Source: Arcobacteraceae bacterium (GTDB lineage Bacteria; Campylobacterota; Campylobacteria; Campylobacterales; Arcobacteraceae). Taken from it: a stretch of 64,000 bases of DNA. Where the stretch lies: positions 62,001-126,000 of the forward strand of contig JAQUAG010000002.1 of assembly GCA_028687375.1 (NCBI GenBank). Direction: 5' to 3'. The position numbers were made by a program, and so were the translations under genes. This document shows positions 1 through 64,000 of the stretch, piece after piece (position 1 is the stretch's first letter; every line of letters begins with the position of its first letter). Under the pieces are notes generated by a model. It searched no databases. It saw only the letters and a list, made by a program, of their open reading frames with translations, and was not told the DNA's origin.

Positions 1-2525
1 GCTTCCCCTATAATATTTCCACCACCTCTAATAGCCAAATCTTGATGAGCAAGAGCTGTTCCACTTCCAAGATATGAGTTACTTTCAAGCGCTACAAGTC
101 TTTTAATTGCATCTTCTGTCAGTTTATTTTTATCCTCAACCATAAAATAACAATATCCCTCTTTGTTACTTCTACCAACTCTTCCTCGAAGCTGATGAAG
201 GTCAGCAATTCCAAATCTATTAGCACCATCAATTATCATAGTGTTTGCATTTGGAAGATGAAGTCCAGATTCTACGATGCTAGTAGCTAGTAAAATATCA
301 AATTTTCCATCTGAAAAATCTTCAATAATTCGAATTGAGTCTTTTGGATGGATTTGAGAATGCATTATCTCTATCCTCATATTTGGTAAGATTGAGAGGA
401 TTTCGTGTTTTTTATTTTCAATAGTTGCTATATTATTGTAAATATAAAAGATTTGCCCACCTCTTCTTTTTTCCCTTAAAATTACCTCTTTGATAATCTT
501 TTCGTCATACTCTTTAACAAAACTTCGCACCCCAATTCTTTCACTTGGTGGAATAGTAAGGCTACTCATCCCTTTTATCTTAGAAAGTGCTAGATTTAAT
601 GTACGTGGAATTGGGGTAGCACTCATAGAAAATATATGGGCATCACTTCTTAGTTCTTTTAATTTTTCTTTTTGTTTTACCCCAAATTTATGTTCTTCAT
701 CAATTACAATAAGAGCTAATTTATCACACTTAACATTTAAAAGTGAATGTGTTCCAACGACAAAATCAATAGTTCCCTCTTCTATGGCTTTTTTAATAAT
801 GCTTTGCTCTTTTGCAGTAGTTCTTCCATCAAGTTTTGCTATTTTGATACCATATTTTTCAACTCTTTTTTTAAGTCCCTCATAGTGTTGTGAAGCTAGA
901 AGCGTTGTAGGACAAACTAGAAGTGCTTGATAACCACTTAAAATCGTGGCAAAAATCCCATTGAGGGCAACTTCTGTTTTTCCAAATCCAACATCACCAC
1001 TCAAAAGTCTGTCCATAACAAGTCCACTTGAGATATCATTAAAAAATTCGTCGATACTTCTTTGCTGATCTTTTGTATAGACAAACCCAGATTCATTTTG
1101 CATCAATGCAATCTCTTCTTTTGTTGTATCTATCTTAATCCCCTCTATTAGTTCCCGTTTAGCTGCAAGCGCTATAATTTCACTTGCAATTGCAAAGAGT
1201 TTCTCTTTTACTTTACTTTTGAGTTTAGCAAAAGTTCCTTTTCCAAGTTTATCTAATAGAGCCGTATTTCCACTATCTGCAATATATCTGTCGATAAGGT
1301 CAAGATTTTGAACAGGAACTAAAAGTCTATCATCACCAAGATAATTTAAAACTACAAAATCCATCTTAGCACCCATCACAACAACAGGTTCAATCCCTAC
1401 GAATTGCCCAACGCCGTGTGTTTCATGTACTACATAATCACCTGTTTTTAGCTCATCTATGATGATTTTTGGTTTTTTCTTTTTTCTTTTTTTGACTTCA
1501 GTATTAAGAGATATTATAAGCTCATCATCACTAAGAAGATTAATAAGTTCATCTCTATAAACTACTTCATAGTTTGGAAAATGAGTATCCCTTAAGAGTG
1601 GAAGTTCGTAAGATCTCACCCTTGCTTCAGTGGCACTTATGATAGTAATTTTCTTCTCTTTATGAAACTCTAAAAACTCTTTTTTATTTGATGGTGCTAT
1701 TTGTTTGTAAATATTTTGAGACAAAATAGGTTTGAGTGATAAAATAGCCTCTTTCTCTATCCTTTTTTCATTAAAAATAAAAACTTCGTCGATCTCATCA
1801 AGTGCTTTTTTTGTTATAAAACTTTCTAAAGTTTTTGTATAAAATTCCCCTAACTCATCAAGATACCAAAATCCCAAAGAGTGGATATCTTTGATAAAAG
1901 CATCACTTTTTGAGTTTTTAGCTCTCTCTTCAAGTTCTTCGAATTTTTCAGCTCCGAGGCTTAGAAATGCAGGAGAAATTGAGATAGTTTCAAGTTCCTC
2001 TTTTTGTGACTTTTGATTTTCAACATCAAAGATTCTGATACTCTCTATCTCCGTATCAAAAAGGGAAATTCTATATGCATTATCAACCTCAAGAGGGAAA
2101 ATATCTAATATATCCCCTCTGAAAGAAACTTCCCCTTCGCTAGTCACTATATCCACAAAGATATATCCCCAATTATAAAGCTTATCTTTGAGGGCATTTA
2201 TATCGATAGTATCACCAAAATTAAGTTCAAATTGCTCAAAACAATTTTCTTTAGGAAGTGGGAAAGTGATGGTTCGAACTGGTGAGATAAGGATTTTATT
2301 TTTCTTTTTATAAAGATAATATTGCTCTAGTATTTTTGTAATAGTTTTAAGTTCTTCGCTAAATGAGAGTAAATCATCACCATAATTTGCTCTAAAATCT
2401 GGCAATAAAAATGGCTCATATCCCAAAAATGAAGCACAGTCTTTTGCTTTGTATGCTTCTTTTTCATCTGAAACAACTAAAAGTTGTGGTTTATTTTGTT
2501 TTAAACTATAAAAAATATCTTGCAT
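1..2525 (-). CDS. mfd: Transcription-repair coupling factor Mfd (3' end outside window)
   Basis: An open frame of about 841 codons starts at an ATG (complement of 2523-2525) and runs off the left edge without a stop. Reading it out gives an N-terminal UvrB-homology part (SPVRTITFPLP), an RNA-polymerase-interaction segment (KTGDYVVHETHGVGQFVGIE, VVLNYLGDDRLLVPV), then an SF2 translocase with Walker A GDVGFGKTE, DEEH box, SATPIPRTL and the QLRGRVGRS motif VI. Mfd removes RNA polymerase stalled at DNA lesions and recruits UvrA. The C-terminal regulatory domain lies outside the window, as family members are near 1000 residues. It is the last gene seen of the minus-strand run, separated from the preceding small gene by about 150 bases. 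Confidence 0.95.
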   Translation of the reverse strand, partial: MQDIFYSLKQNKPQLLVVSDEKEAYKAKDCASFLGYEPFLLPDFRANYGDDLLSFSEELKTITKILEQYYLYKKKNKILISPVRTITFPLPKENCFEQFELNFGDTIDINALKDKLYNWGYIFVDIVTSEGEVSFRGDILDIFPLEVDNAYRISLFDTEIESIRIFDVENQKSQKEELETISISPAFLSLGAEKFEELEERAKNSKSDAFIKDIHSLGFWYLDELGEFYTKTLESFITKKALDEIDEVFIFNEKRIEKEAILSLKPILSQNIYKQIAPSNKKEFLEFHKEKKITIISATEARVRSYELPLLRDTHFPNYEVVYRDELINLLSDDELIISLNTEVKKRKKKKPKIIIDELKTGDYVVHETHGVGQFVGIEPVVVMGAKMDFVVLNYLGDDRLLVPVQNLDLIDRYIADSGNTALLDKLGKGTFAKLKSKVKEKLFAIASEIIALAAKRELIEGIKIDTTKEEIALMQNESGFVYTKDQQRSIDEFFNDISSGLVMDRLLSGDVGFGKTEVALNGIFATILSGYQALLVCPTTLLASQHYEGLKKRVEKYGIKIAKLDGRTTAKEQSIIKKAIEEGTIDFVVGTHSLLNVKCDKLALIVIDEEHKFGVKQKEKLKELRSDAHIFSMSATPIPRTLNLALSKIKGMSSLTIPPSERIGVRSFVKEYDEKIIKEVILREKRRGGQIFYIYNNIATIENKKHEILSILPNMRIEIMHSQIHPKDSIRIIEDFSDGKFDILLATSIVESGLHLPNANTMIIDGANRFGIADLHQLRGRVGRSNKEGYCYFMVEDKNKLTEDAIKRLVALESNSYLGSGTALAHQDLAIRGGGNIIGE

Positions 2526-2678
2526 ATTCTTTTTTCTTTTCCCTTTTTATAATATTCTATTTACCTGTATATGATTTTTTAAAAGAAAATATGAAAAGTT
2601 ATAACTTGTGCTGTTTTGATTTTATTTATTGATGTTTTCAAAGATGGAGGACTAATTAAATTTAACAAACTATTTGTT

Positions 2679-2966
2679 TTACCAAAGCGTGGCATTTTCA
2701 GATAATTCATCGTCATAAAATAAATCATCTTTTTCTATAAAAATATTCTCTTCATAATCAATATAAAGTTTAAAACCACCAAAATTAAAATCTTTTTCTA
2801 TTTGATTTCTGTTAAGAAACGTATTAGCTTGTGAGTACAAAATGATATTCTCAAAATGATACTCACAAACAGAAGGTGCTATAGAATTTATCTTAGATTC
2901 GATTTCATCTAACAAACTTATTCTAAATTCATTAAATAAATCGTATTTATCTACTAAGTAAATCAA
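2679..2966 (-). CDS. Small protein of unknown function (95 aa)
   Basis: This 95-residue acidic protein is not recognised. It has no signal peptide or membrane segment and reads like a small alpha/beta cytoplasmic protein (start MIYLVDKYDLFNEF, end ENATLW). The only start that keeps the full length is a TTG with no obvious Shine-Dalgarno sequence, so the true start may be elsewhere. It lies 18 bases after the stop of the coiled-coil gene, on the same strand, so it is probably the tail of the same transcript. Codon use (AT-rich, third position A/T) matches its neighbours. Confidence 0.55.
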   Translation of the reverse strand: MIYLVDKYDLFNEFRISLLDEIESKINSIAPSVCEYHFENIILYSQANTFLNRNQIEKDFNFGGFKLYIDYEENIFIEKDDLFYDDELSENATLW

Positions 2967-2984
2967 GTGTAAACTTTAAAACTT

Positions 2985-3389
2985 TTATTTGTTAAGTCCA
3001 TTTAATAGTGATTCCATTCTACCGAAATCTATTTTTGTAGCTTTTTCTTCAGTTTTATTATCATCTTTTCCATCAAGTTTAATATCTAAAATACTATCAG
3101 GAATACCATTATTAAATCCATCTGTGTATTCTTTTGAATTATCAAGCACATCTGTTTTAGGTGAACTCAAAAGTTTTTGGATTTTTGAAAGCATTCCATC
3201 CATTTTATTTTCTTGTTTATCTGTAACTGTATTTAAATCAGATAACTGAAATTCTAACTCTTTATTTTTTGCGATTTGCTCTTCTAATTTTTCATTAGTT
3301 TCATTGTTTTGTAACTGTAAAATTTCGTACGCATCAATAAGTTGGTTTAATGCATCGTTTAATTTTTCTATTGTTTCTTGGTTTGTCAT
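2985..3389 (-). CDS. Coiled-coil protein of unknown function (134 aa)
   Basis: I start this at the ATG giving MTNQETIEKLNDALNQ, because AAGGAA lies just upstream; a longer frame reaching 3431 lacks such a site. Residues 1-75 are heptad-like (repeated E, L, K, N, Q) and predict a continuous coiled coil. The remainder is polar and rich in K, D and G (for example DGKDDNKTEEKATK). There is no signal peptide or membrane segment. It follows the M3 peptidase by about 50 bases on the same strand. Its function is unknown; a scaffold or small adaptor role would be a guess. Confidence 0.7.
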   Translation of the reverse strand: MTNQETIEKLNDALNQLIDAYEILQLQNNETNEKLEEQIAKNKELEFQLSDLNTVTDKQENKMDGMLSKIQKLLSSPKTDVLDNSKEYTDGFNNGIPDSILDIKLDGKDDNKTEEKATKIDFGRMESLLNGLNK

Positions 3390-3438
3390 AAAAATTCCTT
3401 GTATAATATTTAAAGTTCGTGATTTTACCAAAAATTAA

Positions 3439-5391
3439 CTAAATAATTCCATCAATTTTTAACAAAGATTCCACATCTGGTTTTTTATTTGCGAAAAGGA
3501 AAAATAGCTCATTCATATCAATGCTTCCACCTTTTCCTAAAATCAAATCTTTAAACTTTTCACCTATTTCTTTATTTAAAATTCCATTCTCTTTAAATTT
3601 ATAAAAAGCATCAGCACTTAATACTTCAGCCCACTTATAACTATAATACCCAGCCGCATATCCACCACTAAAAATATGGGAAAATCCATTTTGGAATTTG
3701 TTATATTTAGGGGGAATTATCACTGCAAATTCTTTTCTTACACTATCCAATAACTCTTGAATTTCATCTTCATCTCTTGGTTTTTGATAGAGTAAATAGT
3801 CAAAAAGTGCAAATTCAACTTGCCTAAGGGTAGCAAGTGCTGTTCCATAATTTCTTGTTTTGATCAGTTTTTCTATAGATCCATCATCCAGTATCTCACC
3901 AGTTTGATAGTGTTTTGCAAACATTTTTAAAATATCTTTTTCATAAGCAAAATATTCTAAAAATTGTGATGGAAACTCAACTGTATCCCAAGTAACCCCA
4001 TTTATTCCACTTACAAAAGGCTCATCCACTTTAGTAAAAAGATGATGAATTGCATGTCCTAATTCATGAAAAAGTGTAGTAACTTCATCATGAGTAAGAA
4101 GTGATGGCATCGTTGGTGTTGAAGCTGGAAAATTACAAACTACAAAGGCTGTTGGATTTTGTGTATCTTTGGCAAGATTATATCTATTATGCCAATTATG
4201 CATCCAAGCACCACCCTTTTTCTCAAATCTAGTCTCAAGATCAAGGTAAATTTTTCCAATATATTTATCATTTTCATAAATAGCATACACTAGAACCTTT
4301 TCATTCCAACTCTCTTCATCTATCTTTTTAAATTCTATATCAAATATTTTTTTGATAAAGTCAAAAACACCTTTAAGCGTTAACTCTTTTTCAAAGTAAG
4401 GCTTGTAAAATTCTTCATCAATATCATATTTTTCCTCTTTTAACTTTTGTGAATAATATGAAAAATCATAGCTTTGAATATCTGTTAGATTATCTAATTT
4501 TTCTGCATATTCTTTTAACTCATCCAATTCCATTTGAGCTTTCTTTTTTGATTTGGATGCTAAATCTCTTAGAAATTCAATAACTTCATCTTCACTATTT
4601 GCCATCTTAGTTGCAAGTGAATATTGCGAATAATTTTTAAATCCTAAAATCTTGGCTTTTTTATCTTTTAAAAGCAAAATTTCTTCGATAAGTTTTCCAT
4701 TTTCAGGTGATCTTGTAGAGTATGCTTTGTAAATCTCTTCTCTTTTAACTCGATTTACTCCATAAGTTAGATAAGCAATATATGAAGGCATTTTAAGTGT
4801 AAATTTATATTTAACACCTCCATCTATTTCAACTTTAGCTCTCTCTTTCTCATCATTTGGCATACCAATAACATCCACTTCATCACAAATCATCTCCCAA
4901 TTATTTGTGGCATCTAAAAGATTTTGAGAAAACTTTTTACTTATTTTACTAAGTGCTAAATCAATCTCTTCAAGCTCTTTTTTTAAATCATTATCGAGTC
5001 CACAACCACCCAATTGAAAATCTCTTATTTCATTTGATATTACTTTGTTTTGTTCAATATTTAATGAATCCTTGTACTTATTTTGTATATCTTTAAATGC
5101 ACTATAAGTATTTTCATTTTGTGATAATTCACTAAAATATAAAGATAAAATGGGAATTGATTCATCATAAACTTTTTGAGTTAACTCACTATTAGATACA
5201 CTATCAAGATGATAAATAGGTGTTGTAAAATTATTTAACTCTTCTGCCATTAACTGATAAGGAACTACAAAATTATCATAAGTTTTATTCTCAATTTGAA
5301 GTAGCTCTTCTAATTTCTTTTTATTTAAATCAATTAATTTTTGTAGTTTTTCTGTTGTATTTTGGAAATCATCCATATAAAGTTTATTCAT
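3439..5391 (-). CDS. M3 family oligopeptidase (oligopeptidase A / PrlC type)
   Basis: This is a cytoplasmic zinc metallopeptidase of 650 residues that degrades short peptides. The zinc site HELGH is at residues 442-446 (FHELGHAIHH), with the downstream glutamate in EFPSQFLEYF, about 25 residues on, as in the M3A family (thimet oligopeptidase, oligopeptidase A). No signal peptide is present. The length fits PrlC-like enzymes of this phylum. The start is the first Met (MNKLYMDDFQ); its ribosome site overlaps the last codons of cheB, which ends 3 bases upstream, so it is translationally linked to the chemotaxis genes although it has no known chemotaxis role. Confidence 0.93.
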   Translation of the reverse strand: MNKLYMDDFQNTTEKLQKLIDLNKKKLEELLQIENKTYDNFVVPYQLMAEELNNFTTPIYHLDSVSNSELTQKVYDESIPILSLYFSELSQNENTYSAFKDIQNKYKDSLNIEQNKVISNEIRDFQLGGCGLDNDLKKELEEIDLALSKISKKFSQNLLDATNNWEMICDEVDVIGMPNDEKERAKVEIDGGVKYKFTLKMPSYIAYLTYGVNRVKREEIYKAYSTRSPENGKLIEEILLLKDKKAKILGFKNYSQYSLATKMANSEDEVIEFLRDLASKSKKKAQMELDELKEYAEKLDNLTDIQSYDFSYYSQKLKEEKYDIDEEFYKPYFEKELTLKGVFDFIKKIFDIEFKKIDEESWNEKVLVYAIYENDKYIGKIYLDLETRFEKKGGAWMHNWHNRYNLAKDTQNPTAFVVCNFPASTPTMPSLLTHDEVTTLFHELGHAIHHLFTKVDEPFVSGINGVTWDTVEFPSQFLEYFAYEKDILKMFAKHYQTGEILDDGSIEKLIKTRNYGTALATLRQVEFALFDYLLYQKPRDEDEIQELLDSVRKEFAVIIPPKYNKFQNGFSHIFSGGYAAGYYSYKWAEVLSADAFYKFKENGILNKEIGEKFKDLILGKGGSIDMNELFFLFANKKPDVESLLKIDGII

Positions 5392-5394
5392 TAT

Positions 5395-6486
5395 CTATTT
5401 TCTTCTTCCATTTGCAAAATCTATTATATAATCAGCGATCTCATCTAAAGAGCAAATATCTTTAATGGCACCTGCTTCAATTGCTTGCTTTGGCATACCA
5501 AAAACAACGCAACTTTTTTCATCCTGAGCTACTGTATATGCCCCATTGTTGAACAACTCTTTCATGGCAATTGTCCCATCATCACCCATCCCAGTCATCA
5601 TAACAGCCATAGCACCACCACCAACTGTATTATTTAAACTTCTAAACATTACGTCAACGCTTGGCTTGTGTCTACTTACTTTGGCTGTATCTAAAAGTTT
5701 TGTAATATATTCATTACCCCTTTTTTCAATAGTTAAATGCATATTTCCAGGAGCTAAATATGCGTGTCCTTTTTGTAAAATCAAACCATCCGTCGCTTCA
5801 CAAACTTCTACTTGGGAATATGTATTTAATCTTTGAGCAAAAGAACTTGAAAAACCATAAGGGATATGTTGGGTCATAATAATAGGGGGAAGTCCTGATG
5901 GAAGTGCTTGAAAAACTTTCAATAAAGATTCAACTCCACCTGTTGAAGAACCTATTCCTATAACTTTTGAACCAGGTAGTCTTGCAGGATTTGAAGAGAT
6001 CACTTCATCAGGATGGACTTTTCGCTCTATCTCGGCAAAATGTTCTGTTCTTTTTGGTGACAATGGAATTTTTTCTTTTGGTTGTGGTTTTTTCAATGTA
6101 TATCTTTGAAGTAAAAAAGTTAAACTCATAAGAGTTGTCTTAATTCTACTTCCAAATGCACCCATAGTTTCACCAAGTCTTGGCTTCTCGATAAAGCCAA
6201 CAGCCCCATCATCAAAAATATCACTTTCTCTAGAACCTTCACTTGAAATAACAACAGCAGGCATAGGGTGAAGTTTCATAAGATTTCTTAGAAATACTGC
6301 TCCATCCATTTTAGGCATATTAAGATCAATAGTTACAATGTCTGGTTCATGTAACTTAATCTTTTCTCGAGCATCATAAGCATCAGAAGCTGTATCAATC
6401 ACTTCAAAATCATCGATACTGTTTATCATATCCTTGATAACTCTTCTCATTGATGCAGAATCATCAATAACTAAAACAGTGTACAT
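5395..6486 (-). CDS. cheB: Chemotaxis response regulator, protein-glutamate methylesterase CheB
   Basis: CheB demethylates, and often deamidates, receptor glutamates and is switched on by phosphorylation from CheA. The 363-residue protein has a receiver domain at residues 1-120 with phospho-acceptor D54 (TIDLNMPKMDG) and a methylesterase domain from about 170. The catalytic triad is visible: S181 (GIGSSTGG), H207 (MTQHIPYG) and D303 (TGMGDDG). The intact receiver is worth noting because, from memory, Campylobacter jejuni CheB lacks it. AAGGA lies 8-9 bases before the ATG. It sits 15 bases after cheD. Confidence 0.96.
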   Translation of the reverse strand: MYTVLVIDDSASMRRVIKDMINSIDDFEVIDTASDAYDAREKIKLHEPDIVTIDLNMPKMDGAVFLRNLMKLHPMPAVVISSEGSRESDIFDDGAVGFIEKPRLGETMGAFGSRIKTTLMSLTFLLQRYTLKKPQPKEKIPLSPKRTEHFAEIERKVHPDEVISSNPARLPGSKVIGIGSSTGGVESLLKVFQALPSGLPPIIMTQHIPYGFSSSFAQRLNTYSQVEVCEATDGLILQKGHAYLAPGNMHLTIEKRGNEYITKLLDTAKVSRHKPSVDVMFRSLNNTVGGGAMAVMMTGMGDDGTIAMKELFNNGAYTVAQDEKSCVVFGMPKQAIEAGAIKDICSLDEIADYIIDFANGRRK

Positions 6487-6501
6487 AAATATTTTTCCTT
6501 T

Positions 6502-7179
6502 TTAAAAAAGTTCTATCTCCATCTCTTGTTCTTGTTGAACATTAAGTCCAAATAAATCTGTATTATTTCCATATTCTGAAATAGCTGGTTTTCGAATTGA
6601 CAATTCGATTTGTAGTTTTTTCTCTTCTGCCATAACTTGACTTGTCGTAGTATTATTTTCAACTGTTTTAATAAATGTTTCAAATCTATTTGTCACTAAA
6701 ATCACCCTACCTTCAACTCCTCTTGTATGATTTGAGATAATTCTAAAACCTTCACTCGAACAAAAATCCATAGCAAACTCTACATTTCTATGCCCTATAC
6801 TTTTTGAAGAAAGCGTAACATTCACAATATCTGCGCCACCCGAAATTTTAGCTGCCATATTCTCTTTACGACATCCCATTTTATACATCTCATTGAGCAT
6901 CGCTTCAACAGAATAAAGTCCATATTTCATATCTTCATTACTATTATTTGTCGATGGAAGTAAGAAATGATTCATACCTTTTATTTGTTGCACTTTATCA
7001 TAAAAAATAATCGCAACACAAGAGCCTAAAAGTGTTTTAAATGCTATCTCCTCTTCATCTTTAACAATTGCAAATTCTCCACCAATAACCGTATGAGTTT
7101 TAAACCCCTTAACAACTTGTGTTACTCTAGCTAACGACATTTTTTCGATACTACCATCTTTATGACCAAGCGTTACCAC
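6502..7179 (-). CDS. cheD: Chemoreceptor glutamine deamidase CheD
   Basis: CheD converts receptor glutamines to methylatable glutamates. The catalytic Cys and His are visible at C54 (LLGSCVAI) and H71 (GMNHFLLP), with T49 as the likely third residue; SGGADI in the C-terminal half is also typical. The start is a GTG placed after AAGGAAT, which lies inside the last codons of cheR. The 225-residue length exceeds the roughly 160 residues usual for CheD: about 30 extra residues precede the family core and a tail of some 50 residues follows it. It sits between cheR and cheB, which act on the same receptor residues. Confidence 0.93.
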   Translation of the reverse strand: MVTLGHKDGSIEKMSLARVTQVVKGFKTHTVIGGEFAIVKDEEEIAFKTLLGSCVAIIFYDKVQQIKGMNHFLLPSTNNSNEDMKYGLYSVEAMLNEMYKMGCRKENMAAKISGGADIVNVTLSSKSIGHRNVEFAMDFCSSEGFRIISNHTRGVEGRVILVTNRFETFIKTVENNTTTSQVMAEEKKLQIELSIRKPAISEYGNNTDLFGLNVQQEQEMEIELF

Positions 7180-7181
7180 GA

Positions 7182-8012
7182 CTATATATTCCTTTGTTTT
7201 ACAAATATATTTTGACCTACTCTAGTTGCATAGTCAATAAGGTCTTGAGGTGACTCTGAATGCCCTAGATAAAGAGTCCCCCCAATTTTTAGAGTTCTAA
7301 AAAGTTTTTTTAAAATCTTATTTTGATCTTCTAAAGAAAAATATATTAATACGTTTCTGCAAAATACAACATCAAAATGTTCATCTTCAAAAGGATAACT
7401 TTCATCATTTAAATTCATTTGTCCAAAAGTTATCATACTTTTAATATCATCATTAATCTTGATAAAGCTTTCATCTCCAAGAACACTTTTTTGCACTCTT
7501 CTTTTAAAGTATTTTTGAGGTTTTATCCATTCAGGAAACTCTTTTGCACTTTTTTGAAATCTATATACACCATTTGCCGCATACTGTAAAACTTCCGTAT
7601 CTATATCTGTAGCAATTATTGATGCTTTCATAGAAGAATCACATTCTTTAACTGTTATCCCCATAGAATAAGGTTCTTCTCCAGTTGAAGATGCAGAGCA
7701 ATACATCTTAATCTCTTTTCTATTTCTAGAAAATTCTGGTAAAACTCTATCTCTTAAATCTACAAAATGAAAATCTTCCCTAAAAAAATGTGTTTTGTTT
7801 GTCGTAAAAGTATTAATAAATTCTGTAGTAAACTTTCCATGGTGTTCAATTTCATTGAGTAAGTCATCAATATTACCTTGAAAGCCCGTGTTTCTTATGA
7901 GTTTATCAAGACGATTAGCAATCATAATATCTTTATTTTCGGTTAGTGTGATACCAGCCATAGAATAAAGAATCTTCTTTACTCTATCATGCAATGAGTT
8001 CATCTCTGCCAC
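7182..8012 (-). CDS. cheR: Chemotaxis protein methyltransferase CheR
   Basis: CheR is an S-adenosylmethionine-dependent methyltransferase that methylates chemoreceptor glutamates. Residues 1-75 are the small helical CheR N-domain, followed by the SAM-binding fold with SASSTGEEPYSMGI, IIATDIDTEVL and VVFCRNVLIYF. The 276-residue length is normal. The frame opens with a GTG placed directly after the cheA stop (TAAGTG). An ATG three codons later (MNSLHDR) is an equally plausible start, since neither has a strong ribosome site. It is evidently translated by coupling to cheA. Confidence 0.95.
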   Translation of the reverse strand: MAEMNSLHDRVKKILYSMAGITLTENKDIMIANRLDKLIRNTGFQGNIDDLLNEIEHHGKFTTEFINTFTTNKTHFFREDFHFVDLRDRVLPEFSRNRKEIKMYCSASSTGEEPYSMGITVKECDSSMKASIIATDIDTEVLQYAANGVYRFQKSAKEFPEWIKPQKYFKRRVQKSVLGDESFIKINDDIKSMITFGQMNLNDESYPFEDEHFDVVFCRNVLIYFSLEDQNKILKKLFRTLKIGGTLYLGHSESPQDLIDYATRVGQNIFVKQRNI

Positions 8013-9983
8013 TTAAGAAACTTTTTTAGTAGCATTATCCAATTTTAAATGTCCATGGTCAAAATCTTTTTGAACTTGAATAAGACCAACTATATCTAAA
8101 ATAAGTCCTATACTTCCATCTCCTCTTACTGTTGCAGCACCTATTCCCATAACTGGTTTGAAGTTTTTATCAAGTGGTTTTACAACAACTTGATGTTGAT
8201 GTAAAAATTCATCAATAAATACAGCAATTTTTTGATTTCCAGATTTTACAACAATAAGCATACCATCCTCTAATTTTTCATACTTTGGTACAATATTAAA
8301 TAGTTTATACAATCTAACAATTGGAATAAACTCTTGTCGAAGCATCAATAAATCTTGAGTACCATCTCCAATTTTTTTAATCATCTCTTTTGTTGGTTGT
8401 AATGATTCTACAATTGAACTTAATGGTAAGATATACTTCATTTTACCAACAGCAATATCAAGACCATCAAGAATAGCGAGTGTAAGTGGCAACATAATAA
8501 TAATAATTGTCCCTTGACCCATCTCCGTATCAAGCTTAATTATACCACCTAGTTTTTGGATATTTGTTTTTACAACATCCATCCCAACTCCACGACCAGA
8601 TATCTCTGTAATCTCATCAGCAGTACTAAGTCCAGCACCAAAAATCAACATAGCTTTATCATTTGAACTCATTTGTTTATATTGATTTTCATCAATAGTA
8701 CCATTTGTTAACGCTTTTTGAGCAACTCTTTCGTGATCAATCCCTTTACCATCATCTTTAATAGTAATAATCATCTGACCATTTGCTTGCTCTGCAGAGA
8801 TACTAATAATACCAGTCTCATTTTTTCCAGCTGCTCTTCTAGCTTCAGGAGTTTCTAAACCATGATCTAATGAATTTCTAATAATATGCATAAGTGGATC
8901 GGTTAATCCTTCAATCATAGCTTTATCAATCTCAACAGAATCACCATCATGTTTAAATTCAACTTTTTTATTTAATTTTTTTGATATATCTCTAACAACT
9001 TTAGGAAATTTTGAATAAATTGATTCCATTGGAACCATTCTTATGCTCATAATAGAATCTTGCATTTCTCGGATATGTCTTTCAAGTAATTCAAGTCTTT
9101 CTAAAACAGAACCTCTTGTTTTAGATTCACTAATAGTTGAAGCAAATTGAGTTAGCATAGCATTAGTAATAACTAAATCACCAACATTATTCATAAGATT
9201 GTCAATCTTATCAAGATTTACCCTAATATTATTTGTTGTTGCTGCTTTTTTATTATTTTCACCATCATCACTTTGCTCAACTTTTTTTACAATCGGAGTT
9301 GATACAGGAATAGCTATTTTTTGAGCTTCAGATTCTGGGATAACTTTTTCCTCTTTTGGAGCGTTAGATTCCATTACACTATCTGGTGTGAGATCTATTG
9401 CCGAATCAAAAAATCCAAAATCATCATCTCCTGATATCTCTTCTAAAACATCTTCACCAAAAAATCCGTAAGATCCACTTTTAGTAGATTTACTTGGCGA
9501 AGATTCTTCCTTTTGAAAGGATTCAAACTGTACTGTTGCTGGCAAGCTAATTTCTTCTTTCTTCGGTGCTGATACAGCATCTCCATTAATATAAGCTCTA
9601 ATCATTTTTAAAAGTTCAGTAGACATCTGTTCAAATGTTTCTCTATCCATTTGTCCATCATTTTCCATCTGAAGAATCTCTTTCATAACGTCAAGACCAT
9701 CCATCAAAGTACCAGCCATCTCAGGGATAAATTCAATTTTATGATTTCTAAGTTTATCCATAAGATTTTCAACGTCATGAGTAAACTCAGCAAAATATGC
9801 TAACTCAACAGAAGCTCCACTTCCTTTTAATGTATGTACATCTCTAAAGAGTTGCCCCATTTCATCATCAGTTAACGAACCGTTTTTTTCAGCTTCTAAT
9901 AGAACATTGTCAGCAGATTCAAATAGTTCCGCTGCTTCCTCTATGAACATGTCTCTGTACATTGATATATCGAATCCAGACAT
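8013..9983 (-). CDS. cheA: Chemotaxis histidine kinase CheA
   Basis: CheA is the central chemotaxis kinase. Domains in order: HPt (P1) at 1-110 with phospho-acceptor H50 in DVHTLKGSG; a low-complexity acidic linker of about 110 residues in place of a recognisable P2; the P3 dimerisation helices (VRVNLDKIDNLMNNVGDLVI region); the P4 ATPase with NSLDHGLETPEARR, DDGKGID and GRGVGMDVVK; and a C-terminal CheW-like P5. There is no C-terminal receiver, so this is not the CheAY fusion known from Campylobacter and Helicobacter. It is followed without a gap by cheR and preceded by cheY. Confidence 0.96.
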   Translation of the reverse strand: MSGFDISMYRDMFIEEAAELFESADNVLLEAEKNGSLTDDEMGQLFRDVHTLKGSGASVELAYFAEFTHDVENLMDKLRNHKIEFIPEMAGTLMDGLDVMKEILQMENDGQMDRETFEQMSTELLKMIRAYINGDAVSAPKKEEISLPATVQFESFQKEESSPSKSTKSGSYGFFGEDVLEEISGDDDFGFFDSAIDLTPDSVMESNAPKEEKVIPESEAQKIAIPVSTPIVKKVEQSDDGENNKKAATTNNIRVNLDKIDNLMNNVGDLVITNAMLTQFASTISESKTRGSVLERLELLERHIREMQDSIMSIRMVPMESIYSKFPKVVRDISKKLNKKVEFKHDGDSVEIDKAMIEGLTDPLMHIIRNSLDHGLETPEARRAAGKNETGIISISAEQANGQMIITIKDDGKGIDHERVAQKALTNGTIDENQYKQMSSNDKAMLIFGAGLSTADEITEISGRGVGMDVVKTNIQKLGGIIKLDTEMGQGTIIIIMLPLTLAILDGLDIAVGKMKYILPLSSIVESLQPTKEMIKKIGDGTQDLLMLRQEFIPIVRLYKLFNIVPKYEKLEDGMLIVVKSGNQKIAVFIDEFLHQHQVVVKPLDKNFKPVMGIGAATVRGDGSIGLILDIVGLIQVQKDFDHGHLKLDNATKKVS

Positions 9984-10008
9984 TTTTACACCTTTTTATA
10001 TAATTTAA

Positions 10009-10377
10009 TTATTTTCTACTAAGTACTATATTAACAGCTTTTAGTAACTGATCGGGAACAAAAGGCTTTACTATCCATCCAGTTGCCCCTGCTTGCTTCC
10101 CCTTGCCTTTCATCTCATCACCTCTTTCAGTTGTCAAAACTAAAATAGGTGTTTTAACATACTGTGGTAATTTTCGAATTTCACCAACCATTGTTAGTCC
10201 ATCCATATTTGGCATATTAACATCACTTATAATCAAATCAAATGTTGCTACTTTAGCTTTTTCCAAACCATCAACACCATCAATAGCCTCAGTGACATCT
10301 GTATAACCACCCTCATTTAACGCGTAAGAGAGCATATCTCTTAACATTGTTGAATCATCCACGATTAAAAGTTTCAT
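10009..10377 (-). CDS. cheY: CheY-type single-domain response regulator
   Basis: This is a stand-alone receiver of 122 residues. Acidic pocket DD is in LLIVDDSTML, the phospho-acceptor is in LIISDVNMPNMDG, TTE provides the switch Thr, and the conserved Lys is in WIVKPF. In chemotaxis such a protein carries the phosphoryl group from CheA to the flagellar switch, or drains phosphate. I choose the ATG giving MKLLIVDDS because AAGGAA lies 4-5 bases upstream; a frame five codons longer has no such site. It opens the che cluster 25 bases before cheA, with pnp about 60 bases upstream. Other CheY-like proteins may exist elsewhere, so assignment as the switch-binding CheY is likely but not certain. 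Confidence 0.88.
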   Translation of the reverse strand: MKLLIVDDSTMLRDMLSYALNEGGYTDVTEAIDGVDGLEKAKVATFDLIISDVNMPNMDGLTMVGEIRKLPQYVKTPILVLTTERGDEMKGKGKQAGATGWIVKPFVPDQLLKAVNIVLSRK

Positions 10378-10436
10378 ATTATTCCTTACCAATTACTTTT
10401 TATAATTAACTATATCTTATTTTTTTTTAAATGAAC

Positions 10437-12614
10437 CTAAATCAATGGATTTGATAGTTCTATTCTATCTTTTGATACTTTTAAGATTTTTACTTCAATT
10501 TCTTGATTTTCACTTAAAACATCACTAATATTAGCAACTCTTTCTTTTGAAACTTTTGAGATATGTAATAACCCTTCACCACCTTTATCAAGTTCAACAA
10601 AAGCCCCAAAATCAGTAAGTCGTAGTACTTTTCCTTTTACTATTTCATTCTCTTTATATATCTCATCAAAATTTATTTTCTCTTTTTTAGCAAAACTCTT
10701 AGAGTTTGAAGAGATGTTTTTAATATATTCACCTGCATCATAAATATTTTTTTGCTCTTTCCCTGTAATTTTTACATTTCCAGTTTCTTTATCCAAGTCA
10801 ATAGAAACTTCAAATCTTTCAATAATTTCTCGTATAACTGAACCAGCTTTACCAATCACTGCAAAAATTTTAGATGGATCAATTTTAAATTGTTCAATCA
10901 ATGGTAAAGCTTCACTTGTTACTATCTCTTTTGCTGCTTCTTCCATAATATTTAGAATGTGAATTCTCCCCTCTTTTGCTTGATAGAGTGCCTCTTTTAA
11001 AAATTCTAAAGTAACTCCACCAAGTTTGATATCCATTTGAAGAGCTGTAATACCATTTGCAGTTCCTGCAACTTTAAAATCAACATCCCCATCATGATCT
11101 TCAAGTCCCATAATATCAGTTAAGATAGCATAATTATCTTTACCAAAAATAGCGCCCATAGCAACACCAGCTATCAATGATTCAATAGGAACACCCGCTG
11201 CTTTTAATGCCAAAGAACCACCACAAACTGTGGCCATAGATGAACTACCATTTGATTCTAAAATTTCAGATACTAACCTTACCGTATCACCAAAATCTTT
11301 ATCAATAGAACTATGAAGTGATCTTTTTCCTAAATTTCCATGCCCCAGTTCTCTTCTTCCCACTCCAAAGATAGGTTTTGCTTCACCAACGCTAAATCCA
11401 GGAAAATTATAATGAACCATAAAATTTTCATTCATAGTTGATTTTTGTCCAAGTAGTTCATACATTTGAGCATCTTTTTCATTTCCCAAAGTAGCAATTA
11501 CAAGTGCTTGTGTCTCACCTCTTGTAAAGAGGCAACTACTATGTGCTGATGGGAGAATATTTGTTTCAATAGAGATTGGTCTTACATCTTTTAAACCTCT
11601 TCCATCAGCTCTTTTTTTCTCAACCAAAATCATCTCTCGAACAAGTTCTTTTTTGAAAATAGAAACAGCTTCATAGAGATCTTTTTGTGATACTTCATTT
11701 GTTATACAATATTCATTTTGTGATATTTTTTTAGCTAGCTCTTTAAGCTCAACAGCTCTTTCTTTTTTTGCTAATTTACTAATTGCTTCAACTGTTTCAT
11801 TTTTGTAATTTGATTTTACATAATTCAACAATTCATCAGAGATATTTTTCTCCAATAAAGAAACAATCACTTTCTCTTTTTTTGCAATATCAAAACTTTG
11901 CTCATAAGTTTTGTTTGCAGTTACTAAATATTCACTAGCAATCTTTATAGCATCAACAAGTTCATCTTCACTAATATCATTTGTATTATGTTTTTTTACA
12001 AAAGTTTCAGTTGAGGATTCAATTATCTCCTCATCACTTAAAGCTTGCATCTCAATCATCAACAATTCACTGCTACTTCCAGCTAAATACAAGTCAAGTG
12101 TTGAGCTATTCATTTGTGAATTTGTCGGATTTAAAACAATCTCTCCATCAATTTTTCCAACCCTTACACCACAAATCGATTTATTAATTGGTAAATCAGA
12201 AACAAAAAGTGCAGCTGAAGCCGCATTAAGTGCTAAAACTTGAAGATCAAGTTCTCTATCAACACTAAGAACCATAACTGTAATCGTTGTAGGATAAACA
12301 TAACCATCAGGGAAAAGTGGTCTTAAACTTCTATCTATGATTCTTGAAGTTAGTGTTTCATAATCACTTGGCTTCCCTTCTCTTTTTATAAATCCCCCTG
12401 GAATTTTTCCAGCCGCATAAGTTTTTTCAATATATTGAATAGTAAGTGGTGTAAAATCTTCACTTACTGGATTATCAAATTCACTTACAACAGCAGCTAA
12501 GAGAACAGCATCTCCAACTTTATATAAAACAGATCCATTTGATTGTTTTGCTACCTTATCAAATAAGAAAGTCTCCTTTTGATTGTTTAATTCTAATTCA
12601 CATATTATTGACAT
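10437..12614 (-). CDS. pnp: Polyribonucleotide nucleotidyltransferase (PNPase)
   Basis: PNPase is a phosphorolytic 3'-to-5' exoribonuclease active in mRNA decay. At 725 residues it has the full family layout: first RNase PH domain (KIPGGFIKREGKPS, RPLFPDGY), helical linker, second RNase PH domain (VRPISIETNILPSAHSSCLF, GTANGITALQMDIKLGG), KH domain (IGKAGSVIREIIE) and S1 domain (GKVLRLTDFGAFVELDKGGE). It is intracellular and may assemble with an RNase E-like or helicase partner. It lies 32 bases after the MCE gene on the same strand, so co-transcription from the purD side is likely. Confidence 0.97.
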   Translation of the reverse strand: MSIICELELNNQKETFLFDKVAKQSNGSVLYKVGDAVLLAAVVSEFDNPVSEDFTPLTIQYIEKTYAAGKIPGGFIKREGKPSDYETLTSRIIDRSLRPLFPDGYVYPTTITVMVLSVDRELDLQVLALNAASAALFVSDLPINKSICGVRVGKIDGEIVLNPTNSQMNSSTLDLYLAGSSSELLMIEMQALSDEEIIESSTETFVKKHNTNDISEDELVDAIKIASEYLVTANKTYEQSFDIAKKEKVIVSLLEKNISDELLNYVKSNYKNETVEAISKLAKKERAVELKELAKKISQNEYCITNEVSQKDLYEAVSIFKKELVREMILVEKKRADGRGLKDVRPISIETNILPSAHSSCLFTRGETQALVIATLGNEKDAQMYELLGQKSTMNENFMVHYNFPGFSVGEAKPIFGVGRRELGHGNLGKRSLHSSIDKDFGDTVRLVSEILESNGSSSMATVCGGSLALKAAGVPIESLIAGVAMGAIFGKDNYAILTDIMGLEDHDGDVDFKVAGTANGITALQMDIKLGGVTLEFLKEALYQAKEGRIHILNIMEEAAKEIVTSEALPLIEQFKIDPSKIFAVIGKAGSVIREIIERFEVSIDLDKETGNVKITGKEQKNIYDAGEYIKNISSNSKSFAKKEKINFDEIYKENEIVKGKVLRLTDFGAFVELDKGGEGLLHISKVSKERVANISDVLSENQEIEVKILKVSKDRIELSNPLI

Positions 12615-12646
12615 TTATATTTTCCTTTTAATTGTTTAAATTCTTT

Positions 12647-14080
12647 TTATTTTATCGAAGCAGCACTGCTACCTATAAGATATTTCAAATCGTCATCTTC
12701 AAATTTTACCCCAAGACCAAAGAAAAGGTTTCTAGCTTGTGGATTTAAAAAATTATCATATCCAGTATATAATTGAATATGTTTTTTCATTGTATATGTA
12801 AGATATGATTTAAGATGTGCTTTATTTCCCCTTACATCATTGTAAGCATTGAAATCAAAACTATCAACCGAAAGTTTCAATTTTTTATTGAGCATAAAGT
12901 AATCAGCTCCAAATCCACCAGTGCTTTCTATAATACCACCTCTAACTCTAGCATCACCGAAATCTTTTCCATACTGAGCAGAAAACATTGTTCTCCCTTT
13001 ATCATGTAATGGTGTTGTTTTAGGTAAACCTGTAGTTGAATCAAGTCTATAATCATCAGTAGCAATTATGTCAGCTAAATAATGAATTGTAGGTTTTGGA
13101 GAATAATCAATTCCGAAATATGATTTATTATAACTATCTTTAACCATATGTTCCACTTTAGCTTCAATTCCAAGGGTACTTTTTGTTGCTGAGCTTAGAT
13201 ACTTGTCAAGTTTATCAAATGAACTCTCAACTTTAACAGAAGCTTTATTGACCCCAACAAATGCAGTATCAACATTTTTGATAGCACTTTTTAAAGTTTC
13301 TCTATTTTCATCTAAGACACCTTGAACTGTATCTTCAATCTTTGTAAATTTATCCATAGCAGGTGGTAGTTTATCATTGATTGTTTTTCCAGTGGTTTCA
13401 AATTCACTTCCAACATTTTCAAATTTATCAAGTACTTTTGGTAGTTTTTCATTTACCATAACACCAGTTTGTTTAAATTCACTTCCAACATCTTCAAAAT
13501 TATTTAAAACTTGTGGAAGTTTTGCATTTATCATTCTTCCTGTTTCTCGGAACTCTGCACTTGCAACTTTGAAATTGTAAATCATATCGTTTAGGTTTTT
13601 CTCATTTTTAGCTACTAGGCTATCAAGTCTTGCTATAAATTTATCCACTTTTTTTGCTGCTTCATTTATAGAGTCACTCGTTTGATCAAAAGAAGCATAA
13701 CTTCTTGTATTTGATAATACATCTGAAGATTTTGCATACTCTCCATCTTTTGAAAACTCAATATCAACATATTTAACCCCAAGCATACTCTCTTGCTTAA
13801 TAGACACAATTGAATTGAGTGGTATTTTTATCTCTTTATTGATTGTTAAAGTAATTCCGACCAAATCTCGCTTAAGAAGAAATTCCTCAACACTACCTAT
13901 ATCTATCCCTCTTGATTTAACTTTTGCATTAAGCTCTAAACCACTAGCATCTGGAATTTCTACATATATAGGATACCCATCTTTTTTACCAAACTTAAAA
14001 GTTCCAACTTGTGTTGTTAATCCAAACAACATTAAAAATCCAACAATAACAAACAATCCAACTTTTGTTTCTGGCTTCAT
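12647..14080 (-). CDS. MCE (MlaD) domain protein, inner-membrane lipid transport
   Basis: The 477-residue protein has one N-terminal transmembrane helix (VGLFVIVGFLMLFGL) and an MCE domain at about 35-115 (YVEIPDASGLELNAKV, GVKYVDIEF). A long helical region follows, containing three near-repeats of the type NDKLPxxxxKFENVGSEF at about 185-260. The C-terminal 150 residues look beta-rich and amphipathic. MCE proteins form hexameric lipid tunnels of Mla/Pqi/Let systems. No ABC permease or ATPase partner is next to it. Its ATG abuts the stop of lptD, which suggests a shared role in outer-membrane lipid balance. The long C-terminal extension is more than a standard MlaD has. Confidence 0.85.
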   Translation of the reverse strand: MKPETKVGLFVIVGFLMLFGLTTQVGTFKFGKKDGYPIYVEIPDASGLELNAKVKSRGIDIGSVEEFLLKRDLVGITLTINKEIKIPLNSIVSIKQESMLGVKYVDIEFSKDGEYAKSSDVLSNTRSYASFDQTSDSINEAAKKVDKFIARLDSLVAKNEKNLNDMIYNFKVASAEFRETGRMINAKLPQVLNNFEDVGSEFKQTGVMVNEKLPKVLDKFENVGSEFETTGKTINDKLPPAMDKFTKIEDTVQGVLDENRETLKSAIKNVDTAFVGVNKASVKVESSFDKLDKYLSSATKSTLGIEAKVEHMVKDSYNKSYFGIDYSPKPTIHYLADIIATDDYRLDSTTGLPKTTPLHDKGRTMFSAQYGKDFGDARVRGGIIESTGGFGADYFMLNKKLKLSVDSFDFNAYNDVRGNKAHLKSYLTYTMKKHIQLYTGYDNFLNPQARNLFFGLGVKFEDDDLKYLIGSSAASIK

Positions 14081-16294
14081 CTATTCTTCTCTTTCATCTT
14101 GAATATATTTTTGACTAAATGACAAAATAGGTTTTAACGTAATAGTTGCATATATAATCGATTGTCTTTTAGCACTATTTGTATTTGTAGCTGTCGCTAC
14201 TAATCTATCTTGGAATGACAAATCTAACCCCCAACATTTTTTATCTATTTTTAATTTATACTCTTTAAATTTACTAATATGTTTTGTTAAATCATACTGT
14301 TCTTTATAGGCTACAGTATAGTATTTTAAAACTTTAGTTCCAATATTACCAGTGATTGCTTCTACTTTTTCGCTATCTTTATATAAACCAGTTGTAGCAT
14401 TTTTCTCAAATGAGTATGAGTAATCTACATTTGTAAAATAATTATCTTTTGAAAATGAAGCAGATGATGTAGAACTAACAGCCATCTTTTCATCATGATT
14501 ATAAAGTAGTCTATTTGACAATGAAGCGTATGGAAGATAAAGTGTAATCTCATTTTCAAGATTGTCAAGAGTTGAAGAGCCATTTGAATCATAGATAATC
14601 TTTTGATTAATTTTATGATTGAAAATCGTTGAAAGATTTTCTTTATTAAATAATGATTGATTAAAAGATATATTGATATTCTCAACTTCATCTATGTAAG
14701 GGAAAATACTAAGAGTGGAAGGGTCATCTTTTGTTCTATAAATATCTCCATCTTTTTTCATATCTCTAGGTTTGGAGTATTTAGCATTTAAACTTACTGT
14801 ATGAATTGTACTTTCAAATGATTTTAATAGATCAATTTCAAGAGAAACACTATCTTTTGTAGAAAGTAATTGTCCATCTTTATATTGTTGATTGTTATTA
14901 TTAAGATACTTTATATGATTAAATCCAAATAATTTTTCATAGGAAAATAGTAAGTAGTCGTTAAAAAAAGTATGTGTATATGTAAAAGGTAAAATAATAT
15001 CTAAAGTTTCAGCTCCAAATCCAATTTCTCTATTTTGTTTTTTATACTTAATATCAAGTGAATCTCTTAAATTATTAAAAAATAAACTATCTGCATATTT
15101 ATGAAAACCAATTGCCGGTTCAACTTGCATAACTGTTTTATCATTGTTCTCGATTCCATTGATATAACTAATATCATTATAATGGATAACCTCACCATTT
15201 ATATTATAAGTTTGGTTATTGTAAAAATATTTTATTTTAGACTCTAACATTTTGTCAGCATATAAGATTTCATTGTTTCTATCATATTTTGTATTGAGAT
15301 AATCTATATCATTCATATCTTGTAAATATCCATAAAAACCATCGCTTGAATCATCATTTGAAAATAATTTACTTCTATTATATTTTAGATTCCAGCCTAA
15401 ATGTCTTTGATTAACTAGATTTTCATTTTTATAATAACTATCTTTCTCGGTAAATATTCCACCATCAAACTCTATTTTCGAATATTTTGAGTCAGCATAT
15501 CTAGCCTTTATCTCATGACCATTTCCCCTTAAATGTCTAATTTGTGGAATATATTCAAAATCGACATCCTCTCTTGGTGCATAATAAATTGGTTGTGCAT
15601 ACAGCCATCCATCTTTTTGCCCATATCCAAATTGTGGTATTAAAAGCCCCGTTCTCCTTTGTGTATTTGTTGAAAATCCCATATATGGCATATTCAATAG
15701 CATATAAGAGATAGCTAAAGTAGGTGCTGTTGCATACGGAATAGCTGGAATTAAAAAGTACCAAGCTGGAATATCATGGATATATAAAGTATTATTATAA
15801 GTATTAATCCATTGATTACTTGTATTAAAATCTCCACTTGAAAAACTAATACTCCAAGAGGGATCTGTACAATCACAACTTGAAATAGTGGCATTTTTGA
15901 TAACATTAAAATCTTTATTTTTATCAATTGTTTTCGCATTAATCCAAATATTTGTTGATTTATCAATTAAAAGGATAGGATTTGCACTATTAATCTCATT
16001 TTTCATATCCAAAAAAGCATAGTTAGATACTGTTACAGTTTCTTTATCTTTAACAATATTTACATTTTCATAAAGATTCATAGTGGAACTATTTTTATCA
16101 TAGACTATTTTTTGTGCCGTGATAAAATAGTTTGGGGAGAAGACCAAAATATCACCTGTTGCAGTGATTATTGTCCCATTTTGGTCTATTTTGTTTGCAA
16201 TAATTTGCATAGTTTGATTTTCTTTTGCCATCAATCCCATAAGAATGGATTGAAATAACACTATTAAAAAGAAAAAAAAATATTTTTTAGTCAT
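14081..16294 (-). CDS. lptD: LPS-assembly protein LptD
   Basis: LptD is the outer-membrane beta barrel that inserts lipopolysaccharide into the outer leaflet. The 737-residue protein has a signal peptide (KKYFFFFLIVLFQSILMG), an OstA-type N-domain with repeated short strands (IIANKIDQNGTIITATGDIL, NVNIVKDKETVTVSNYAFLD) at about 30-165, and a C-terminal LptD barrel (RTGLLIPQFGYGQKDGW) ending in aromatic-rich strands. Cysteines C141 and C143 (ISSCDCTDPSW) fit the N-terminal disulfide-forming pair. It is coupled to the MCE gene downstream (adjacent stop and start) and its own start overlaps the RDD gene by 8 bases. Confidence 0.93.
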   Translation of the reverse strand: MTKKYFFFFLIVLFQSILMGLMAKENQTMQIIANKIDQNGTIITATGDILVFSPNYFITAQKIVYDKNSSTMNLYENVNIVKDKETVTVSNYAFLDMKNEINSANPILLIDKSTNIWINAKTIDKNKDFNVIKNATISSCDCTDPSWSISFSSGDFNTSNQWINTYNNTLYIHDIPAWYFLIPAIPYATAPTLAISYMLLNMPYMGFSTNTQRRTGLLIPQFGYGQKDGWLYAQPIYYAPREDVDFEYIPQIRHLRGNGHEIKARYADSKYSKIEFDGGIFTEKDSYYKNENLVNQRHLGWNLKYNRSKLFSNDDSSDGFYGYLQDMNDIDYLNTKYDRNNEILYADKMLESKIKYFYNNQTYNINGEVIHYNDISYINGIENNDKTVMQVEPAIGFHKYADSLFFNNLRDSLDIKYKKQNREIGFGAETLDIILPFTYTHTFFNDYLLFSYEKLFGFNHIKYLNNNNQQYKDGQLLSTKDSVSLEIDLLKSFESTIHTVSLNAKYSKPRDMKKDGDIYRTKDDPSTLSIFPYIDEVENINISFNQSLFNKENLSTIFNHKINQKIIYDSNGSSTLDNLENEITLYLPYASLSNRLLYNHDEKMAVSSTSSASFSKDNYFTNVDYSYSFEKNATTGLYKDSEKVEAITGNIGTKVLKYYTVAYKEQYDLTKHISKFKEYKLKIDKKCWGLDLSFQDRLVATATNTNSAKRQSIIYATITLKPILSFSQKYIQDEREE

Positions 16295-16733
16295 TTACAA
16301 CCAAAGTTTTTGCTAATTTATCGTGAAGTGTTTGTCTCCCCTCGGTATAGTAAGAGAGGAAAAATCCCAAGTAAAAAATAGACTCACTTAAAATTCTTGA
16401 AGCTGATCTCATCAAAGAGGAGATAAAATCTACAGGAGCAAAGTTATCCTCTTTTATAACTCTTATTTTAACAATGATTTTTCCAATAGTCGCACCATAA
16501 TACCAAATAAAGAAAGTTTGGTATACTAATTTTAAAAATAAAATTTGAACAAATGCACTATTCATAATCATTAAAATATTCATCAACTCACCATCACTAG
16601 CAGAGATTTGATCCCATAAGATAATCATGCTAATAACACTGATTAAAATATCATCAATTACAAAAGCTTGCATCCTTTTTGTTTGAGTTGCAAGTTCTAA
16701 TTTAGTAATATCTATGTTGTCTTGTTTTTCCAT
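16287..16733 (-). CDS. RDD family membrane protein
   Basis: This 148-residue inner-membrane protein carries an RDD domain. The hallmark acidic/basic residues lie in the first helix (QAFVIDDILISVISMI) and the third (GATIGKIIVKIRVI), with four hydrophobic segments. The molecular role of RDD proteins is mostly unknown; some have been linked to ion transport. Between purD (10 bases upstream) and lptD (8-base overlap) it is probably a member of that operon. The link to lptD may be positional only. Confidence 0.85.
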   Translation of the reverse strand: MEKQDNIDITKLELATQTKRMQAFVIDDILISVISMIILWDQISASDGELMNILMIMNSAFVQILFLKLVYQTFFIWYYGATIGKIIVKIRVIKEDNFAPVDFISSLMRSASRILSESIFYLGFFLSYYTEGRQTLHDKLAKTLVVND

Positions 16734-16743
16734 TTGTATTACT

Positions 16744-18018
16744 CTATATTTTTAAAGCTTGATATGCAATATCAGTTCTACATTTTTTTCCTGCAAAATG
16801 AACTTGTCCACAAAGAGCATAAGCTCGATTTCTAGCAGTTGCAATATCATCTCCAAAACCTACACATAGAAGAACTCTTCCACCAGTTGCAAATAATGTA
16901 TCACCCTCTTTTGAAACTCCTGCATAAGAGATATGAGAATTTGCTTTTAAAACTTCATCATGTATCTCATCAACTATAATTTCAGCCGGTTCACTATCAC
17001 TGTATGGATAATTTTTACTTGCCATAACAACTGCAACACCATATTGATTTTTAATTTTAATCTCAAGTTTATCAAGTTGTTTTGTTGCACCTTTATAAAA
17101 AAGTTCACTTACGGGAGTTTCAAGTAAAGGCATAAGAATCTCACACTCAGGATCCCCAAATCTTACATTGTATTCTAAAATGATTGGTTCATTGTTAACA
17201 ACCATAACTCCTATAAATAAAACACCCTCAAAAGGACAACCCTCATTTTGCATCCCTTTAAGCGTTGGGATAACAACTCTCTCTTCTAATTTTTTGTATA
17301 TCTCATCATTGACAAGTGGAGTTGGTGCATAAGCTCCCATTCCACCAGTATTTGGTCCAGTATCTCCATCTCCAACTCTTTTATGATCTTGAGCTGCTGG
17401 AAGAAGTTTAAAATTTTCTCCATCACAAATAGCAAATACTGAAAGTTCATATCCATCAAGATATTCTTCCACTACCACAGTAGCTCCTGCGTTTCCAAAA
17501 CTATTTCCACTTAACATATCTTTTACAGTCTCTTTTGCTTCCTCTTTTGACGTAGCAATAATTACACCTTTTCCCGCACAAAGTCCATCAGCTTTTACAA
17601 CTATTGGTAAATTTGTCATAGTTTCAATAAAACTGTAAGCATCTTGTTCGTTTGAAGTTTCTATAAAAGCTGCCGTTGGTATATTATATTTTTTGAGGAT
17701 ATTTTTCATATAAGCTTTTGAACCTTCAAGTCTAGCTGCTGCTGCTGTTGGTCCAAAAATAACTAAATTATTTTCTTTAAATATATCAACTACACCATCC
17801 ACAAGTGGACCTTCAGGTCCGACGATAGTTAAATCTATATTATTTTCTTTTGCCCAAAAAGCTAATTGTTTATAATCTTTGATATTTATATTTGTTCCAA
17901 GCTTATCTGTTGCACCATTTCCAGGCATAAAATAGATTGTATGATTTTCTTTTTCTTTTGTAAGAGCAAGTCCAATAGAGTATTCTCTACCACCACTTCC
18001 CAGTATTAAAATATTCAT
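16744..18018 (-). CDS. purD: Phosphoribosylamine-glycine ligase PurD
   Basis: PurD makes glycinamide ribonucleotide from phosphoribosylamine, glycine and ATP, the second step of de novo purine synthesis. The 424-residue chain has the N-domain MNILILGSGGREYSIG, TIVGPEGPLVDG, the ATP-grasp core (LPIVVKADGLCAGKGV, VVVEEYLDGYELSV) and EYNVRFGDPECE. The ATG has AAGGAAAC upstream. It is preceded by a 398-base gene-free leader carrying a 6S-like/purD-motif RNA and a repeated leader element, which makes RNA-level control likely. Confidence 0.97.
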   Translation of the reverse strand: MNILILGSGGREYSIGLALTKEKENHTIYFMPGNGATDKLGTNINIKDYKQLAFWAKENNIDLTIVGPEGPLVDGVVDIFKENNLVIFGPTAAAARLEGSKAYMKNILKKYNIPTAAFIETSNEQDAYSFIETMTNLPIVVKADGLCAGKGVIIATSKEEAKETVKDMLSGNSFGNAGATVVVEEYLDGYELSVFAICDGENFKLLPAAQDHKRVGDGDTGPNTGGMGAYAPTPLVNDEIYKKLEERVVIPTLKGMQNEGCPFEGVLFIGVMVVNNEPIILEYNVRFGDPECEILMPLLETPVSELFYKGATKQLDKLEIKIKNQYGVAVVMASKNYPYSDSEPAEIIVDEIHDEVLKANSHISYAGVSKEGDTLFATGGRVLLCVGFGDDIATARNRAYALCGQVHFAGKKCRTDIAYQALKI

Positions 18019-18051
18019 ATATGTTTCCTTTTAAAAGGTTTCATCTCACAA
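18019..18051 (-). promoter_or_regulatory. purD ribosome-binding region with small palindrome
   Basis: Read on the minus strand, the stretch before purD holds CCTTTTAAAAGG, a perfect palindrome overlapping the Shine-Dalgarno bases AAGGAAAC. Folding would bury the ribosome site. It follows the repeated leader element directly. It occupies the place where the der and 28.4-kb leaders instead carry a GTCCC/GGGAC hairpin. This is a weak structural hint, not a demonstrated control site. Confidence 0.3.
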
Positions 18052-18138
18052 AGGATTTTTTTATATATCTACTTTTAACAGTTTGAAAAATCAAATGTAA
18101 AGTAGCAAATCCTAAAGAAAGAAACGAGTTTTTTCATA
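18052..18138 (-). repeat. Repeated structured leader element, copy A (upstream of purD)
   Basis: On the minus strand the core TCTTTAGGATTTGCTACT is the complement of 18101-18118. It is identical over all 18 bases to the copy before der and 17/18 to the copy at 28.3 kb. Downstream, CTACTTT pairs with AAAGTAG (complement of 18069-18075), enclosing a TTTGA/TCAAA hairpin. An imperfect hairpin (GAAAAAAC / GTTTCTTTC) precedes the core, as in the other copies. The core begins about 100 bases before the purD ATG, some 43 fewer than in the other two copies. The element is either a cis-acting RNA or an intergenic repeat. Confidence 0.6.
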
Positions 18139-18159
18139 AATTATAAAAATTCCCAAGTA

Positions 18160-18218
18160 GCCGTTGACCATTTGGTCGGCCCTAAAAGCCAAATCTTTGC
18201 AAAAGCAAAGACTTTAGG
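18160..18218 (-). other. Two strong RNA hairpins between 6S-like RNA and purD leader
   Basis: The minus strand can form a long hairpin from 18218 to 18181: CCTAAAG, CTTTGC, a TTTT loop, GCAAAG, then CTTTTAGG. This is followed directly by a second hairpin (GCCGACC / GGTC, CGGC) at 18180-18160. Neither has a clean T-tract, so they are not standard intrinsic terminators. They could be the 3' structures of the upstream small RNA or part of a purD-specific leader. Confidence 0.5.
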
Positions 18219-18234
18219 TAAGAGATGATTTAAG

Positions 18235-18396
18235 GAAATCAAATATTTTTACAAATAAAGACTTGCACACCAATCACACTACTGTTACCTATTTAGTAAA
18301 GTTATCGGACCCTCATGTTATGGAAATCCCGAACCACCTAGGAAACAATATTTTAGCGAAAAAGAGGTATTTATTTGCTGAAAAAAGAGGACTGTG
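18235..18396 (-). ncRNA. ssrS: Candidate 6S RNA / purD-motif RNA
   Basis: A TATAAT box (complement of 18402-18407) would start a minus-strand transcript near 18395. The transcript folds into one long interrupted hairpin: UUUUUU and GCAAAUAAA near its 5' end (around 18386-18370) pair with UUUAUUUGU and AAAAAU near 18260-18245, enclosing a large central bubble (CCUAGGUGGUUCGGGAUUUCC, GAGGGUCCGAUAAC). The size of about 160 nt and closed-stem-plus-bubble form fit 6S RNA, which mimics an open promoter and binds sigma-70 RNA polymerase. From memory, a purD RNA motif and 6S RNA are located upstream of purD in Campylobacterota. The ends are estimates and the assignment rests on position and fold rather than alignment. 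Confidence 0.6.
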
Positions 18397-18397
18397 A

Positions 18398-18416
18398 CAA
18401 TATTATAGTTGTCAAA
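18398..18416 (-). promoter_or_regulatory. Promoter of the 6S-like RNA with overlapping inverted repeat
   Basis: The minus strand carries a consensus -10 box TATAAT (complement of 18402-18407). It sits inside an inverted repeat GACAA-N8-TTGTC spanning 18396-18413. There is no clear -35 box, which is usual for this phylum. The repeat could be an operator or a short hairpin ending the upstream 383-aa gene, whose stop is adjacent. Confidence 0.5.
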
Positions 18417-19568
18417 TTAATTTTGTTTCCAAGTTGAGATTGTTTTTTTAATATCTTCTATATGTGAACTTAAAAGTTCATTTGAATCTTTTAAACAATG
18501 TTTGATAAATTTAATTTCAGCAACAGTAAAACCTTTTGGGTCTTTATCATTTAATTTGACATCATCTTTGCCTATCTCTATTTTTTTCAATTTTGTATTT
18601 GAAAATCTTGCATAGTAAATAATTTCATATCCACCATCATCTAACTTTTCCAATGTTACATAGATATATGGTTCACTTACTCCATCAAGATTTAATGATG
18701 AAATATCATAATCTCTCACTATCTCTTTAAAAGTATCTTTTAAGACATATCCTATGTAAACCTTCGAGTAGATATCCATATACATAGAGACAACTTTCCC
18801 CATAAAAAAGTTTTGATTAATTGTTTTATCGTTATTTATTGATTTTTTTAAAATCCAACCCAATGTATCAAAATATTTAAAATAATCAACCTTTATATCT
18901 TTTGCTTCAATAAGTTTTTCACTTTGATGGCTGATAAAAGGTTGTTTTTGATATTTTTTTCCTAAGACTAATTTTTCTAATATCTCTTCACCATTTAGAT
19001 TTTCAGTAACCCAAACGGTACAATTTGATGGAAATTTGTTTAATCCATTTGCCCCATCACTAAGAATTATCAATGCATTTACTTTTAGTTTGGGAAACAA
19101 TAAGCTAAGTAGTGCTGTTTTTTTCCGTAATCTTTTTCGTAAACCTATTGTTGATTGGACAATCGTACTTTCTACATAATAAATACTATCTTTTGTAAAA
19201 AACATAGCATCATATTCACTTACATCTTTATAACCAGCTTTATAGACAATTTGCTGACTTTTGTCCATTAAAAGTCCAAATTTTTGATTTCCTTGGTTGG
19301 AAAGATTTTGATGGGGACCTTTTAAAACAAATTGTGTAATTTCATCTTCTGTAAGTGCATATTGAAGTAAAAGTTCGTACACTATATTTTCATACAATTC
19401 ACCTTTAAACCCATTGTAAGCACTAATAAATTGTTGAGACTCTCTATCTATCCCATTTTTTATTAAAGATAATAGATGTCTTGTATGATATTCATAATAA
19501 ATTAAATTATCTGCTAATGTAGTGGTATCTAATGTCTTTATTTGCTTACTAATTTTTAATGAGTGCAT
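18417..19568 (-). CDS. Conserved unknown protein, possible PD-(D/E)XK nuclease fold (383 aa)
   Basis: This protein is not recognised with certainty. The N-terminal half has a pattern suggestive of a restriction-endonuclease-like fold: a helix with acidic residues (GELYENIVYELL, E57/E60), then D120 in SEYDAMFF and E133 in IYYVEST on successive predicted strands, followed by a basic helix (GLRKRLRKKTALLSLLFP). The usual Lys after the second acidic residue is missing. The C-terminal half is alpha/beta with no motif I know, and there are no membrane segments. It lies 15 bases after guaA and just before the 6S-like RNA; from memory Campylobacter jejuni also has an unknown gene between guaA and purD. 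Confidence 0.8.
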   Translation of the reverse strand: MHSLKISKQIKTLDTTTLADNLIYYEYHTRHLLSLIKNGIDRESQQFISAYNGFKGELYENIVYELLLQYALTEDEITQFVLKGPHQNLSNQGNQKFGLLMDKSQQIVYKAGYKDVSEYDAMFFTKDSIYYVESTIVQSTIGLRKRLRKKTALLSLLFPKLKVNALIILSDGANGLNKFPSNCTVWVTENLNGEEILEKLVLGKKYQKQPFISHQSEKLIEAKDIKVDYFKYFDTLGWILKKSINNDKTINQNFFMGKVVSMYMDIYSKVYIGYVLKDTFKEIVRDYDISSLNLDGVSEPYIYVTLEKLDDGGYEIIYYARFSNTKLKKIEIGKDDVKLNDKDPKGFTVAEIKFIKHCLKDSNELLSSHIEDIKKTISTWKQN

Positions 19569-19583
19569 ATTATTAACTTAACT

Positions 19584-21122
19584 CTATTCCCACTCAATTG
19601 TTGCAGGTGGCTTACTACTGATATCATAAACAACTCGATTTATCCCATCTACTTCATTAATAATTCTTCTACTCATAACCTCTAAAATATCATGAGGAAT
19701 ATGTGCAAATGTTGCTGTCATACCATCAATTGCATTTACAATTCTAATACATGCCGTATTGTCATAAGTTCTATTATCACCCATAACTCCAACAGATTTT
19801 ACATTTAAAAGAACTGTAAATGCTTGCCAAGTTTTATCATACCATCCACTTGCTCTTAACTCTTCGAGCATAATAGTATCAGCTTGTCTTAAAATAGTTA
19901 AATCTGATTCATTGACTTCACCCATAATTCTAATAGCAAGTCCAGGGCCTGGAAATGGATGTCTTCCAATCATTTGAGAAGGAAGTCCAAGTTCAAGTCC
20001 TAAAACTCTCACTTCATCTTTAAAAATTTCTCTTAACGGTTCAATAAGTTCAAATGTCATCCAATCAGGAAGCCCACCAACATTATGATGTGATTTTATT
20101 GTTTTTGAAGGACCTTTTACTGATACAGATTCAATAACATCTGTATAAAGTGTCCCTTGGGCTAAGAACTGAATCCCATCATGTTTTTTAGCTTCTTTAT
20201 CAAATACCTCTATAAATGTCTCACCTATTATTTTTCTTTTTCGTTCAGGATCAGTAACACCTGCTAATTTACTTAAAAAATCTTGTGAAGCATCAACCGT
20301 TATTAGCCCTATTCCTCTATTAGCAAACATATTTTGTACATCTTCTACTTCATTTGCTCGAAGAAGCCCATTATTAACAAAAACAGGTATAAGTTTATCT
20401 CCAATAGCCTCAGCTAAAAGAGTAGCAACAACAGAGCTATCAACCCCACCACTCACTCCACAAAGAACTTTTTTATCACCTACCTGTTCTCTTATTTTTG
20501 CTATTTGCTCTTTTGCAAAATTTCCCATACTCCAATTTTTTTCACAACCACAAATATGTTTTGCAAAATTTGTAAGCATCGTAGCACCTTCAACACTATG
20601 AGTTACTTCTGGATGATATTGGAATGCATATATTTTTTTATCTTCATTTGCAATTGCTGCATATGGTGAATTTTCACTTGTACCAATTACTTTAAATCCA
20701 TCTGGCAAAGTTTCAACTCTATCACCATGGCTCATCCATACAACTTCGTTATTAGTAATATCTTGGAATATTGGACAGTTATTATCTTCAACTTTTAATT
20801 TCGCTTTCCCATATTCATGATGATCAGCAGGCACCACACTTCCACCTAAATAATGTGCGATCGTTTGCATTCCATAACAAATACCTAAAATTGGAAGTCC
20901 CATATTAAAAATTTCAACATCAACTTTATAGGCATCTTCTGCATAAACTGACGCTGGTCCACCACTTAAAACTATCCCCTTTGGAGTTCTTGCTTTAATA
21001 TCTTCTAAACTTTCATTATATGGTACAATTTCAGAATAAAATCCATTATTTCTTAATCTTTTTGAGATAAGTTGAGTATATTGACTTCCAAAGTCTAAAA
21101 CTAATATTGGTACGTGCTTCAT
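19584..21122 (-). CDS. guaA: GMP synthase (glutamine-hydrolysing)
   Basis: GuaA aminates XMP to GMP using glutamine and ATP. It has an N-terminal class I amidotransferase with nucleophile Cys in LGICYGMQ and the His/Glu pair in [10 protein letters not shown]. The ATP-pyrophosphatase domain follows ([16 protein letters not shown]), and then the dimerisation domain ([14 protein letters not shown]) ends in PPATIEWE. The length of 512 is typical. AAGGAAAT lies before the ATG. Together with purD it makes this a purine-synthesis neighbourhood. Confidence 0.97.
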
Positions 21123-21189
21123 ATATTTCCTTAAAATTTATTTTTAAATAGAAACCTCATGAAAATTCATAAAATCTCTAGTTAAAAAT

Positions 21190-21220
21190 AAAGAAAGAAG
21201 GTTTATTTTCTTCTTTCTTT
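21190..21220 (-). terminator. Intrinsic terminator of nhaD
   Basis: The minus strand reads AAAGAAAGAAG, a 9-base loop, CTTCTTTCTTT, then ATTTTTAA. The 11-bp perfect stem begins 5 bases after the nhaD stop codon. The stem is A/T-rich and the flanks are AT-rich on both sides, so it may act in both directions. Confidence 0.75.
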
Positions 21221-21225
21221 AAAAA

Positions 21226-22608
21226 TTATCCTATGTGATAAAAACCTAAAATCTCATATTGAATATACCATACGGTAACAGAGGCTACATATCCAATAAA
21301 TACAGTCCAAGCCAATTTCATATGACTTGAAAATGTGTAAATTCCATGTAATTTACCCATAACTCCAACACCAGCAGCCGAGCCAAAAGAGATTAAACTT
21401 CCACCAACACCAGCTGTCATAGTTACAAGCATCCATTGGTCAAGTCCCATTTCTGGATTTGCTTTTAAAATAGCACTCATTACTGGAACATTATCAACAA
21501 TTGCTGAAAGCAACCCAACACCAATGTTTGACCAAGTTGGACCCAAAACACTTGGATCATATACGACAGCTGCTAGAGTAAGCCAACCAATAAAATATAA
21601 AACACCAACAGCAGCTAAAATACCAAAGAAAAACATTAATGTATTATTCTCAATTTTTGCCATAGAATGGAAAACATTGAACTCACTATTGTATTTCTTT
21701 TTAAGTCTAATCGCATAAAGTTTAAGTAAAGCAAGACCAAAAAGCATCCCCCACATAGCAGGAAGATGAAGCACTTGATGCCCAATAACAGCACATGCGA
21801 TAGTTACAATACCAAGCCAAATAACAGTAGTGGCACCATGCATAACTTGAGGAACTTTTTCAGTAGTAATATCAAAATCAGGTAAAGTTTCAGGAACATA
21901 TTTACTAAGTAAAAATGCTGTAATCATATAACCAATAAAAGATGCTGGAAATAAAAATAAAAAGTCTGTAAATACACCTTTTCCAGCTGTCCATGCCATA
22001 AGTGTTGTAATATCACCAAACGGAGACCAAGCACCACCTGCGTTTGCAGCAACTACTATGTTGATTGCACCTGGAACTAAAAACTCTTTTTTTGTTTTAT
22101 CAATTGTAATAAGAACAGTTGACAAAATAAGAGCAGTAGTAAGATTATCTGCAACAGGAGAGATAAAAAATGCTAATAATCCAGTAGCCCAAAAAAGTTT
22201 TCTATATGTATATCCCCTAGAAACAAGGTCATATTTTAATTTGTCAAAAACTCCCATATGAATCAATGATTCAATATAGGTCATTGCAACAAATAAGAAG
22301 AAGAAAATACCTGCTATCTCTAAAATAAGATGATTCGCTTCAATATGTACAAGATTTAAGTCAAGACCATTAATAGCATAATAGATAGCTGCTAATATAA
22401 ACATAAATGTACCAATAAATAAAGCTGGTTTTGATTTGTCTACCATATATTTATCTTCAGTAGCTATATAATAATATCCAATTACAAATATAACTAAAGA
22501 TAAAATTCCAACCCAAGTCATCGTCAAATCAGGAAATTTAACTTCCTCACCTCCACCACTTGCAAATGCAAATACACTTACAAAACAAAGTAATAATAAT
22601 TTTAACAT
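21226..22608 (-). CDS. nhaD: Na+/H+ antiporter NhaD
   Basis: This is a polytopic inner-membrane protein of 460 residues with about 12-13 hydrophobic helices, belonging to the NhaD/ArsB-like ion-transporter superfamily. An N-terminal signal-like helix (LLLLCFVSVFAFASGGGEE) precedes the body. Motifs include SPVADNLTTALILSTVL, AANAGGAWSPFGDITTLMAW and AIVDNVPVMSAIL, which carry the charged residues used in Na+ exchange. It exports sodium in exchange for protons and serves salt and pH homeostasis, fitting a marine or brackish lifestyle. It shares one base with the nadB stop (TAATG). Confidence 0.93.
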   Translation of the reverse strand: MLKLLLLCFVSVFAFASGGGEEVKFPDLTMTWVGILSLVIFVIGYYYIATEDKYMVDKSKPALFIGTFMFILAAIYYAINGLDLNLVHIEANHLILEIAGIFFFLFVAMTYIESLIHMGVFDKLKYDLVSRGYTYRKLFWATGLLAFFISPVADNLTTALILSTVLITIDKTKKEFLVPGAINIVVAANAGGAWSPFGDITTLMAWTAGKGVFTDFLFLFPASFIGYMITAFLLSKYVPETLPDFDITTEKVPQVMHGATTVIWLGIVTIACAVIGHQVLHLPAMWGMLFGLALLKLYAIRLKKKYNSEFNVFHSMAKIENNTLMFFFGILAAVGVLYFIGWLTLAAVVYDPSVLGPTWSNIGVGLLSAIVDNVPVMSAILKANPEMGLDQWMLVTMTAGVGGSLISFGSAAGVGVMGKLHGIYTFSSHMKLAWTVFIGYVASVTVWYIQYEILGFYHIG

Positions 22609-24059
22609 TACCTCTCCTTAATAAAATGAGCCCCAATAGATATTTTTCTATCTATTGCACTTTTAACGATAGATTTTGCCGTAAGTAACCTTAAATATAG
22701 AAGTCTTCCAATATCTTCTTTTAAGTACCCCTCTATCTCTTCAAGACTATCAATAAGGTCTTGCCTTACCCTTACAATTCCAACATGCGTCCACATAAGA
22801 TTTCTTAAAGCATTTTTAATTGCTTTATCTTTTGGCTTCTCTAGAGTAAAGTATGCTATCTTTTGCTTATACTCTTTTTCATAAATTTTAAAATCAATCT
22901 CAAGCGATAATTTAACGGCTAATTCAGAAAAGACAAGTCCTTCAAGCAATGAATTTGAAGCAAGTCTATTCGCACCATGAACACCTGTACTTGAAACTTC
23001 ACCAATAGCATAAAGATTTTTAAATCCAATAACTTTAGAATTTAAATCAACTTCAATTCCACCCATACTATAATGAAAAGCTGGACTTATTGGAACTCTT
23101 TCGTAAGGTAAATCAAATCCTATCTCTCGTAAATCTTTATAGATATTTGGAAACCTTTTTTTAAAATCATTTTTTTCAAAATTATGGAAAGATATATAAA
23201 CTTTTGAACCTGTTTTTTTAGAGTAATCAAAAATCGCACGGCTCACAATATCTCTTGGTGCTAACTCTTTATCTTTGTGATATTCACCTAAAAAAGCATA
23301 TCCATTTTCATCTTCAATGATAGCACCTTCACCTCTTAACGCTTCTGTTAAAAGCTGTTTCCTAGCATTTTGACTATCTACAAATACAGTTGGATGAAAT
23401 TGAATCATCTCCATATCTCGAAGTTTTATCCCTTTTTCTACACAAATTCCTTGAATGTCTCCAGCAATTGTTATAGAATTTGTATGGTATCTATAAATGG
23501 AACCAACACCACCACTTGCAATAATAGTATTATGAGCATAAATGATTTTATCTTTATCATTTTGTAAAATATGTACACCATAACAAATGTCATCTTGAAT
23601 AAGTAAATCTATAACTATTGAAGCTGTCATCACTTCATGAGGACAATTTTCTAATAAAAACATATGAAGTTCTCTTCCTGTAGCATCACCATCCGCATGT
23701 AAAATTCTACTTCTTGAATGAGCTGCTTCTTTTGTAAAAGATAACTCTCCATCCTCATTTCTATCAAATTGAAACCCATTAGTTATTAAATTATCAACAG
23801 CATTTATCGATTTTTTACTTAGTAATGTTACAGCTTCAATATCATTAAGATATGCACCAGCTTCCATTGTATCTTGTACATGGGACGGAATATCATCTTC
23901 ATCTCTTGCTCTAACAATTCCACCCTGCGCCCAAAATGTATTACATTCCCAAGGGGACTGCTTACACACAATTAAAACTTTTTTATCATGGGGTATTAAC
24001 CTTGCTGCATTTAAACCTGCAACCCCTGTACCAATAATTACATAATCATAGATAATCAT
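22608..24059 (-). CDS. nadB: L-aspartate oxidase NadB
   Basis: NadB is an FAD enzyme that oxidises L-aspartate to iminoaspartate, the first step of NAD synthesis. The dinucleotide-binding motif IGTGVAGLNAARL is at the N-terminus. The family signatures WAQGGIVRA, SRILHADGDATGRELH, ASGGVGSIYRYHTNS, HPTVF and SNSLLEGLVFSE follow. The length of 483 is slightly below the 500-540 typical of larger homologues. Its start overlaps the stop of a 36-aa lipoprotein gene, and its stop overlaps the nhaD start. Confidence 0.95.
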   Translation of the reverse strand: MIIYDYVIIGTGVAGLNAARLIPHDKKVLIVCKQSPWECNTFWAQGGIVRARDEDDIPSHVQDTMEAGAYLNDIEAVTLLSKKSINAVDNLITNGFQFDRNEDGELSFTKEAAHSRSRILHADGDATGRELHMFLLENCPHEVMTASIVIDLLIQDDICYGVHILQNDKDKIIYAHNTIIASGGVGSIYRYHTNSITIAGDIQGICVEKGIKLRDMEMIQFHPTVFVDSQNARKQLLTEALRGEGAIIEDENGYAFLGEYHKDKELAPRDIVSRAIFDYSKKTGSKVYISFHNFEKNDFKKRFPNIYKDLREIGFDLPYERVPISPAFHYSMGGIEVDLNSKVIGFKNLYAIGEVSSTGVHGANRLASNSLLEGLVFSELAVKLSLEIDFKIYEKEYKQKIAYFTLEKPKDKAIKNALRNLMWTHVGIVRVRQDLIDSLEEIEGYLKEDIGRLLYLRLLTAKSIVKSAIDRKISIGAHFIKER

Positions 24060-24166
24060 TTACTTTGTTCCTTTGGCTCATCGTGAAAATAGACTGGTTC
24101 TGTTTTGTATCCACACCCAACAAATACTGATATTATTAAAGTTACTAAAAAAATATTTTTTTTCAA
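24056..24166 (-). CDS. Small lipoprotein (36 aa), LptM-like
   Basis: This frame is short. It begins with TTG (complement of 24164-24166), with GGAA five bases upstream, and reads MKKNIFLVTLIISVFVGCGY followed by KTEPVYFHDEPKEQSK. This is a textbook lipoprotein signal: two Lys, a hydrophobic stretch, lipobox FVGC. After the Cys, GYKTEPVYF resembles the GLKGPLYFP start of LptM/YifL, a tiny lipoprotein that assists LptD oxidation in E. coli. It overlaps nadB by 4 bases (ATGA), so it is co-translated with that gene. The lipoprotein call is firm on motif grounds; the LptM relation is an inference from a short stretch. Confidence 0.72.
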   Translation of the reverse strand: MKKNIFLVTLIISVFVGCGYKTEPVYFHDEPKEQSK

Positions 24167-24262
24167 TTTATTCCAACTTTTTAATTTAATATATTCTTAC
24201 CCTAATTAGGCAAAATGGAACTGATGTTAACTAAGATTTAATAAGAATTTGATTAATTTTAT

Positions 24263-24268
24263 TATAGA
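24263..24268 (+). promoter_or_regulatory. Candidate -10 box for the aspartate aminotransferase gene
   Basis: TATAGA followed by AT lies about 34 bases before the ATG in an AT-rich divergent region between the lipoprotein-nadB-nhaD unit and the plus-strand genes. No -35 box is clear. Transcription would begin near 24275. Confidence 0.35.
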
Positions 24269-24301
24269 ATAGAGATTATTTTAACTAAGGAATAGAACAC
24301 A

Positions 24302-25483
24302 ATGACAATTGATTTATCTAAAAGAATAGACACACTTTCAGAGTCTTTAACTATAGCAATAGCAACACTAGCTAGAGATTTAAAAAAAAGCGGTAAAGAT
24401 GTAGTAAGTTTTAGTGCAGGAGAACCTGATTTTGATACACCTGAAATCATTAAACAAAGTGCAATTGAAGCACTTAACAATGGATATACTAAATATACAG
24501 ATGTATCTGGTTCAGTTGATTTAAGAGAAGCTGTTGCTTATAAACTTAAAGTTGAAAACAATCTTGATTACAAACCAAGTGATATTATTGTAAGTGTTGG
24601 TGCTAAGCATAGTTTATTTAATATTTTTCAAGCAATTATTGATGATGGTGATGAAGTTATTATCCCTGCTCCTTATTGGGTTACATATCCTGAACTTGCT
24701 CTTTATAGTGGTGGTGTACCTGTTGCAATTGAAACAGATGATGCAAGTGGATTTAAAATAACTCCAGAACAACTAAAAAATGCAATTACTCCAAAAACAA
24801 AAATGCTTATTCTTACAAGTCCTTCAAATCCAACAGGAAGTGTTTATACAAAAAATGAACTTATTGCACTTTCTGAAGTTTTAAAAGATACAAAAATCGT
24901 AGTTGTTAGCGATGAAATGTATGAAAAATTAACTTATGACAACTTAGAATTCACAGCAGCTGCTAGTATAAGTGAAGATATGTTTAATAGAACTATTACT
25001 GTAAATGGACTTAGTAAATCTGTAGCAATGACTGGATGGCGTTTTGGATATCTTGCATCACCAAATAAAGAGTTAGTTCAAGCAATGGTAAAACTTCAAG
25101 GTCAAAGCACCTCAAATATCAACTCAATAACTCAATATGCAGCGATTACAGCATTGAAAGGCAAAGCAAACGATGACATTGAAACTATGAGAGTAGAGTT
25201 TGAAAAAAGAAGAAATTTAGCTTGTGATATGTTTAATGCAATTGATGGACTAAGTGTTGTTAGACCAAATGGTGCTTTTTATCTTTATGTTAATATCAAA
25301 GATGTTGAACAAGATAGTATGAAGTTTTGTAAAGAATTACTTGAAAATGTTGGTGTGGCTGTTGTTCCTGGTCTTGGATTTGGTCTTGACGGATATTTTA
25401 GATTTTCATTTGCAACGAGTGAAGCTACAATTATAGATGGAATTAACAGAATAGAAAAATTTGTTAAAAATTATAAAGGCTAA
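24302..25483 (+). CDS. aspC: Aspartate aminotransferase (class I, AspB type)
   Basis: This is a PLP-dependent aminotransferase of 393 residues that interconverts aspartate/2-oxoglutarate and oxaloacetate/glutamate. Visible motifs are FSAGEPDFDTPE, PAPYWVTYPE, TSPSNPTGSVY, DEMYEKLTYD and the PLP-lysine region NGLSKSVAMTGWRFGY. Sub-group I-gamma bacterial enzymes have this length and these motifs. AAGGAA lies 9 bases before the ATG. It starts the long plus-strand run and sits opposite nadB, whose substrate is aspartate. The exact amino-acid range cannot be read from sequence. Confidence 0.92.
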   Translation: MTIDLSKRIDTLSESLTIAIATLARDLKKSGKDVVSFSAGEPDFDTPEIIKQSAIEALNNGYTKYTDVSGSVDLREAVAYKLKVENNLDYKPSDIIVSVGAKHSLFNIFQAIIDDGDEVIIPAPYWVTYPELALYSGGVPVAIETDDASGFKITPEQLKNAITPKTKMLILTSPSNPTGSVYTKNELIALSEVLKDTKIVVVSDEMYEKLTYDNLEFTAAASISEDMFNRTITVNGLSKSVAMTGWRFGYLASPNKELVQAMVKLQGQSTSNINSITQYAAITALKGKANDDIETMRVEFEKRRNLACDMFNAIDGLSVVRPNGAFYLYVNIKDVEQDSMKFCKELLENVGVAVVPGLGFGLDGYFRFSFATSEATIIDGINRIEKFVKNYKG

Positions 25484-25487
25484 TCAA

Positions 25488-26411
25488 ATGATATCAGCAG
25501 AAAAAAAAGCAACCATTGTCTCAAGTACAGTCGCTGGATTGCTTACACTAATGAAATTAGTAATAGGACTAATGAGTGGTTCTGTTGCAATTTTAGCAAG
25601 TGCTGTTGATAGTACTCTTGATCTTTTTGTATCAATTTTTAATTATTTTGCAATTACAAATTCTGAAAAACCAGCTGACCAATATTTCAATTATGGACGT
25701 GGGAAAATTGAAGCACTTGCGAGTGTTATTGAAGGTACCATTATTACAATATCAGGACTTTTTTTATTATATCAAGCAGTAAGTAAATATATCAATGGTG
25801 GCGTATCTCAATATGGTGATATTTCTATGATTGTAATGATAATTTCACTAATTATTACTATATCATTAGTTACTTATCTTAACAAAACTGCAAAAGAAAC
25901 AAATAATATGGTGATAAAAGCTGATGCACTGCATTATAAAACAGATGTTTATTCAAATATTGCTGTTCTTATCTCTTTAATTGGTGTTTATTTTACAAAC
26001 AATGAACTCATCGATATTATTGTAGGTGCTGGAATATCTTTTTATATCATTTATAGTGCTTATGAGCTTATTAAAGATGGTGTGTTAGTGCTTCTTGATA
26101 GAGCATTAGATGATGAGATGATTGATAATATCAATAATATTTTAGCATCCCAATCAGATATTAATGATTTTCACTTTTTAAAGACAAGAACCGCTGGAAA
26201 TGTAAATTTTACAGATGTTCATTTGGTCTTTGATTGTGTTATTACATTACTTGATGCTCATAGAATTAGTGATAGAATTGAAGAGAAAATTATGGCACTT
26301 GATAAATCTAAAGAGTGGGTGATTAATATTCACCTTGATCCTTATGATGATTCTGATATCAATATAGGTGCACATTGCCCTGCTCCATTACATATCCATA
26401 CCCACCACTAA
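25488..26411 (+). CDS. Cation diffusion facilitator (Zn/Fe/Mn efflux)
   Basis: I start this at the ATG giving MISAEKKATIVSS, 4 bases after the aminotransferase stop with AAAGG in front. Six membrane helices are predicted, followed by a cytoplasmic ferredoxin-like C-terminal domain. The metal site residues are visible as DSTLD in helix 2 and HYKTD in helix 5, the DD-HD arrangement of FieF-like transporters. The C-terminus ends in a His-rich tail (HCPAPLHIHTHH) that may bind metal. It exports divalent cations in exchange for protons. Its stop overlaps the radA start (TAATG). Confidence 0.92.
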   Translation: MISAEKKATIVSSTVAGLLTLMKLVIGLMSGSVAILASAVDSTLDLFVSIFNYFAITNSEKPADQYFNYGRGKIEALASVIEGTIITISGLFLLYQAVSKYINGGVSQYGDISMIVMIISLIITISLVTYLNKTAKETNNMVIKADALHYKTDVYSNIAVLISLIGVYFTNNELIDIIVGAGISFYIIYSAYELIKDGVLVLLDRALDDEMIDNINNILASQSDINDFHFLKTRTAGNVNFTDVHLVFDCVITLLDAHRISDRIEEKIMALDKSKEWVINIHLDPYDDSDINIGAHCPAPLHIHTHH

Positions 26412-27763
26412 TGGCAAAGAAAAAACAAACTCTTTTTGAATGTCAACACTGCGGTGAGCAAAGTGTTAAGTGGCTAGGAAAATGTCCTAGTTGTGGTGGT
26501 TGGGATAGTTTCATAGAGCTTAATCAAGCTGAACAAGAAAGTTTAAAATATCTTTCAAAACAAACTTCAAGTGACAAACAAAAAGCAATGCCAATTACTA
26601 AAATTGAGGAAGATGATGTAGTTAGATTTTCATCAAACAATACAGAATTTGACCTTGTAATGGGTGGTGGAATAGTTCCTGGGAGTTTAACTTTGATTGG
26701 TGGAAGTCCTGGTGTTGGGAAATCTACACTATTGCTCAAAATTGCTGGAAATTTAGCAAAATCAGGGAAAAAAGTTCTTTATGTATCTGGGGAAGAATCA
26801 GCTGGACAGATAAAACTCCGAGCAACAAGACTTGATGCTAATGAAGAAAACTTATATCTACTTCCAGAAATTTCCCTTGAAGCTATCCAAAATGAGATGT
26901 TACGGGAAAATTATGAAGCAGTTATTATTGATTCGATTCAAACAATGTATTCCGATAAACTTACATCAGCTCCTGGGAGCGTAACACAAGTAAGAGAGAT
27001 TACATTTGAGCTTATGAGAAAAGCAAAAGAGTCCAGAATTGCTATGTTTATCATAGGACATATTACAAAAGATGGCTCAATTGCAGGACCTCGAGTATTA
27101 GAACATATGGTTGATACTGTTCTTTATTTTGAAGGGGAGCAGTCAAAAGAGATACGAATGCTTAGAGGATTTAAAAATAGATTTGGAAGTACAAGTGAAA
27201 TTGGTATCTTTGAGATGACTGCAAATGGACTTGAAAGTGCTAAAAATATCTCAAATAGATTTTTTAGTAGTAGTAAAGAGCAAAGTGGAAGTTGTTTAAC
27301 AGTAACAGCAGAAGGAAGTCGTGCTTTAATACTTGAAGTACAAGCACTTGTTAGTCACAGTACAAATCCAAATCCAAAAAGAAGTGCAACTGGTTTTGAT
27401 ACAAATAGATTAAATATGCTTTTAGCACTTTTAGAAAAAAAATTAGATTTACCACTTAATTCATATGATGTATTTATAAATATTAGTGGTGGAATCAAAA
27501 TCAAAGAAAGCTCTTGTGATTTGGCGGTTATCGCTTCAATCATTAGTAGCTTTAGAAATCGCCCAATTTCAAGAGAAAGTGTTTTAATTGGGGAAGTTAG
27601 TTTAACTGGTGAAATAAAAGATGTGTTTAGTATGGAAACAAGATTAAGAGAAGCTATCTCATGTGGGATAAAAAAAGCGATAATATCAACAAAACCTAAG
27701 GGGATAGTTGGTATAAAATGTTTTGAAGTTGATGAAGTTTCAAAAATGTTAGAATTATTTTAA
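26411..27763 (+). CDS. radA: DNA repair protein RadA
   Basis: RadA is a RecA-like helicase that promotes branch migration in recombination. The 450-residue protein has an N-terminal zinc finger (C11, C14, C25, C28), Walker A GGSPGVGKST, Walker B-like AVIIDSIQTM, the RadA-specific GFKNRFGSTSE motif and a C-terminal Lon-like domain (ISGGIKIKESSCDLAV). I take the ATG that overlaps the preceding stop, since it gives the canonical MAKKKQTLFECQHCG start. Confidence 0.97.
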   Translation: MAKKKQTLFECQHCGEQSVKWLGKCPSCGGWDSFIELNQAEQESLKYLSKQTSSDKQKAMPITKIEEDDVVRFSSNNTEFDLVMGGGIVPGSLTLIGGSPGVGKSTLLLKIAGNLAKSGKKVLYVSGEESAGQIKLRATRLDANEENLYLLPEISLEAIQNEMLRENYEAVIIDSIQTMYSDKLTSAPGSVTQVREITFELMRKAKESRIAMFIIGHITKDGSIAGPRVLEHMVDTVLYFEGEQSKEIRMLRGFKNRFGSTSEIGIFEMTANGLESAKNISNRFFSSSKEQSGSCLTVTAEGSRALILEVQALVSHSTNPNPKRSATGFDTNRLNMLLALLEKKLDLPLNSYDVFINISGGIKIKESSCDLAVIASIISSFRNRPISRESVLIGEVSLTGEIKDVFSMETRLREAISCGIKKAIISTKPKGIVGIKCFEVDEVSKMLELF

Positions 27764-27775
27764 GAGGTATTATTT

Positions 27776-28255
27776 ATGGTAGATTACAAAATTACAAGTG
27801 CAATTATGGGAGAAAGACCAAAATTTGAACTTCCAAATAAAGGTTTTTTAGAAAGTTTAAAACCAGCTGGTTTTATGGAGATGATTCATCGTTTTTATGC
27901 TGAAGTTTTACAAAGTGATATTGCACATTATTTTCCAGATGATGAAGAGGAGTTGGAACTTATCAAAAAAAGAAATGGTTCTTATTTCATGATGTTATGT
28001 GGTGGAGATGATAGATATATCTCTAAATTTGGTGGAGATTTTGACCAAATTAAAACTCATAAACCTTTCTCTATCCCTGATAAAGCAAGAACAGAGTGGC
28101 TTGGTTGTTGGCAAATAGTATTAAAAGAGATTGAAAACAAAGTAGATCACGATGATATTCAATCTTACTGGAACTGGTTAGAAGTTTTTTCAAAACATAT
28201 TGTAAACTATGAAAATGATAGACAAACCAGAGAAGATATAGCAAAAATAAATTAA
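27776..28255 (+). CDS. Truncated-hemoglobin-like globin
   Basis: The 159-residue protein looks like a bacterial truncated globin. It has FMEMIHRFYAEVLQSDIAHYF near the B-helix region, MMLCGGDDRYISKFGG, and KTHKPFSIPDKARTEWLGCW around the expected proximal His and G-helix. The TrHb fold is recognisable, but I cannot securely assign the subgroup. Such globins bind O2 or NO and in this phylum are linked to nitrosative or oxygen stress. It follows radA by 12 bases and is closed by a strong hairpin. Confidence 0.8.
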   Translation: MVDYKITSAIMGERPKFELPNKGFLESLKPAGFMEMIHRFYAEVLQSDIAHYFPDDEEELELIKKRNGSYFMMLCGGDDRYISKFGGDFDQIKTHKPFSIPDKARTEWLGCWQIVLKEIENKVDHDDIQSYWNWLEVFSKHIVNYENDRQTREDIAKIN

Positions 28256-28262
28256 GTAAGAT

Positions 28263-28282
28263 AAGAGAGGTTTATCTCTCTT
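28263..28282 (+). terminator. Hairpin after the globin gene
   Basis: AAGAGAG, a 6-base loop and CTCTCTT form a perfect 7-bp stem 7 bases after the globin stop. It is followed only by TAGGATTTG, not a true T-tract. The hairpin occupies the same position as the stems preceding the core in the other two leader elements, so it may belong to the element. Confidence 0.5.
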
Positions 28283-28410
28283 TAGGATTTGTTACTCTTT
28301 AGACTGAATTTTATTCAGTCAGTCTTCATAGCGTAGTCTTGTGGCGAATGAAGTGAAGACAAAAAGTAAACATTAAACAGTAGGTCCCTTCAAATTTGGG
28401 ACAAATTTTA
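28263..28410 (+). repeat. Repeated structured leader element, copy C (upstream of 92-aa gene)
   Basis: The core TCTTTAGGATTTGTTACT (28279-28296) differs by one base from copies A and B. GTTACTCTTT can pair with AAAAAGTAAAC (28361-28371), enclosing a hairpin ACTGAATTTTATTCAGT and a larger one GTCTTCA / TGAAGAC. It is followed by GTCCC (28384-28388) and GGGAC (28398-28402), then AAGGAG and the ATG. From core to ATG is 143 bases, against 142 in the der copy. The middle of the element is unrelated in sequence to that of copy B, but lengths and stems agree. Confidence 0.65.
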
Positions 28411-28421
28411 AGGAGCTTACC

Positions 28422-28700
28422 ATGAAAAGAGATATGTGTGCTGATGTAAAGATGGAAGAGGGATATATGCGAATGAGTATAGAGTTTAATAATGATGAGA
28501 GCCGAACTAAAATTTCAGACATTATTACACAAGTTGAAAAAGAGATGAAAATATATCCAAGCGTTATACGAAGAAATTTAGATGAGCATTGTGGTAATTT
28601 TTCAGTTGAATTTGGAATTGAAGAGATGAACGGTAGAGATGCTGGTGAATTTTGTGAAACTGTTATGCATAAATTAGGAATCGACCATTGTTCAATATAA
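28422..28700 (+). CDS. Small protein of unknown function (92 aa)
   Basis: The 92-residue protein has a strong ribosome site (AAGGAG, 6 bases before the ATG). It begins MKRDMCADVKMEEGYMRMSI and contains four Cys (C6, C57, C83, C90). It has a mixed alpha/beta pattern and no signal peptide or membrane helix. I do not recognise a family. It lies directly under leader element C and its 3' end overlaps the likely ybeY start by 13 bases. Confidence 0.75.
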   Translation: MKRDMCADVKMEEGYMRMSIEFNNDESRTKISDIITQVEKEMKIYPSVIRRNLDEHCGNFSVEFGIEEMNGRDAGEFCETVMHKLGIDHCSI

Positions 28701-29110
28701 TTTTTGAAAATAATACAGATTTTAATATTGATTTAGAGTTTGTAAATAAGATTGCCACACATCTTAAAATTGGGGAAATAGAACTTATTTTGACAACGAA
28801 TGAGGAGATGCAAGAGATAAATCTTACAACTAGAGGCTTGGATAAACCAACAGATGTTTTAAGTTTTCCTTATCTTGAGATGCCAAACTCCCCTATTGGT
28901 TCTATTGTTATCTCACTTGATTTTTTAAAAGAATATTCAAAAGAGTATGAAAATACGATTGAAGAAGAATTTATTCTCCTTTTTATCCATGGAGTTCTTC
29001 ATATTTTAGGCTATGACCATGAAATAGACAATGGAGAACATAGAGAGAAAGAGAAAGAGCTTATAGAGTTTTTTAATCTTCCTCAAAGTCTCATCGTAAG
29101 GAATTCATAA
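28688..29110 (+). CDS. ybeY: Endoribonuclease YbeY (16S rRNA maturation)
   Basis: YbeY is a single-strand metallo-endoribonuclease that matures the 16S rRNA 3' end and takes part in ribosome quality control. The zinc motif HGVLHILGYDH with the following EIDNGEH is clear, as is TTRGLDKPTDVLSFPY. The length of 140 is typical. The start is a TTG overlapping the previous gene by 13 bases, with AGGAA seven bases upstream; no ATG gives a better start. Confidence 0.94.
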   Translation: MFNIIFENNTDFNIDLEFVNKIATHLKIGEIELILTTNEEMQEINLTTRGLDKPTDVLSFPYLEMPNSPIGSIVISLDFLKEYSKEYENTIEEEFILLFIHGVLHILGYDHEIDNGEHREKEKELIEFFNLPQSLIVRNS

Positions 29111-29533
29111 ATGTTATTTCAAAATCTTATTAAAAAAATACAATATTTCTTTTCTATGAAATTTTATATTGAAGTAGTTGTTGCGGTGGTACTTTTTATT
29201 TATGCTATGACATCTGGAAGTATGGTAGATATTATCGTATCTCTTCTTTATTTCATTATTTTACTTGAAATCGTACGAGCTGTAATTGGCTTTATTAGAG
29301 AACAAAGGATAAAAATTCGATTTTTAATTGATGCATTTATTATATTAGCTCTTAGAGAATTTATTGTAAATGTAGTCAAAATAAATAATGAAAATATTAA
29401 TGGGATAGATGCACTTTTCTCGAATAGCACTAATTTTCATATTTTAGTGTTTAGTGGTGTTTTAATATTTTTGTTTATTTTAAGATGGTTAGCACATCTT
29501 ACCTCTCCAGATAAACAATGTAAAAATGAATAA
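29111..29533 (+). CDS. PsiE-like membrane protein
   Basis: This is a 140-residue inner-membrane protein with four hydrophobic segments, roughly 20-40, 45-62, 75-95 and 115-133. The layout and the cytoplasmic loop REQRIKIRFLIDAFIILALR match the phosphate-starvation-inducible PsiE family, of unknown function. The ATG directly follows the ybeY stop, with AAGGAATT in front, so the two are probably co-translated. No Pho box was identified. Confidence 0.78.
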   Translation: MLFQNLIKKIQYFFSMKFYIEVVVAVVLFIYAMTSGSMVDIIVSLLYFIILLEIVRAVIGFIREQRIKIRFLIDAFIILALREFIVNVVKINNENINGIDALFSNSTNFHILVFSGVLIFLFILRWLAHLTSPDKQCKNE

Positions 29534-29549
29534 TTTTTCATAAAAAATA

Positions 29550-31133
29550 ATGTCAAAATATTTTTTATTTATTTTTCTCTTTTGCATCAAACTATTTGCA
29601 CTAGAGTTTACCGTTGCTTCGTATAATCCTGAAAATTTTTTTGATTTGCAAAAAGATGGGACTGAATACAAAGAATATATCCCAAATTTTTCAAATTGGG
29701 ATAAAAAAGCTTTTACTACAAAACTAAATAATACTGCAAAAGTTATCAATCAACTTGATGCAGATATCATTGTTTTAGAAGAAATTGAAAATAAAAATGC
29801 TCTCCTTTCTCTTATAAAAAAACTCAAATATCACTATTTTGCTTTTGATAAAAAACCAAAATCAGCAATTGGAATAGCAGTTTTAAGTAAATATCCCATT
29901 CTTTATAAAGAGATAATAGATGCTGATTCAAAATCCTCTTTTGAACGAAATATCTTAAAAGCAACAATACAAATAGAAAATAAAAAATTTATCGTTTATG
30001 CAAACCATTGGCGTTCAAAAAAAGCTACCGAAAGTAAACGAATTAAATATGCACTTGCTTTACAAAACTATCTTAAACTAAAAGGTTTTAGAGATGATTA
30101 TGTGATAGTTGGTGATTTAAATTCTAATTATGATGAGTTTATAACTTTTAAATATGACAAAACCCTTAATGATACAGCTGGCATAACAGGTATCAATCAA
30201 GTTTTAAATACTATAATTGATGGTAATTTTGTTGCAAAAGAGAATATTTTGAGCTATAACGATATGGTTCATTATAATCCATGGCTTGAACTTGAAACTA
30301 AAAATAGATTTAGCTTACAATTTAGAGGTGAAAATGGAACACCTGATAACATCATTCTTTCAAAAAATCTTTTTGATAATAAAGGGTTTTCTTATATCCA
30401 AAATAGTTTTACTGTTTTCAAACCAGATTTTTTATTTACAAAAAGAGGTACTATTAAAAGATGGGATAGTAAAAAGAAAGATGGTTTCTCCGACCACCTT
30501 CCTATAATTGCTAAATTTTCAACCAATAACCAATCGAGCATAAAAGTACCTTCTCAAAAAATGAAGGTTGCCCAAAAATCACCAAATATTCTAAAAATTA
30601 AAGATCTTTATGAAACTATCACTTTAAATGAATCTATTACATTTCATAACCTTTTAGTAACGTATAAATCTGACAAGTTTAGTGTTCTAAAAGGTGAAAA
30701 CAACGATCGTTCTATCCAATATTATAATAAAGAGAATAGGTTAGAATTAGGCTATTTTTATGATGTTAAAGTGAGTGAAATTGATGATTATTTTGGGAAC
30801 AAAGAGATACGAAAACTAGAAGTTTTAAAGAAAAAGAATAAAGTTTCAAATATACATAGCTTCTATATTAATGGGCTTTCAATCGATTTAGAAGATCCAA
30901 AATACCAAAATGAAATTATCACAAACCTAAAAGGGATATACAAAAAAGGATACCTTTATTATGAAAATAAAAAAGGGAAACAAAAGATAAAATTATATTT
31001 TAAAAAAGAGATGGAAAAACCCAAAGATGGTCTTTTTTTAGTTCTCCAAAGTGGTATATTAGCAACATATAAATCTAAAATTCAAATCCTTATCAATAAT
31101 GAAGATGATTACAAACTTTATATAAAAAGATAA
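29550..31133 (+). CDS. Secreted endonuclease/exonuclease/phosphatase-family nuclease
   Basis: The 527-residue protein has a short signal peptide (KYFLFIFLFCIKLFA) and a DNase I-like EEP domain at about 20-330. The metal and catalytic residues are visible: ASYNPENFFD, EEIENK, YANHWRSK, VGDLNSN and FSDHLPI. Residues 350-527 form a second beta-rich region that may contain OB-fold-like domains. It is probably periplasmic or extracellular and may cleave DNA for nutrient use, biofilm turnover or uptake. The substrate cannot be settled from sequence. It is followed by a 99-base gap with no clear terminator. Confidence 0.85.
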   Translation: MSKYFLFIFLFCIKLFALEFTVASYNPENFFDLQKDGTEYKEYIPNFSNWDKKAFTTKLNNTAKVINQLDADIIVLEEIENKNALLSLIKKLKYHYFAFDKKPKSAIGIAVLSKYPILYKEIIDADSKSSFERNILKATIQIENKKFIVYANHWRSKKATESKRIKYALALQNYLKLKGFRDDYVIVGDLNSNYDEFITFKYDKTLNDTAGITGINQVLNTIIDGNFVAKENILSYNDMVHYNPWLELETKNRFSLQFRGENGTPDNIILSKNLFDNKGFSYIQNSFTVFKPDFLFTKRGTIKRWDSKKKDGFSDHLPIIAKFSTNNQSSIKVPSQKMKVAQKSPNILKIKDLYETITLNESITFHNLLVTYKSDKFSVLKGENNDRSIQYYNKENRLELGYFYDVKVSEIDDYFGNKEIRKLEVLKKKNKVSNIHSFYINGLSIDLEDPKYQNEIITNLKGIYKKGYLYYENKKGKQKIKLYFKKEMEKPKDGLFLVLQSGILATYKSKIQILINNEDDYKLYIKR

Positions 31134-31232
31134 ATAACAAAAAACTCTTTATTTTAAATAGGTTTTGATGAAACTTTAGATAAAATCCACCACTAATTTT
31201 AAATTAAAATAATAAATAACAAGGTTTAATAA

Positions 31233-32570
31233 ATGATACATTGGATGCAGAAACACAAAAAATGGTTAGTAATAACTATCTGGATAAGCACAATAGCATT
31301 CGTAGGTGCTGGATTTGTAGGATGGGGAAGTTACAGCTATGGGAAAAGTGGTGGTACAATTGCTACTGTTGGTGATTTAAAGATTAATGGAAAAGATTTA
31401 GAGAAAGAATACAGTGCGATGTATGGTCAATACCAACAGATGTTTGGTGGTAATTTCAACCAAGAGATGGCTGATAAATTTAATTTAGAGCAACAAGCCT
31501 ATAACAATCTTGTACAAAAATATCTTGTATTAAATTTAGCAAAAAAATATGGAATTATTGCTACAGATGCAGAGGTTGCAAAAGAACTTGTAAAATATGA
31601 AGCTTTTATAAAAAATGGAAAATTTGATAAAAATACTTATGTACAAGTTCTTCAACAGAACAGAACAAATCCAACAGATTTTGAAAATGCGATGAAAAAC
31701 GATATTGTTTTTTATAAAACTATCTCTATTTTTAATTCTAAACTAACTAATAAAGAGATGAAAACACTAAGTGAAATCTATTTTAGTGAAGATGAAGTTT
31801 CGATCAATATCATCAATAGTAATAGTATTGACAAAAATTTTAGTGAACAACAACTAAAAGATTTTTGGGAAAAAAATAAAAACAACTATAAAACAACAGC
31901 AAAATACAAAATCAATATAGAGAAAATTGCCATAGGGAATGATGAAAAAGAATCGAAAAATCAAGCTCTTAAAAAATACTTAGCTCTTAAAAATAAAAAA
32001 GAAAATTTTGTATCTGAACAATTAATTGATGATGCAACAACAACTTTTGGGAATGACTTAGCTTCTATTATAGCTCTTAAAAATGGAGAGTTATTAAAAC
32101 CACTTAAAATTGGGAATGAATTTGTTATTGTGAAAATGTTAGAAAAAATTGCACCTAAACCACTTTCTTATGAAGAAGCTATTGGTATTGTAAGAAATGA
32201 TTTTACAAAAGAGATTGTAAAACAAAGACTTGATGAGAAAAAAAATACATTACTTAAAAACTTTAGCGGAACGAATATTGGATTTATCAGTAAAGAAAAT
32301 AGTTCAAACATAGCTTCTCTTACAAAAGAGGAAACAGATAAATTAGTCCAAGATATCACAACATCAACTACAGTAGTTAATGCAACGACATTTGGAGATA
32401 AAGTAGTAGTATTTAAAATTGAAAGTTCAAGGGTAAAAAGTGCAGATAGTGACAAAATAAACTCTTTACAACAAAATATTGAGAAAATTAAAAATGATGA
32501 GATTATAATGTCGTTGCTAGATAAATTACAAACGCAATATTCAGTAAAATCAAATATGAAAGTGAAATAA
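31233..32570 (+). CDS. Membrane-anchored periplasmic chaperone, PpiD/SurA-like
   Basis: The 445-residue protein has an N-terminal membrane anchor (WLVITIWISTIAFVGAGFVG) and a SurA-N/PpiD-type chaperone region at about 40-180 (NLEQQAYNNLVQKYLVLNLA). A helical, parvulin-like region follows. The catalytic parvulin domain is poorly conserved, so it may act as a holdase without prolyl isomerase activity. PpiD-type proteins help newly exported proteins fold in the periplasm. It lies 2 bases before ftsA; from memory the same order occurs in Campylobacter. Confidence 0.87.
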   Translation: MIHWMQKHKKWLVITIWISTIAFVGAGFVGWGSYSYGKSGGTIATVGDLKINGKDLEKEYSAMYGQYQQMFGGNFNQEMADKFNLEQQAYNNLVQKYLVLNLAKKYGIIATDAEVAKELVKYEAFIKNGKFDKNTYVQVLQQNRTNPTDFENAMKNDIVFYKTISIFNSKLTNKEMKTLSEIYFSEDEVSINIINSNSIDKNFSEQQLKDFWEKNKNNYKTTAKYKINIEKIAIGNDEKESKNQALKKYLALKNKKENFVSEQLIDDATTTFGNDLASIIALKNGELLKPLKIGNEFVIVKMLEKIAPKPLSYEEAIGIVRNDFTKEIVKQRLDEKKNTLLKNFSGTNIGFISKENSSNIASLTKEETDKLVQDITTSTTVVNATTFGDKVVVFKIESSRVKSADSDKINSLQQNIEKIKNDEIIMSLLDKLQTQYSVKSNMKVK

Positions 32571-32572
32571 AA

Positions 32573-33952
32573 GTGAATAAAATAGATAAAACAATTTTAG
32601 CTTTAGATATTGGGACTACACAAATAGTCTCTATTGTTGCTCGAAATGATTTAAATGATAAAATAAATATTTTGGGTATGGGAAAAGCACAAAGTGCGGG
32701 AATTAATAAAGGTAATATCGTTGATATTGATCTTGCATCTAGTTGTATCAAAGATGCTGTATTGCTTTCAAGAAGTAGTTGTGATGTTGAGATTGATGAA
32801 ACTTATGTCACTTTATCAGGAATGAATACAAGAAGTATCAGAAGTAAAGGTGCTACAAATATCCCAAGTGGTCATATCACAGCAAATGACATTAAACTTG
32901 TTTTAACAAGAGCTTTATATGAGGTGCAAATTTCTCCTGATTATGAAGCTATTCATGTAATACCTTTATATTTTACAGTTGATGATAATAACTCAATTGA
33001 AAATCCACTGAATATAAATGGATCAAGACTTGAAGTATACGCAAATATTATTATGGCAAAGAAAACAGCACTTATTAATATTAGAAATGCTTTAAAAAAA
33101 GCAAATCTTGAAGATATTAATTATGTCTTAACATCATATGCTTCTTCAATTGCAACACTTGACAATGATAATAGAAAACTAGGAAGTATGGTTATTGATA
33201 TGAGTGGAAGTACCTCTGAATTTTCTGTATTCCAAAATAAATCAATCACTTTTAATGATGTAGTTCCAATTGGAGGAGACCATCTGACAAATGATATCTC
33301 TATGATTTTAAAAACACCAATGAACAGTGCTGATGATATCAAAAAAAGATACGCTTCTCTTATCCCTATTCTAGATGGAGATAATCAACCATCAGAAAAA
33401 ATAAAAGTTCCACTTTTAGGAAATGAATCGATAAGTGAAGAAGTTTCTTTAGATTATATTCAAAAAATTGCTCATGCGAGAATAGAAGAGATTCTTATCC
33501 TCATACAACAAAAACTTCTTAATAGTGGTCTTTATAATAGTGTAAATACTATTATTTTAACAGGTGGTATGTCTAAAGTTCCTGGAATTGAGATGTTAGC
33601 AAGGGAGGTTTTCCAAGGTCTTCATATTCAAATTAAAAATCCAAAAAACATTCAAAATGGATATATCAATTTTAATGATTCATCACTAAGTGCTATAGCT
33701 GGACTTATTATTTATGCACTTGATACAGATCCATTTTTAGAACTTGATTCAAACAAACAATTAAGAGAAAAAGCAAGCAAAAAAAGGGTTCCACTTCCAG
33801 AAGAACCTATAATAAGAGATACAAGAGGAAATGAACCACCTCCTAGAACTCAAAATAGTAGTTATGAAGCTCCAGTAGCTCCACCAAAACCGCAAAGTGA
33901 CAAACCAACACCTTGGTCAACATTAATTAAAAAAATTTCAGAATGGATATAA
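32573..33952 (+). CDS. ftsA: Cell division protein FtsA
   Basis: FtsA is an actin-like ATPase that tethers FtsZ to the membrane. The 459-residue protein shows the phosphate-1 motif ILALDIGTTQIVSIVA, the SHS2/1C insert, VIDMSGSTSEFSVF and LTGGMSKVPGIE. The C-terminus carries a proline-rich linker and ends in the amphipathic helix WSTLIKKISEWI, the membrane-targeting peptide. The start is GTG. Its end lies just before ftsZ. Confidence 0.96.
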   Translation: MNKIDKTILALDIGTTQIVSIVARNDLNDKINILGMGKAQSAGINKGNIVDIDLASSCIKDAVLLSRSSCDVEIDETYVTLSGMNTRSIRSKGATNIPSGHITANDIKLVLTRALYEVQISPDYEAIHVIPLYFTVDDNNSIENPLNINGSRLEVYANIIMAKKTALINIRNALKKANLEDINYVLTSYASSIATLDNDNRKLGSMVIDMSGSTSEFSVFQNKSITFNDVVPIGGDHLTNDISMILKTPMNSADDIKKRYASLIPILDGDNQPSEKIKVPLLGNESISEEVSLDYIQKIAHARIEEILILIQQKLLNSGLYNSVNTIILTGGMSKVPGIEMLAREVFQGLHIQIKNPKNIQNGYINFNDSSLSAIAGLIIYALDTDPFLELDSNKQLREKASKKRVPLPEEPIIRDTRGNEPPPRTQNSSYEAPVAPPKPQSDKPTPWSTLIKKISEWI

Positions 33953-33957
33953 ATATT

Positions 33958-35094
33958 ATGAATGAAAGTTTATTTCAACCAACAATAATCGAAGGAAAAC
34001 CAACTACTACATTACCAGATAATGTAGCTAAAATTGCTGTAATTGGAGTTGGAGGTGGTGGATGTAATATGGTAAATCATATGATTCACGAAGGTATTCA
34101 TAGAATTGACCTCATAGTTTCAAACACAGATTTACAAGCTTTAAGAGTATCTGATGCTCCTATGAAAATTCAACTTGGTGCTGAACTTACAAAAGGTCTT
34201 GGTGCTGGGATGAAACCTGATATTGGAAGAGATTCTGCATTGGAAAGTTATGAGAATATCAAAGATGCACTTGCTGGTTCTGATATTGTTTTTATAGCAG
34301 CTGGTCTTGGAGGTGGTACAGGAACTGGAGCTGCTGCAATTGTAGCAAAAGCAGCAAAAGAGATAAAAGCACTTACTGTTTCAGTTGTTACAAAACCTTT
34401 TAAATGGGAAGGAAAAAGAAGAACAGCATTAGCGAATATTGGGCTTGAAGAACTTAAGAAATATAGTGACTCTATTATTGTTATTAAAAATGATAGATTA
34501 AAAGAGATTAGCGATGCTGAAGTTGGAATGAAAGATGCCTTTAGAATGGTTGATAATATACTTTATCAAGCAGTAAATGGTATGAGTGAAGTTATCTTAA
34601 AACCTGGAAGTAGCGATATCAATGTTGACTTTGCAGATGTTAAAACTATTATGCAACATCGTGGTATGGCTTTGATGGGGATAGGAAAAGGGAAAGGTGA
34701 AAATGCAGCAAGAGATGCTATTGAAAATGCTATAAAATCTCCACTTTTAGATGAAGTTTCACTTGAAAGTGCTAAAGGGATTATGATCCACTGGACATTT
34801 AACAAAAATCTTTCACTTTTTTCAGTAACTGAAATAATGGAAAATATTAATGACACTATTGATACAAATGCTGATATTATATTTGGTACAACAACAGATG
34901 ATTCACTAGCGAAAGATGAAGTAAAGATTACAATTGTAGCAACTGGATTTGAAACTCAAATAGATGATGACGATGAGGAAGCTGATAGTGAAAAACCAAA
35001 TATTCAAATCAAACACGATTTATCAAATGATCCTAATTACTATGATGTACCACCTTTTATGAGAGGATATGCAATAAAACACACTATTAAATGA
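33958..35094 (+). CDS. ftsZ: Cell division GTPase FtsZ
   Basis: FtsZ is the tubulin-like GTPase of the division ring. VIGVGGGGCNMVNHM, the tubulin signature GGGTGTGAAAI and the T7 loop region VDFADVKTIM are clear. The C-terminus ends in a conserved FtsA-binding type peptide (YYDVPPFMRGYA). I start at the ATG giving MNESLFQPT, 5 bases after the ftsA stop; an ATG five codons upstream inside ftsA is possible but lacks a ribosome site. Its stop overlaps the murJ start (ATGA). Confidence 0.97.
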   Translation: MNESLFQPTIIEGKPTTTLPDNVAKIAVIGVGGGGCNMVNHMIHEGIHRIDLIVSNTDLQALRVSDAPMKIQLGAELTKGLGAGMKPDIGRDSALESYENIKDALAGSDIVFIAAGLGGGTGTGAAAIVAKAAKEIKALTVSVVTKPFKWEGKRRTALANIGLEELKKYSDSIIVIKNDRLKEISDAEVGMKDAFRMVDNILYQAVNGMSEVILKPGSSDINVDFADVKTIMQHRGMALMGIGKGKGENAARDAIENAIKSPLLDEVSLESAKGIMIHWTFNKNLSLFSVTEIMENINDTIDTNADIIFGTTTDDSLAKDEVKITIVATGFETQIDDDDEEADSEKPNIQIKHDLSNDPNYYDVPPFMRGYAIKHTIK

Positions 35095-36413
35095 TTAAAA
35101 ATATCTTTACAAATAGTGCAGGAATTTTAGTCTCAAGAATCTTAGGATTCTTACGAGATATGATGACAGCTACAATCTTAGGGGCAAATATCTACAGTGA
35201 TATATTTTTTATAGCCTTTAAAATCCCAAATCTTTTTAGAACAGTATTTGCTGAAGGTGCTTTTACACAAGCATTTATCCCAGCTTTTTCAAGAAGTACA
35301 CATAAAACTAGGTTTACAACTATTATTTATACTCAACTTATTTTTATCCTTATAATTCTTTCACTTTTAGTTACTTTATTTGCAAAAGCTATAACAGCAG
35401 CTATTGCCTTTGGGTTTGATGAACATACACTAGACCTTGCAGCACCATTGGTTGCTATTAATTTTTATTATCTCCCTTTAATCTTTAGCGTTACATTTCT
35501 AGGGGCAATTTTACAATACAAAAATCATTTTGCAACGACTGCTTATTCTACAGCTTTATTAAATATCTCAATGATTATCTCATTACTACTTGCAAAAGGA
35601 TTAGAGGCACACGAAGTTGTCTATTATCTTAGTTTTGGAGTTGTTTTTGGTGGAATTTTACAACTTATAACACATATCATCTCTATTAACAATAGAAACC
35701 TCAATAAATATTTTGCTTTTAAACAGGAGCTAATTACCACAAAATCAAAGCTCACACAAGGATTTTATAAAACATTTTTCCCTGCAATCTTAGGCTCTTC
35801 TACAGCACATATTGCATCGTTTATCGATACAGCATTAGCTTCATTTTTAGTTACTGGAAGTATAAGTTATCTTTATTACGCAAATCGTATTTTTCAACTC
35901 CCTTTAGCTCTTTTTGCAATAGCTACTTCAATCGCCCTCTTTCCATCAATTGCAAAAGCTATTAAAAATAATGAACATCCAAAAGCATTAGCACTTCTTA
36001 GAAAATCATTTTGGTTTTTATTAGGATTGCTTTTTGTTTCAGCTTTTATAGGGATAGTTTTTAATAATCAAATTATTTATTTACTTTTTGAACGAGGAGC
36101 ATTTACTAGTCATGATACAGAGCAAACTGCCTTAATTTTAGCGATGTATCTAATTGGTCTCGTCCCTTTTGGATTAGCTAAAATATTCTCTTTATGGCTC
36201 TATTCAGAACAAAAACAAATGATAACTGCTAAAATATCGGCTAAATCTTTGACATTTAATATCATCTTCTCTTTAATCCTTATCGCACCATTTGGTGCAG
36301 CTGGACTTGCCTTTAGTTCAACTATGACAGGGTTTGTACTCTTTTTTTTAACTATCAAAGAGTTTGGATTTAGATTTTTTTATGATGAGATAATAAAAGG
36401 AAAAAACAAATGA
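35091..36413 (+). CDS. murJ: Lipid II flippase MurJ
   Basis: MurJ moves the peptidoglycan precursor lipid II across the inner membrane. The 440-residue protein has about 13 hydrophobic helices and the MviN/MurJ motifs FTNSAGILVSRILGFLRDMM, FRTVFAEGAFTQAFIPAF and LLFERGAFTSHDT. It is slightly short compared with E. coli (511). It overlaps ftsZ and the following ABC gene by 4 bases each, giving a coupled division-plus-envelope operon. Confidence 0.95.
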   Translation: MIKNIFTNSAGILVSRILGFLRDMMTATILGANIYSDIFFIAFKIPNLFRTVFAEGAFTQAFIPAFSRSTHKTRFTTIIYTQLIFILIILSLLVTLFAKAITAAIAFGFDEHTLDLAAPLVAINFYYLPLIFSVTFLGAILQYKNHFATTAYSTALLNISMIISLLLAKGLEAHEVVYYLSFGVVFGGILQLITHIISINNRNLNKYFAFKQELITTKSKLTQGFYKTFFPAILGSSTAHIASFIDTALASFLVTGSISYLYYANRIFQLPLALFAIATSIALFPSIAKAIKNNEHPKALALLRKSFWFLLGLLFVSAFIGIVFNNQIIYLLFERGAFTSHDTEQTALILAMYLIGLVPFGLAKIFSLWLYSEQKQMITAKISAKSLTFNIIFSLILIAPFGAAGLAFSSTMTGFVLFFLTIKEFGFRFFYDEIIKGKNK

Positions 36414-38119
36414 TAGACTTTATAAAACAATATGCACCCTATTATAAAAATTACAAAAAACAATTTTTTTATACTATTATTGGAGTTATTTTAGTAGCAA
36501 TTGGGACAAGTGGTACTGCTTATGTTATTAAGCCACTACTTGATGAGATTTTTGTCAATAAAAATGAAGCGATGCTTAGTGTCATCCCATTTTTAGTAAT
36601 TGTACTGTATGCAGCAAAAGGGTTTGGAAGATATATCCAAGCTTACTATATCTCTTATATCGGTGGGGATATTATACGAATAATTAGAGATAAACTTCTT
36701 TCTCACATCTTAAAACTTGATCTTGCTTTTTTCAATGCTAAACATGGTGGAGAGCTTATTAGCCGTATCACAAACGATATCAATCGTATCCAAGGTGCCG
36801 TTTCAAATCAAATAGCTAAAATCATCCAAGAGTCTTTAACTATATTTTCTTTAATCTTTGTTGTTATCTTTCAAAGTCCAGAATTGGCTTTTTACGGGCT
36901 AGTAGTGCTTCCTTTAGTTATCTATCCACTTTCAAAATTAGCAAAAAAGATGAAAAAGCTCTCTTTTCTCTCTCAAGAAAAAAATAGTGATATCACTTCA
37001 AATTTAAGTGAAACTTTTAATAATATTGAGATTATTAAAGCAAATGGTACAGAAGATTTTGAAACAGATAAATTTAAAAAACACAACCAAGAGTCTTTTA
37101 ATATCAATATCAAATCGGTTAAAGCAAACGAATTAGTATCGCCACTTATGGAGATTTTAGGAGCTATTGCTGTTGCTATTGTTATTACTGTTGGTGGGCA
37201 TCAAGTTATTAAAGGTGAGATGACAGTTGGGACATTTTTTAGTTTTATGACTGCACTTTTTATGCTTTATACCCCTATAAAAAGTCTCTCTTCACTTTAT
37301 AATAAACTTCAAGATGCAATCGCTGCAAATGAAAGAATCAATGACCTTTTTAATCAATCAGCAGATATAAAATCAGGTTCAATTGAAATTTCTAACAATA
37401 TTCAATCGATAGATTTTCAAAATGTAGAATTAACATTTGGAGACACTATAGCACTTAATGGAGTAAGTTTAAAAGCTTTTAAAGGTGAAACTATAGCTCT
37501 TGTAGGGGATAGTGGTGGTGGAAAGAGTTCACTTATTAATACTCTTATAAGATTTTACGATGCAACGGATGGTGATATTTTAATTGATAATACCAACATC
37601 AAAGATATAAACTTACAAAGTTTGAGGAAATCTATCTCAATAGTAACTCAAAGGGTTTATATTTTTAACGATACAATAAAAGCAAATATTTGTTATGGAG
37701 AAGAGTTTGATGAAGCTAGATTAATTCAAGCTATCAAAGATGCCCATGCTTATGATTTTATAACAAATCTTTCAAATGGGCTTGAGACTATTTTAGATGA
37801 ATTTGGAACAAACTTAAGTGGAGGTCAGCGACAAAGAATAGCAATTGCTAGAGCTATTTATAAAAATCCACAGATTTTAATATTTGATGAAGCTACATCT
37901 GCTCTTGATAATGAAAGTGAATCACTTATCACTGAAGTTTTAAATGAGATAAGTAAAGATAAAATAACATTTATAATAGCTCACAGACTAAGTACAATAA
38001 AAAATGCAACGAAAATAGCAGTTTTTAGCAAAGGTAAAATTGTCTGTATGGGAGATGAAGCTACATTATTACTTGAATGCAAAGAGTACCAAAGATTACA
38101 TAACAAAGCTAATATTTAA
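36410..38119 (+). CDS. msbA: Lipid A/LPS exporter-type ABC transporter MsbA
   Basis: This is a fused half-transporter of 569 residues. An N-terminal six-helix ABC exporter domain spans about 1-310 (ISYIGGDIIRIIRDKLLSHI, ISRITNDINRIQGAV). The ATPase follows with Walker A GDSGGGKSS, signature LSGGQRQRIAIARA, Walker B ILIFDEATSALD and the switch His in IIAHRLSTI. Homodimeric MsbA flips lipid A-core. The position after murJ and ahead of pyrD fits the Campylobacter msbA locus, from memory. A different lipid substrate cannot be excluded. Confidence 0.9.
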   Translation: MIDFIKQYAPYYKNYKKQFFYTIIGVILVAIGTSGTAYVIKPLLDEIFVNKNEAMLSVIPFLVIVLYAAKGFGRYIQAYYISYIGGDIIRIIRDKLLSHILKLDLAFFNAKHGGELISRITNDINRIQGAVSNQIAKIIQESLTIFSLIFVVIFQSPELAFYGLVVLPLVIYPLSKLAKKMKKLSFLSQEKNSDITSNLSETFNNIEIIKANGTEDFETDKFKKHNQESFNINIKSVKANELVSPLMEILGAIAVAIVITVGGHQVIKGEMTVGTFFSFMTALFMLYTPIKSLSSLYNKLQDAIAANERINDLFNQSADIKSGSIEISNNIQSIDFQNVELTFGDTIALNGVSLKAFKGETIALVGDSGGGKSSLINTLIRFYDATDGDILIDNTNIKDINLQSLRKSISIVTQRVYIFNDTIKANICYGEEFDEARLIQAIKDAHAYDFITNLSNGLETILDEFGTNLSGGQRQRIAIARAIYKNPQILIFDEATSALDNESESLITEVLNEISKDKITFIIAHRLSTIKNATKIAVFSKGKIVCMGDEATLLLECKEYQRLHNKANI

Positions 38120-38148
38120 AAATATATTAAAAAAGAGGATAGATAACT

Positions 38149-39207
38149 ATGATAGATTATGAAATAATAAAAAGAACAATGTTTAATTTTGAACCTGAAA
38201 CTGCTCATACAATAGCAGAGTGTGGACTTCGAATATTGCCCCATTGTAGAATGATAAACAACTATATGGTTGAAAAAAACTTTGTAAATCACGAAATGCT
38301 AAGACAAGAGGTATTTGGGAAAATATTCGCAAACCCAATTGGTCTTGGGGCTGGTTTTGATAAAAATGCAACGATGGTTAAAGCGATGCCTGCAATGGGA
38401 TTTGGATACACTGAAATTGGGACAATGACCCCATTTGCACAAAGTGGAAATGAAAAACCTAGACTTTTTAGATATCCAGATTATGAAACTATCCAAAATG
38501 CTATGGGATTTAACAATAAGGGAAGTGCTGAAGTTGTAAATAACCTTAAAAAAGTATATCCATTTTCTCTTCCTATTGGAGCAAGTATTGGAAAAAACAA
38601 GACAACATCTCCTAAAAATGCAATTAAAGATTATGAAACTTTGATTCATGCTTTTAAAGATTTGAGTGATTATATGGTTGTAAATATTTCAAGTCCAAAT
38701 ACACCAAACTTAAGAGACCTTCAAAATGAAGAGTTTATCAAATCTGTATTCACTCTAGCAAAAGAGATTACAACTACCCCTATTTTACTTAAGATTGCCC
38801 CAGATATGGTAAGTGAAACAGCAATAACACTTTGTCAAACAGCAATAGAATATGGAGCTGATGGAATAGTAGCTACAAATACAACGCAAGATTATACACT
38901 TCTACCAAATGCCCAAAACTTTGGTGGACTTAGTGGAAGGGTATTAAGTGCTAAATCATACGAACTTTTCAAAGAACTTGGAAGAGAACTATTTGGAAAA
39001 ACAACTTTAATTAGTGTCGGTGGAATCAGTGATGCACCAGATGCTTATCGTCGAATTAAAGCTGGGGCAACACTTTTACAAATCTATAGTGCATTTATTT
39101 TCCAAGGTCCAGAGATGTGTAAACACATCAATGATGGTCTTGTAGAACTTCTAAAAGCAGATGGATATAATCATATTAGTGAAGCCATTGGAGCTGATTT
39201 TAAATAA
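38149..39207 (+). CDS. pyrD: Dihydroorotate dehydrogenase (quinone), class 2
   Basis: PyrD oxidises dihydroorotate to orotate in pyrimidine synthesis, passing electrons to the quinone pool from the membrane face. The 352-residue protein has a short amphipathic N-terminal region typical of class 2, then PIGLGAGFDKNATMV, IGTMTPFAQSGNEKPRLFR, VVNISSPNTPNLR with the catalytic Ser, GIVATNTT and VGGISDAPDAY. GAGGATAG precedes the ATG. It sits 29 bases after the ABC gene. Confidence 0.96.
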   Translation: MIDYEIIKRTMFNFEPETAHTIAECGLRILPHCRMINNYMVEKNFVNHEMLRQEVFGKIFANPIGLGAGFDKNATMVKAMPAMGFGYTEIGTMTPFAQSGNEKPRLFRYPDYETIQNAMGFNNKGSAEVVNNLKKVYPFSLPIGASIGKNKTTSPKNAIKDYETLIHAFKDLSDYMVVNISSPNTPNLRDLQNEEFIKSVFTLAKEITTTPILLKIAPDMVSETAITLCQTAIEYGADGIVATNTTQDYTLLPNAQNFGGLSGRVLSAKSYELFKELGRELFGKTTLISVGGISDAPDAYRRIKAGATLLQIYSAFIFQGPEMCKHINDGLVELLKADGYNHISEAIGADFK

Positions 39208-40523
39208 TGCAAATTATGATGAAATCTTTTATTTTTTATTTTTTATTATTACAAGGAATTTTAATGGCAAGCAGTTTACCAAAATATTATGAAGAGACTT
39301 TAAGCAATGGCTTAAAAATAGTGGCAATTCCTATGGATAATGGAACTAATGTTATCACAACAGATATATTTTACAATGTTGGAAGTCGTGATGAAGTGAT
39401 GGGGAAAAGTGGAATAGCTCATATGCTTGAACATCTTAATTTTAAATCTACAAAAAATCTAGCGGCAGGTGAATTTGATAAGATTGTAAAAGGTTTTGGT
39501 GGGGTAAATAATGCCTCTACAGGATTTGATTATACACACTACTATATCAAATCAAGCTCAAAAAACCTCTCTAAATCACTTGAACTCTATAGCGACTTAA
39601 TGGAAAATTTAACGCTAAAAGATGAAGAGTTTCAACCAGAGAGAGATGTTGTAGCAGAAGAGAGAAGATGGAGAACAGATAACTCACCTATGGGATATTT
39701 GTATTTTAAACTTTTTAACAACACTTATACTTATCATCCTTATCATTGGACACCAATTGGATTTATGGATGATATTTTAAGTTGGTCAATTGATGATATA
39801 AAAGATTTTCATGATAAATTTTATGCACCCAATAATGCGATTATACTAGTTGCAGGGGATATCAATAAAGAGGAAGTTTTTGCTGAAGCAAAAAAACATT
39901 TTGGAAATATTCAAAATAAATATCCTAAAAGAAGTGATATACTTCATACAATTGAGCCAAAACAAGATGGGGAAAAAAGAGTTATTATCAAAAAAGACTC
40001 AGAAGTTCAGATGCTAGCTATTACATTTCATATTCCAAACTATTTAGACAGTGACCAAATAGCCCTTTCAACACTAAGTGAGCTTTTAAGTAGCGGAAAA
40101 AGTAGTAGATTAAATGAACTATTAATCGATAAAAAAAGATTAGTAAATACAATCTATGCTTACAATATGGAACAAAAAGACCCCGGTGTGTATCTCTTTT
40201 TAGCTATTTGCAATCCAAATGTTGAAGCAACAGAAGTTGAAAAACTAATCTGGAAAGAGATAGAAAAGATACAAAAAGGTGATGTGAAAAAAAGTGAAAT
40301 AGAAAAAGTAAAAATCAATACAAAATCTGATTTTATCTTTTCTCTTGAAAGCTCAAGTTCAGTTGCTAGCCTTTATGGTAGCTATCTTATAAGAGGTGAT
40401 ATATCACCACTAACTAATTATGAAGAGAATATTGAAAAAGTAACTATCAAAGATATTACAAATGTTGCAAAAAAATATTTCACTAAAGAAAATTCAACAA
40501 CAGTAATACTCAAAAAAGATTAG
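39207..40523 (+). CDS. M16 family zinc peptidase (periplasmic)
   Basis: The 438-residue protein has a signal-like N-terminus (KSFIFYFLLLQGILMASS) and two M16 domains. The inverted zinc site HMLEH is at residues 72-76, with the downstream Glu in DVVAEERRW. Single-chain M16B peptidases of this length act in the cell envelope, though their substrates are mostly unknown. The first ATG overlaps the pyrD stop; MMKSFIF three codons later is an alternative start. Neither has a strong ribosome site. Confidence 0.92.
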   Translation: MQIMMKSFIFYFLLLQGILMASSLPKYYEETLSNGLKIVAIPMDNGTNVITTDIFYNVGSRDEVMGKSGIAHMLEHLNFKSTKNLAAGEFDKIVKGFGGVNNASTGFDYTHYYIKSSSKNLSKSLELYSDLMENLTLKDEEFQPERDVVAEERRWRTDNSPMGYLYFKLFNNTYTYHPYHWTPIGFMDDILSWSIDDIKDFHDKFYAPNNAIILVAGDINKEEVFAEAKKHFGNIQNKYPKRSDILHTIEPKQDGEKRVIIKKDSEVQMLAITFHIPNYLDSDQIALSTLSELLSSGKSSRLNELLIDKKRLVNTIYAYNMEQKDPGVYLFLAICNPNVEATEVEKLIWKEIEKIQKGDVKKSEIEKVKINTKSDFIFSLESSSSVASLYGSYLIRGDISPLTNYEENIEKVTIKDITNVAKKYFTKENSTTVILKKD

Positions 40524-40533
40524 GAGAGTGGTT

Positions 40534-40569
40534 TTGTTTGAGCTAGTTCAAATGAGATTTTTACAATGA
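40534..40569 (+). other. Mini-ORF and dif-like inverted repeat before xerH
   Basis: After AGGAG, a TTG opens an 11-codon frame (MFELVQMRFLQ) whose TGA overlaps the xerH ATG (ATGA). The xerH start itself has only a weak ribosome site. The same stretch contains TTTGA-N6-TCAAA, an inverted repeat with a 6-base spacer at 40537-40552. It could be a translational coupler, a recombinase-binding site or coincidence. None of these is proven. Confidence 0.3.
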
Positions 40570-41627
40570 AACACCTACTTGACAATAAAATCACACTAGA
40601 AAAAAGTTTACTTTTTTGGTGTGATAGATTTATAAGATATAAACTTACAAACCTCTCAAATAGACATATCAAAGATAAAGAGAAATTTACGCAAATTTTG
40701 CAAACATTAGCAAATGGAACAAATAGTATCGATGAACTCCAAGTTATTGTTAAAGAAGTACGAAATATTGGTCTAAATGGAATCAATACCTATTTTAATC
40801 CAATTTATAAGCTCTATAACTATCTAAAACCTCTTAAACTAGAAAGTATGATGAATATCGATGAGGAACTTTTGAGTGATTTTCTAGCTATCCATACAAG
40901 TAGTTTATCGGATGCTTCAAAGAAAAATCATCGCATCGCCCTTATCTCTTTTTTTGGCTATATCGATAAACAAAATTTTTCAAATCCTCAAAATGAAATG
41001 AACGCTTATCTATTTGATATAGAGCTTAAAAATTGGGGTGGAATCAAAGGGAAAAGTGGAACAAAACTTCCCTCTTTTATGAATGAAGATGAGATAAAAA
41101 GATTTATTGAAGCAATTGAAAATTATCCTTTTAGCCTTAAACTACAAGCTAGAAATAGACTTGTGATAAAAATCATCATCTATACAGGTATTAGGGTCTC
41201 TGAAGCGATAAGTATTAAGATGAAAGATATCCATAAAGAAAACGATATTTATATGATAGAGGTGCGAGGAAAAGGGAATAAACCACGAGTTGTGATGATA
41301 AAAGAATCGGTGATTCAAAAAGATTTCAAAGAATGGCAAGAACTTCAAAGATGTGAAGATAATCTCCTCTTTTGCAATCAGAATGGAAAAGAACTTACAC
41401 AAAGCTATATTAGTCGTACAGTTGAAGATATACTTATTTTTGCTGGGATTAGAAAAGAGAAAAATGGAGCTCATATGTTGAGACACTCTTTTGCAACGTT
41501 GCTTTATCTCAAACATAGAGATTTAATTTTGGTGCAAGAAGCGTTGGGACACAGTGATATCAATACCTCTCGTATCTATACCCACTTTGATAAAGAGAGA
41601 CTTATAAAAACTACCGATTTGATGTAG
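40566..41627 (+). CDS. xerH: Tyrosine recombinase XerH
   Basis: XerH resolves chromosome dimers at the difH site and replaces the XerC/XerD pair in this phylum. The 353-residue protein shows the full catalytic set: R210 (TGIRVSEA), K236 (RGKGNKP), H303 and R306 (HMLRHSF), H329 (LGHS) and nucleophile Y338 (RIYTHF). The length is close to Helicobacter XerH (about 360). It is not flanked by integrase-type elements, supporting a housekeeping role. Its 3' end overlaps lgt on the other strand by 17 bases. Confidence 0.88.
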   Translation: MKHLLDNKITLEKSLLFWCDRFIRYKLTNLSNRHIKDKEKFTQILQTLANGTNSIDELQVIVKEVRNIGLNGINTYFNPIYKLYNYLKPLKLESMMNIDEELLSDFLAIHTSSLSDASKKNHRIALISFFGYIDKQNFSNPQNEMNAYLFDIELKNWGGIKGKSGTKLPSFMNEDEIKRFIEAIENYPFSLKLQARNRLVIKIIIYTGIRVSEAISIKMKDIHKENDIYMIEVRGKGNKPRVVMIKESVIQKDFKEWQELQRCEDNLLFCNQNGKELTQSYISRTVEDILIFAGIRKEKNGAHMLRHSFATLLYLKHRDLILVQEALGHSDINTSRIYTHFDKERLIKTTDLM

Positions 41628-42453
41628 TTTTAAGATTCTTTGTAGCGTTGTATCTATAGAAATAAAGAGCAATTCCTACACTAATAAAACAACTTGAAAC
41701 CAAAATCCCCATAGTAAGCCACGATGTTCCAGCTAAAAATCCAAGTTGCACATCTGGTTGTCTATAAGTTTCTGCAAATATTCTCATAAGTGAATAAAGT
41801 ATCACATATAAAATTCCTAGTTCACCATCAAATCTTTTGTATTTTCTGTACGCATAAATAAGTACAAAAATCACAAATCCCTCCAAGAATGCCTCGTAGA
41901 GTTGTGAAGGGTGTCGTAAAATTCCATTGACATAGATTCCCCAGCTTACATCTGTAGCCCTTCCAACTAGCTCTTGGTTGACAAAGTTTCCGATTCTTCC
42001 AAAGATATATCCTAAAGGAACTGCAATTCCAGCGATATCAGAGATAAGCCAAAAGGAAACTTTGTATTTTTTACAAAAGAGGAATGTTGCTATAATAAAT
42101 CCTGCTAATGCTCCATGGTAACTCATACCAGAGATCCCAACAAAAGTTCCATCCATAAATGGATTAAAAATTTGCCAAGGATGCATTAAATAATAACTTG
42201 TATGAGTATCATAAAATAAAATATACCCAAGTCTCGCACCTAAAATCACCCCTATTTCAGCCCACCAAATATAGTTATCTAAAACATCTGCTTCAAGCCC
42301 TATTTTGTCTTTTTTAACAATATAATGAGCCATCAAAATAGCAGTAATAAGAGCAAAAGCATACATTATCCCATACCAATGGACTTTTATCCCCGCTAAA
42401 TCAAAAGCTACAGGATTAAATTGTGAGTAGATATTTTGCCATAACTCTATCAT
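41611..42453 (-). CDS. lgt: Prolipoprotein diacylglyceryl transferase Lgt
   Basis: Lgt transfers diacylglycerol from phosphatidylglycerol to the lipobox Cys of prolipoproteins. The 280-residue protein has about seven membrane helices and the signatures HWYGIMYAFAL, SYHGALAGF and GRIGNFVNQELVGR. I use the ATG giving MIELWQNIYSQF, which overlaps the upstream stop (TAATG); a frame 38 codons longer reads inside the preceding gene. Lipoproteins such as the 36-aa one at 24.1 kb would be substrates. Confidence 0.96.
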   Translation of the reverse strand: MIELWQNIYSQFNPVAFDLAGIKVHWYGIMYAFALITAILMAHYIVKKDKIGLEADVLDNYIWWAEIGVILGARLGYILFYDTHTSYYLMHPWQIFNPFMDGTFVGISGMSYHGALAGFIIATFLFCKKYKVSFWLISDIAGIAVPLGYIFGRIGNFVNQELVGRATDVSWGIYVNGILRHPSQLYEAFLEGFVIFVLIYAYRKYKRFDGELGILYVILYSLMRIFAETYRQPDVQLGFLAGTSWLTMGILVSSCFISVGIALYFYRYNATKNLKTTSNR

Positions 42454-43778
42454 TAGTTTTTCCCTTTTGTTTCTAAAAGTGAAGCAGCGATAAGCTCTAT
42501 TGGATTTTTGAATACCACATCGTCCACTTTTGCATTGTGGAGTGAGTTTGTGATTTGCATTCGACAAGCACTACACTCTGCACTGACAATCTGTGCTTTG
42601 GTTTCTTTTATCATCGCTGCTTTTGGAGCACCTGCAGCTTTTGCAAAATGGTATTTTTCACTTTGCATAGTTACCCCTCCAAATCCACAACATCTATTTG
42701 GGTCACTCATCTCAGTAAGTACATAGTTTTGTGAAAGGAGTTTTCTAGGCTCTTTATGAACACCTTGCATCTTTTTAGCATGACAAGGGTCATGATAGGT
42801 TACAAGTTCACCAAATTTTTTCCCAGTTGCAGTTAAAAGTTCTGTAAGGTTTGTATTGTTTTCAAGCCATTTCGTTGCCATATGTACTTTGGGAGCTAAT
42901 TTTTTTGCTCTTTCTTTCCATTGCGGTTGGTCGTGTAGATAATGTTCCCAATCGATATTTATCATCGCACTACATGTAGCTTCAGGGATAATAATCGCAT
43001 CAACATCATCGATAAAAGTCTCAAAATACTCTATATTTTTTTTCACTAAATAATCAACAGTATCAAAATCACCCGTAAAATAAGCAGGTGCCGAACAACA
43101 TAGCTGATCTTTTGGAATATATGCATCAAGTCCCAATTTATCTAAAATAACAAGCAAACTCTCCCCAATATTTGTGTAAGAATAATTTCCCATACAACCT
43201 ATAAAAATAGCCACTCTTTTTTTTGGTAGTGGGTAACTCTCACTAACTTTTGCAGTTGCTTTGATATTTTCTTCATGTGCATTTAAAAAACTTGTTCTTT
43301 TTGCAAATGGCAAAGCACGATTATGAATCATTTGGATTGGAAGATTTATTCTAAGTGTTGCTTTCTCTTTTTGTGCATCAATTTTAATACCACAAGTTTG
43401 AAATACCCACCCTAGTTTCGCCATCAAATCCATAATTTTTCGATGTCGTAGCAAAAAGAAAAATGCTCGTTTATACCAAGCAATTCCATATTTTTTTGCT
43501 ATATCATTTCGTACTTGCTCGATAATCATATCAGTTGGCAAATCATTTGGGCAAACATCAACACAATTTGTACATAAAAAACAGCTTTCAAAGATATCTT
43601 TTGCTACTAAGTCAAGCTCAAGCTCATCTCTTTTATAAGCACCTAGAAGGTCTATAAATCCCCTTGGAGAGGTTGTTTCATCTTGGTTTACATTAAATAT
43701 AGTACAAACAGGTTTGCACTTTCCACATTTTATACACTCATCACTAACGGCTGTGAAATCGAATTTTTTATCTATCAT
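42453..43778 (-). CDS. Iron-sulfur oxidoreductase with CCG domains (GlpC/LutA/HdrD-like)
   Basis: The 441-residue protein has two 4Fe-4S sites near the N-terminus (CIKCGKCKPVC and CFLCTNCVDVC). Two cysteine-rich CCG domains follow, as in heterodisulfide reductase and glycolate/lactate oxidase subunits (DQLCCSAPAY; YHDPCHAKKM with NRCCGFGG). It is a soluble or peripheral electron-transfer protein; the partner dehydrogenase is not adjacent. The start overlaps hemN by 4 bases. From memory, Campylobacter has a similar Fe-S protein next to hemN, suggesting a role in supplying electrons or in anaerobic metabolism. Confidence 0.88.
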   Translation of the reverse strand: MIDKKFDFTAVSDECIKCGKCKPVCTIFNVNQDETTSPRGFIDLLGAYKRDELELDLVAKDIFESCFLCTNCVDVCPNDLPTDMIIEQVRNDIAKKYGIAWYKRAFFFLLRHRKIMDLMAKLGWVFQTCGIKIDAQKEKATLRINLPIQMIHNRALPFAKRTSFLNAHEENIKATAKVSESYPLPKKRVAIFIGCMGNYSYTNIGESLLVILDKLGLDAYIPKDQLCCSAPAYFTGDFDTVDYLVKKNIEYFETFIDDVDAIIIPEATCSAMINIDWEHYLHDQPQWKERAKKLAPKVHMATKWLENNTNLTELLTATGKKFGELVTYHDPCHAKKMQGVHKEPRKLLSQNYVLTEMSDPNRCCGFGGVTMQSEKYHFAKAAGAPKAAMIKETKAQIVSAECSACRMQITNSLHNAKVDDVVFKNPIELIAASLLETKGKN

Positions 43779-45142
43779 ATTGTTTTACTAAATCTTCTTT
43801 TATCTTCTGGTATTTTATGCAAATATGCATCAAATGGCATCGCTATATTTCTTATCAACATTGTTCCAGTTGGACTCACTTGAATTTTATTTTCGCTAAC
43901 AGTAATAAGCTCAGCCTCTTCAAACTCTTGAAGCATCACCAAAGCATCAGCAAAATATTCTTTAAAGTTTATCCCAAATTTATCCTCTACTTTTTTCATA
44001 TCAAGTGCAAAATTACTCATAAGTTCCATAATAACAAATTGTCTTAGAATATCATCATCACTTAAACTATATCCTTTAAATACGGCTAAATGCCCACTAT
44101 CGAGTGCTGTTTCATAACTTTCTAAATCTTTAAAATTTTGGACATAATAATCAACACCATCACCAATAGAAGTAAGCCCAATTCCAATCAAATCAGCTCC
44201 ACCTTTAGTAGTATATCCTTGGAAATTTCTATGAAGTTCCCCTTTTTCAATAGCCATAAAAAGCTCGTCATCAGGTTTTGCAAAGTGATCCATCCCAACC
44301 ATGTTATAGCCATTTGTTGTAAAAAATTCTATTGTATCTTTCAAAATCTCTAGTTTTGTAGCTGGTGGTGCAAAAGTTGTCTCATCAAATTTTCTTTGAG
44401 TTTTCATCATCCAAGGAACATGAGCATAGTTAAAAATTGCTAGTCTATCTGGGTCAAGGGTAACTATTTGCTCAATTGTTTTTTTGAAGCTCTCTTTTGT
44501 TTGATAAGGAAGCCCATAAATAAGGTCAATATTTATAGAGTTTATCCCAGCATCTCTGGCTATTTTTACTACGTTTGCTGTTGTTTCAAACGATTGAACT
44601 CTATGAATTGTTTCTTGCACTTGTGCATTTGTATCTTGTACCCCAAAACTAAGTCTATTTGTTCCACCTTTTTTTAAAACTTCCATATGTTCAGTTGTAA
44701 AATATCTAGGATCAACTTCGCAAGATATCTCAGCATCAAGAGCAAAATTTGGAAATGTTTGTTTGATTGTCGTTATCACATCATCGAGCTGTTCTGGGCT
44801 TAAAAAGGTTGGTGTTCCACCACCAAAATGCATTTGGGTAACTGTTCTATTTGTATTGAGATGAGTTGAAAGTATCACTAACTCTTTTTTTAGATATTCG
44901 ATATATCTTGTTTTTTTATCCTCTTTACTTGTAAAAATAACATTACATCCACAAAAATAACAAGCACTTCTACAAAAAGGGATATGGATATAAAGAGAAA
45001 GTGCTCTATTATCACTTTGAGTTTTATATCTTTGTATCAAATCTTGCTCTGTGAAGTTTGTATTAAATTCAGGAGCCGTGGGATAACTTGTATATCTTGG
45101 CCCTGGTTTGGAGTATTTTTCAAATTTTTTAAAATCTATCAT
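43775..45142 (-). CDS. hemN: Oxygen-independent coproporphyrinogen III dehydrogenase HemN
   Basis: HemN is a radical-SAM enzyme that decarboxylates coproporphyrinogen III in heme synthesis without oxygen. The 455-residue protein has the cluster motif CRSACYFCGC (Cys spaced 3 and 2), preceded by YIHIPF, and GGGTPTFLSPEQL. The PRYTSYPTAPEF N-terminus is typical of true HemN rather than HemW. Its stop overlaps the Fe-S gene start. Confidence 0.96.
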   Translation of the reverse strand: MIDFKKFEKYSKPGPRYTSYPTAPEFNTNFTEQDLIQRYKTQSDNRALSLYIHIPFCRSACYFCGCNVIFTSKEDKKTRYIEYLKKELVILSTHLNTNRTVTQMHFGGGTPTFLSPEQLDDVITTIKQTFPNFALDAEISCEVDPRYFTTEHMEVLKKGGTNRLSFGVQDTNAQVQETIHRVQSFETTANVVKIARDAGINSINIDLIYGLPYQTKESFKKTIEQIVTLDPDRLAIFNYAHVPWMMKTQRKFDETTFAPPATKLEILKDTIEFFTTNGYNMVGMDHFAKPDDELFMAIEKGELHRNFQGYTTKGGADLIGIGLTSIGDGVDYYVQNFKDLESYETALDSGHLAVFKGYSLSDDDILRQFVIMELMSNFALDMKKVEDKFGINFKEYFADALVMLQEFEEAELITVSENKIQVSPTGTMLIRNIAMPFDAYLHKIPEDKRRFSKTI

Positions 45143-45213
45143 TTATCATCTTTTTATTTATTTTTTAAAGGTTGGATTGTAGCTATTTTTTACTTTGATA
45201 GCTCTTCTTTAGA

Positions 45214-46014
45214 CTATTTTTCAGTCATATTTACAATAGCTTTAACAGATTCATCACTCATATCAAGATCAACATGTTCACCATTTTTCACCTCTACAAG
45301 TTTTACTTTAAGCCCTTTACTTTTTGCTAAATTATAGAAGTCTGTAGTCACTTTAGCAGGTGAAATTGTATCTTTTCCACCATAAGTAAGTACCATCTTC
45401 ATATCTTTATTCATATTGTTAATCACATCAGTTGCAGAGATAAGAGTTTTATCTTTAGAGATTTCATGAACATTGTATCTTCCACCAGCAAGTGCAATAT
45501 TTTGAATAAGATCAGGATTTTTTCCACTTAAAGTTGCTCCCATCATAGCTCCAGCACTATGACCTATGTATGTTACCGTAGTTGCATCGTATTTGTTTTT
45601 CAAAGCGACAACAAGTTCTTCTAAAAATTTAATGTATTCTTTAGTTGCAGCTAGTGGTTTATCTTTTGCACCTTTTATAAGAGATTTTAATTTATTTGAA
45701 GATGATTTTGAATACCCAGGAAGTGCAACTGCAACTGTAATAGTATCCGTTGCCATAGCAATACTATCAGCAAATGGAGCATATCTTCCAAGAGTATTTG
45801 TCCCCTCTGGCCAATTTCCATGAACTATAATATTTAAAGCACCCTCTTTATCTCCATCTGCCTTATAAAACTCTATACATTCTCCATCTGCATAGATAAA
45901 GTTTCCTTTTTTTGCTTCACAAGCCTCTTGAATTTTTGCATCATCTGCAGCAAATAAAAATTGTCCCCCAAGAATAGAACACAACCCAACTGTAACGAAT
46001 AATTTTTTGCACAT
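45214..46014 (-). CDS. Secreted alpha/beta hydrolase
   Basis: The 266-residue protein has a signal peptide (KKLFVTVGLCSILGGQFLFA) and an alpha/beta-hydrolase fold. The nucleophile elbow is GHSAG (YIGHSAGAMMG), the oxyanion strand IIVHGNW, the likely acid is in YGGKDTIS and the His is in NGEHVDL. Two Cys early in the mature part (EACEAKKG, GECIEF) may form a disulfide. The substrate is unknown; an esterase or peptidase role is possible. It has a good AAGGGG site and its own upstream region of about 100 bases, so it may be transcribed alone. Confidence 0.85.
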   Translation of the reverse strand: MCKKLFVTVGLCSILGGQFLFAADDAKIQEACEAKKGNFIYADGECIEFYKADGDKEGALNIIVHGNWPEGTNTLGRYAPFADSIAMATDTITVAVALPGYSKSSSNKLKSLIKGAKDKPLAATKEYIKFLEELVVALKNKYDATTVTYIGHSAGAMMGATLSGKNPDLIQNIALAGGRYNVHEISKDKTLISATDVINNMNKDMKMVLTYGGKDTISPAKVTTDFYNLAKSKGLKVKLVEVKNGEHVDLDMSDESVKAIVNMTEK

Positions 46015-46112
46015 AATTTCCCCTTTTTTGTAAATATTTCGCGATTATACAAGTAGTATCTTAAAAAAAAATCTAATTAATTTACTTATTTATTATAAAA
46101 AACTATTTTGAA

Positions 46113-48026
46113 TTATTTGCTCTTAAATATCTCTATACTATTTTCACCATTTTGCTTTGCAATGGCAAGCATTTTACTACTATTTTTTATAAATAAATCA
46201 ACTGTTTGTCCCTCTTCATATTGTGCTATTCCATAGCTACAACTTATTTTTATCTTAATATCATTTTGAATGAAAGATTCATTTTCAAGAATATTTTGTA
46301 TTTTTTGTGTTAAAACTTTTGCACCATCAATATTTGTGTTGTAACATAATAATGCAAACTCCTCCCCATCCAATCTCCCTAAAAAATCACTTTTCCGTAA
46401 ATTTAATGAGATAATACGGGAGAAAAATTTCAACACTTCATCCCCAATAGCATACCCATAACTTTCATTAATCTTTTGAAAATGATCAATATCCATTGAA
46501 ATTATACTTAAGGAAATATTATTTCTAATTGCGAGCAAGATATCCCTTTCAAGATGTTCAAAGAAAAATTTTCTACTCAATAATTCAGTCAAGGGATCTG
46601 TATTTAACAAATCTTGCAGTGATTCATTCATTTTTTTGAGTTGAATTGTTTTCTCTTGCACTTCAGTCTCTAATTTTTGTTCGTATCGTATTATTGATGT
46701 AATATCTCTGAATATTACAATAACTCCACCATTAGAAGTGGGAAAAACAATCAAATGGACAGAAAACAATGTACCATCTTTTTTTATAAAGGATTCATTC
46801 GTTTTTCTTTGTTGTTTATCTTTTAAAGTTTGAATAACTGGACAATCATCTTTTTTATATAACTCATTTTCTACTGTATGATGATGAAAAAGTACATGTC
46901 CATTTTGACCTAAAACTTCTTCATTTGTATATTGAAGCATTTGAAGGGCAACATCATTCATAAAAGTACAATTTCCATACTTATCGACTGTGTAAATACC
47001 ATCGCCTACACTTTCAAGGAGGAATTCAGTAAATTTTCTTTTTTTATTATTGATAATAATAAATGTAAAAAATCCAATACTTATAATAAAAAATCCAATA
47101 ATCTCATAAGAATATTTGTTCCAAATATCTTCAAATGTTATCTCTTGAAATTTATCATATGGAGGAAGTCGCATCTCTCTAACTAATGTATCAACCCCAC
47201 TATAATCAGCAGGTGTCGTATAACCATAAACTCCATGTAGACTTGTAGCTTCTAGTGAATAGAGTGCCGATGCAAAGTGCCGTATTACACTAGGATTTGT
47301 GTGGTTCAAAGCAAAAATAGGCCATTCTGGATAGAGTGAAGTTGAAACTATATTTGGAAAATTAATATTTTGTTTATTAATAATTTTTATATCTTTCAAA
47401 TTCAATTCTCCAGCTGCTACCATCTTTTCAATAACACCATCTCTTATAAATCCAACCTCACTATCCCCTTTTAAAATCTCTTTCACAACCGCTTGGTGAG
47501 GATTTACAAATTTTACCGATTTAAAGTCTTTTTCACTAAGTCCAATTTTTTCTATTTCAAAAATCTGCGTGAGATACCCACCCATATGGGTTCTACTTGG
47601 TGTTGCTAATGTTTTATTTTTTAGATCTTGCAATGTATTGATTTTAGTATTGTTACTTTTGGTTATGATAACGCCACCTAATTGTGAAACAATTTTTCCC
47701 TTCGCACTTTTTGTAAGTGTTGCAATCACCCCTTGTATATCATTATGAGCTCGTATATTAATATAATGGATAGGATTTGTTGTAACGATATCTAATGTTT
47801 TATTTGCTATTCTATAATCAATTGCATCTGGTTGTAAAACTTCTAAAATAACCACTTCATCTTTTAAAATAGAATTCAAATAGGCAATTAAAGGCTCGTA
47901 TTCTTCTTTTGTTTTCTCATATCCAAGATAAGCAAAAACTCCCATTCTTATCTCTGTCTTCCCATAAACTAAGTTTGGAAAAAGAAAAAATATACAAACG
48001 ATATAAAACAAACTTAGTTTTTTCAA
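46113..48026 (-). CDS. PhnD-type binding protein fused to PAS and GGDEF domains
   Basis: The 637-residue protein has a signal peptide, a periplasmic substrate-binding domain of the phosphonate-binding (PhnD) type at about 22-300 (GVFAYLGYEK, TLATPSRTHMGG), a membrane helix at about 308-330, a PAS domain at 335-450 and a GGDEF domain from about 475. The active-site loop reads DGEEF (553-557), with Asp in place of the first Gly, so cyclase activity may be altered. Residue CxxD-type I-site motifs are not obvious. It probably senses an external ligand to tune c-di-GMP. The start is TTG after AAGGAAT and overlaps the helicase stop by 4 bases. Confidence 0.86.
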   Translation of the reverse strand: MKKLSLFYIVCIFFLFPNLVYGKTEIRMGVFAYLGYEKTKEEYEPLIAYLNSILKDEVVILEVLQPDAIDYRIANKTLDIVTTNPIHYINIRAHNDIQGVIATLTKSAKGKIVSQLGGVIITKSNNTKINTLQDLKNKTLATPSRTHMGGYLTQIFEIEKIGLSEKDFKSVKFVNPHQAVVKEILKGDSEVGFIRDGVIEKMVAAGELNLKDIKIINKQNINFPNIVSTSLYPEWPIFALNHTNPSVIRHFASALYSLEATSLHGVYGYTTPADYSGVDTLVREMRLPPYDKFQEITFEDIWNKYSYEIIGFFIISIGFFTFIIINNKKRKFTEFLLESVGDGIYTVDKYGNCTFMNDVALQMLQYTNEEVLGQNGHVLFHHHTVENELYKKDDCPVIQTLKDKQQRKTNESFIKKDGTLFSVHLIVFPTSNGGVIVIFRDITSIIRYEQKLETEVQEKTIQLKKMNESLQDLLNTDPLTELLSRKFFFEHLERDILLAIRNNISLSIISMDIDHFQKINESYGYAIGDEVLKFFSRIISLNLRKSDFLGRLDGEEFALLCYNTNIDGAKVLTQKIQNILENESFIQNDIKIKISCSYGIAQYEEGQTVDLFIKNSSKMLAIAKQNGENSIEIFKSK

Positions 48027-49456
48027 GTGATATTCCTTATTTTATAAAAGAGATTATTATATCCCTCTTTTCTTTTATTAAAAGCACTTTTTGTAAAATT
48101 ATTCCTAACATCAAGTATATCAATAGCCAAACAATCATCACCTTTTCGGCCAATTCGACCAAGGTATTGAATCAATCTTCCACTATATGAAATAGGCGTT
48201 GCAAAGATAATAGTATCAAGATGTGGAAAATCAATCCCCTCTCCAAAATAGGAAGAAGTTGCAAGAACCAAACTCGAACTCTCGATAAGTTGTAGATTTT
48301 TCTCTTTTTCCTTTTTATTTAGACTTCCATGTATTGCTATATAAGTTAATTTTACCTTGTCAAGTAGAAATGAAAGATTATTAATATGTTCTATTCTATC
48401 AGTAAGAACTAGAATCTTTCTTTTTTGATGAAGTTTAATTTGCTCAACAATAAGTTCATTTCTTGGTTGATTATTAATAATTTCATTTATTAAATCACCA
48501 AAATTATCACATTCACTTTCAAAATCACTTTTAATTATCTCTACTACTTTTTTATTTGTTTTTTGTGATTTTACTTCATAAGAGATATTTCCAAGTTGTT
48601 GAAAAAGTATTGGCTCCATCCCATCTTTCCTTTGTGGTGTAGCACTAAGACCTAAAATATATTTCCCATAAAATTGTTTTATAATATTCTCAAAAGTAAG
48701 TGCTGGTATATGATGGCACTCATCAACTATTACAAAAGAGTAGTTTTGGATGATTTGGGGATTGTTTTTCAAACTTTGCATGGTAGCAATATCAAGGCGA
48801 TTATTAAGGGTATTTTTACTTTTTCCAAGTATCCCTATCTCTTTTTTTGGAATCCCCAAATAATCATTAAATCTTTCAATCCACTGATCAAGGAGCATAT
48901 TTTTATTTACTATCACAAGGGTATTTACCCCTCGTAAGCTTATCATCTGCGATGCTATCAAAGTTTTACCAAATCCAGGAGGTGCTACAAAAATTGAAAA
49001 ATCTTTCTTTTTAATCGCTTCGATAGAAACTTTTTGTTCATCTCTCAAAATAAATTTTAAAGTTGGAAATTTCTCTTTTTTCTCAAATCTCTCATCTTTT
49101 ATTTGATATGTGATGTGTGCATTATTTAAAGCGATTATCACATCTCGCATAAGCCCTCGCGGGAGTTTTAAAATATTCTCTTTTAGTTCAAAAGCAAAAA
49201 TCTTTGTCGGGATATTATAAGTAGGTTTTCGTAAATTTTGTAAGATTTTGATTTGTGGATTTGGGAAAATTGCTAGATTTTTTAGTTCATTAATAAGTGG
49301 TGTTGAAAGATTTTTGATAGGGATATAGATACTATCTTTTAAAACAAAAGAGAAGATAGTATTTTTTTCTATCTTCTCTTCAAGTTGCTTAATTTTATTC
49401 TCTATCTCTTTTTTTTGTTTATAAAGATTTTCAAGCTCTTTTTTGGCAACTTCCAT
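48023..49456 (-). CDS. SF2 DEAD/DEAH-like helicase (XPB/TOTE-like), stand-alone
   Basis: The 477-residue protein begins with a coiled coil (1-35). A domain with KPTYNIPTKIF and LPRGLMRDVIIALNNA follows. The two-lobed helicase core then shows Walker A VAPPGFGKTLIAS, DECHH, LSATPQRKDG and motif VI YLGRIGRKG. The order and wording of these motifs resemble, from memory, the helicase part of TOTE conflict systems, where it is fused or adjacent to an archaeo-eukaryotic-type primase; no primase or nuclease is present here. It is 15 bases after der and overlaps the GGDEF gene, so its role may be DNA repair rather than defence. Confidence 0.82.
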   Translation of the reverse strand: MEVAKKELENLYKQKKEIENKIKQLEEKIEKNTIFSFVLKDSIYIPIKNLSTPLINELKNLAIFPNPQIKILQNLRKPTYNIPTKIFAFELKENILKLPRGLMRDVIIALNNAHITYQIKDERFEKKEKFPTLKFILRDEQKVSIEAIKKKDFSIFVAPPGFGKTLIASQMISLRGVNTLVIVNKNMLLDQWIERFNDYLGIPKKEIGILGKSKNTLNNRLDIATMQSLKNNPQIIQNYSFVIVDECHHIPALTFENIIKQFYGKYILGLSATPQRKDGMEPILFQQLGNISYEVKSQKTNKKVVEIIKSDFESECDNFGDLINEIINNQPRNELIVEQIKLHQKRKILVLTDRIEHINNLSFLLDKVKLTYIAIHGSLNKKEKEKNLQLIESSSLVLATSSYFGEGIDFPHLDTIIFATPISYSGRLIQYLGRIGRKGDDCLAIDILDVRNNFTKSAFNKRKEGYNNLFYKIRNIT

Positions 49457-49471
49457 AGAAAAGTTTTCCCC

Positions 49472-51028
49472 CTACTCTCCATCTTCATATTCATCATCAA
49501 GATACTCTTCGTCATCATAAAAGTCATCTTCTTCTGAACCATCATCACTTTCGATATAAAGCTCTTTTGGAACCATCAACTCTTGATAAACAACATTGAG
49601 TTCATCATCATCGATTCTTTCCCCTTTTTTTCTAGCAACAATTCTAATAGGCACACCTTCAAAGTCAAGATATTCCCTTAAAATATTAATAAGATACCTT
49701 TTATAACTAAAGTGAAGCATCGATGGTTTATTCATTACAAGTGCCACTGTTGGTGGATTTGTATTGAATTGTGTTGCAAAATATATTCTTAATCTATTTC
49801 CATTTGGACTTGGAAGTGCATGTCTTTGAATAGCTTTTTTAATAGTTGCATTAAGAACAGATGTTGAAATTCTTTTGTTGTAGTTTTCAAAAATAGTGAT
49901 AATTTTATCTTTTAGTTTGTCTATGTTTCTTCCAGTTTTAGCAGATACTGCCATAATTGGGGCGTAATATAAAAATCTAAATCTATCCCTCACCTCTTTT
50001 GTTACTTTTTCATAAGTATCCATATTCTCATCCCATTTATTAAGGACAATAATAACACCCAATCCAAACTTATCAACAAGTCCAGAAACTTTCTCATCTT
50101 GATCAGCAATAGGAACACTCGCATCTAAAACAACAAGAGCTATGTTTGACTGTTGTAACATATCTTCTGTTCTCATTAGGGCGTATTTTTCGATTCCTAA
50201 AATCTTCCCACGTCTACGTAAACCTGCTGTATCAACAAAGGTAATTTTCTTATCATTATAGATAAATGTTTCATCAACTGGATCGATAGTAGTACCAGCT
50301 ATTGGACTTACAACACTTCTCTCTTCTCCGATAATTGCATTTAAAATAGAACTTTTCCCAACATTTGGTTTTCCAATAATCGCTATCTTGATATGATTTG
50401 GGTCAATCTCTTTTTTCTCTTCCACAATCACTTTAGATTTTCTTCGAGGTTCTCGCTCAGGTGTACTAAAATCTTCATCTTCATCAGCTTCTTTATTTTG
50501 GGCAATTTCGTTAGCTATAATCTCCTCTTCACTCATAGGAAGTTGCTCATGAAGCCATTCAAATAATCTTACAGTTCCTCTATTATGTGAAACAGATATA
50601 GGGAACATCCTCTCCTCATCTATCCCAAAACTGTAAAATTCCCAAAGATTTTCTTTCTCTTTATCGTTGTCAATTTTATTTACCACAAGTGCTAAATTTT
50701 TCCCAAGTCTTTGAAGTGCATAAAAAAGTTCACTATCTTTTTCATCAGGTATTCTCTTTCCATCAACCATAAAAAGGACAATATCTGCCTCTTTAGCTGT
50801 TTCAATTGCTTTTCTTTTTACATTTGAAAAAATAGCATCATCTGTATCATCAATCCCACCAGTATCAAGCATCATAGCTTCTCTGTTTAAAATTTTTACT
50901 TCTCTTCTTCTTATATCTCTCGTAGTTCCTGCAAGGTCACTTACAATTGCCACCCTTTTTTTCGCTATTCTATTGAATAATGAGCTTTTCCCAACATTTG
51001 GTTGCCCTATTAATGCTATTTTTATCAT
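49472..51028 (-). CDS. der: Ribosome assembly GTPase Der (EngA)
   Basis: Der has two tandem GTPase domains and helps 50S assembly. G1 motifs are GQPNVGKSS (near residue 8) and GKPNVGKSS, with DTGG/DTAG switch motifs and the NKID/NKWD specificity boxes. A KH-like C-terminal domain ends in PIRIVARKKGER. A linker with acidic stretches joins the G domains. Beyond the KH domain there is a highly acidic tail of about 30 residues (DDGSEEDDFYDDEEYLDDEY), which makes the protein 518 residues long, longer than most. A repeated leader element lies upstream. Confidence 0.96.
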   Translation of the reverse strand: MIKIALIGQPNVGKSSLFNRIAKKRVAIVSDLAGTTRDIRRREVKILNREAMMLDTGGIDDTDDAIFSNVKRKAIETAKEADIVLFMVDGKRIPDEKDSELFYALQRLGKNLALVVNKIDNDKEKENLWEFYSFGIDEERMFPISVSHNRGTVRLFEWLHEQLPMSEEEIIANEIAQNKEADEDEDFSTPEREPRRKSKVIVEEKKEIDPNHIKIAIIGKPNVGKSSILNAIIGEERSVVSPIAGTTIDPVDETFIYNDKKITFVDTAGLRRRGKILGIEKYALMRTEDMLQQSNIALVVLDASVPIADQDEKVSGLVDKFGLGVIIVLNKWDENMDTYEKVTKEVRDRFRFLYYAPIMAVSAKTGRNIDKLKDKIITIFENYNKRISTSVLNATIKKAIQRHALPSPNGNRLRIYFATQFNTNPPTVALVMNKPSMLHFSYKRYLINILREYLDFEGVPIRIVARKKGERIDDDELNVVYQELMVPKELYIESDDGSEEDDFYDDEEYLDDEYEDGE

Positions 51029-51040
51029 CTATGTCCTTTT

Positions 51041-51188
51041 AAAATGTCCCATTTAAAAAGGGACTAACTATTCTTATTCTACTTTTAACGGCTTAAATAA
51101 TCAAACCTCTAGGTTACCTTCAAAAATCGATGATTTTTCAAGGGGAACCTCCAGTAGCAAATCCTAAAGAGGGAGATATATCTCCCTC
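51041..51188 (-). repeat. Repeated structured leader element, copy B (upstream of der)
   Basis: On the minus strand the core TCTTTAGGATTTGCTACT (complement of 51153-51170) is identical to the purD copy. It is preceded by a perfect 20-base palindrome. CTACT pairs with AGTAG of TTAAAAGTAG (complement of 51079-51087), enclosing a long hairpin (AGGTT / AACCT with AAAATC / GATTTT). Then GTCCC and GGGAC form a hairpin (51046-51064), followed by AAAAGGA and the der ATG. From core to ATG is 142 bases, against 143 in copy C. Confidence 0.65.
51169..51188 (-). terminator. Perfect palindrome after the TIGR04219-type outer-membrane gene
   Basis: GAGGGAGATATATCTCCCTC is a 20-base perfect inverted repeat about 27 bases after the stop of the outer-membrane protein gene. 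Only TTTA follows, so it is a weak intrinsic terminator at best. It also forms the first stem of leader element B. Confidence 0.5.
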
Positions 51189-51214
51189 GTCGCTTTATCT
51201 CTTATGTTTTCCAG

Positions 51215-52006
51215 TTAAAATAATATTTTTGCGTTAAGATAATTACCTTTTAGGTTCATATCATACTTATCATTTATAATTGCATCTTTGTTTTTTGTTT
51301 TCCAACTTGTGTATCTATATCCATAACTAATATAGATATTTTTCATCATTCTATAATTAATAGAATATGTATAATCTTGCGCTTCATCATCACCTAAAGC
51401 TAACATTGAAGTTTCAGCTTTTAAAACTGTATTGATTGGATATAAATCAATTTTAAGTCCAATATAAGGGAGGGGAATAATACTTTCAGGCCCTTTAATA
51501 GTAATAGAATCTTCAGTTAAAATATTACCAGTATTTTTTTTAAGTGTTTGTGTATAATCAATTTTCTTAAAATTTACCCCAACGTCAAATTCAAATATGC
51601 TTTGTTGTAAATATCCGTAAATAATAGTATTTAATTCACTATATTCAATACTTGATGTAACACTTCCAACATAGTTATTATTTCCATTAATAATTTGACC
51701 TGGTGTTGCTATGTTTCCATTTGCTAATGAATTTAAAGTAAAATAATTCACATAAATATTTGGAAGCCAAGTATAATCATTTTTTAAATCAAGACCAAAT
51801 GATGTTACATTTTTTGATTCATCAAATCCCAAATCATCTTTAAAATTAATCAATGCGGTTGGGTTTTGAATATTTCCATCTACTCTAGTATTCCAAATCC
51901 CAGCTTCTACTGCAATATTTCCAAGACTTGGATCTTCGATCTCATAACCATTTAGTAATGTTGCACAAAAAAACGATAATATTATTTTTGATTTTAGTTT
52001 TTTCAT
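51215..52006 (-). CDS. Outer-membrane beta-barrel protein (TIGR04219-like)
   Basis: The 263-residue protein has a signal peptide (KSKIILSFFCATLLNGY) and alternating hydrophobic strands ending in a C-terminal aromatic residue (YLNAKILF), as outer-membrane barrels do. Motifs VEAGIWNTRVDG near the start and FKDDLGFDESKNVTSFGLDL resemble the TIGR04219 family of small outer-membrane proteins, from memory. Eight to ten strands are predicted. Function is unknown; it may be a channel or adhesin. Confidence 0.82.
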   Translation of the reverse strand: MKKLKSKIILSFFCATLLNGYEIEDPSLGNIAVEAGIWNTRVDGNIQNPTALINFKDDLGFDESKNVTSFGLDLKNDYTWLPNIYVNYFTLNSLANGNIATPGQIINGNNNYVGSVTSSIEYSELNTIIYGYLQQSIFEFDVGVNFKKIDYTQTLKKNTGNILTEDSITIKGPESIIPLPYIGLKIDLYPINTVLKAETSMLALGDDEAQDYTYSINYRMMKNIYISYGYRYTSWKTKNKDAIINDKYDMNLKGNYLNAKILF

Positions 52007-52109
52007 TTTCCAATTTTCCTTATTTTACACAAAAGTTGTAGATTTTATCCAATTTTTGTTTAATAGCACCTCTAATGAGCACATAATTTTTAATTCGTTA
52101 CAATCGCTT

Positions 52110-53006
52110 ATGATAAAAACAAAAGATGACAACCTAACTTTAGCGGTAAAATATATGCTTTTTGCCTCACTTCTTTTTGCAATAACAGGTGCATTTGCTA
52201 AAATTTTAAGTGAAAATATGAGTTCAGTTGAAGTTGTTTTTTTTAGAAATTTTGTTGGTGTTGTTATCATTTCATATAGTATTTATAAATCACCACTCAA
52301 ACAAATTGGTGGAAAACCATTTTTACTTTTTTTAAGGGGTTTTGTTGGGTTTTTAGCCCTCTTGATGTACTTTTATAACATTGCACATATCCCATTAGCA
52401 GAAGCTCAAACATTTGCAAAAACTTCCCCTATTTTTACAGCTCTTTTTTCCTACCTTATCCTAAAAGAGAAGCTTTCAAAATTTGCAATTTTTGGAGTTA
52501 TTATTGGATTTATTGGGATACTTTTTATTACAGGTTTTGATATCACACAACTTGAAAAAACAGACTATCTTGGTATTTTTAGTGGAATTGGTGCAGCTTT
52601 AGCATACACTTCAATACGAGAGTTAAAAAACTATTATGATACAAGAATGATTGTTTTTTCATTTATGTTCACAGGAACGGTTGGACCTATCTTAATTATG
52701 ATTTTTGGTGAATTTTACACTTCAACTACATTTGATTTTATCGTTGCCTCTTTTGTTTTTCCTACGTCAAAAGATATCATCTCTATTTTGGGACTTGGCT
52801 TTTTTGCAACTGCTTCACAACTTTTTATGACAAAAGCCTACAGTTTGGCAAAAGGGGGAATTGTAGGAACCATTGGTTATGCAAATATTATCTTTTCAAT
52901 CTTTTTAGGAATGATGCTTGGGGATTTATTCCCAACTATTACTATTTTATTTGGAATTGGACTTATTATTGTAAGTGGTTTTTTAGTTACATACAATAAT
53001 AAATAA
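52110..53006 (+). CDS. DMT-superfamily transporter (EamA)
   Basis: The 298-residue protein has ten hydrophobic helices arranged as two EamA repeats (FAITGAFAKILSENMSSVEV... and FFATASQLFMTKAYSLAKGG), the usual layout of drug/metabolite exporters of the RhaT/EamA type. I choose the ATG giving MIKTKDDNLTLAV because the longer frame from 52056 adds a polar stretch with no ribosome site. It diverges from the outer-membrane gene by about 100 bases. Its substrate is unknown. Confidence 0.88.
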   Translation: MIKTKDDNLTLAVKYMLFASLLFAITGAFAKILSENMSSVEVVFFRNFVGVVIISYSIYKSPLKQIGGKPFLLFLRGFVGFLALLMYFYNIAHIPLAEAQTFAKTSPIFTALFSYLILKEKLSKFAIFGVIIGFIGILFITGFDITQLEKTDYLGIFSGIGAALAYTSIRELKNYYDTRMIVFSFMFTGTVGPILIMIFGEFYTSTTFDFIVASFVFPTSKDIISILGLGFFATASQLFMTKAYSLAKGGIVGTIGYANIIFSIFLGMMLGDLFPTITILFGIGLIIVSGFLVTYNNK

Positions 53007-53017
53007 AGATTTACAGA

Positions 53018-53323
53018 ATGTTTTTGCTTATTCCAGTTGCTGTCATTTTTTTATTGTTTGTCTATTTGCATATGCACGATGATCTCTCTACATTGCTAGA
53101 AATAATTGTATATTCTTTAATGGTTGGGATATCTTATATATCTTTTGTTCTCTATAAAAAAGTAAAAAATGATTTTAAACAGCAAGAGATAAATGCTATA
53201 AGTATTGAGATAAAGGCTTTACAATCAAAAATATCTCATTCAAAAGATGAAAAAACCATCTTATTTTACAAACAAAAGATAAAAAATTTAGAAAATGAAA
53301 TAGAAGAAAAACTCAAAAGATAA
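53018..53323 (+). CDS. Small two-helix membrane protein with coiled-coil tail (101 aa)
   Basis: The 101-residue protein has two hydrophobic helices (about 1-18 and 28-47). They are followed by a lysine-rich helical tail (EINAISIEIKALQSKISHSK) predicted to form a coiled coil. It follows the DMT gene by 11 bases and could be co-transcribed. No family is recognised. Confidence 0.7.
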   Translation: MFLLIPVAVIFLLFVYLHMHDDLSTLLEIIVYSLMVGISYISFVLYKKVKNDFKQQEINAISIEIKALQSKISHSKDEKTILFYKQKIKNLENEIEEKLKR

Positions 53324-53339
53324 GTCAAAATGTAGAAAT

Positions 53340-54917
53340 TTATTCTACATCCTTAAAAGTATCTCTTATTTTTAAAAACTCATCCAAATGCTCAAAAAAT
53401 AACTCTACAAGTTTTGGATCAAAATGTTTTCCACTTTCCTCTTTAAAAAGGGCAAATATCTTCTCATCATCCCAAGCTTTTTTATAACATCTATCACTTC
53501 CAAGAGCATCAAAAACATCAGCTAATGCTGTAATTCTCCCATAAATATGGATGTCATCACCAGATTTTCCTCTTGGATATCCACTTCCATCCCATTTTTC
53601 ATGATGTTCATGTGCAATAATTGAAGCTGCTTTTAGAAGAGGTCTATTAGAGTGTTTAAGCATCTCGAATCCAAGTCCAGCATGAGTATTCATAATCATC
53701 CTCTCATCATCCGTAAATCTTGCTGGTTTATTCAAAATAGCATCAGGAATAGCAACTTTTCCAATATCGTGCATTGGGCTTGCTTGTTTTAACATCTCAG
53801 CTTCAGCTTTTTCAAGTCCGTATAAATTTGCTAAAAGTTTACTATATTCAGCAACTCTTTTTACATGATTGCCAGTTTCTTTACTTCTACTTTCACCAAT
53901 AGCACCCATCGTAAATACAACTTCTTTTTGAGTATTTTCTATCTCATCGTTGAGTTTGTTTATTTCAGTAAGTCCATCATGTACTTTTTGCTCAATTTCA
54001 TCAACACTTAGTGAAACATTTTTATTCACTCTATATGCCAAAATAATAATAAAAAAGATTGTTATTAAAAAAAGTACAGTTGTTAAAAGATAAACAGTAT
54101 TTTTAAAATCTTGTGATAGATTTTCAATATCCATCTCAATTTTTGTATTGATTTGATTGCTAGAAAATATAACTTTTGTTATGTTATTTACAATTTTATG
54201 TTCTTCTATCATCAACGCTTCATTTACCAAAACAACACTACCTATATCTTTAACTATCTCAAAATATTCTCCTAACGCTTTTGAAGGATAATTATTTTTT
54301 AAAAGTTCTATTTTAGAAACCCATTTAATATAAGCCTCTTCATTTCTCTTTTGAAATAAAAATTCTTTACTATAATATTTTACATCAGAGAAATCTTTCA
54401 AAAGTACAATTTTTTTTCTCTCCATGATTTCATCTTCAATATTCTTCCGAGCTAAATTTTCTTTTGGATATAAATCATTAAAAAGTTCAGTATATTCTAC
54501 TTGCTTGGTTTGAATAAGATAAATCTCATCAAAAGCTTTCTCTATCTCTTTTTCATTTTTAGAAAGTTTCTCAAGCTTAAGTGCAATATGCTCATGTTTA
54601 TCAATATCATCTATCAAAAAATCAATAAAATCTGTTTTATCTTTTCCATAAATCTTATCGTTAATAGATTCAAATTCATTTTCATAATTTGTAAAAGCTT
54701 GCTTTATTTTAAGTAGCTCCTCTTTCGTATTTGCATCTATCACATTTTCTATCAAGCTATTCATATTCTCTTGTGTAAAAACTAAAGCAGAAATATTCTT
54801 TCTTGATTTATCATTTTCTTGCATTTGATATAACATAATTCTATTTATACCAAAAATAAAAAATATCAACAGAGAAATCAATAAAAAACTATATTTAACC
54901 GATTTTTTAATGTTCAT
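53340..54917 (-). CDS. Membrane HD-GYP phosphodiesterase
   Basis: The protein (525 residues from this start) has two membrane helices (about 12-30 and 275-295) around a helical periplasmic sensor region of the 4-helix type. A cytoplasmic HD-GYP domain follows: HD in SPMHDIGKVAIPDAIL, HEHHEKWDGSGYPRG with the GYP triad, and DVFDALGSDRCYKKAW. HD-GYP enzymes hydrolyse c-di-GMP, so this one may oppose the GGDEF protein at 46-48 kb. I start at the ATG after AAAGG; a TTG two codons earlier is the alternative. Confidence 0.9.
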   Translation of the reverse strand: MNIKKSVKYSFLLISLLIFFIFGINRIMLYQMQENDKSRKNISALVFTQENMNSLIENVIDANTKEELLKIKQAFTNYENEFESINDKIYGKDKTDFIDFLIDDIDKHEHIALKLEKLSKNEKEIEKAFDEIYLIQTKQVEYTELFNDLYPKENLARKNIEDEIMERKKIVLLKDFSDVKYYSKEFLFQKRNEEAYIKWVSKIELLKNNYPSKALGEYFEIVKDIGSVVLVNEALMIEEHKIVNNITKVIFSSNQINTKIEMDIENLSQDFKNTVYLLTTVLFLITIFFIIILAYRVNKNVSLSVDEIEQKVHDGLTEINKLNDEIENTQKEVVFTMGAIGESRSKETGNHVKRVAEYSKLLANLYGLEKAEAEMLKQASPMHDIGKVAIPDAILNKPARFTDDERMIMNTHAGLGFEMLKHSNRPLLKAASIIAHEHHEKWDGSGYPRGKSGDDIHIYGRITALADVFDALGSDRCYKKAWDDEKIFALFKEESGKHFDPKLVELFFEHLDEFLKIRDTFKDVE

Positions 54918-54990
54918 AATCAAACCTTTGTTTCATAATAGAAACATTTTACCCAAAAGATATGAATAGAAAATGAAATATTTTAAAATA

Positions 54991-56397
54991 TTATTCTTTT
55001 ACTCTTTTATTTTTAGGAAATATAATAGTAAAAATTGAACCAGCTAATTGTTCTTGATTTTTACAATCAATCGTTCCATCAAAATACTCTTTTATAATCT
55101 TCAAACAAAAAAACAATCCAAGCCCAGTCCCTTGGAATTGATGTTTTGTAGTAAAATATGGGTCAAATATTTTATTGATGATATCTTCACTAACACCACC
55201 TGCATTGTCTTTGAGAGTAATGTAGATATTTCCATCTTTCTCTTTTAAACTCAACTCAATCAATCTATCTTCTATATTATTTTTTATAAATGCTTCACTT
55301 GAATTGATTAAAAGATTTGAGATAACCTCCGTAAACTCTTTCTCATATCCATTTATTTTAATGCTTTCTAAATCTGATTTTATTTCTATTTGATTATTAT
55401 TTAATATATCTTTTGAATTTTTTAAAACATTATTTATCACTTCATCCAAAAAGAACTCTGTTTGCTCATTTGCATTTACAACAAAATCTCTAAAACGGTC
55501 AATTGTTGTTGAAAGATTATTAGCGTATTGAACTACTAAATTTGTTGTTCTTTCAAGTTCATCATCACTAACGATACCCATATCAACCCTTAACTTATAA
55601 CCAGTAATAACAGTTGTAATAAGACTTAGTGGTTGTCTCCAATGATGTGCGATATTTCCTATAAGTTCCCCAAGTGCTGTTGTTCTTTTTTGTTTTTGAA
55701 GTATCAAATCTAACTCTTTTGAAGTTTCATCATTGATTTGTTTTAAAATATTATTTTTACTTGCGACATATATCATTATCAAAACAATGAAAAAAAGTAT
55801 AGTTAAAACAATCATAAACAATTTATCTGTTTGTTCTATAACTTTATTAAGTTGATATTTTTTTGCCGAAATATCATAATAAATCTCAGAAGCACCAGCA
55901 AAAATACCATTTTTCATTATTGGAATATAAATCTCTGCTACATCTTTTTGAATCGTAACATTTTCTAAAGTGGTCTCTCCTGCATTAACAATTTTGTAGT
56001 AAGTTTCCCCTTTTTGAACATTATCATAAAAATAATTATGAGAATTTTTAGTTCCAATATCTTCATGTTTCGTAGAAAAAATAATATACCCATCTTTATC
56101 AAAAAGTTTTATTTTATTAATTGTGAAATCTTCCATAATATGCTCAAGTGCTATATCCATAACTTCACTTTGTTTTGTTACATCTTGATGCACTGAAATA
56201 TGTTTTCCAACTTTTGTAGATTCTTCAATTACATAGTTCATCATCGTATCTTGAAATCTTTCAAAAACATATTTGTGCAATATATAATGGGAGATTGTGA
56301 TAAATACAACCATCATAACAATAACCAAAAGATATACACCCTTACGAAATATATTTTTAACAATATCAACAAATCCAATTTTATGTTTTTTGTTCAC
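54991..56397 (-). CDS. Sensor histidine kinase with Cache-like sensor
   Basis: The 468-residue kinase has an N-terminal helix (about 20-40), a periplasmic sensor region at 42-190 that resembles a single Cache/dCache domain (IKLFDKDGYIIFSTK, ETYYKIVNAGETTLE), and a second helix (195-213). The HisKA-like motif is NIAHHWRQPLSL with phospho-acceptor H251 or H252, the N box SNLLINSSEAF, and DNAGG plus GTGLGLFFC in the ATPase. The HHWRQPL form is common in this phylum. No response regulator is adjacent. The start is GTG after AGGG. Confidence 0.9.
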   Translation of the reverse strand: MNKKHKIGFVDIVKNIFRKGVYLLVIVMMVVFITISHYILHKYVFERFQDTMMNYVIEESTKVGKHISVHQDVTKQSEVMDIALEHIMEDFTINKIKLFDKDGYIIFSTKHEDIGTKNSHNYFYDNVQKGETYYKIVNAGETTLENVTIQKDVAEIYIPIMKNGIFAGASEIYYDISAKKYQLNKVIEQTDKLFMIVLTILFFIVLIMIYVASKNNILKQINDETSKELDLILQKQKRTTALGELIGNIAHHWRQPLSLITTVITGYKLRVDMGIVSDDELERTTNLVVQYANNLSTTIDRFRDFVVNANEQTEFFLDEVINNVLKNSKDILNNNQIEIKSDLESIKINGYEKEFTEVISNLLINSSEAFIKNNIEDRLIELSLKEKDGNIYITLKDNAGGVSEDIINKIFDPYFTTKHQFQGTGLGLFFCLKIIKEYFDGTIDCKNQEQLAGSIFTIIFPKNKRVKE

Positions 56398-56566
56398 AAT
56401 TAATACCCTATAATATTTTATTATATTTTATAATCTCTTTTGTTATATCTTGATAAAAGTAATAAAAAAGTAATAAAATCTTTCTGACTTTGTGTAAATA
56501 AAACATACCATTCAAATAAAAGTTATTTTAATGTACAATGACAAAATATAGACAAATGGAGTAAAT

Positions 56567-57910
56567 ATGGCTTTTTATAAATCGTATGGCGCAGCTGGTG
56601 AAGTTACTGGTTCTTGCCATTTTTTGCAAATTGGGAAAACTAAAATATTGATTGATTGTGGGATGTTTCAAGGGGATGAAGAGGAGTTCAACAAAGAACC
56701 ATTTGATTTTAATCCAAAAGAGATAGACTACCTTATTGTCACTCACGCACACCTTGATCATATAGGTAGAATTCCGTTGCTAGTTAAAGAAGGATTTACT
56801 GGAAAAATTATCTCTACAAGAGCTACTTTTAGTATTACTCAACTGATGCTTAAAAATTCTGCTGGTATCTTAGAAACAAAAAAAGAGCCACTTTACACAA
56901 CAAAAGATGTAGATCCAGCTTTACATCTTTTTGGAACTTTTCTTGAACCGAATAAATCGCTTGAGTTAACAAAAAATATCAAAATTTCTTTTAAAAATGC
57001 TGGGCATATTTTGGGGGCAGTGAGTGTAAGAATCAAATTTTTTGATGAGGGGATTACTAAAACTGTGGTATTTTCAGGAGATATTGGTCAAAGTAAAAGA
57101 ATTATAACATCACCTGTAAAATATTGGAAAAAAGCAAATTATGTTTTTATTGAGTCAACTTATGGGCACTCAATCCACCAAAATCTCAATGTTTCTATCA
57201 AAGAGTTTAAAAAAGAGATTTTAGAAACTATTAAAAAAGGTGGAACAGTTGTTATCCCATCTTTTGCACTTGAAAGAACACAAGAGATACTTTTTCTTTT
57301 AAAACAACTAAGCCAAAAAGGGAAACTTCAAGATATTCCTGTTTATCTTGATTCACCACTTGCTATTAATGTAACAAAAACTTTTAAAAACTACCCAAAA
57401 CTTTTTAACAATAAAGTTACGAAAATGATAAAAGCAAACGAAGATCCTTTTGATTTTGTAGAACTCATACAAACATACACCAAAGAAAGCTCTCAAAAAA
57501 TAGAATCTCATAAAGGAGCTAAAATAATCATAGCAGGAAGTGGTATGTGTCAAGGTGGAAGAGTAAGCTATCATCTAATAAAATACCTTCAAGACAAGAA
57601 AAATTTAGTTCTTTTTGTTGGTTTTCAAGTTCATAGTACCACAGGAAGTCAAATTTTGAATGCTAAACATGAAGCTCATATTCTTGGAATGAAAATACCT
57701 GTTCAAGCAAAAATAAGCTCAGTTTCTGGTTTTTCAGCCCATGCTGACCAACATGAACTTTTAGAGTGGCTCAACCATATTAAAGATGTAAATTGTGTCT
57801 ATTTAGTTCACGGAGATATTCCACAACTTAAAGTCTTAAAAGAAAAGGTGAAAACAAAACTTCAAGATAAAGTGCATATTGTAAAAATGCATGAACAAAT
57901 TCATCTTTAG
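56567..57910 (+). CDS. Metallo-beta-lactamase/beta-CASP RNase-type hydrolase
   Basis: The 447-residue protein belongs to the CPSF73/beta-CASP group. The zinc motif is THAHLDHIGR, with further ligands in NAGHILG and VFSGDIG, and there is a C-terminal RNA-specificity motif (SGFSAHADQHEL, YLVHGD). These enzymes cut or trim RNA; whether this one is an endo- or exonuclease is not visible. GGAG precedes the ATG. A possible -10 TACAAT sits at 56534-56539. It diverges from the histidine kinase by about 170 bases, with no other gene between them. Confidence 0.9.
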   Translation: MAFYKSYGAAGEVTGSCHFLQIGKTKILIDCGMFQGDEEEFNKEPFDFNPKEIDYLIVTHAHLDHIGRIPLLVKEGFTGKIISTRATFSITQLMLKNSAGILETKKEPLYTTKDVDPALHLFGTFLEPNKSLELTKNIKISFKNAGHILGAVSVRIKFFDEGITKTVVFSGDIGQSKRIITSPVKYWKKANYVFIESTYGHSIHQNLNVSIKEFKKEILETIKKGGTVVIPSFALERTQEILFLLKQLSQKGKLQDIPVYLDSPLAINVTKTFKNYPKLFNNKVTKMIKANEDPFDFVELIQTYTKESSQKIESHKGAKIIIAGSGMCQGGRVSYHLIKYLQDKKNLVLFVGFQVHSTTGSQILNAKHEAHILGMKIPVQAKISSVSGFSAHADQHELLEWLNHIKDVNCVYLVHGDIPQLKVLKEKVKTKLQDKVHIVKMHEQIHL

Positions 57911-57918
57911 GAATGGTT

Positions 57919-58575
57919 ATGTATTCATTAGAACAAGAGTTTCTAGATAATAAAAACAAAGAGAAAGATACTTGGCGACTTTTTAGGATACTAGCTGAGT
58001 TTACAGAAGTATTTGATCATCTAAGTACCCTACCTCCTGCTGTGTCAATTTTTGGAAGTGCAAGAACAAAAACAGACGATAAATACTATGAAATAGCTTA
58101 CGAGATAGCAAAACAACTCTCCGATGATGGTTATGCGATTATCACAGGTGGCGGTGGTGGAATAATGGAAGCAGCCAATAAAGGTGGAGGGAAATTTTCT
58201 GTAGGGCTGAATATTCAACTGCCAAACGAACAAATTACAAATCCCTTTGTCAAAATCTCACTCCATTTTAAATACTTTTTTATACGAAAAGTGAGCTTTA
58301 TGAAATACTCTGTTGGATTTATAGTGATGCCTGGTGGATTTGGTACTTTAGATGAACTCTCAGAAGCTTTATGTTTAGTCCAAACAAAAACAATTGGGAA
58401 TTTTCCAATCGTCCTTTTTGGAACAAAATTTTTCAAACCTTTGGAAGAATTTTTTAAAAAAATGTTAGAACATCACTATATCGAAAAAGAAGATATGAAT
58501 AACTACCTTATCACCGATTCAATTCCTGAAGCTTTGGAATATATCAAACGGTGTAGGTTTGATGCTCAAATGTAA
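57919..58575 (+). CDS. LOG family Rossmann-fold protein (nucleoside 5'-monophosphate phosphoribohydrolase-like)
   Basis: The 218-residue protein has the TIGR00730/LOG motif PGGFGTLDELSE and an upstream glycine-rich loop TGGGGGIMEAANKG. LOG enzymes split cytokinin- or AMP-type nucleotides to base plus ribose 5-phosphate; in bacteria they are also annotated as lysine decarboxylase-like by mistake. I start at the ATG giving MYSLEQEF because AGGA then lies 6 bases upstream. It follows the beta-CASP gene by about 8 bases, hinting at a shared nucleotide/RNA role. Confidence 0.88.
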   Translation: MYSLEQEFLDNKNKEKDTWRLFRILAEFTEVFDHLSTLPPAVSIFGSARTKTDDKYYEIAYEIAKQLSDDGYAIITGGGGGIMEAANKGGGKFSVGLNIQLPNEQITNPFVKISLHFKYFFIRKVSFMKYSVGFIVMPGGFGTLDELSEALCLVQTKTIGNFPIVLFGTKFFKPLEEFFKKMLEHHYIEKEDMNNYLITDSIPEALEYIKRCRFDAQM

Positions 58576-58584
58576 GGGGTATCC

Positions 58585-59217
58585 CTAAAGTTTTAGTATC
58601 TCAAAAAAGACCATTATCCCGATAAAGATAATAATACTTGAAGAGAATATTTGTATCGTTCTAGTGTATTTTTGAAGATTTATTAAGATTTCACTTGTGA
58701 TTTTAAAAATAAAAAAATAAAAAAATAAAAATGGGACAATTACCACTCCAAGCCCAAAAGAGATACCTAAAAAAATTGAAGTAACAAAAGAGGAAGCCAC
58801 TGCACTTGTAGCTATAAGTGTAGAAAGTGGCAAACAAAATGAAAAAGAGCTAAAAAAGCCAATTCCAAAATAACCATATTTTAAAGATGAATGACAATTT
58901 GAAGCACAAGTATTTGAACTACTTAGTGAGCGATACAACAAAAATATTCCTAAGAAAAGTAAAAATATTCCAGCAATTTTTGAAAAATAAATAGGTGTTA
59001 AAAGTGTTTTAAAAACGCTTCCACCAAAAAATGAGATTGTTCCTATAAAAGTATAGGCTAGAATTTTCCCTCCAAAATATTGAAATAAAATCGCTACACT
59101 TTTATTTTTTTCTTCACTATTTGCTAAAAGTATCGGAGTCATCACAGGGAGACAACTTATCGCACACGATGTTGCCCCTAGTTGTAATCCCATAAAAAAG
59201 ATAGCTAAAAACAACAT
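58585..59217 (-). CDS. DsbD/TauE-SafE-type membrane protein
   Basis: The 210-residue protein has six hydrophobic helices and conserved cysteines (SCAISC near the start; CASNC in the middle). It has the general layout of TauE/SafE and CcdA/DsbD-like transmembrane proteins, which export anions or pass electrons across the membrane. It is the last gene of the operon and overlaps the activator by one base (TAATG). The cysteines suggest thiol electron relay or metal handling; the substrate is unknown. It converges with the LOG gene, with a weak AGGG/CCCT hairpin between them. Confidence 0.8.
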   Translation of the reverse strand: MLFLAIFFMGLQLGATSCAISCLPVMTPILLANSEEKNKSVAILFQYFGGKILAYTFIGTISFFGGSVFKTLLTPIYFSKIAGIFLLFLGIFLLYRSLSSSNTCASNCHSSLKYGYFGIGFFSSFSFCLPLSTLIATSAVASSFVTSIFLGISFGLGVVIVPFLFFYFFIFKITSEILINLQKYTRTIQIFSSSIIIFIGIMVFFEILKL

Positions 59218-60020
59218 TATCTATTTTCATAATTGTACGAATCTACACCCATAAGTGCCGCTCCATAGGAAGTGGTGATTTGTGGAAACTCTGGAATAAA
59301 AATTTTATGTCCTAATTCATTTTCGATTGCACTTACAAGTCCACCATTAAGTGCTGGTCCTCCATCAAAATAGATTCCCTCTTTTACACCAACTCGTTTT
59401 ACTAACTTCACGATTCTTTTTGCTATCGAATAATGGACTCCGCACACAATATCTGCAACACTATGATTATTTCCCAAAAGTCCAATGATTTCAGATTCGG
59501 CAAAAACAGCACAAGTACTACTTACTGATAAAGGCGTACCTTCCGCTTTAAAGTGATAATCTGAAAGTTCATCCACCCCAATCTCAAGTTTCAGTGCAAC
59601 TACATCCAAAAACTTTCCAGTTCCAGCAGCACATCTATCGTTCATCGCAAAATTTGTGACATTCCCCTCAATATCAAGGGAAATTGCTTTGCTATCTTGT
59701 CCCCCGATATTGATAATAGTTTTTATCTCTCCAAACTCTTTTGCTGCAGCCCTTGCACCTATCGCATTAGCAGTTATTTCGCTAATATTTTCATCTGCTT
59801 CTTTATACAATTTTCGTCCATATCCAGTTGATACGGTATAGACTACATCAGAAGCTTGGATATTTAACTCTTTTAAAAGTAAATCAAGTGTTTCTTGGGC
59901 ATATTTATAAAACATACTTCCACTAGCACTTATTTTTTGTCCAACTAAATTTTTATTTTCATCTGCAACTGATATTTTTATAGCAGTTGAACCTATATCT
60001 ATCCCTACAAAGTATTTCAT
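59217..60020 (-). CDS. ATP-dependent activator of a double-cubane/2-hydroxyacyl-CoA dehydratase-type enzyme
   Basis: The 267-residue protein belongs to the BadF/BadG/HgdC ASKHA ATPases. The N-terminal nucleotide motif is IDIGSTAIK. GGQDSK and DGGPALNGG follow. Two Cys for the homodimer-bridging 4Fe-4S cluster are C130 (NDRCAAGTGKFLD) and C170 (SSTCAVFAESE). Such proteins use ATP hydrolysis to drive a low-potential electron into the partner enzyme. The ATG overlaps the stop of the partner gene (ATGA) with GGAG just upstream, so stoichiometric translation is likely. Confidence 0.92.
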   Translation of the reverse strand: MKYFVGIDIGSTAIKISVADENKNLVGQKISASGSMFYKYAQETLDLLLKELNIQASDVVYTVSTGYGRKLYKEADENISEITANAIGARAAAKEFGEIKTIINIGGQDSKAISLDIEGNVTNFAMNDRCAAGTGKFLDVVALKLEIGVDELSDYHFKAEGTPLSVSSTCAVFAESEIIGLLGNNHSVADIVCGVHYSIAKRIVKLVKRVGVKEGIYFDGGPALNGGLVSAIENELGHKIFIPEFPQITTSYGAALMGVDSYNYENR

Positions 60021-61297
60021 TTTTTATTTCTCCGTCTTGTTTTAAGCGATTCTACAAAAGCTTCAATTCTCGTGCTTAATTGTCCACCTTGGCTAGGACT
60101 ATAATCGCTTTCAAGATAAAGGATAGGAATCCCCTCTTTCTCCATAGCCTCCAATACACTTCTTTGTTCCATCTCATACACAGTGCATCCTGCAAAGGCT
60201 TGATAGACAACACCATCAGCTTTATAGGCTCTAACTAACTGAATAACTCTTCTAATACGGTCATCATTTTTTGTAAAGATTGGGCAAGTACAAGCTTTAA
60301 GATATTTATCTGAAATTGAATCTATCATATCGTACAAATTCCACTCATCAACCGCTACCATATCATTAAACATTCTATTTGAACTACAAGTTTCATCAGC
60401 TACGATGATGGCATCAGATTCTTCAATTAGTTGAGGAATTTTATAGTTTGGGAAAATAGGAGGTGAACCTGTATACACTATCCTTGGACTTATTTTGTTT
60501 GCTGCATTTATTTTTTCTTTTACTCGCAAATCTAACTCTTTAAGTAAATTTTCCATAGCATTTATCCAATTATCTATCTTATCAAAGAAAAAAGCATTGG
60601 TTACTAAAAATACATCTATTCCCAAAATTGGTACATTATCTAGCTTTCTAAAATCACTCAGTTTATGATAAAGTGATTGGGCATAACCTATCTTTTTGAT
60701 AGATGCTTCAAGATTTGAACGGTTCAGTTTTTTACCTTGAAATTTTGAAAGTTCAACAGCAAATTGTTTAACACTTCTTCTCCAATATTCACGACTCGCT
60801 TCACTCTCTTTAGTTCTAGGAAAATCTACATCAAAGATTTTGTATCCAAAACTTTCAATTGTAGCCCCCGCTTTTGTTTTTTGGTCACATGTAGTAGGGG
60901 AAAATACTATATCAGGCTTATCACTAAAGTTTCCACTAGCAAAATGCCCAACTGTCGCTTTGACAAGGGGACAAGCTTTTTGAGGGAGTAAATCACTTCC
61001 TATCTCATCATCTGTATAAAAACCATTGCAAAGTCGAATGGGCACACCATCAAGTGCATAGATAATCTCACTAGGGATTTGGATACACATCGTTCCTATT
61101 TTCGTTTTATCATCGTGAAGTGATTTTTGATGACAATGAACATCTTCAAAAAGTTTATAAAAATACTCCATCGACTGAATTGGTGACTTAAAATCTTCCC
61201 TTAGAGTATTTAAAAGCTTTATCGCTTCCATTGCTTTATGGCGATTTTGCTTTTCTTTTGGAGTTTCAATTGTGTGATTTTCTTTATTTTGGTTCAT
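60017..61297 (-). CDS. Double-cubane-cluster-type reductase (2-hydroxyacyl-CoA dehydratase family)
   Basis: The 426-residue protein belongs to the HgdB/FldB family. A single enzyme gene paired with one activator, rather than two dehydratase subunits plus a CoA-transferase, matches double-cubane-cluster reductases (YjiM-like), which reduce small molecules such as hydrazine or acetylene in vitro. Nine Cys are present: C55, C71 (GTMCIQIP), C90, C109 (KACPLVK), C137 (TTCDQKT), C304 (ETCSSNRMF), C336, C338 (KACTCP) and C371 (AGCTVYEMEQ). It is cytoplasmic. The overlap with the NapH-like gene (14 bases) shows coupling. The natural substrate is unknown. Confidence 0.88.
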   Translation of the reverse strand: MNQNKENHTIETPKEKQNRHKAMEAIKLLNTLREDFKSPIQSMEYFYKLFEDVHCHQKSLHDDKTKIGTMCIQIPSEIIYALDGVPIRLCNGFYTDDEIGSDLLPQKACPLVKATVGHFASGNFSDKPDIVFSPTTCDQKTKAGATIESFGYKIFDVDFPRTKESEASREYWRRSVKQFAVELSKFQGKKLNRSNLEASIKKIGYAQSLYHKLSDFRKLDNVPILGIDVFLVTNAFFFDKIDNWINAMENLLKELDLRVKEKINAANKISPRIVYTGSPPIFPNYKIPQLIEESDAIIVADETCSSNRMFNDMVAVDEWNLYDMIDSISDKYLKACTCPIFTKNDDRIRRVIQLVRAYKADGVVYQAFAGCTVYEMEQRSVLEAMEKEGIPILYLESDYSPSQGGQLSTRIEAFVESLKTRRRNKK

Positions 61298-62288
61298 TCA
61301 TTTCCCCTTTTTTATCCATCGCCATTCGCACCAAGAACCCTTCTTTTGTAGATTCAAAAATAGTAACACCTGCAAAATTTGCTTCCAAACATCCATCTTC
61401 AGGACAAGCTGCTACGCATTTTAAACACAAAGTACAATCTTCGGTAACAAGATTTTTATTTTTTACATCATCAGCAATTTCTAAGATATCCATATCACAA
61501 GCATTATAGCAATCACCACATTTTGTACATTTACTTCCATCTTTATAAAGCTTTAAAAGTGCTGGTTTTGAGAAAATATACTGTAAAGCTGCCATTGGGC
61601 AAAAATAACAAAAAAATCTTTTTTTTACAAAACTACCAACTAAGAAGAGTGCGACAATCATCATCCCTAAGGTTGTCATTACCATGTCTGTTTTTGAATC
61701 AAAACTAATATAAAATTGTGTAAAGTCACCTGTAAAAGCAGGTATTAACATTCTCCCTGGACAAATATCACAAAATGGCATAGCTAATCCATTTGGTAAT
61801 TTTGGAAGTCCCAAAAAAGAATTTGCTATCAACAGGGGAATAATTAAAAGTAAAACCAATAAAATCCATTTAACAGATTTTATACCATTTCTATTTGACC
61901 AATCATATTGAGAAAATCTAATTTTAAATTTTTCTCTCAAACTTGTAATCCAATCTTGCATCGTACCAAGTGGGCAAATAAATCCACACCAAGCTTTATT
62001 TAGTAACCAAAACCAAACAATAAACATCCCTAAAGAGATTAAAAAAGCATATCCTGCAAATCCTAGAAAAGTCTCCCAAGAAAATTTTAAATCGTGTTGT
62101 AACATTCCAACATAACATTTTCCACCCGTAAAATCACCATTATACACACAAGCAAAAGTGGGTAATTTATTTCCTAAATCAAAGCCTATATATCCACCAT
62201 ATACGATAAATAAAAAAGCAACTATTTGAAACCAAAAACGAAATCGTATTAGGTTCATATTATTTATTTTTCTTTTTAAATTGAGCAA
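61284..62288 (-). CDS. NapH/NosR-like membrane Fe-S protein
   Basis: The 334-residue protein has five to six membrane helices and the CGFICPLG and CYFCP cysteine motifs of the NapH/NosR/MauN/CcoG group. A cytoplasmic 2x[4Fe-4S] ferredoxin domain follows (CTKCGDCYNAC, CTLCLKCVAAC). Such proteins take electrons from quinols, sometimes with an additional flavoprotein. It could feed low-potential electrons to the activator/reductase pair downstream. The start is TTG with AAGGGG 5 bases upstream; the later Met (MNLIRFR) lacks a ribosome site. Confidence 0.9.
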   Translation of the reverse strand: MLNLKRKINNMNLIRFRFWFQIVAFLFIVYGGYIGFDLGNKLPTFACVYNGDFTGGKCYVGMLQHDLKFSWETFLGFAGYAFLISLGMFIVWFWLLNKAWCGFICPLGTMQDWITSLREKFKIRFSQYDWSNRNGIKSVKWILLVLLLIIPLLIANSFLGLPKLPNGLAMPFCDICPGRMLIPAFTGDFTQFYISFDSKTDMVMTTLGMMIVALFLVGSFVKKRFFCYFCPMAALQYIFSKPALLKLYKDGSKCTKCGDCYNACDMDILEIADDVKNKNLVTEDCTLCLKCVAACPEDGCLEANFAGVTIFESTKEGFLVRMAMDKKGEMNEPK

Positions 62289-62297
62289 TTTTTCCCC

Positions 62298-63998
62298 TTA
62301 AAACAGATAGTTGATACCAAATAGGTAAGTTCGTCCAGCAGATGGATATCCTATATGTACTTCATAAGCTTTATCCAATAGATTTTCTATTTCCGTATAA
62401 AACTTCATATTTTTATATTTATATTCTATCTTGGAATTAGCTAAAAAATATCCTTGTAATACTTCTGTATTTGCACTATTATTAAAGCTATCACTTACAT
62501 AGTATCCACCTAAATTGGCTTTAAAGTTTTGATACACAGCATAGATATCTGATTGAAATTTTTGTTTTGGTTTCGCAGGTAAATAAAGCCCAGTATCATC
62601 ATTTTTAAATATCAGATAAAGGTAAGAAGCATCTATCTTAAAAATCTCATTTATTTTCCAATCAAGACTTGTTTCAAAACCTTTTCGTGTACTTGAAGTT
62701 ACATTTTCATAACCATAAACACCATTTGCATCATATGAACCGCTTATTCCATCATCTATTTTGCTATAAAATATATTACCATTAAGATTAAAATCATCAT
62801 TTATTTTAGAAGACAACCCTGCTTGATAATTTGTGGTTGATTCCATTTCTAAATTTGGATTACCTTTAACGGTACTACTTTCATAATATCTTTGTTTAAA
62901 AGTTGGTGTTTTCGATGACTGAGTAATTTTAAAATTGTATTTTGTATCATTTAGATTATAACTCACGCCCAGTTCTGGATTTACCGAATTACCAAATGTA
63001 GAATGATTATTGAGTCTCATTCCTAAGTTGTACCCAAGATTGTTGTATTCAAATTGTTTCATTCCATACAAACCAATTAAATCTTCACTATGACTTCCTG
63101 AATTTGTAGCTTCTGCTGAACGATTTTCTCCATTTACACCAAGAACTGCTTTCCCAAAAATAGCCATATCCCCACTATATTTTAAGTCGCTTCCATAAGT
63201 AACTGTTTTTAAAAAAGTATCAAGATTTACATCTGGATTTGTATTCAAATCATCGTTTCTACTTGTGTATAATCTCCCTTCAAAACCATTATTTTTGAGC
63301 AACATTGATGTTCCAAATGATTCTTTTTCGTATCTTGCATTTGGAGTGGGACTAGTTATTTTTCCAGTAACTCCACCTTGGTCACTCAAATAATTTGAAG
63401 TTAGACTAAAATCATATTCTTTTGCTAGTAATGTATTAAAATCAAGTTTTGCAGAATTTATCTCACTATCACCATTCAGTCTATGACCATCTGTTTTATC
63501 ATGATTTACATCAAATGCCAAACCAAAACCATCAAAAGTTTTTCCAATATTTAAGCCAACTTTTTCAGTATTTAAAGAACCTTTTGCGATGTTGATTTTA
63601 TTTACATAAGATTTATTTGTTTTTTTTGAAGTGATGACTATCACCCCTCCACTTGTATTATCTCCATAAAGTGCAGCACCAGAACCTTTGATAATCTCTA
63701 TTTTTTCCAAATTTTCAGTTGATATTCCACCTAAACTCGCTGTTCCAGTTAAAGAATCAGTAAGTGGTCTTCCATCAAAAAGGACTAAAACTTCATTTGT
63801 AGTTGAACCTTGAAGACTAATAAAACTATCACTTGCTTTGATGCCAGGGAGTTTATTGAGTAAATCGACTAACATTTGAGTATTTAAACTTCGTATCTCT
63901 TTAGATGAAATAATCGTTGAACCATTATCTATTCCACTATCAGCATTAAGAAGTGTTGCTAAAAATAACGAAAGAAGAATTTTTTTATTTTTCGTCAA
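62298..63998 (-). CDS. TonB-dependent outer-membrane receptor (5' end near window edge)
   Basis: The frame encodes 566 residues with a signal peptide (KKILLSLFLATLLNA), a plug domain at about 25-130 (SLQGSTTNEVLVLFDGRPLT, IEIIKGSGAALYGDNTSGGV) and a 22-strand-type barrel ending in aromatic YLFGINYLF. The frame opens with TTG at the very edge of the window, so the real start could lie just outside; the signal peptide looks complete. The length is on the short side, as for BtuB- or FecA-like receptors without an N-terminal signalling domain. It heads the operon and probably imports the ligand of the downstream system; vitamin B12 or a metal chelate are possibilities, not shown. Confidence 0.88.
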   Translation of the reverse strand: MTKNKKILLSLFLATLLNADSGIDNGSTIISSKEIRSLNTQMLVDLLNKLPGIKASDSFISLQGSTTNEVLVLFDGRPLTDSLTGTASLGGISTENLEKIEIIKGSGAALYGDNTSGGVIVITSKKTNKSYVNKINIAKGSLNTEKVGLNIGKTFDGFGLAFDVNHDKTDGHRLNGDSEINSAKLDFNTLLAKEYDFSLTSNYLSDQGGVTGKITSPTPNARYEKESFGTSMLLKNNGFEGRLYTSRNDDLNTNPDVNLDTFLKTVTYGSDLKYSGDMAIFGKAVLGVNGENRSAEATNSGSHSEDLIGLYGMKQFEYNNLGYNLGMRLNNHSTFGNSVNPELGVSYNLNDTKYNFKITQSSKTPTFKQRYYESSTVKGNPNLEMESTTNYQAGLSSKINDDFNLNGNIFYSKIDDGISGSYDANGVYGYENVTSSTRKGFETSLDWKINEIFKIDASYLYLIFKNDDTGLYLPAKPKQKFQSDIYAVYQNFKANLGGYYVSDSFNNSANTEVLQGYFLANSKIEYKYKNMKFYTEIENLLDKAYEVHIGYPSAGRTYLFGINYLF

Positions 63999-64000
63999 AC

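Follow-up and report, generated by a model that had tools for sequence, protein, structure and literature searches.

The leader of der in the window (the whole 64,000-nt stretch of Arcobacteraceae DNA analyzed here) raises the question of what kind of folded element recurs in the same orientation before several genes. The initial annotation proposed a cis-acting RNA or an RNA-type repeat, and our analysis supports both halves of this alternative, since the element appears to combine the properties of a leader RNA with those of a dispersed repeat. The 18-nt core on which the proposal rested, TCTTTAGGATTTG[C/T]TACT, has exactly three matches in the window, as claimed: in the purD copy (18101-18118, minus strand), in the copy before an ORF of 92 amino acids (28279-28296, plus strand) and in the der copy (51153-51170, minus strand). 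By chance, 0.36 matches would be expected in the window when as many as three mismatches are allowed. Each copy faces its downstream gene (purD, the 92-aa ORF and der), each has a hairpin before the core (P1), and the YTACT/AGTAR pairing described after the core corresponds to a helix that we call P2. The GTCCC/GGGAC hairpin shared by the der and 28.4-kb copies was also confirmed, but it is degenerate in the purD copy. The der and 28.4-kb leaders are more stable than shuffled sequence (z = -3.3 and -4.2, respectively). The nearly equal core-to-ATG distances of these two copies (142 and 143 nt) did not hold up as a signal and are probably coincidental, given that P2 of each copy encloses, next to P3, an additional optional stem (about 40 nt) that is unrelated and independent between the two; most copies measure about 100 to 108 nt. 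The der element reaches position 51034 because its 3' end includes the Shine-Dalgarno sequence (SD). The features of the three copies are as follows.

51034-51188, minus strand: whole element before der, from P1 to the SD; 85.2 bits, E = 1.7e-15
51169-51188, minus strand: P1 hairpin, GAGGGAGA-TATA-TCTCCCTC; P1 covaries across copies
51158-51170, minus strand: conserved single-stranded core, TCTTTAGGATTTG; sequence conservation
51153-51157, minus strand: 5' strand of P2, CTACT; covariation
51112-51152, minus strand: optional extra stem-loop between P2 and P3; folding and comparison of copies
51090-51107, minus strand: P3 hairpin, GGTTTGATTATTTAAGCC; covariation and folding
51079-51083, minus strand: 3' strand of P2, AGTAG; covariation
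51046-51064, minus strand: hairpin I, GTCCC...GGGAC, SD free; covariation
51035-51062, minus strand: hairpin II, CCCTTTTTAAAT...ATTTTAAAAGG, SD sequestered, excludes hairpin I; covariation
51034-51038, minus strand: SD, AAGGA; the der start codon is at 51028
18026-18135, minus strand: purD copy with P1, core and P2/P3 intact; 87.1 bits
28265-28414, plus strand: copy before the 92-aa ORF (28422-28700); 71.1 bits
28322-28360, plus strand: optional stem of the 28.4-kb copy; folding
28384-28402, plus strand: hairpin I of the 28.4-kb copy
28386-28413, plus strand: hairpin II of the 28.4-kb copy

A search of the source genome with the core found 23 places with at most two mismatches. Copies share one layout: a hairpin, the core, a second hairpin with a CTWCT/AGWAG foot, a linker (about 14 nt between P2/P3 and the 3' switch), GTCCC/GGGAC, the SD and the start codon. 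The covariance model that the initial annotation had called for was built from an alignment of 18 source-genome copies folded with covariation, and pairs covary well beyond chance. P1, P2, P3 and the GUCCC/GGGAC hairpin all have strong covariation support, and the earlier impression that the hairpins covary was borne out in that both sides had changed in 24 of the 27 pairs. Since the alignment had been fitted to the model and is biased towards it, the score of 0.638, compared to 0.178 in shuffles, is to be read beside a sliding control that falls to 0.13 or less. Across 98 distinct rows, 95.4% of paired cells could pair compared to 72.0% in shuffles, with 632 double changes compared to 164. 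P2 alternates between CUACU/AGUAG and CUUCU/AGAAG, and every pair of P1 and P3 varies. The segment between P1 and P2 reads CUUUAGNRUUUG, in which CUUUAG and UUU are 95 to 100% conserved (95 copies). Extra stems occur at set places: inside P2 beside P3 in the der and 28.4-kb copies, and within the core or the hairpin I loop in others. The extra stem-loop of der is missing from the corresponding copy in the same-genus genome G049. Pairing between the core and the switch was rejected, given that it appears only in the minimum-energy fold of der and has no covariation support, and a CsrA site was rejected because the GGA of the element core is not conserved (AGGA, AGGG, AGAG, AGUG).

The 3' end of the element contains a second helix that the initial annotation missed and that likely provides the mechanism. 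The loop of the GUCCC/GGGAC hairpin also pairs with the SD segment over about 12 bp, and in nearly all copies the segments follow the order a-b-a'-b'-GGA. Hairpin I, identical to the GUCCC/GGGAC hairpin noted earlier, is formed by a with a'. In hairpin II, one strand comprises the CC of a together with b, and the other comprises b' together with the SD's GG, the length of both strands changing together. Since the CC is shared and a' lies inside the loop of hairpin II, the two hairpins are mutually exclusive, and both can be formed in 87 of 90 parsed copies. When strands were swapped between copies, the mean hairpin II score fell from 9.7 to 6.0 ± 0.2. Of 96 element copies, 85 attained the hairpin II score, compared to 17 of 766 gene starts without the element in one relative. 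In an unguided covariation scan, run without a tree-based null, the pairs of hairpin II scored 34 to 68 and those of hairpin I at most 44 (overall SD of 6). The column pairs of hairpin II, though absent from the model, thus rank among the strongest covarying pairs alongside those of P1 to P3. The two hairpins have similar predicted energies (means of -9.9 and -11.7 kcal/mol). Given that hairpins I and II exclude each other and both covary, the 3' end resembles a bistable translation switch, and we infer from these sequence data that a two-state switch may operate in cells. The same scan found no long-range covarying pair between the upstream module and the switch, and the route of signal transfer is therefore not visible. 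The two 3' hairpins could alternatively be kept for RNA stability or DNA mobility.

The covariance model identified 29 copies in the source genome and at least one copy in 80 of 104 Arcobacteraceae genomes, representing 16 of 20 genera, with up to 28 copies per genome in this survey. In a wider search of the order and phylum, weaker matches came from three additional Campylobacterales families, and the model had no match among the phylum genomes sampled outside this order. A scan with the exact core among named genomes returned Arcobacter, Halarcobacter and other Campylobacterales records together with three outsiders (Thermohalobacter, Winogradskyella and Melioribacteraceae), whose matches we rejected as not being elements or as only marginal. 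The one element that was searched against PLSDB plasmids had no match, and spread by plasmids was set aside on this result. Tandem head-to-tail arrays of two or three elements occur at seven loci, with a period of about 111 to 112 nt in two of them (L006 and L186), and a good SD is kept only in the last copy of an array.

Placement is strict. Among evaluable distinct full-length copies, 136 of 137 point into the gene that starts just past their 3' end. A same-strand ORF starts within 40 nt in 134 of 143 distinct full-length copies, another tandem copy comes next in 6, and 2 of the 3 that remain also precede clear start codons. Random orientation, which the initial annotation expected of a dispersed repeat, is thus not seen in Arcobacteraceae but is seen in part among remote Campylobacter relatives. 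The 150 downstream genes fall into 91 clusters of mixed function, which we take, partly by recognition, to include der, purD, lepA, luxS, thrB, trpB, guaA, dnaK, dnaJ, rpsB, folA and gatC. Recurrent targets are PII, HypA/B/C, rubredoxin, SufC/SufE, NifU/NifW/NifT, ferredoxin and IspH. The apparent excess of metal-cofactor and nitrogen genes, noticed post hoc and with no background comparison, is a lead only; no single pathway stands out, and the target set does not point to one ligand.

Gain and loss were compared against one relative, G044 (1.90 of about 2.0 Mb), which lacks about 16 of the 23 source-genome copies that precede a gene. The element upstream of der is present in the source genome and G049 and absent in the same-genus genomes G044, G045, G047 and G048. 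Empty sites in the same-genus relative are plain gene junctions, often short and containing only an SD. At trpB, thrB, der and others these short junctions retain AAGGA, and the right-hand boundary of the insert therefore falls immediately 5' to the SD of the host gene. In close relatives the element has decayed at some sites or is absent, e.g., at lepA in G044. Mean identity is 0.606 between copies at different genes of one genome and 0.599 between genera; identity is higher among copies that precede the same gene. Copies within a genome are therefore no more alike than copies from different genera, and we see little sign of recent bursts. The same gene recurs as a target across genera far more often than expected at random, but most targets still differ. 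Together, the copy identities and the sharing of target genes suggest that the family is old, turning over and partly retained.

Campylobacter-type genomes carry the module P1-core-P2/P3, with the core CUUUAGURUUUG, without the SD switch and with weaker matches, showing that the upstream module can stand alone. Some of these copies lie just before gene starts, and others lie in either orientation within mosaic intergenic repeats, as at loci L177-L183 in two genomes (G145 and G158), where many similar copies (GGGGTACCCC..., AAAAAGCGCTTTTTTGGCAG...) occur on both strands. The module also borders rRNA genes in other families of Campylobacterales, where it lies directly before mature 16S rRNA at five loci (forward orientation) and directly after mature 23S rRNA at three (reverse orientation); it is absent from the 16S leaders sampled in Arcobacteraceae. 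We rejected the view that the rRNA-adjacent matches in Campylobacter are false positives of an AT-rich model, given that the core and P2/P3 are present. In one Campylobacter-type copy (L119, genome G246), P2 reads CUCCUUU/AAAGGAG, and its 3' strand itself resembles the SD of the next gene.

We considered whether the element could be mainly a dispersed repeat of the MITE or REP kind, selfish or neutral, whose fold serves its spread and which survives only where the host SD is spared. Differences in presence between same-genus genomes with compact empty sites, the high turnover of target genes and the tandem arrays all agree with this explanation, and the Campylobacter-type relatives, with their mosaic repeats in both orientations and copies beside rRNA genes, support the dispersed-repeat side. 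We nevertheless regard this explanation as unlikely. There would be little reason for a functionless repeat to retain two competing SD helices, and the copy identities offer little sign of recent bursts, with orthologous copies being more alike. MITE-type repeats have terminal inverted repeats and target duplications (PMC3049150), but by eye neither is clear at filled versus empty sites, where the host AAGGA directly follows the 3' end. REP sequences, which are palindromic dispersed extragenic repeats, are associated with RAYT transposases (PMC2817692, PMC3733652). The element shares with them a dispersed, extragenic location and the GTAG at the foot of P2, but it is larger and multi-helix, with at most about 30 copies per genome. 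The Y1 (TnpA-REP) transposase expected in repeat-rich genomes (PF01797) is absent in G000, G044, G003, G008 and G009, among them several element-rich genomes, whereas G042 has 17 copies of the transposase and one element; a RAYT/Y1 transposase was therefore rejected as the mobilizer.

An RNA processing or stability element, at which cleavage would split operon messages so that P1 guards the 3' end of the upstream message and the remaining hairpins the 5' end of the downstream one, would fit the many copies that lie between co-directional genes, often 0 to 10 nt past the upstream stop codon, and the relatives that adjoin mature 16S and 23S rRNA ends in other families. This explanation leaves the inclusion of the SD in hairpin II and the strict placement at start codons without a reason, and we consider it improbable. 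The boxA sequence, CUCUUUA after a hairpin, resembles the core, and some relatives lie in rRNA leaders, so that the element might load NusB/S10 within operons as an antitermination site. The rRNA leaders of the same family read CUUUAA(A/C)A, however, whereas the element reads CUUUAGNRUUUG, with the G in 96% of copies and an additional conserved UUU(G) tail; antitermination would also leave the SD switch without a role, and we give it very little credence.

The explanation that we find most probable, with moderate confidence, is that the element is a dispersing cis-acting translational RNA switch in Arcobacteraceae mRNA leaders. From 5' to 3', the RNA, which is presumably made, would consist of P1, the near-invariant single-stranded CUUUAGNRUUUG, P2/P3, a linker and a 3' switch containing the SD. 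When hairpin I is formed, the SD would be free and translation could start; when hairpin II is formed, the SD would be closed. P1, the core and P2/P3 would act as the sensor, most likely a binding site for a protein or small molecule that shifts the balance between the two hairpins. Elements may spread slowly to new genes by inserting just 5' of an existing AAGGA. A more far-reaching version, which we hold only tentatively, is that of a self-dispersing switch that copies itself before the SDs of unrelated genes, captures them in two states and builds an Arcobacteraceae regulon that answers to a single signal, such as metal/Fe-S or nitrogen state. Across the Arcobacteraceae, many genes, including the housekeeping genes der, guaA, dnaK and rpsB, appear to lie behind one undescribed RNA switch. 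If this is true, the element would be a rare example of a mobile-like repeat whose arrival places any gene behind it under ready-made translational control, and the recruitment of new genes into an RNA regulon could be tested at filled versus empty sites of close relatives.

Translational riboswitches of the SAM, preQ1 and THF types have a conserved folded leader module followed by a switch that sequesters or frees the SD, and they occur in tandem copies. The element is similar in its structured leader with covarying helices, its order of folded module and SD switch, and its tandem copies. Its mutually exclusive structures at the SD, seen in sequence and covariation, correspond to a putative expression platform. 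It differs in its many target pathways, its many copies per genome, its turnover between species and the lack of any pairing overlap found between module and switch, and ligand binding is only putative. An RNA thermometer, in which heat opens the SD helix, would not need the conserved upstream module. Similar to the BOX, RUP and SPRITE repeats of pneumococcus and to ERIC and Correia repeats, the element is short (about 110 to 150 nt), multi-copy, intergenic, RNA-folded and patchy at orthologous sites, with no gene of its own seen (PMC3049150); unlike them, it has a uniform orientation, a 3' end on the SD and a covarying two-state SD switch. The TAACTGA repeats of Beggiatoaceae also lie upstream of start codons and have been proposed as a post-transcriptional binding site (PMC4679880). 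The element likewise directly precedes the start codons of genes with unrelated functions, but those repeats are simple heptamer arrays, whereas the element is multi-helix with covariation.

We rate as new a putative translational RNA switch family, defined by sequence analysis and absent from Rfam, that behaves like a dispersed repeat. No description of it was found in the literature, including the A. butzleri genome paper; an earlier partial description could lie in the supplement of PMC6429828, a study in which several intergenic motifs of Arcobacter sp. L received no name or were listed as HRC candidates (e.g., HRC-4). Rfam 15 had no gathering-level match in the window, and a lax search of seven element loci gave only two weak matches, both outside the element. 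Upstream of purD, the Rfam purD motif (RF01069) matches 18151-18282 on the minus strand just below the cut-off (37.6 bits, E = 1.3e-5) and overlaps a weak 6S RNA match, with the purD copy of the element sitting between the RF01069 match and purD. In C. jejuni and H. pylori, 6S RNA has been reported at this location (PMC3847290).

In viral contigs, the degenerate core gives many matches, most of them at chance level. The model has 15 element-like matches of 38 to 59 bits in viral or prophage contigs. Contigs of a metagenome-assembled genome labeled Helicobacter pylori PMSS1 carry Arcobacteraceae-type elements at four loci, and, given these elements and an Arcobacteraceae-like der, this label is probably wrong.
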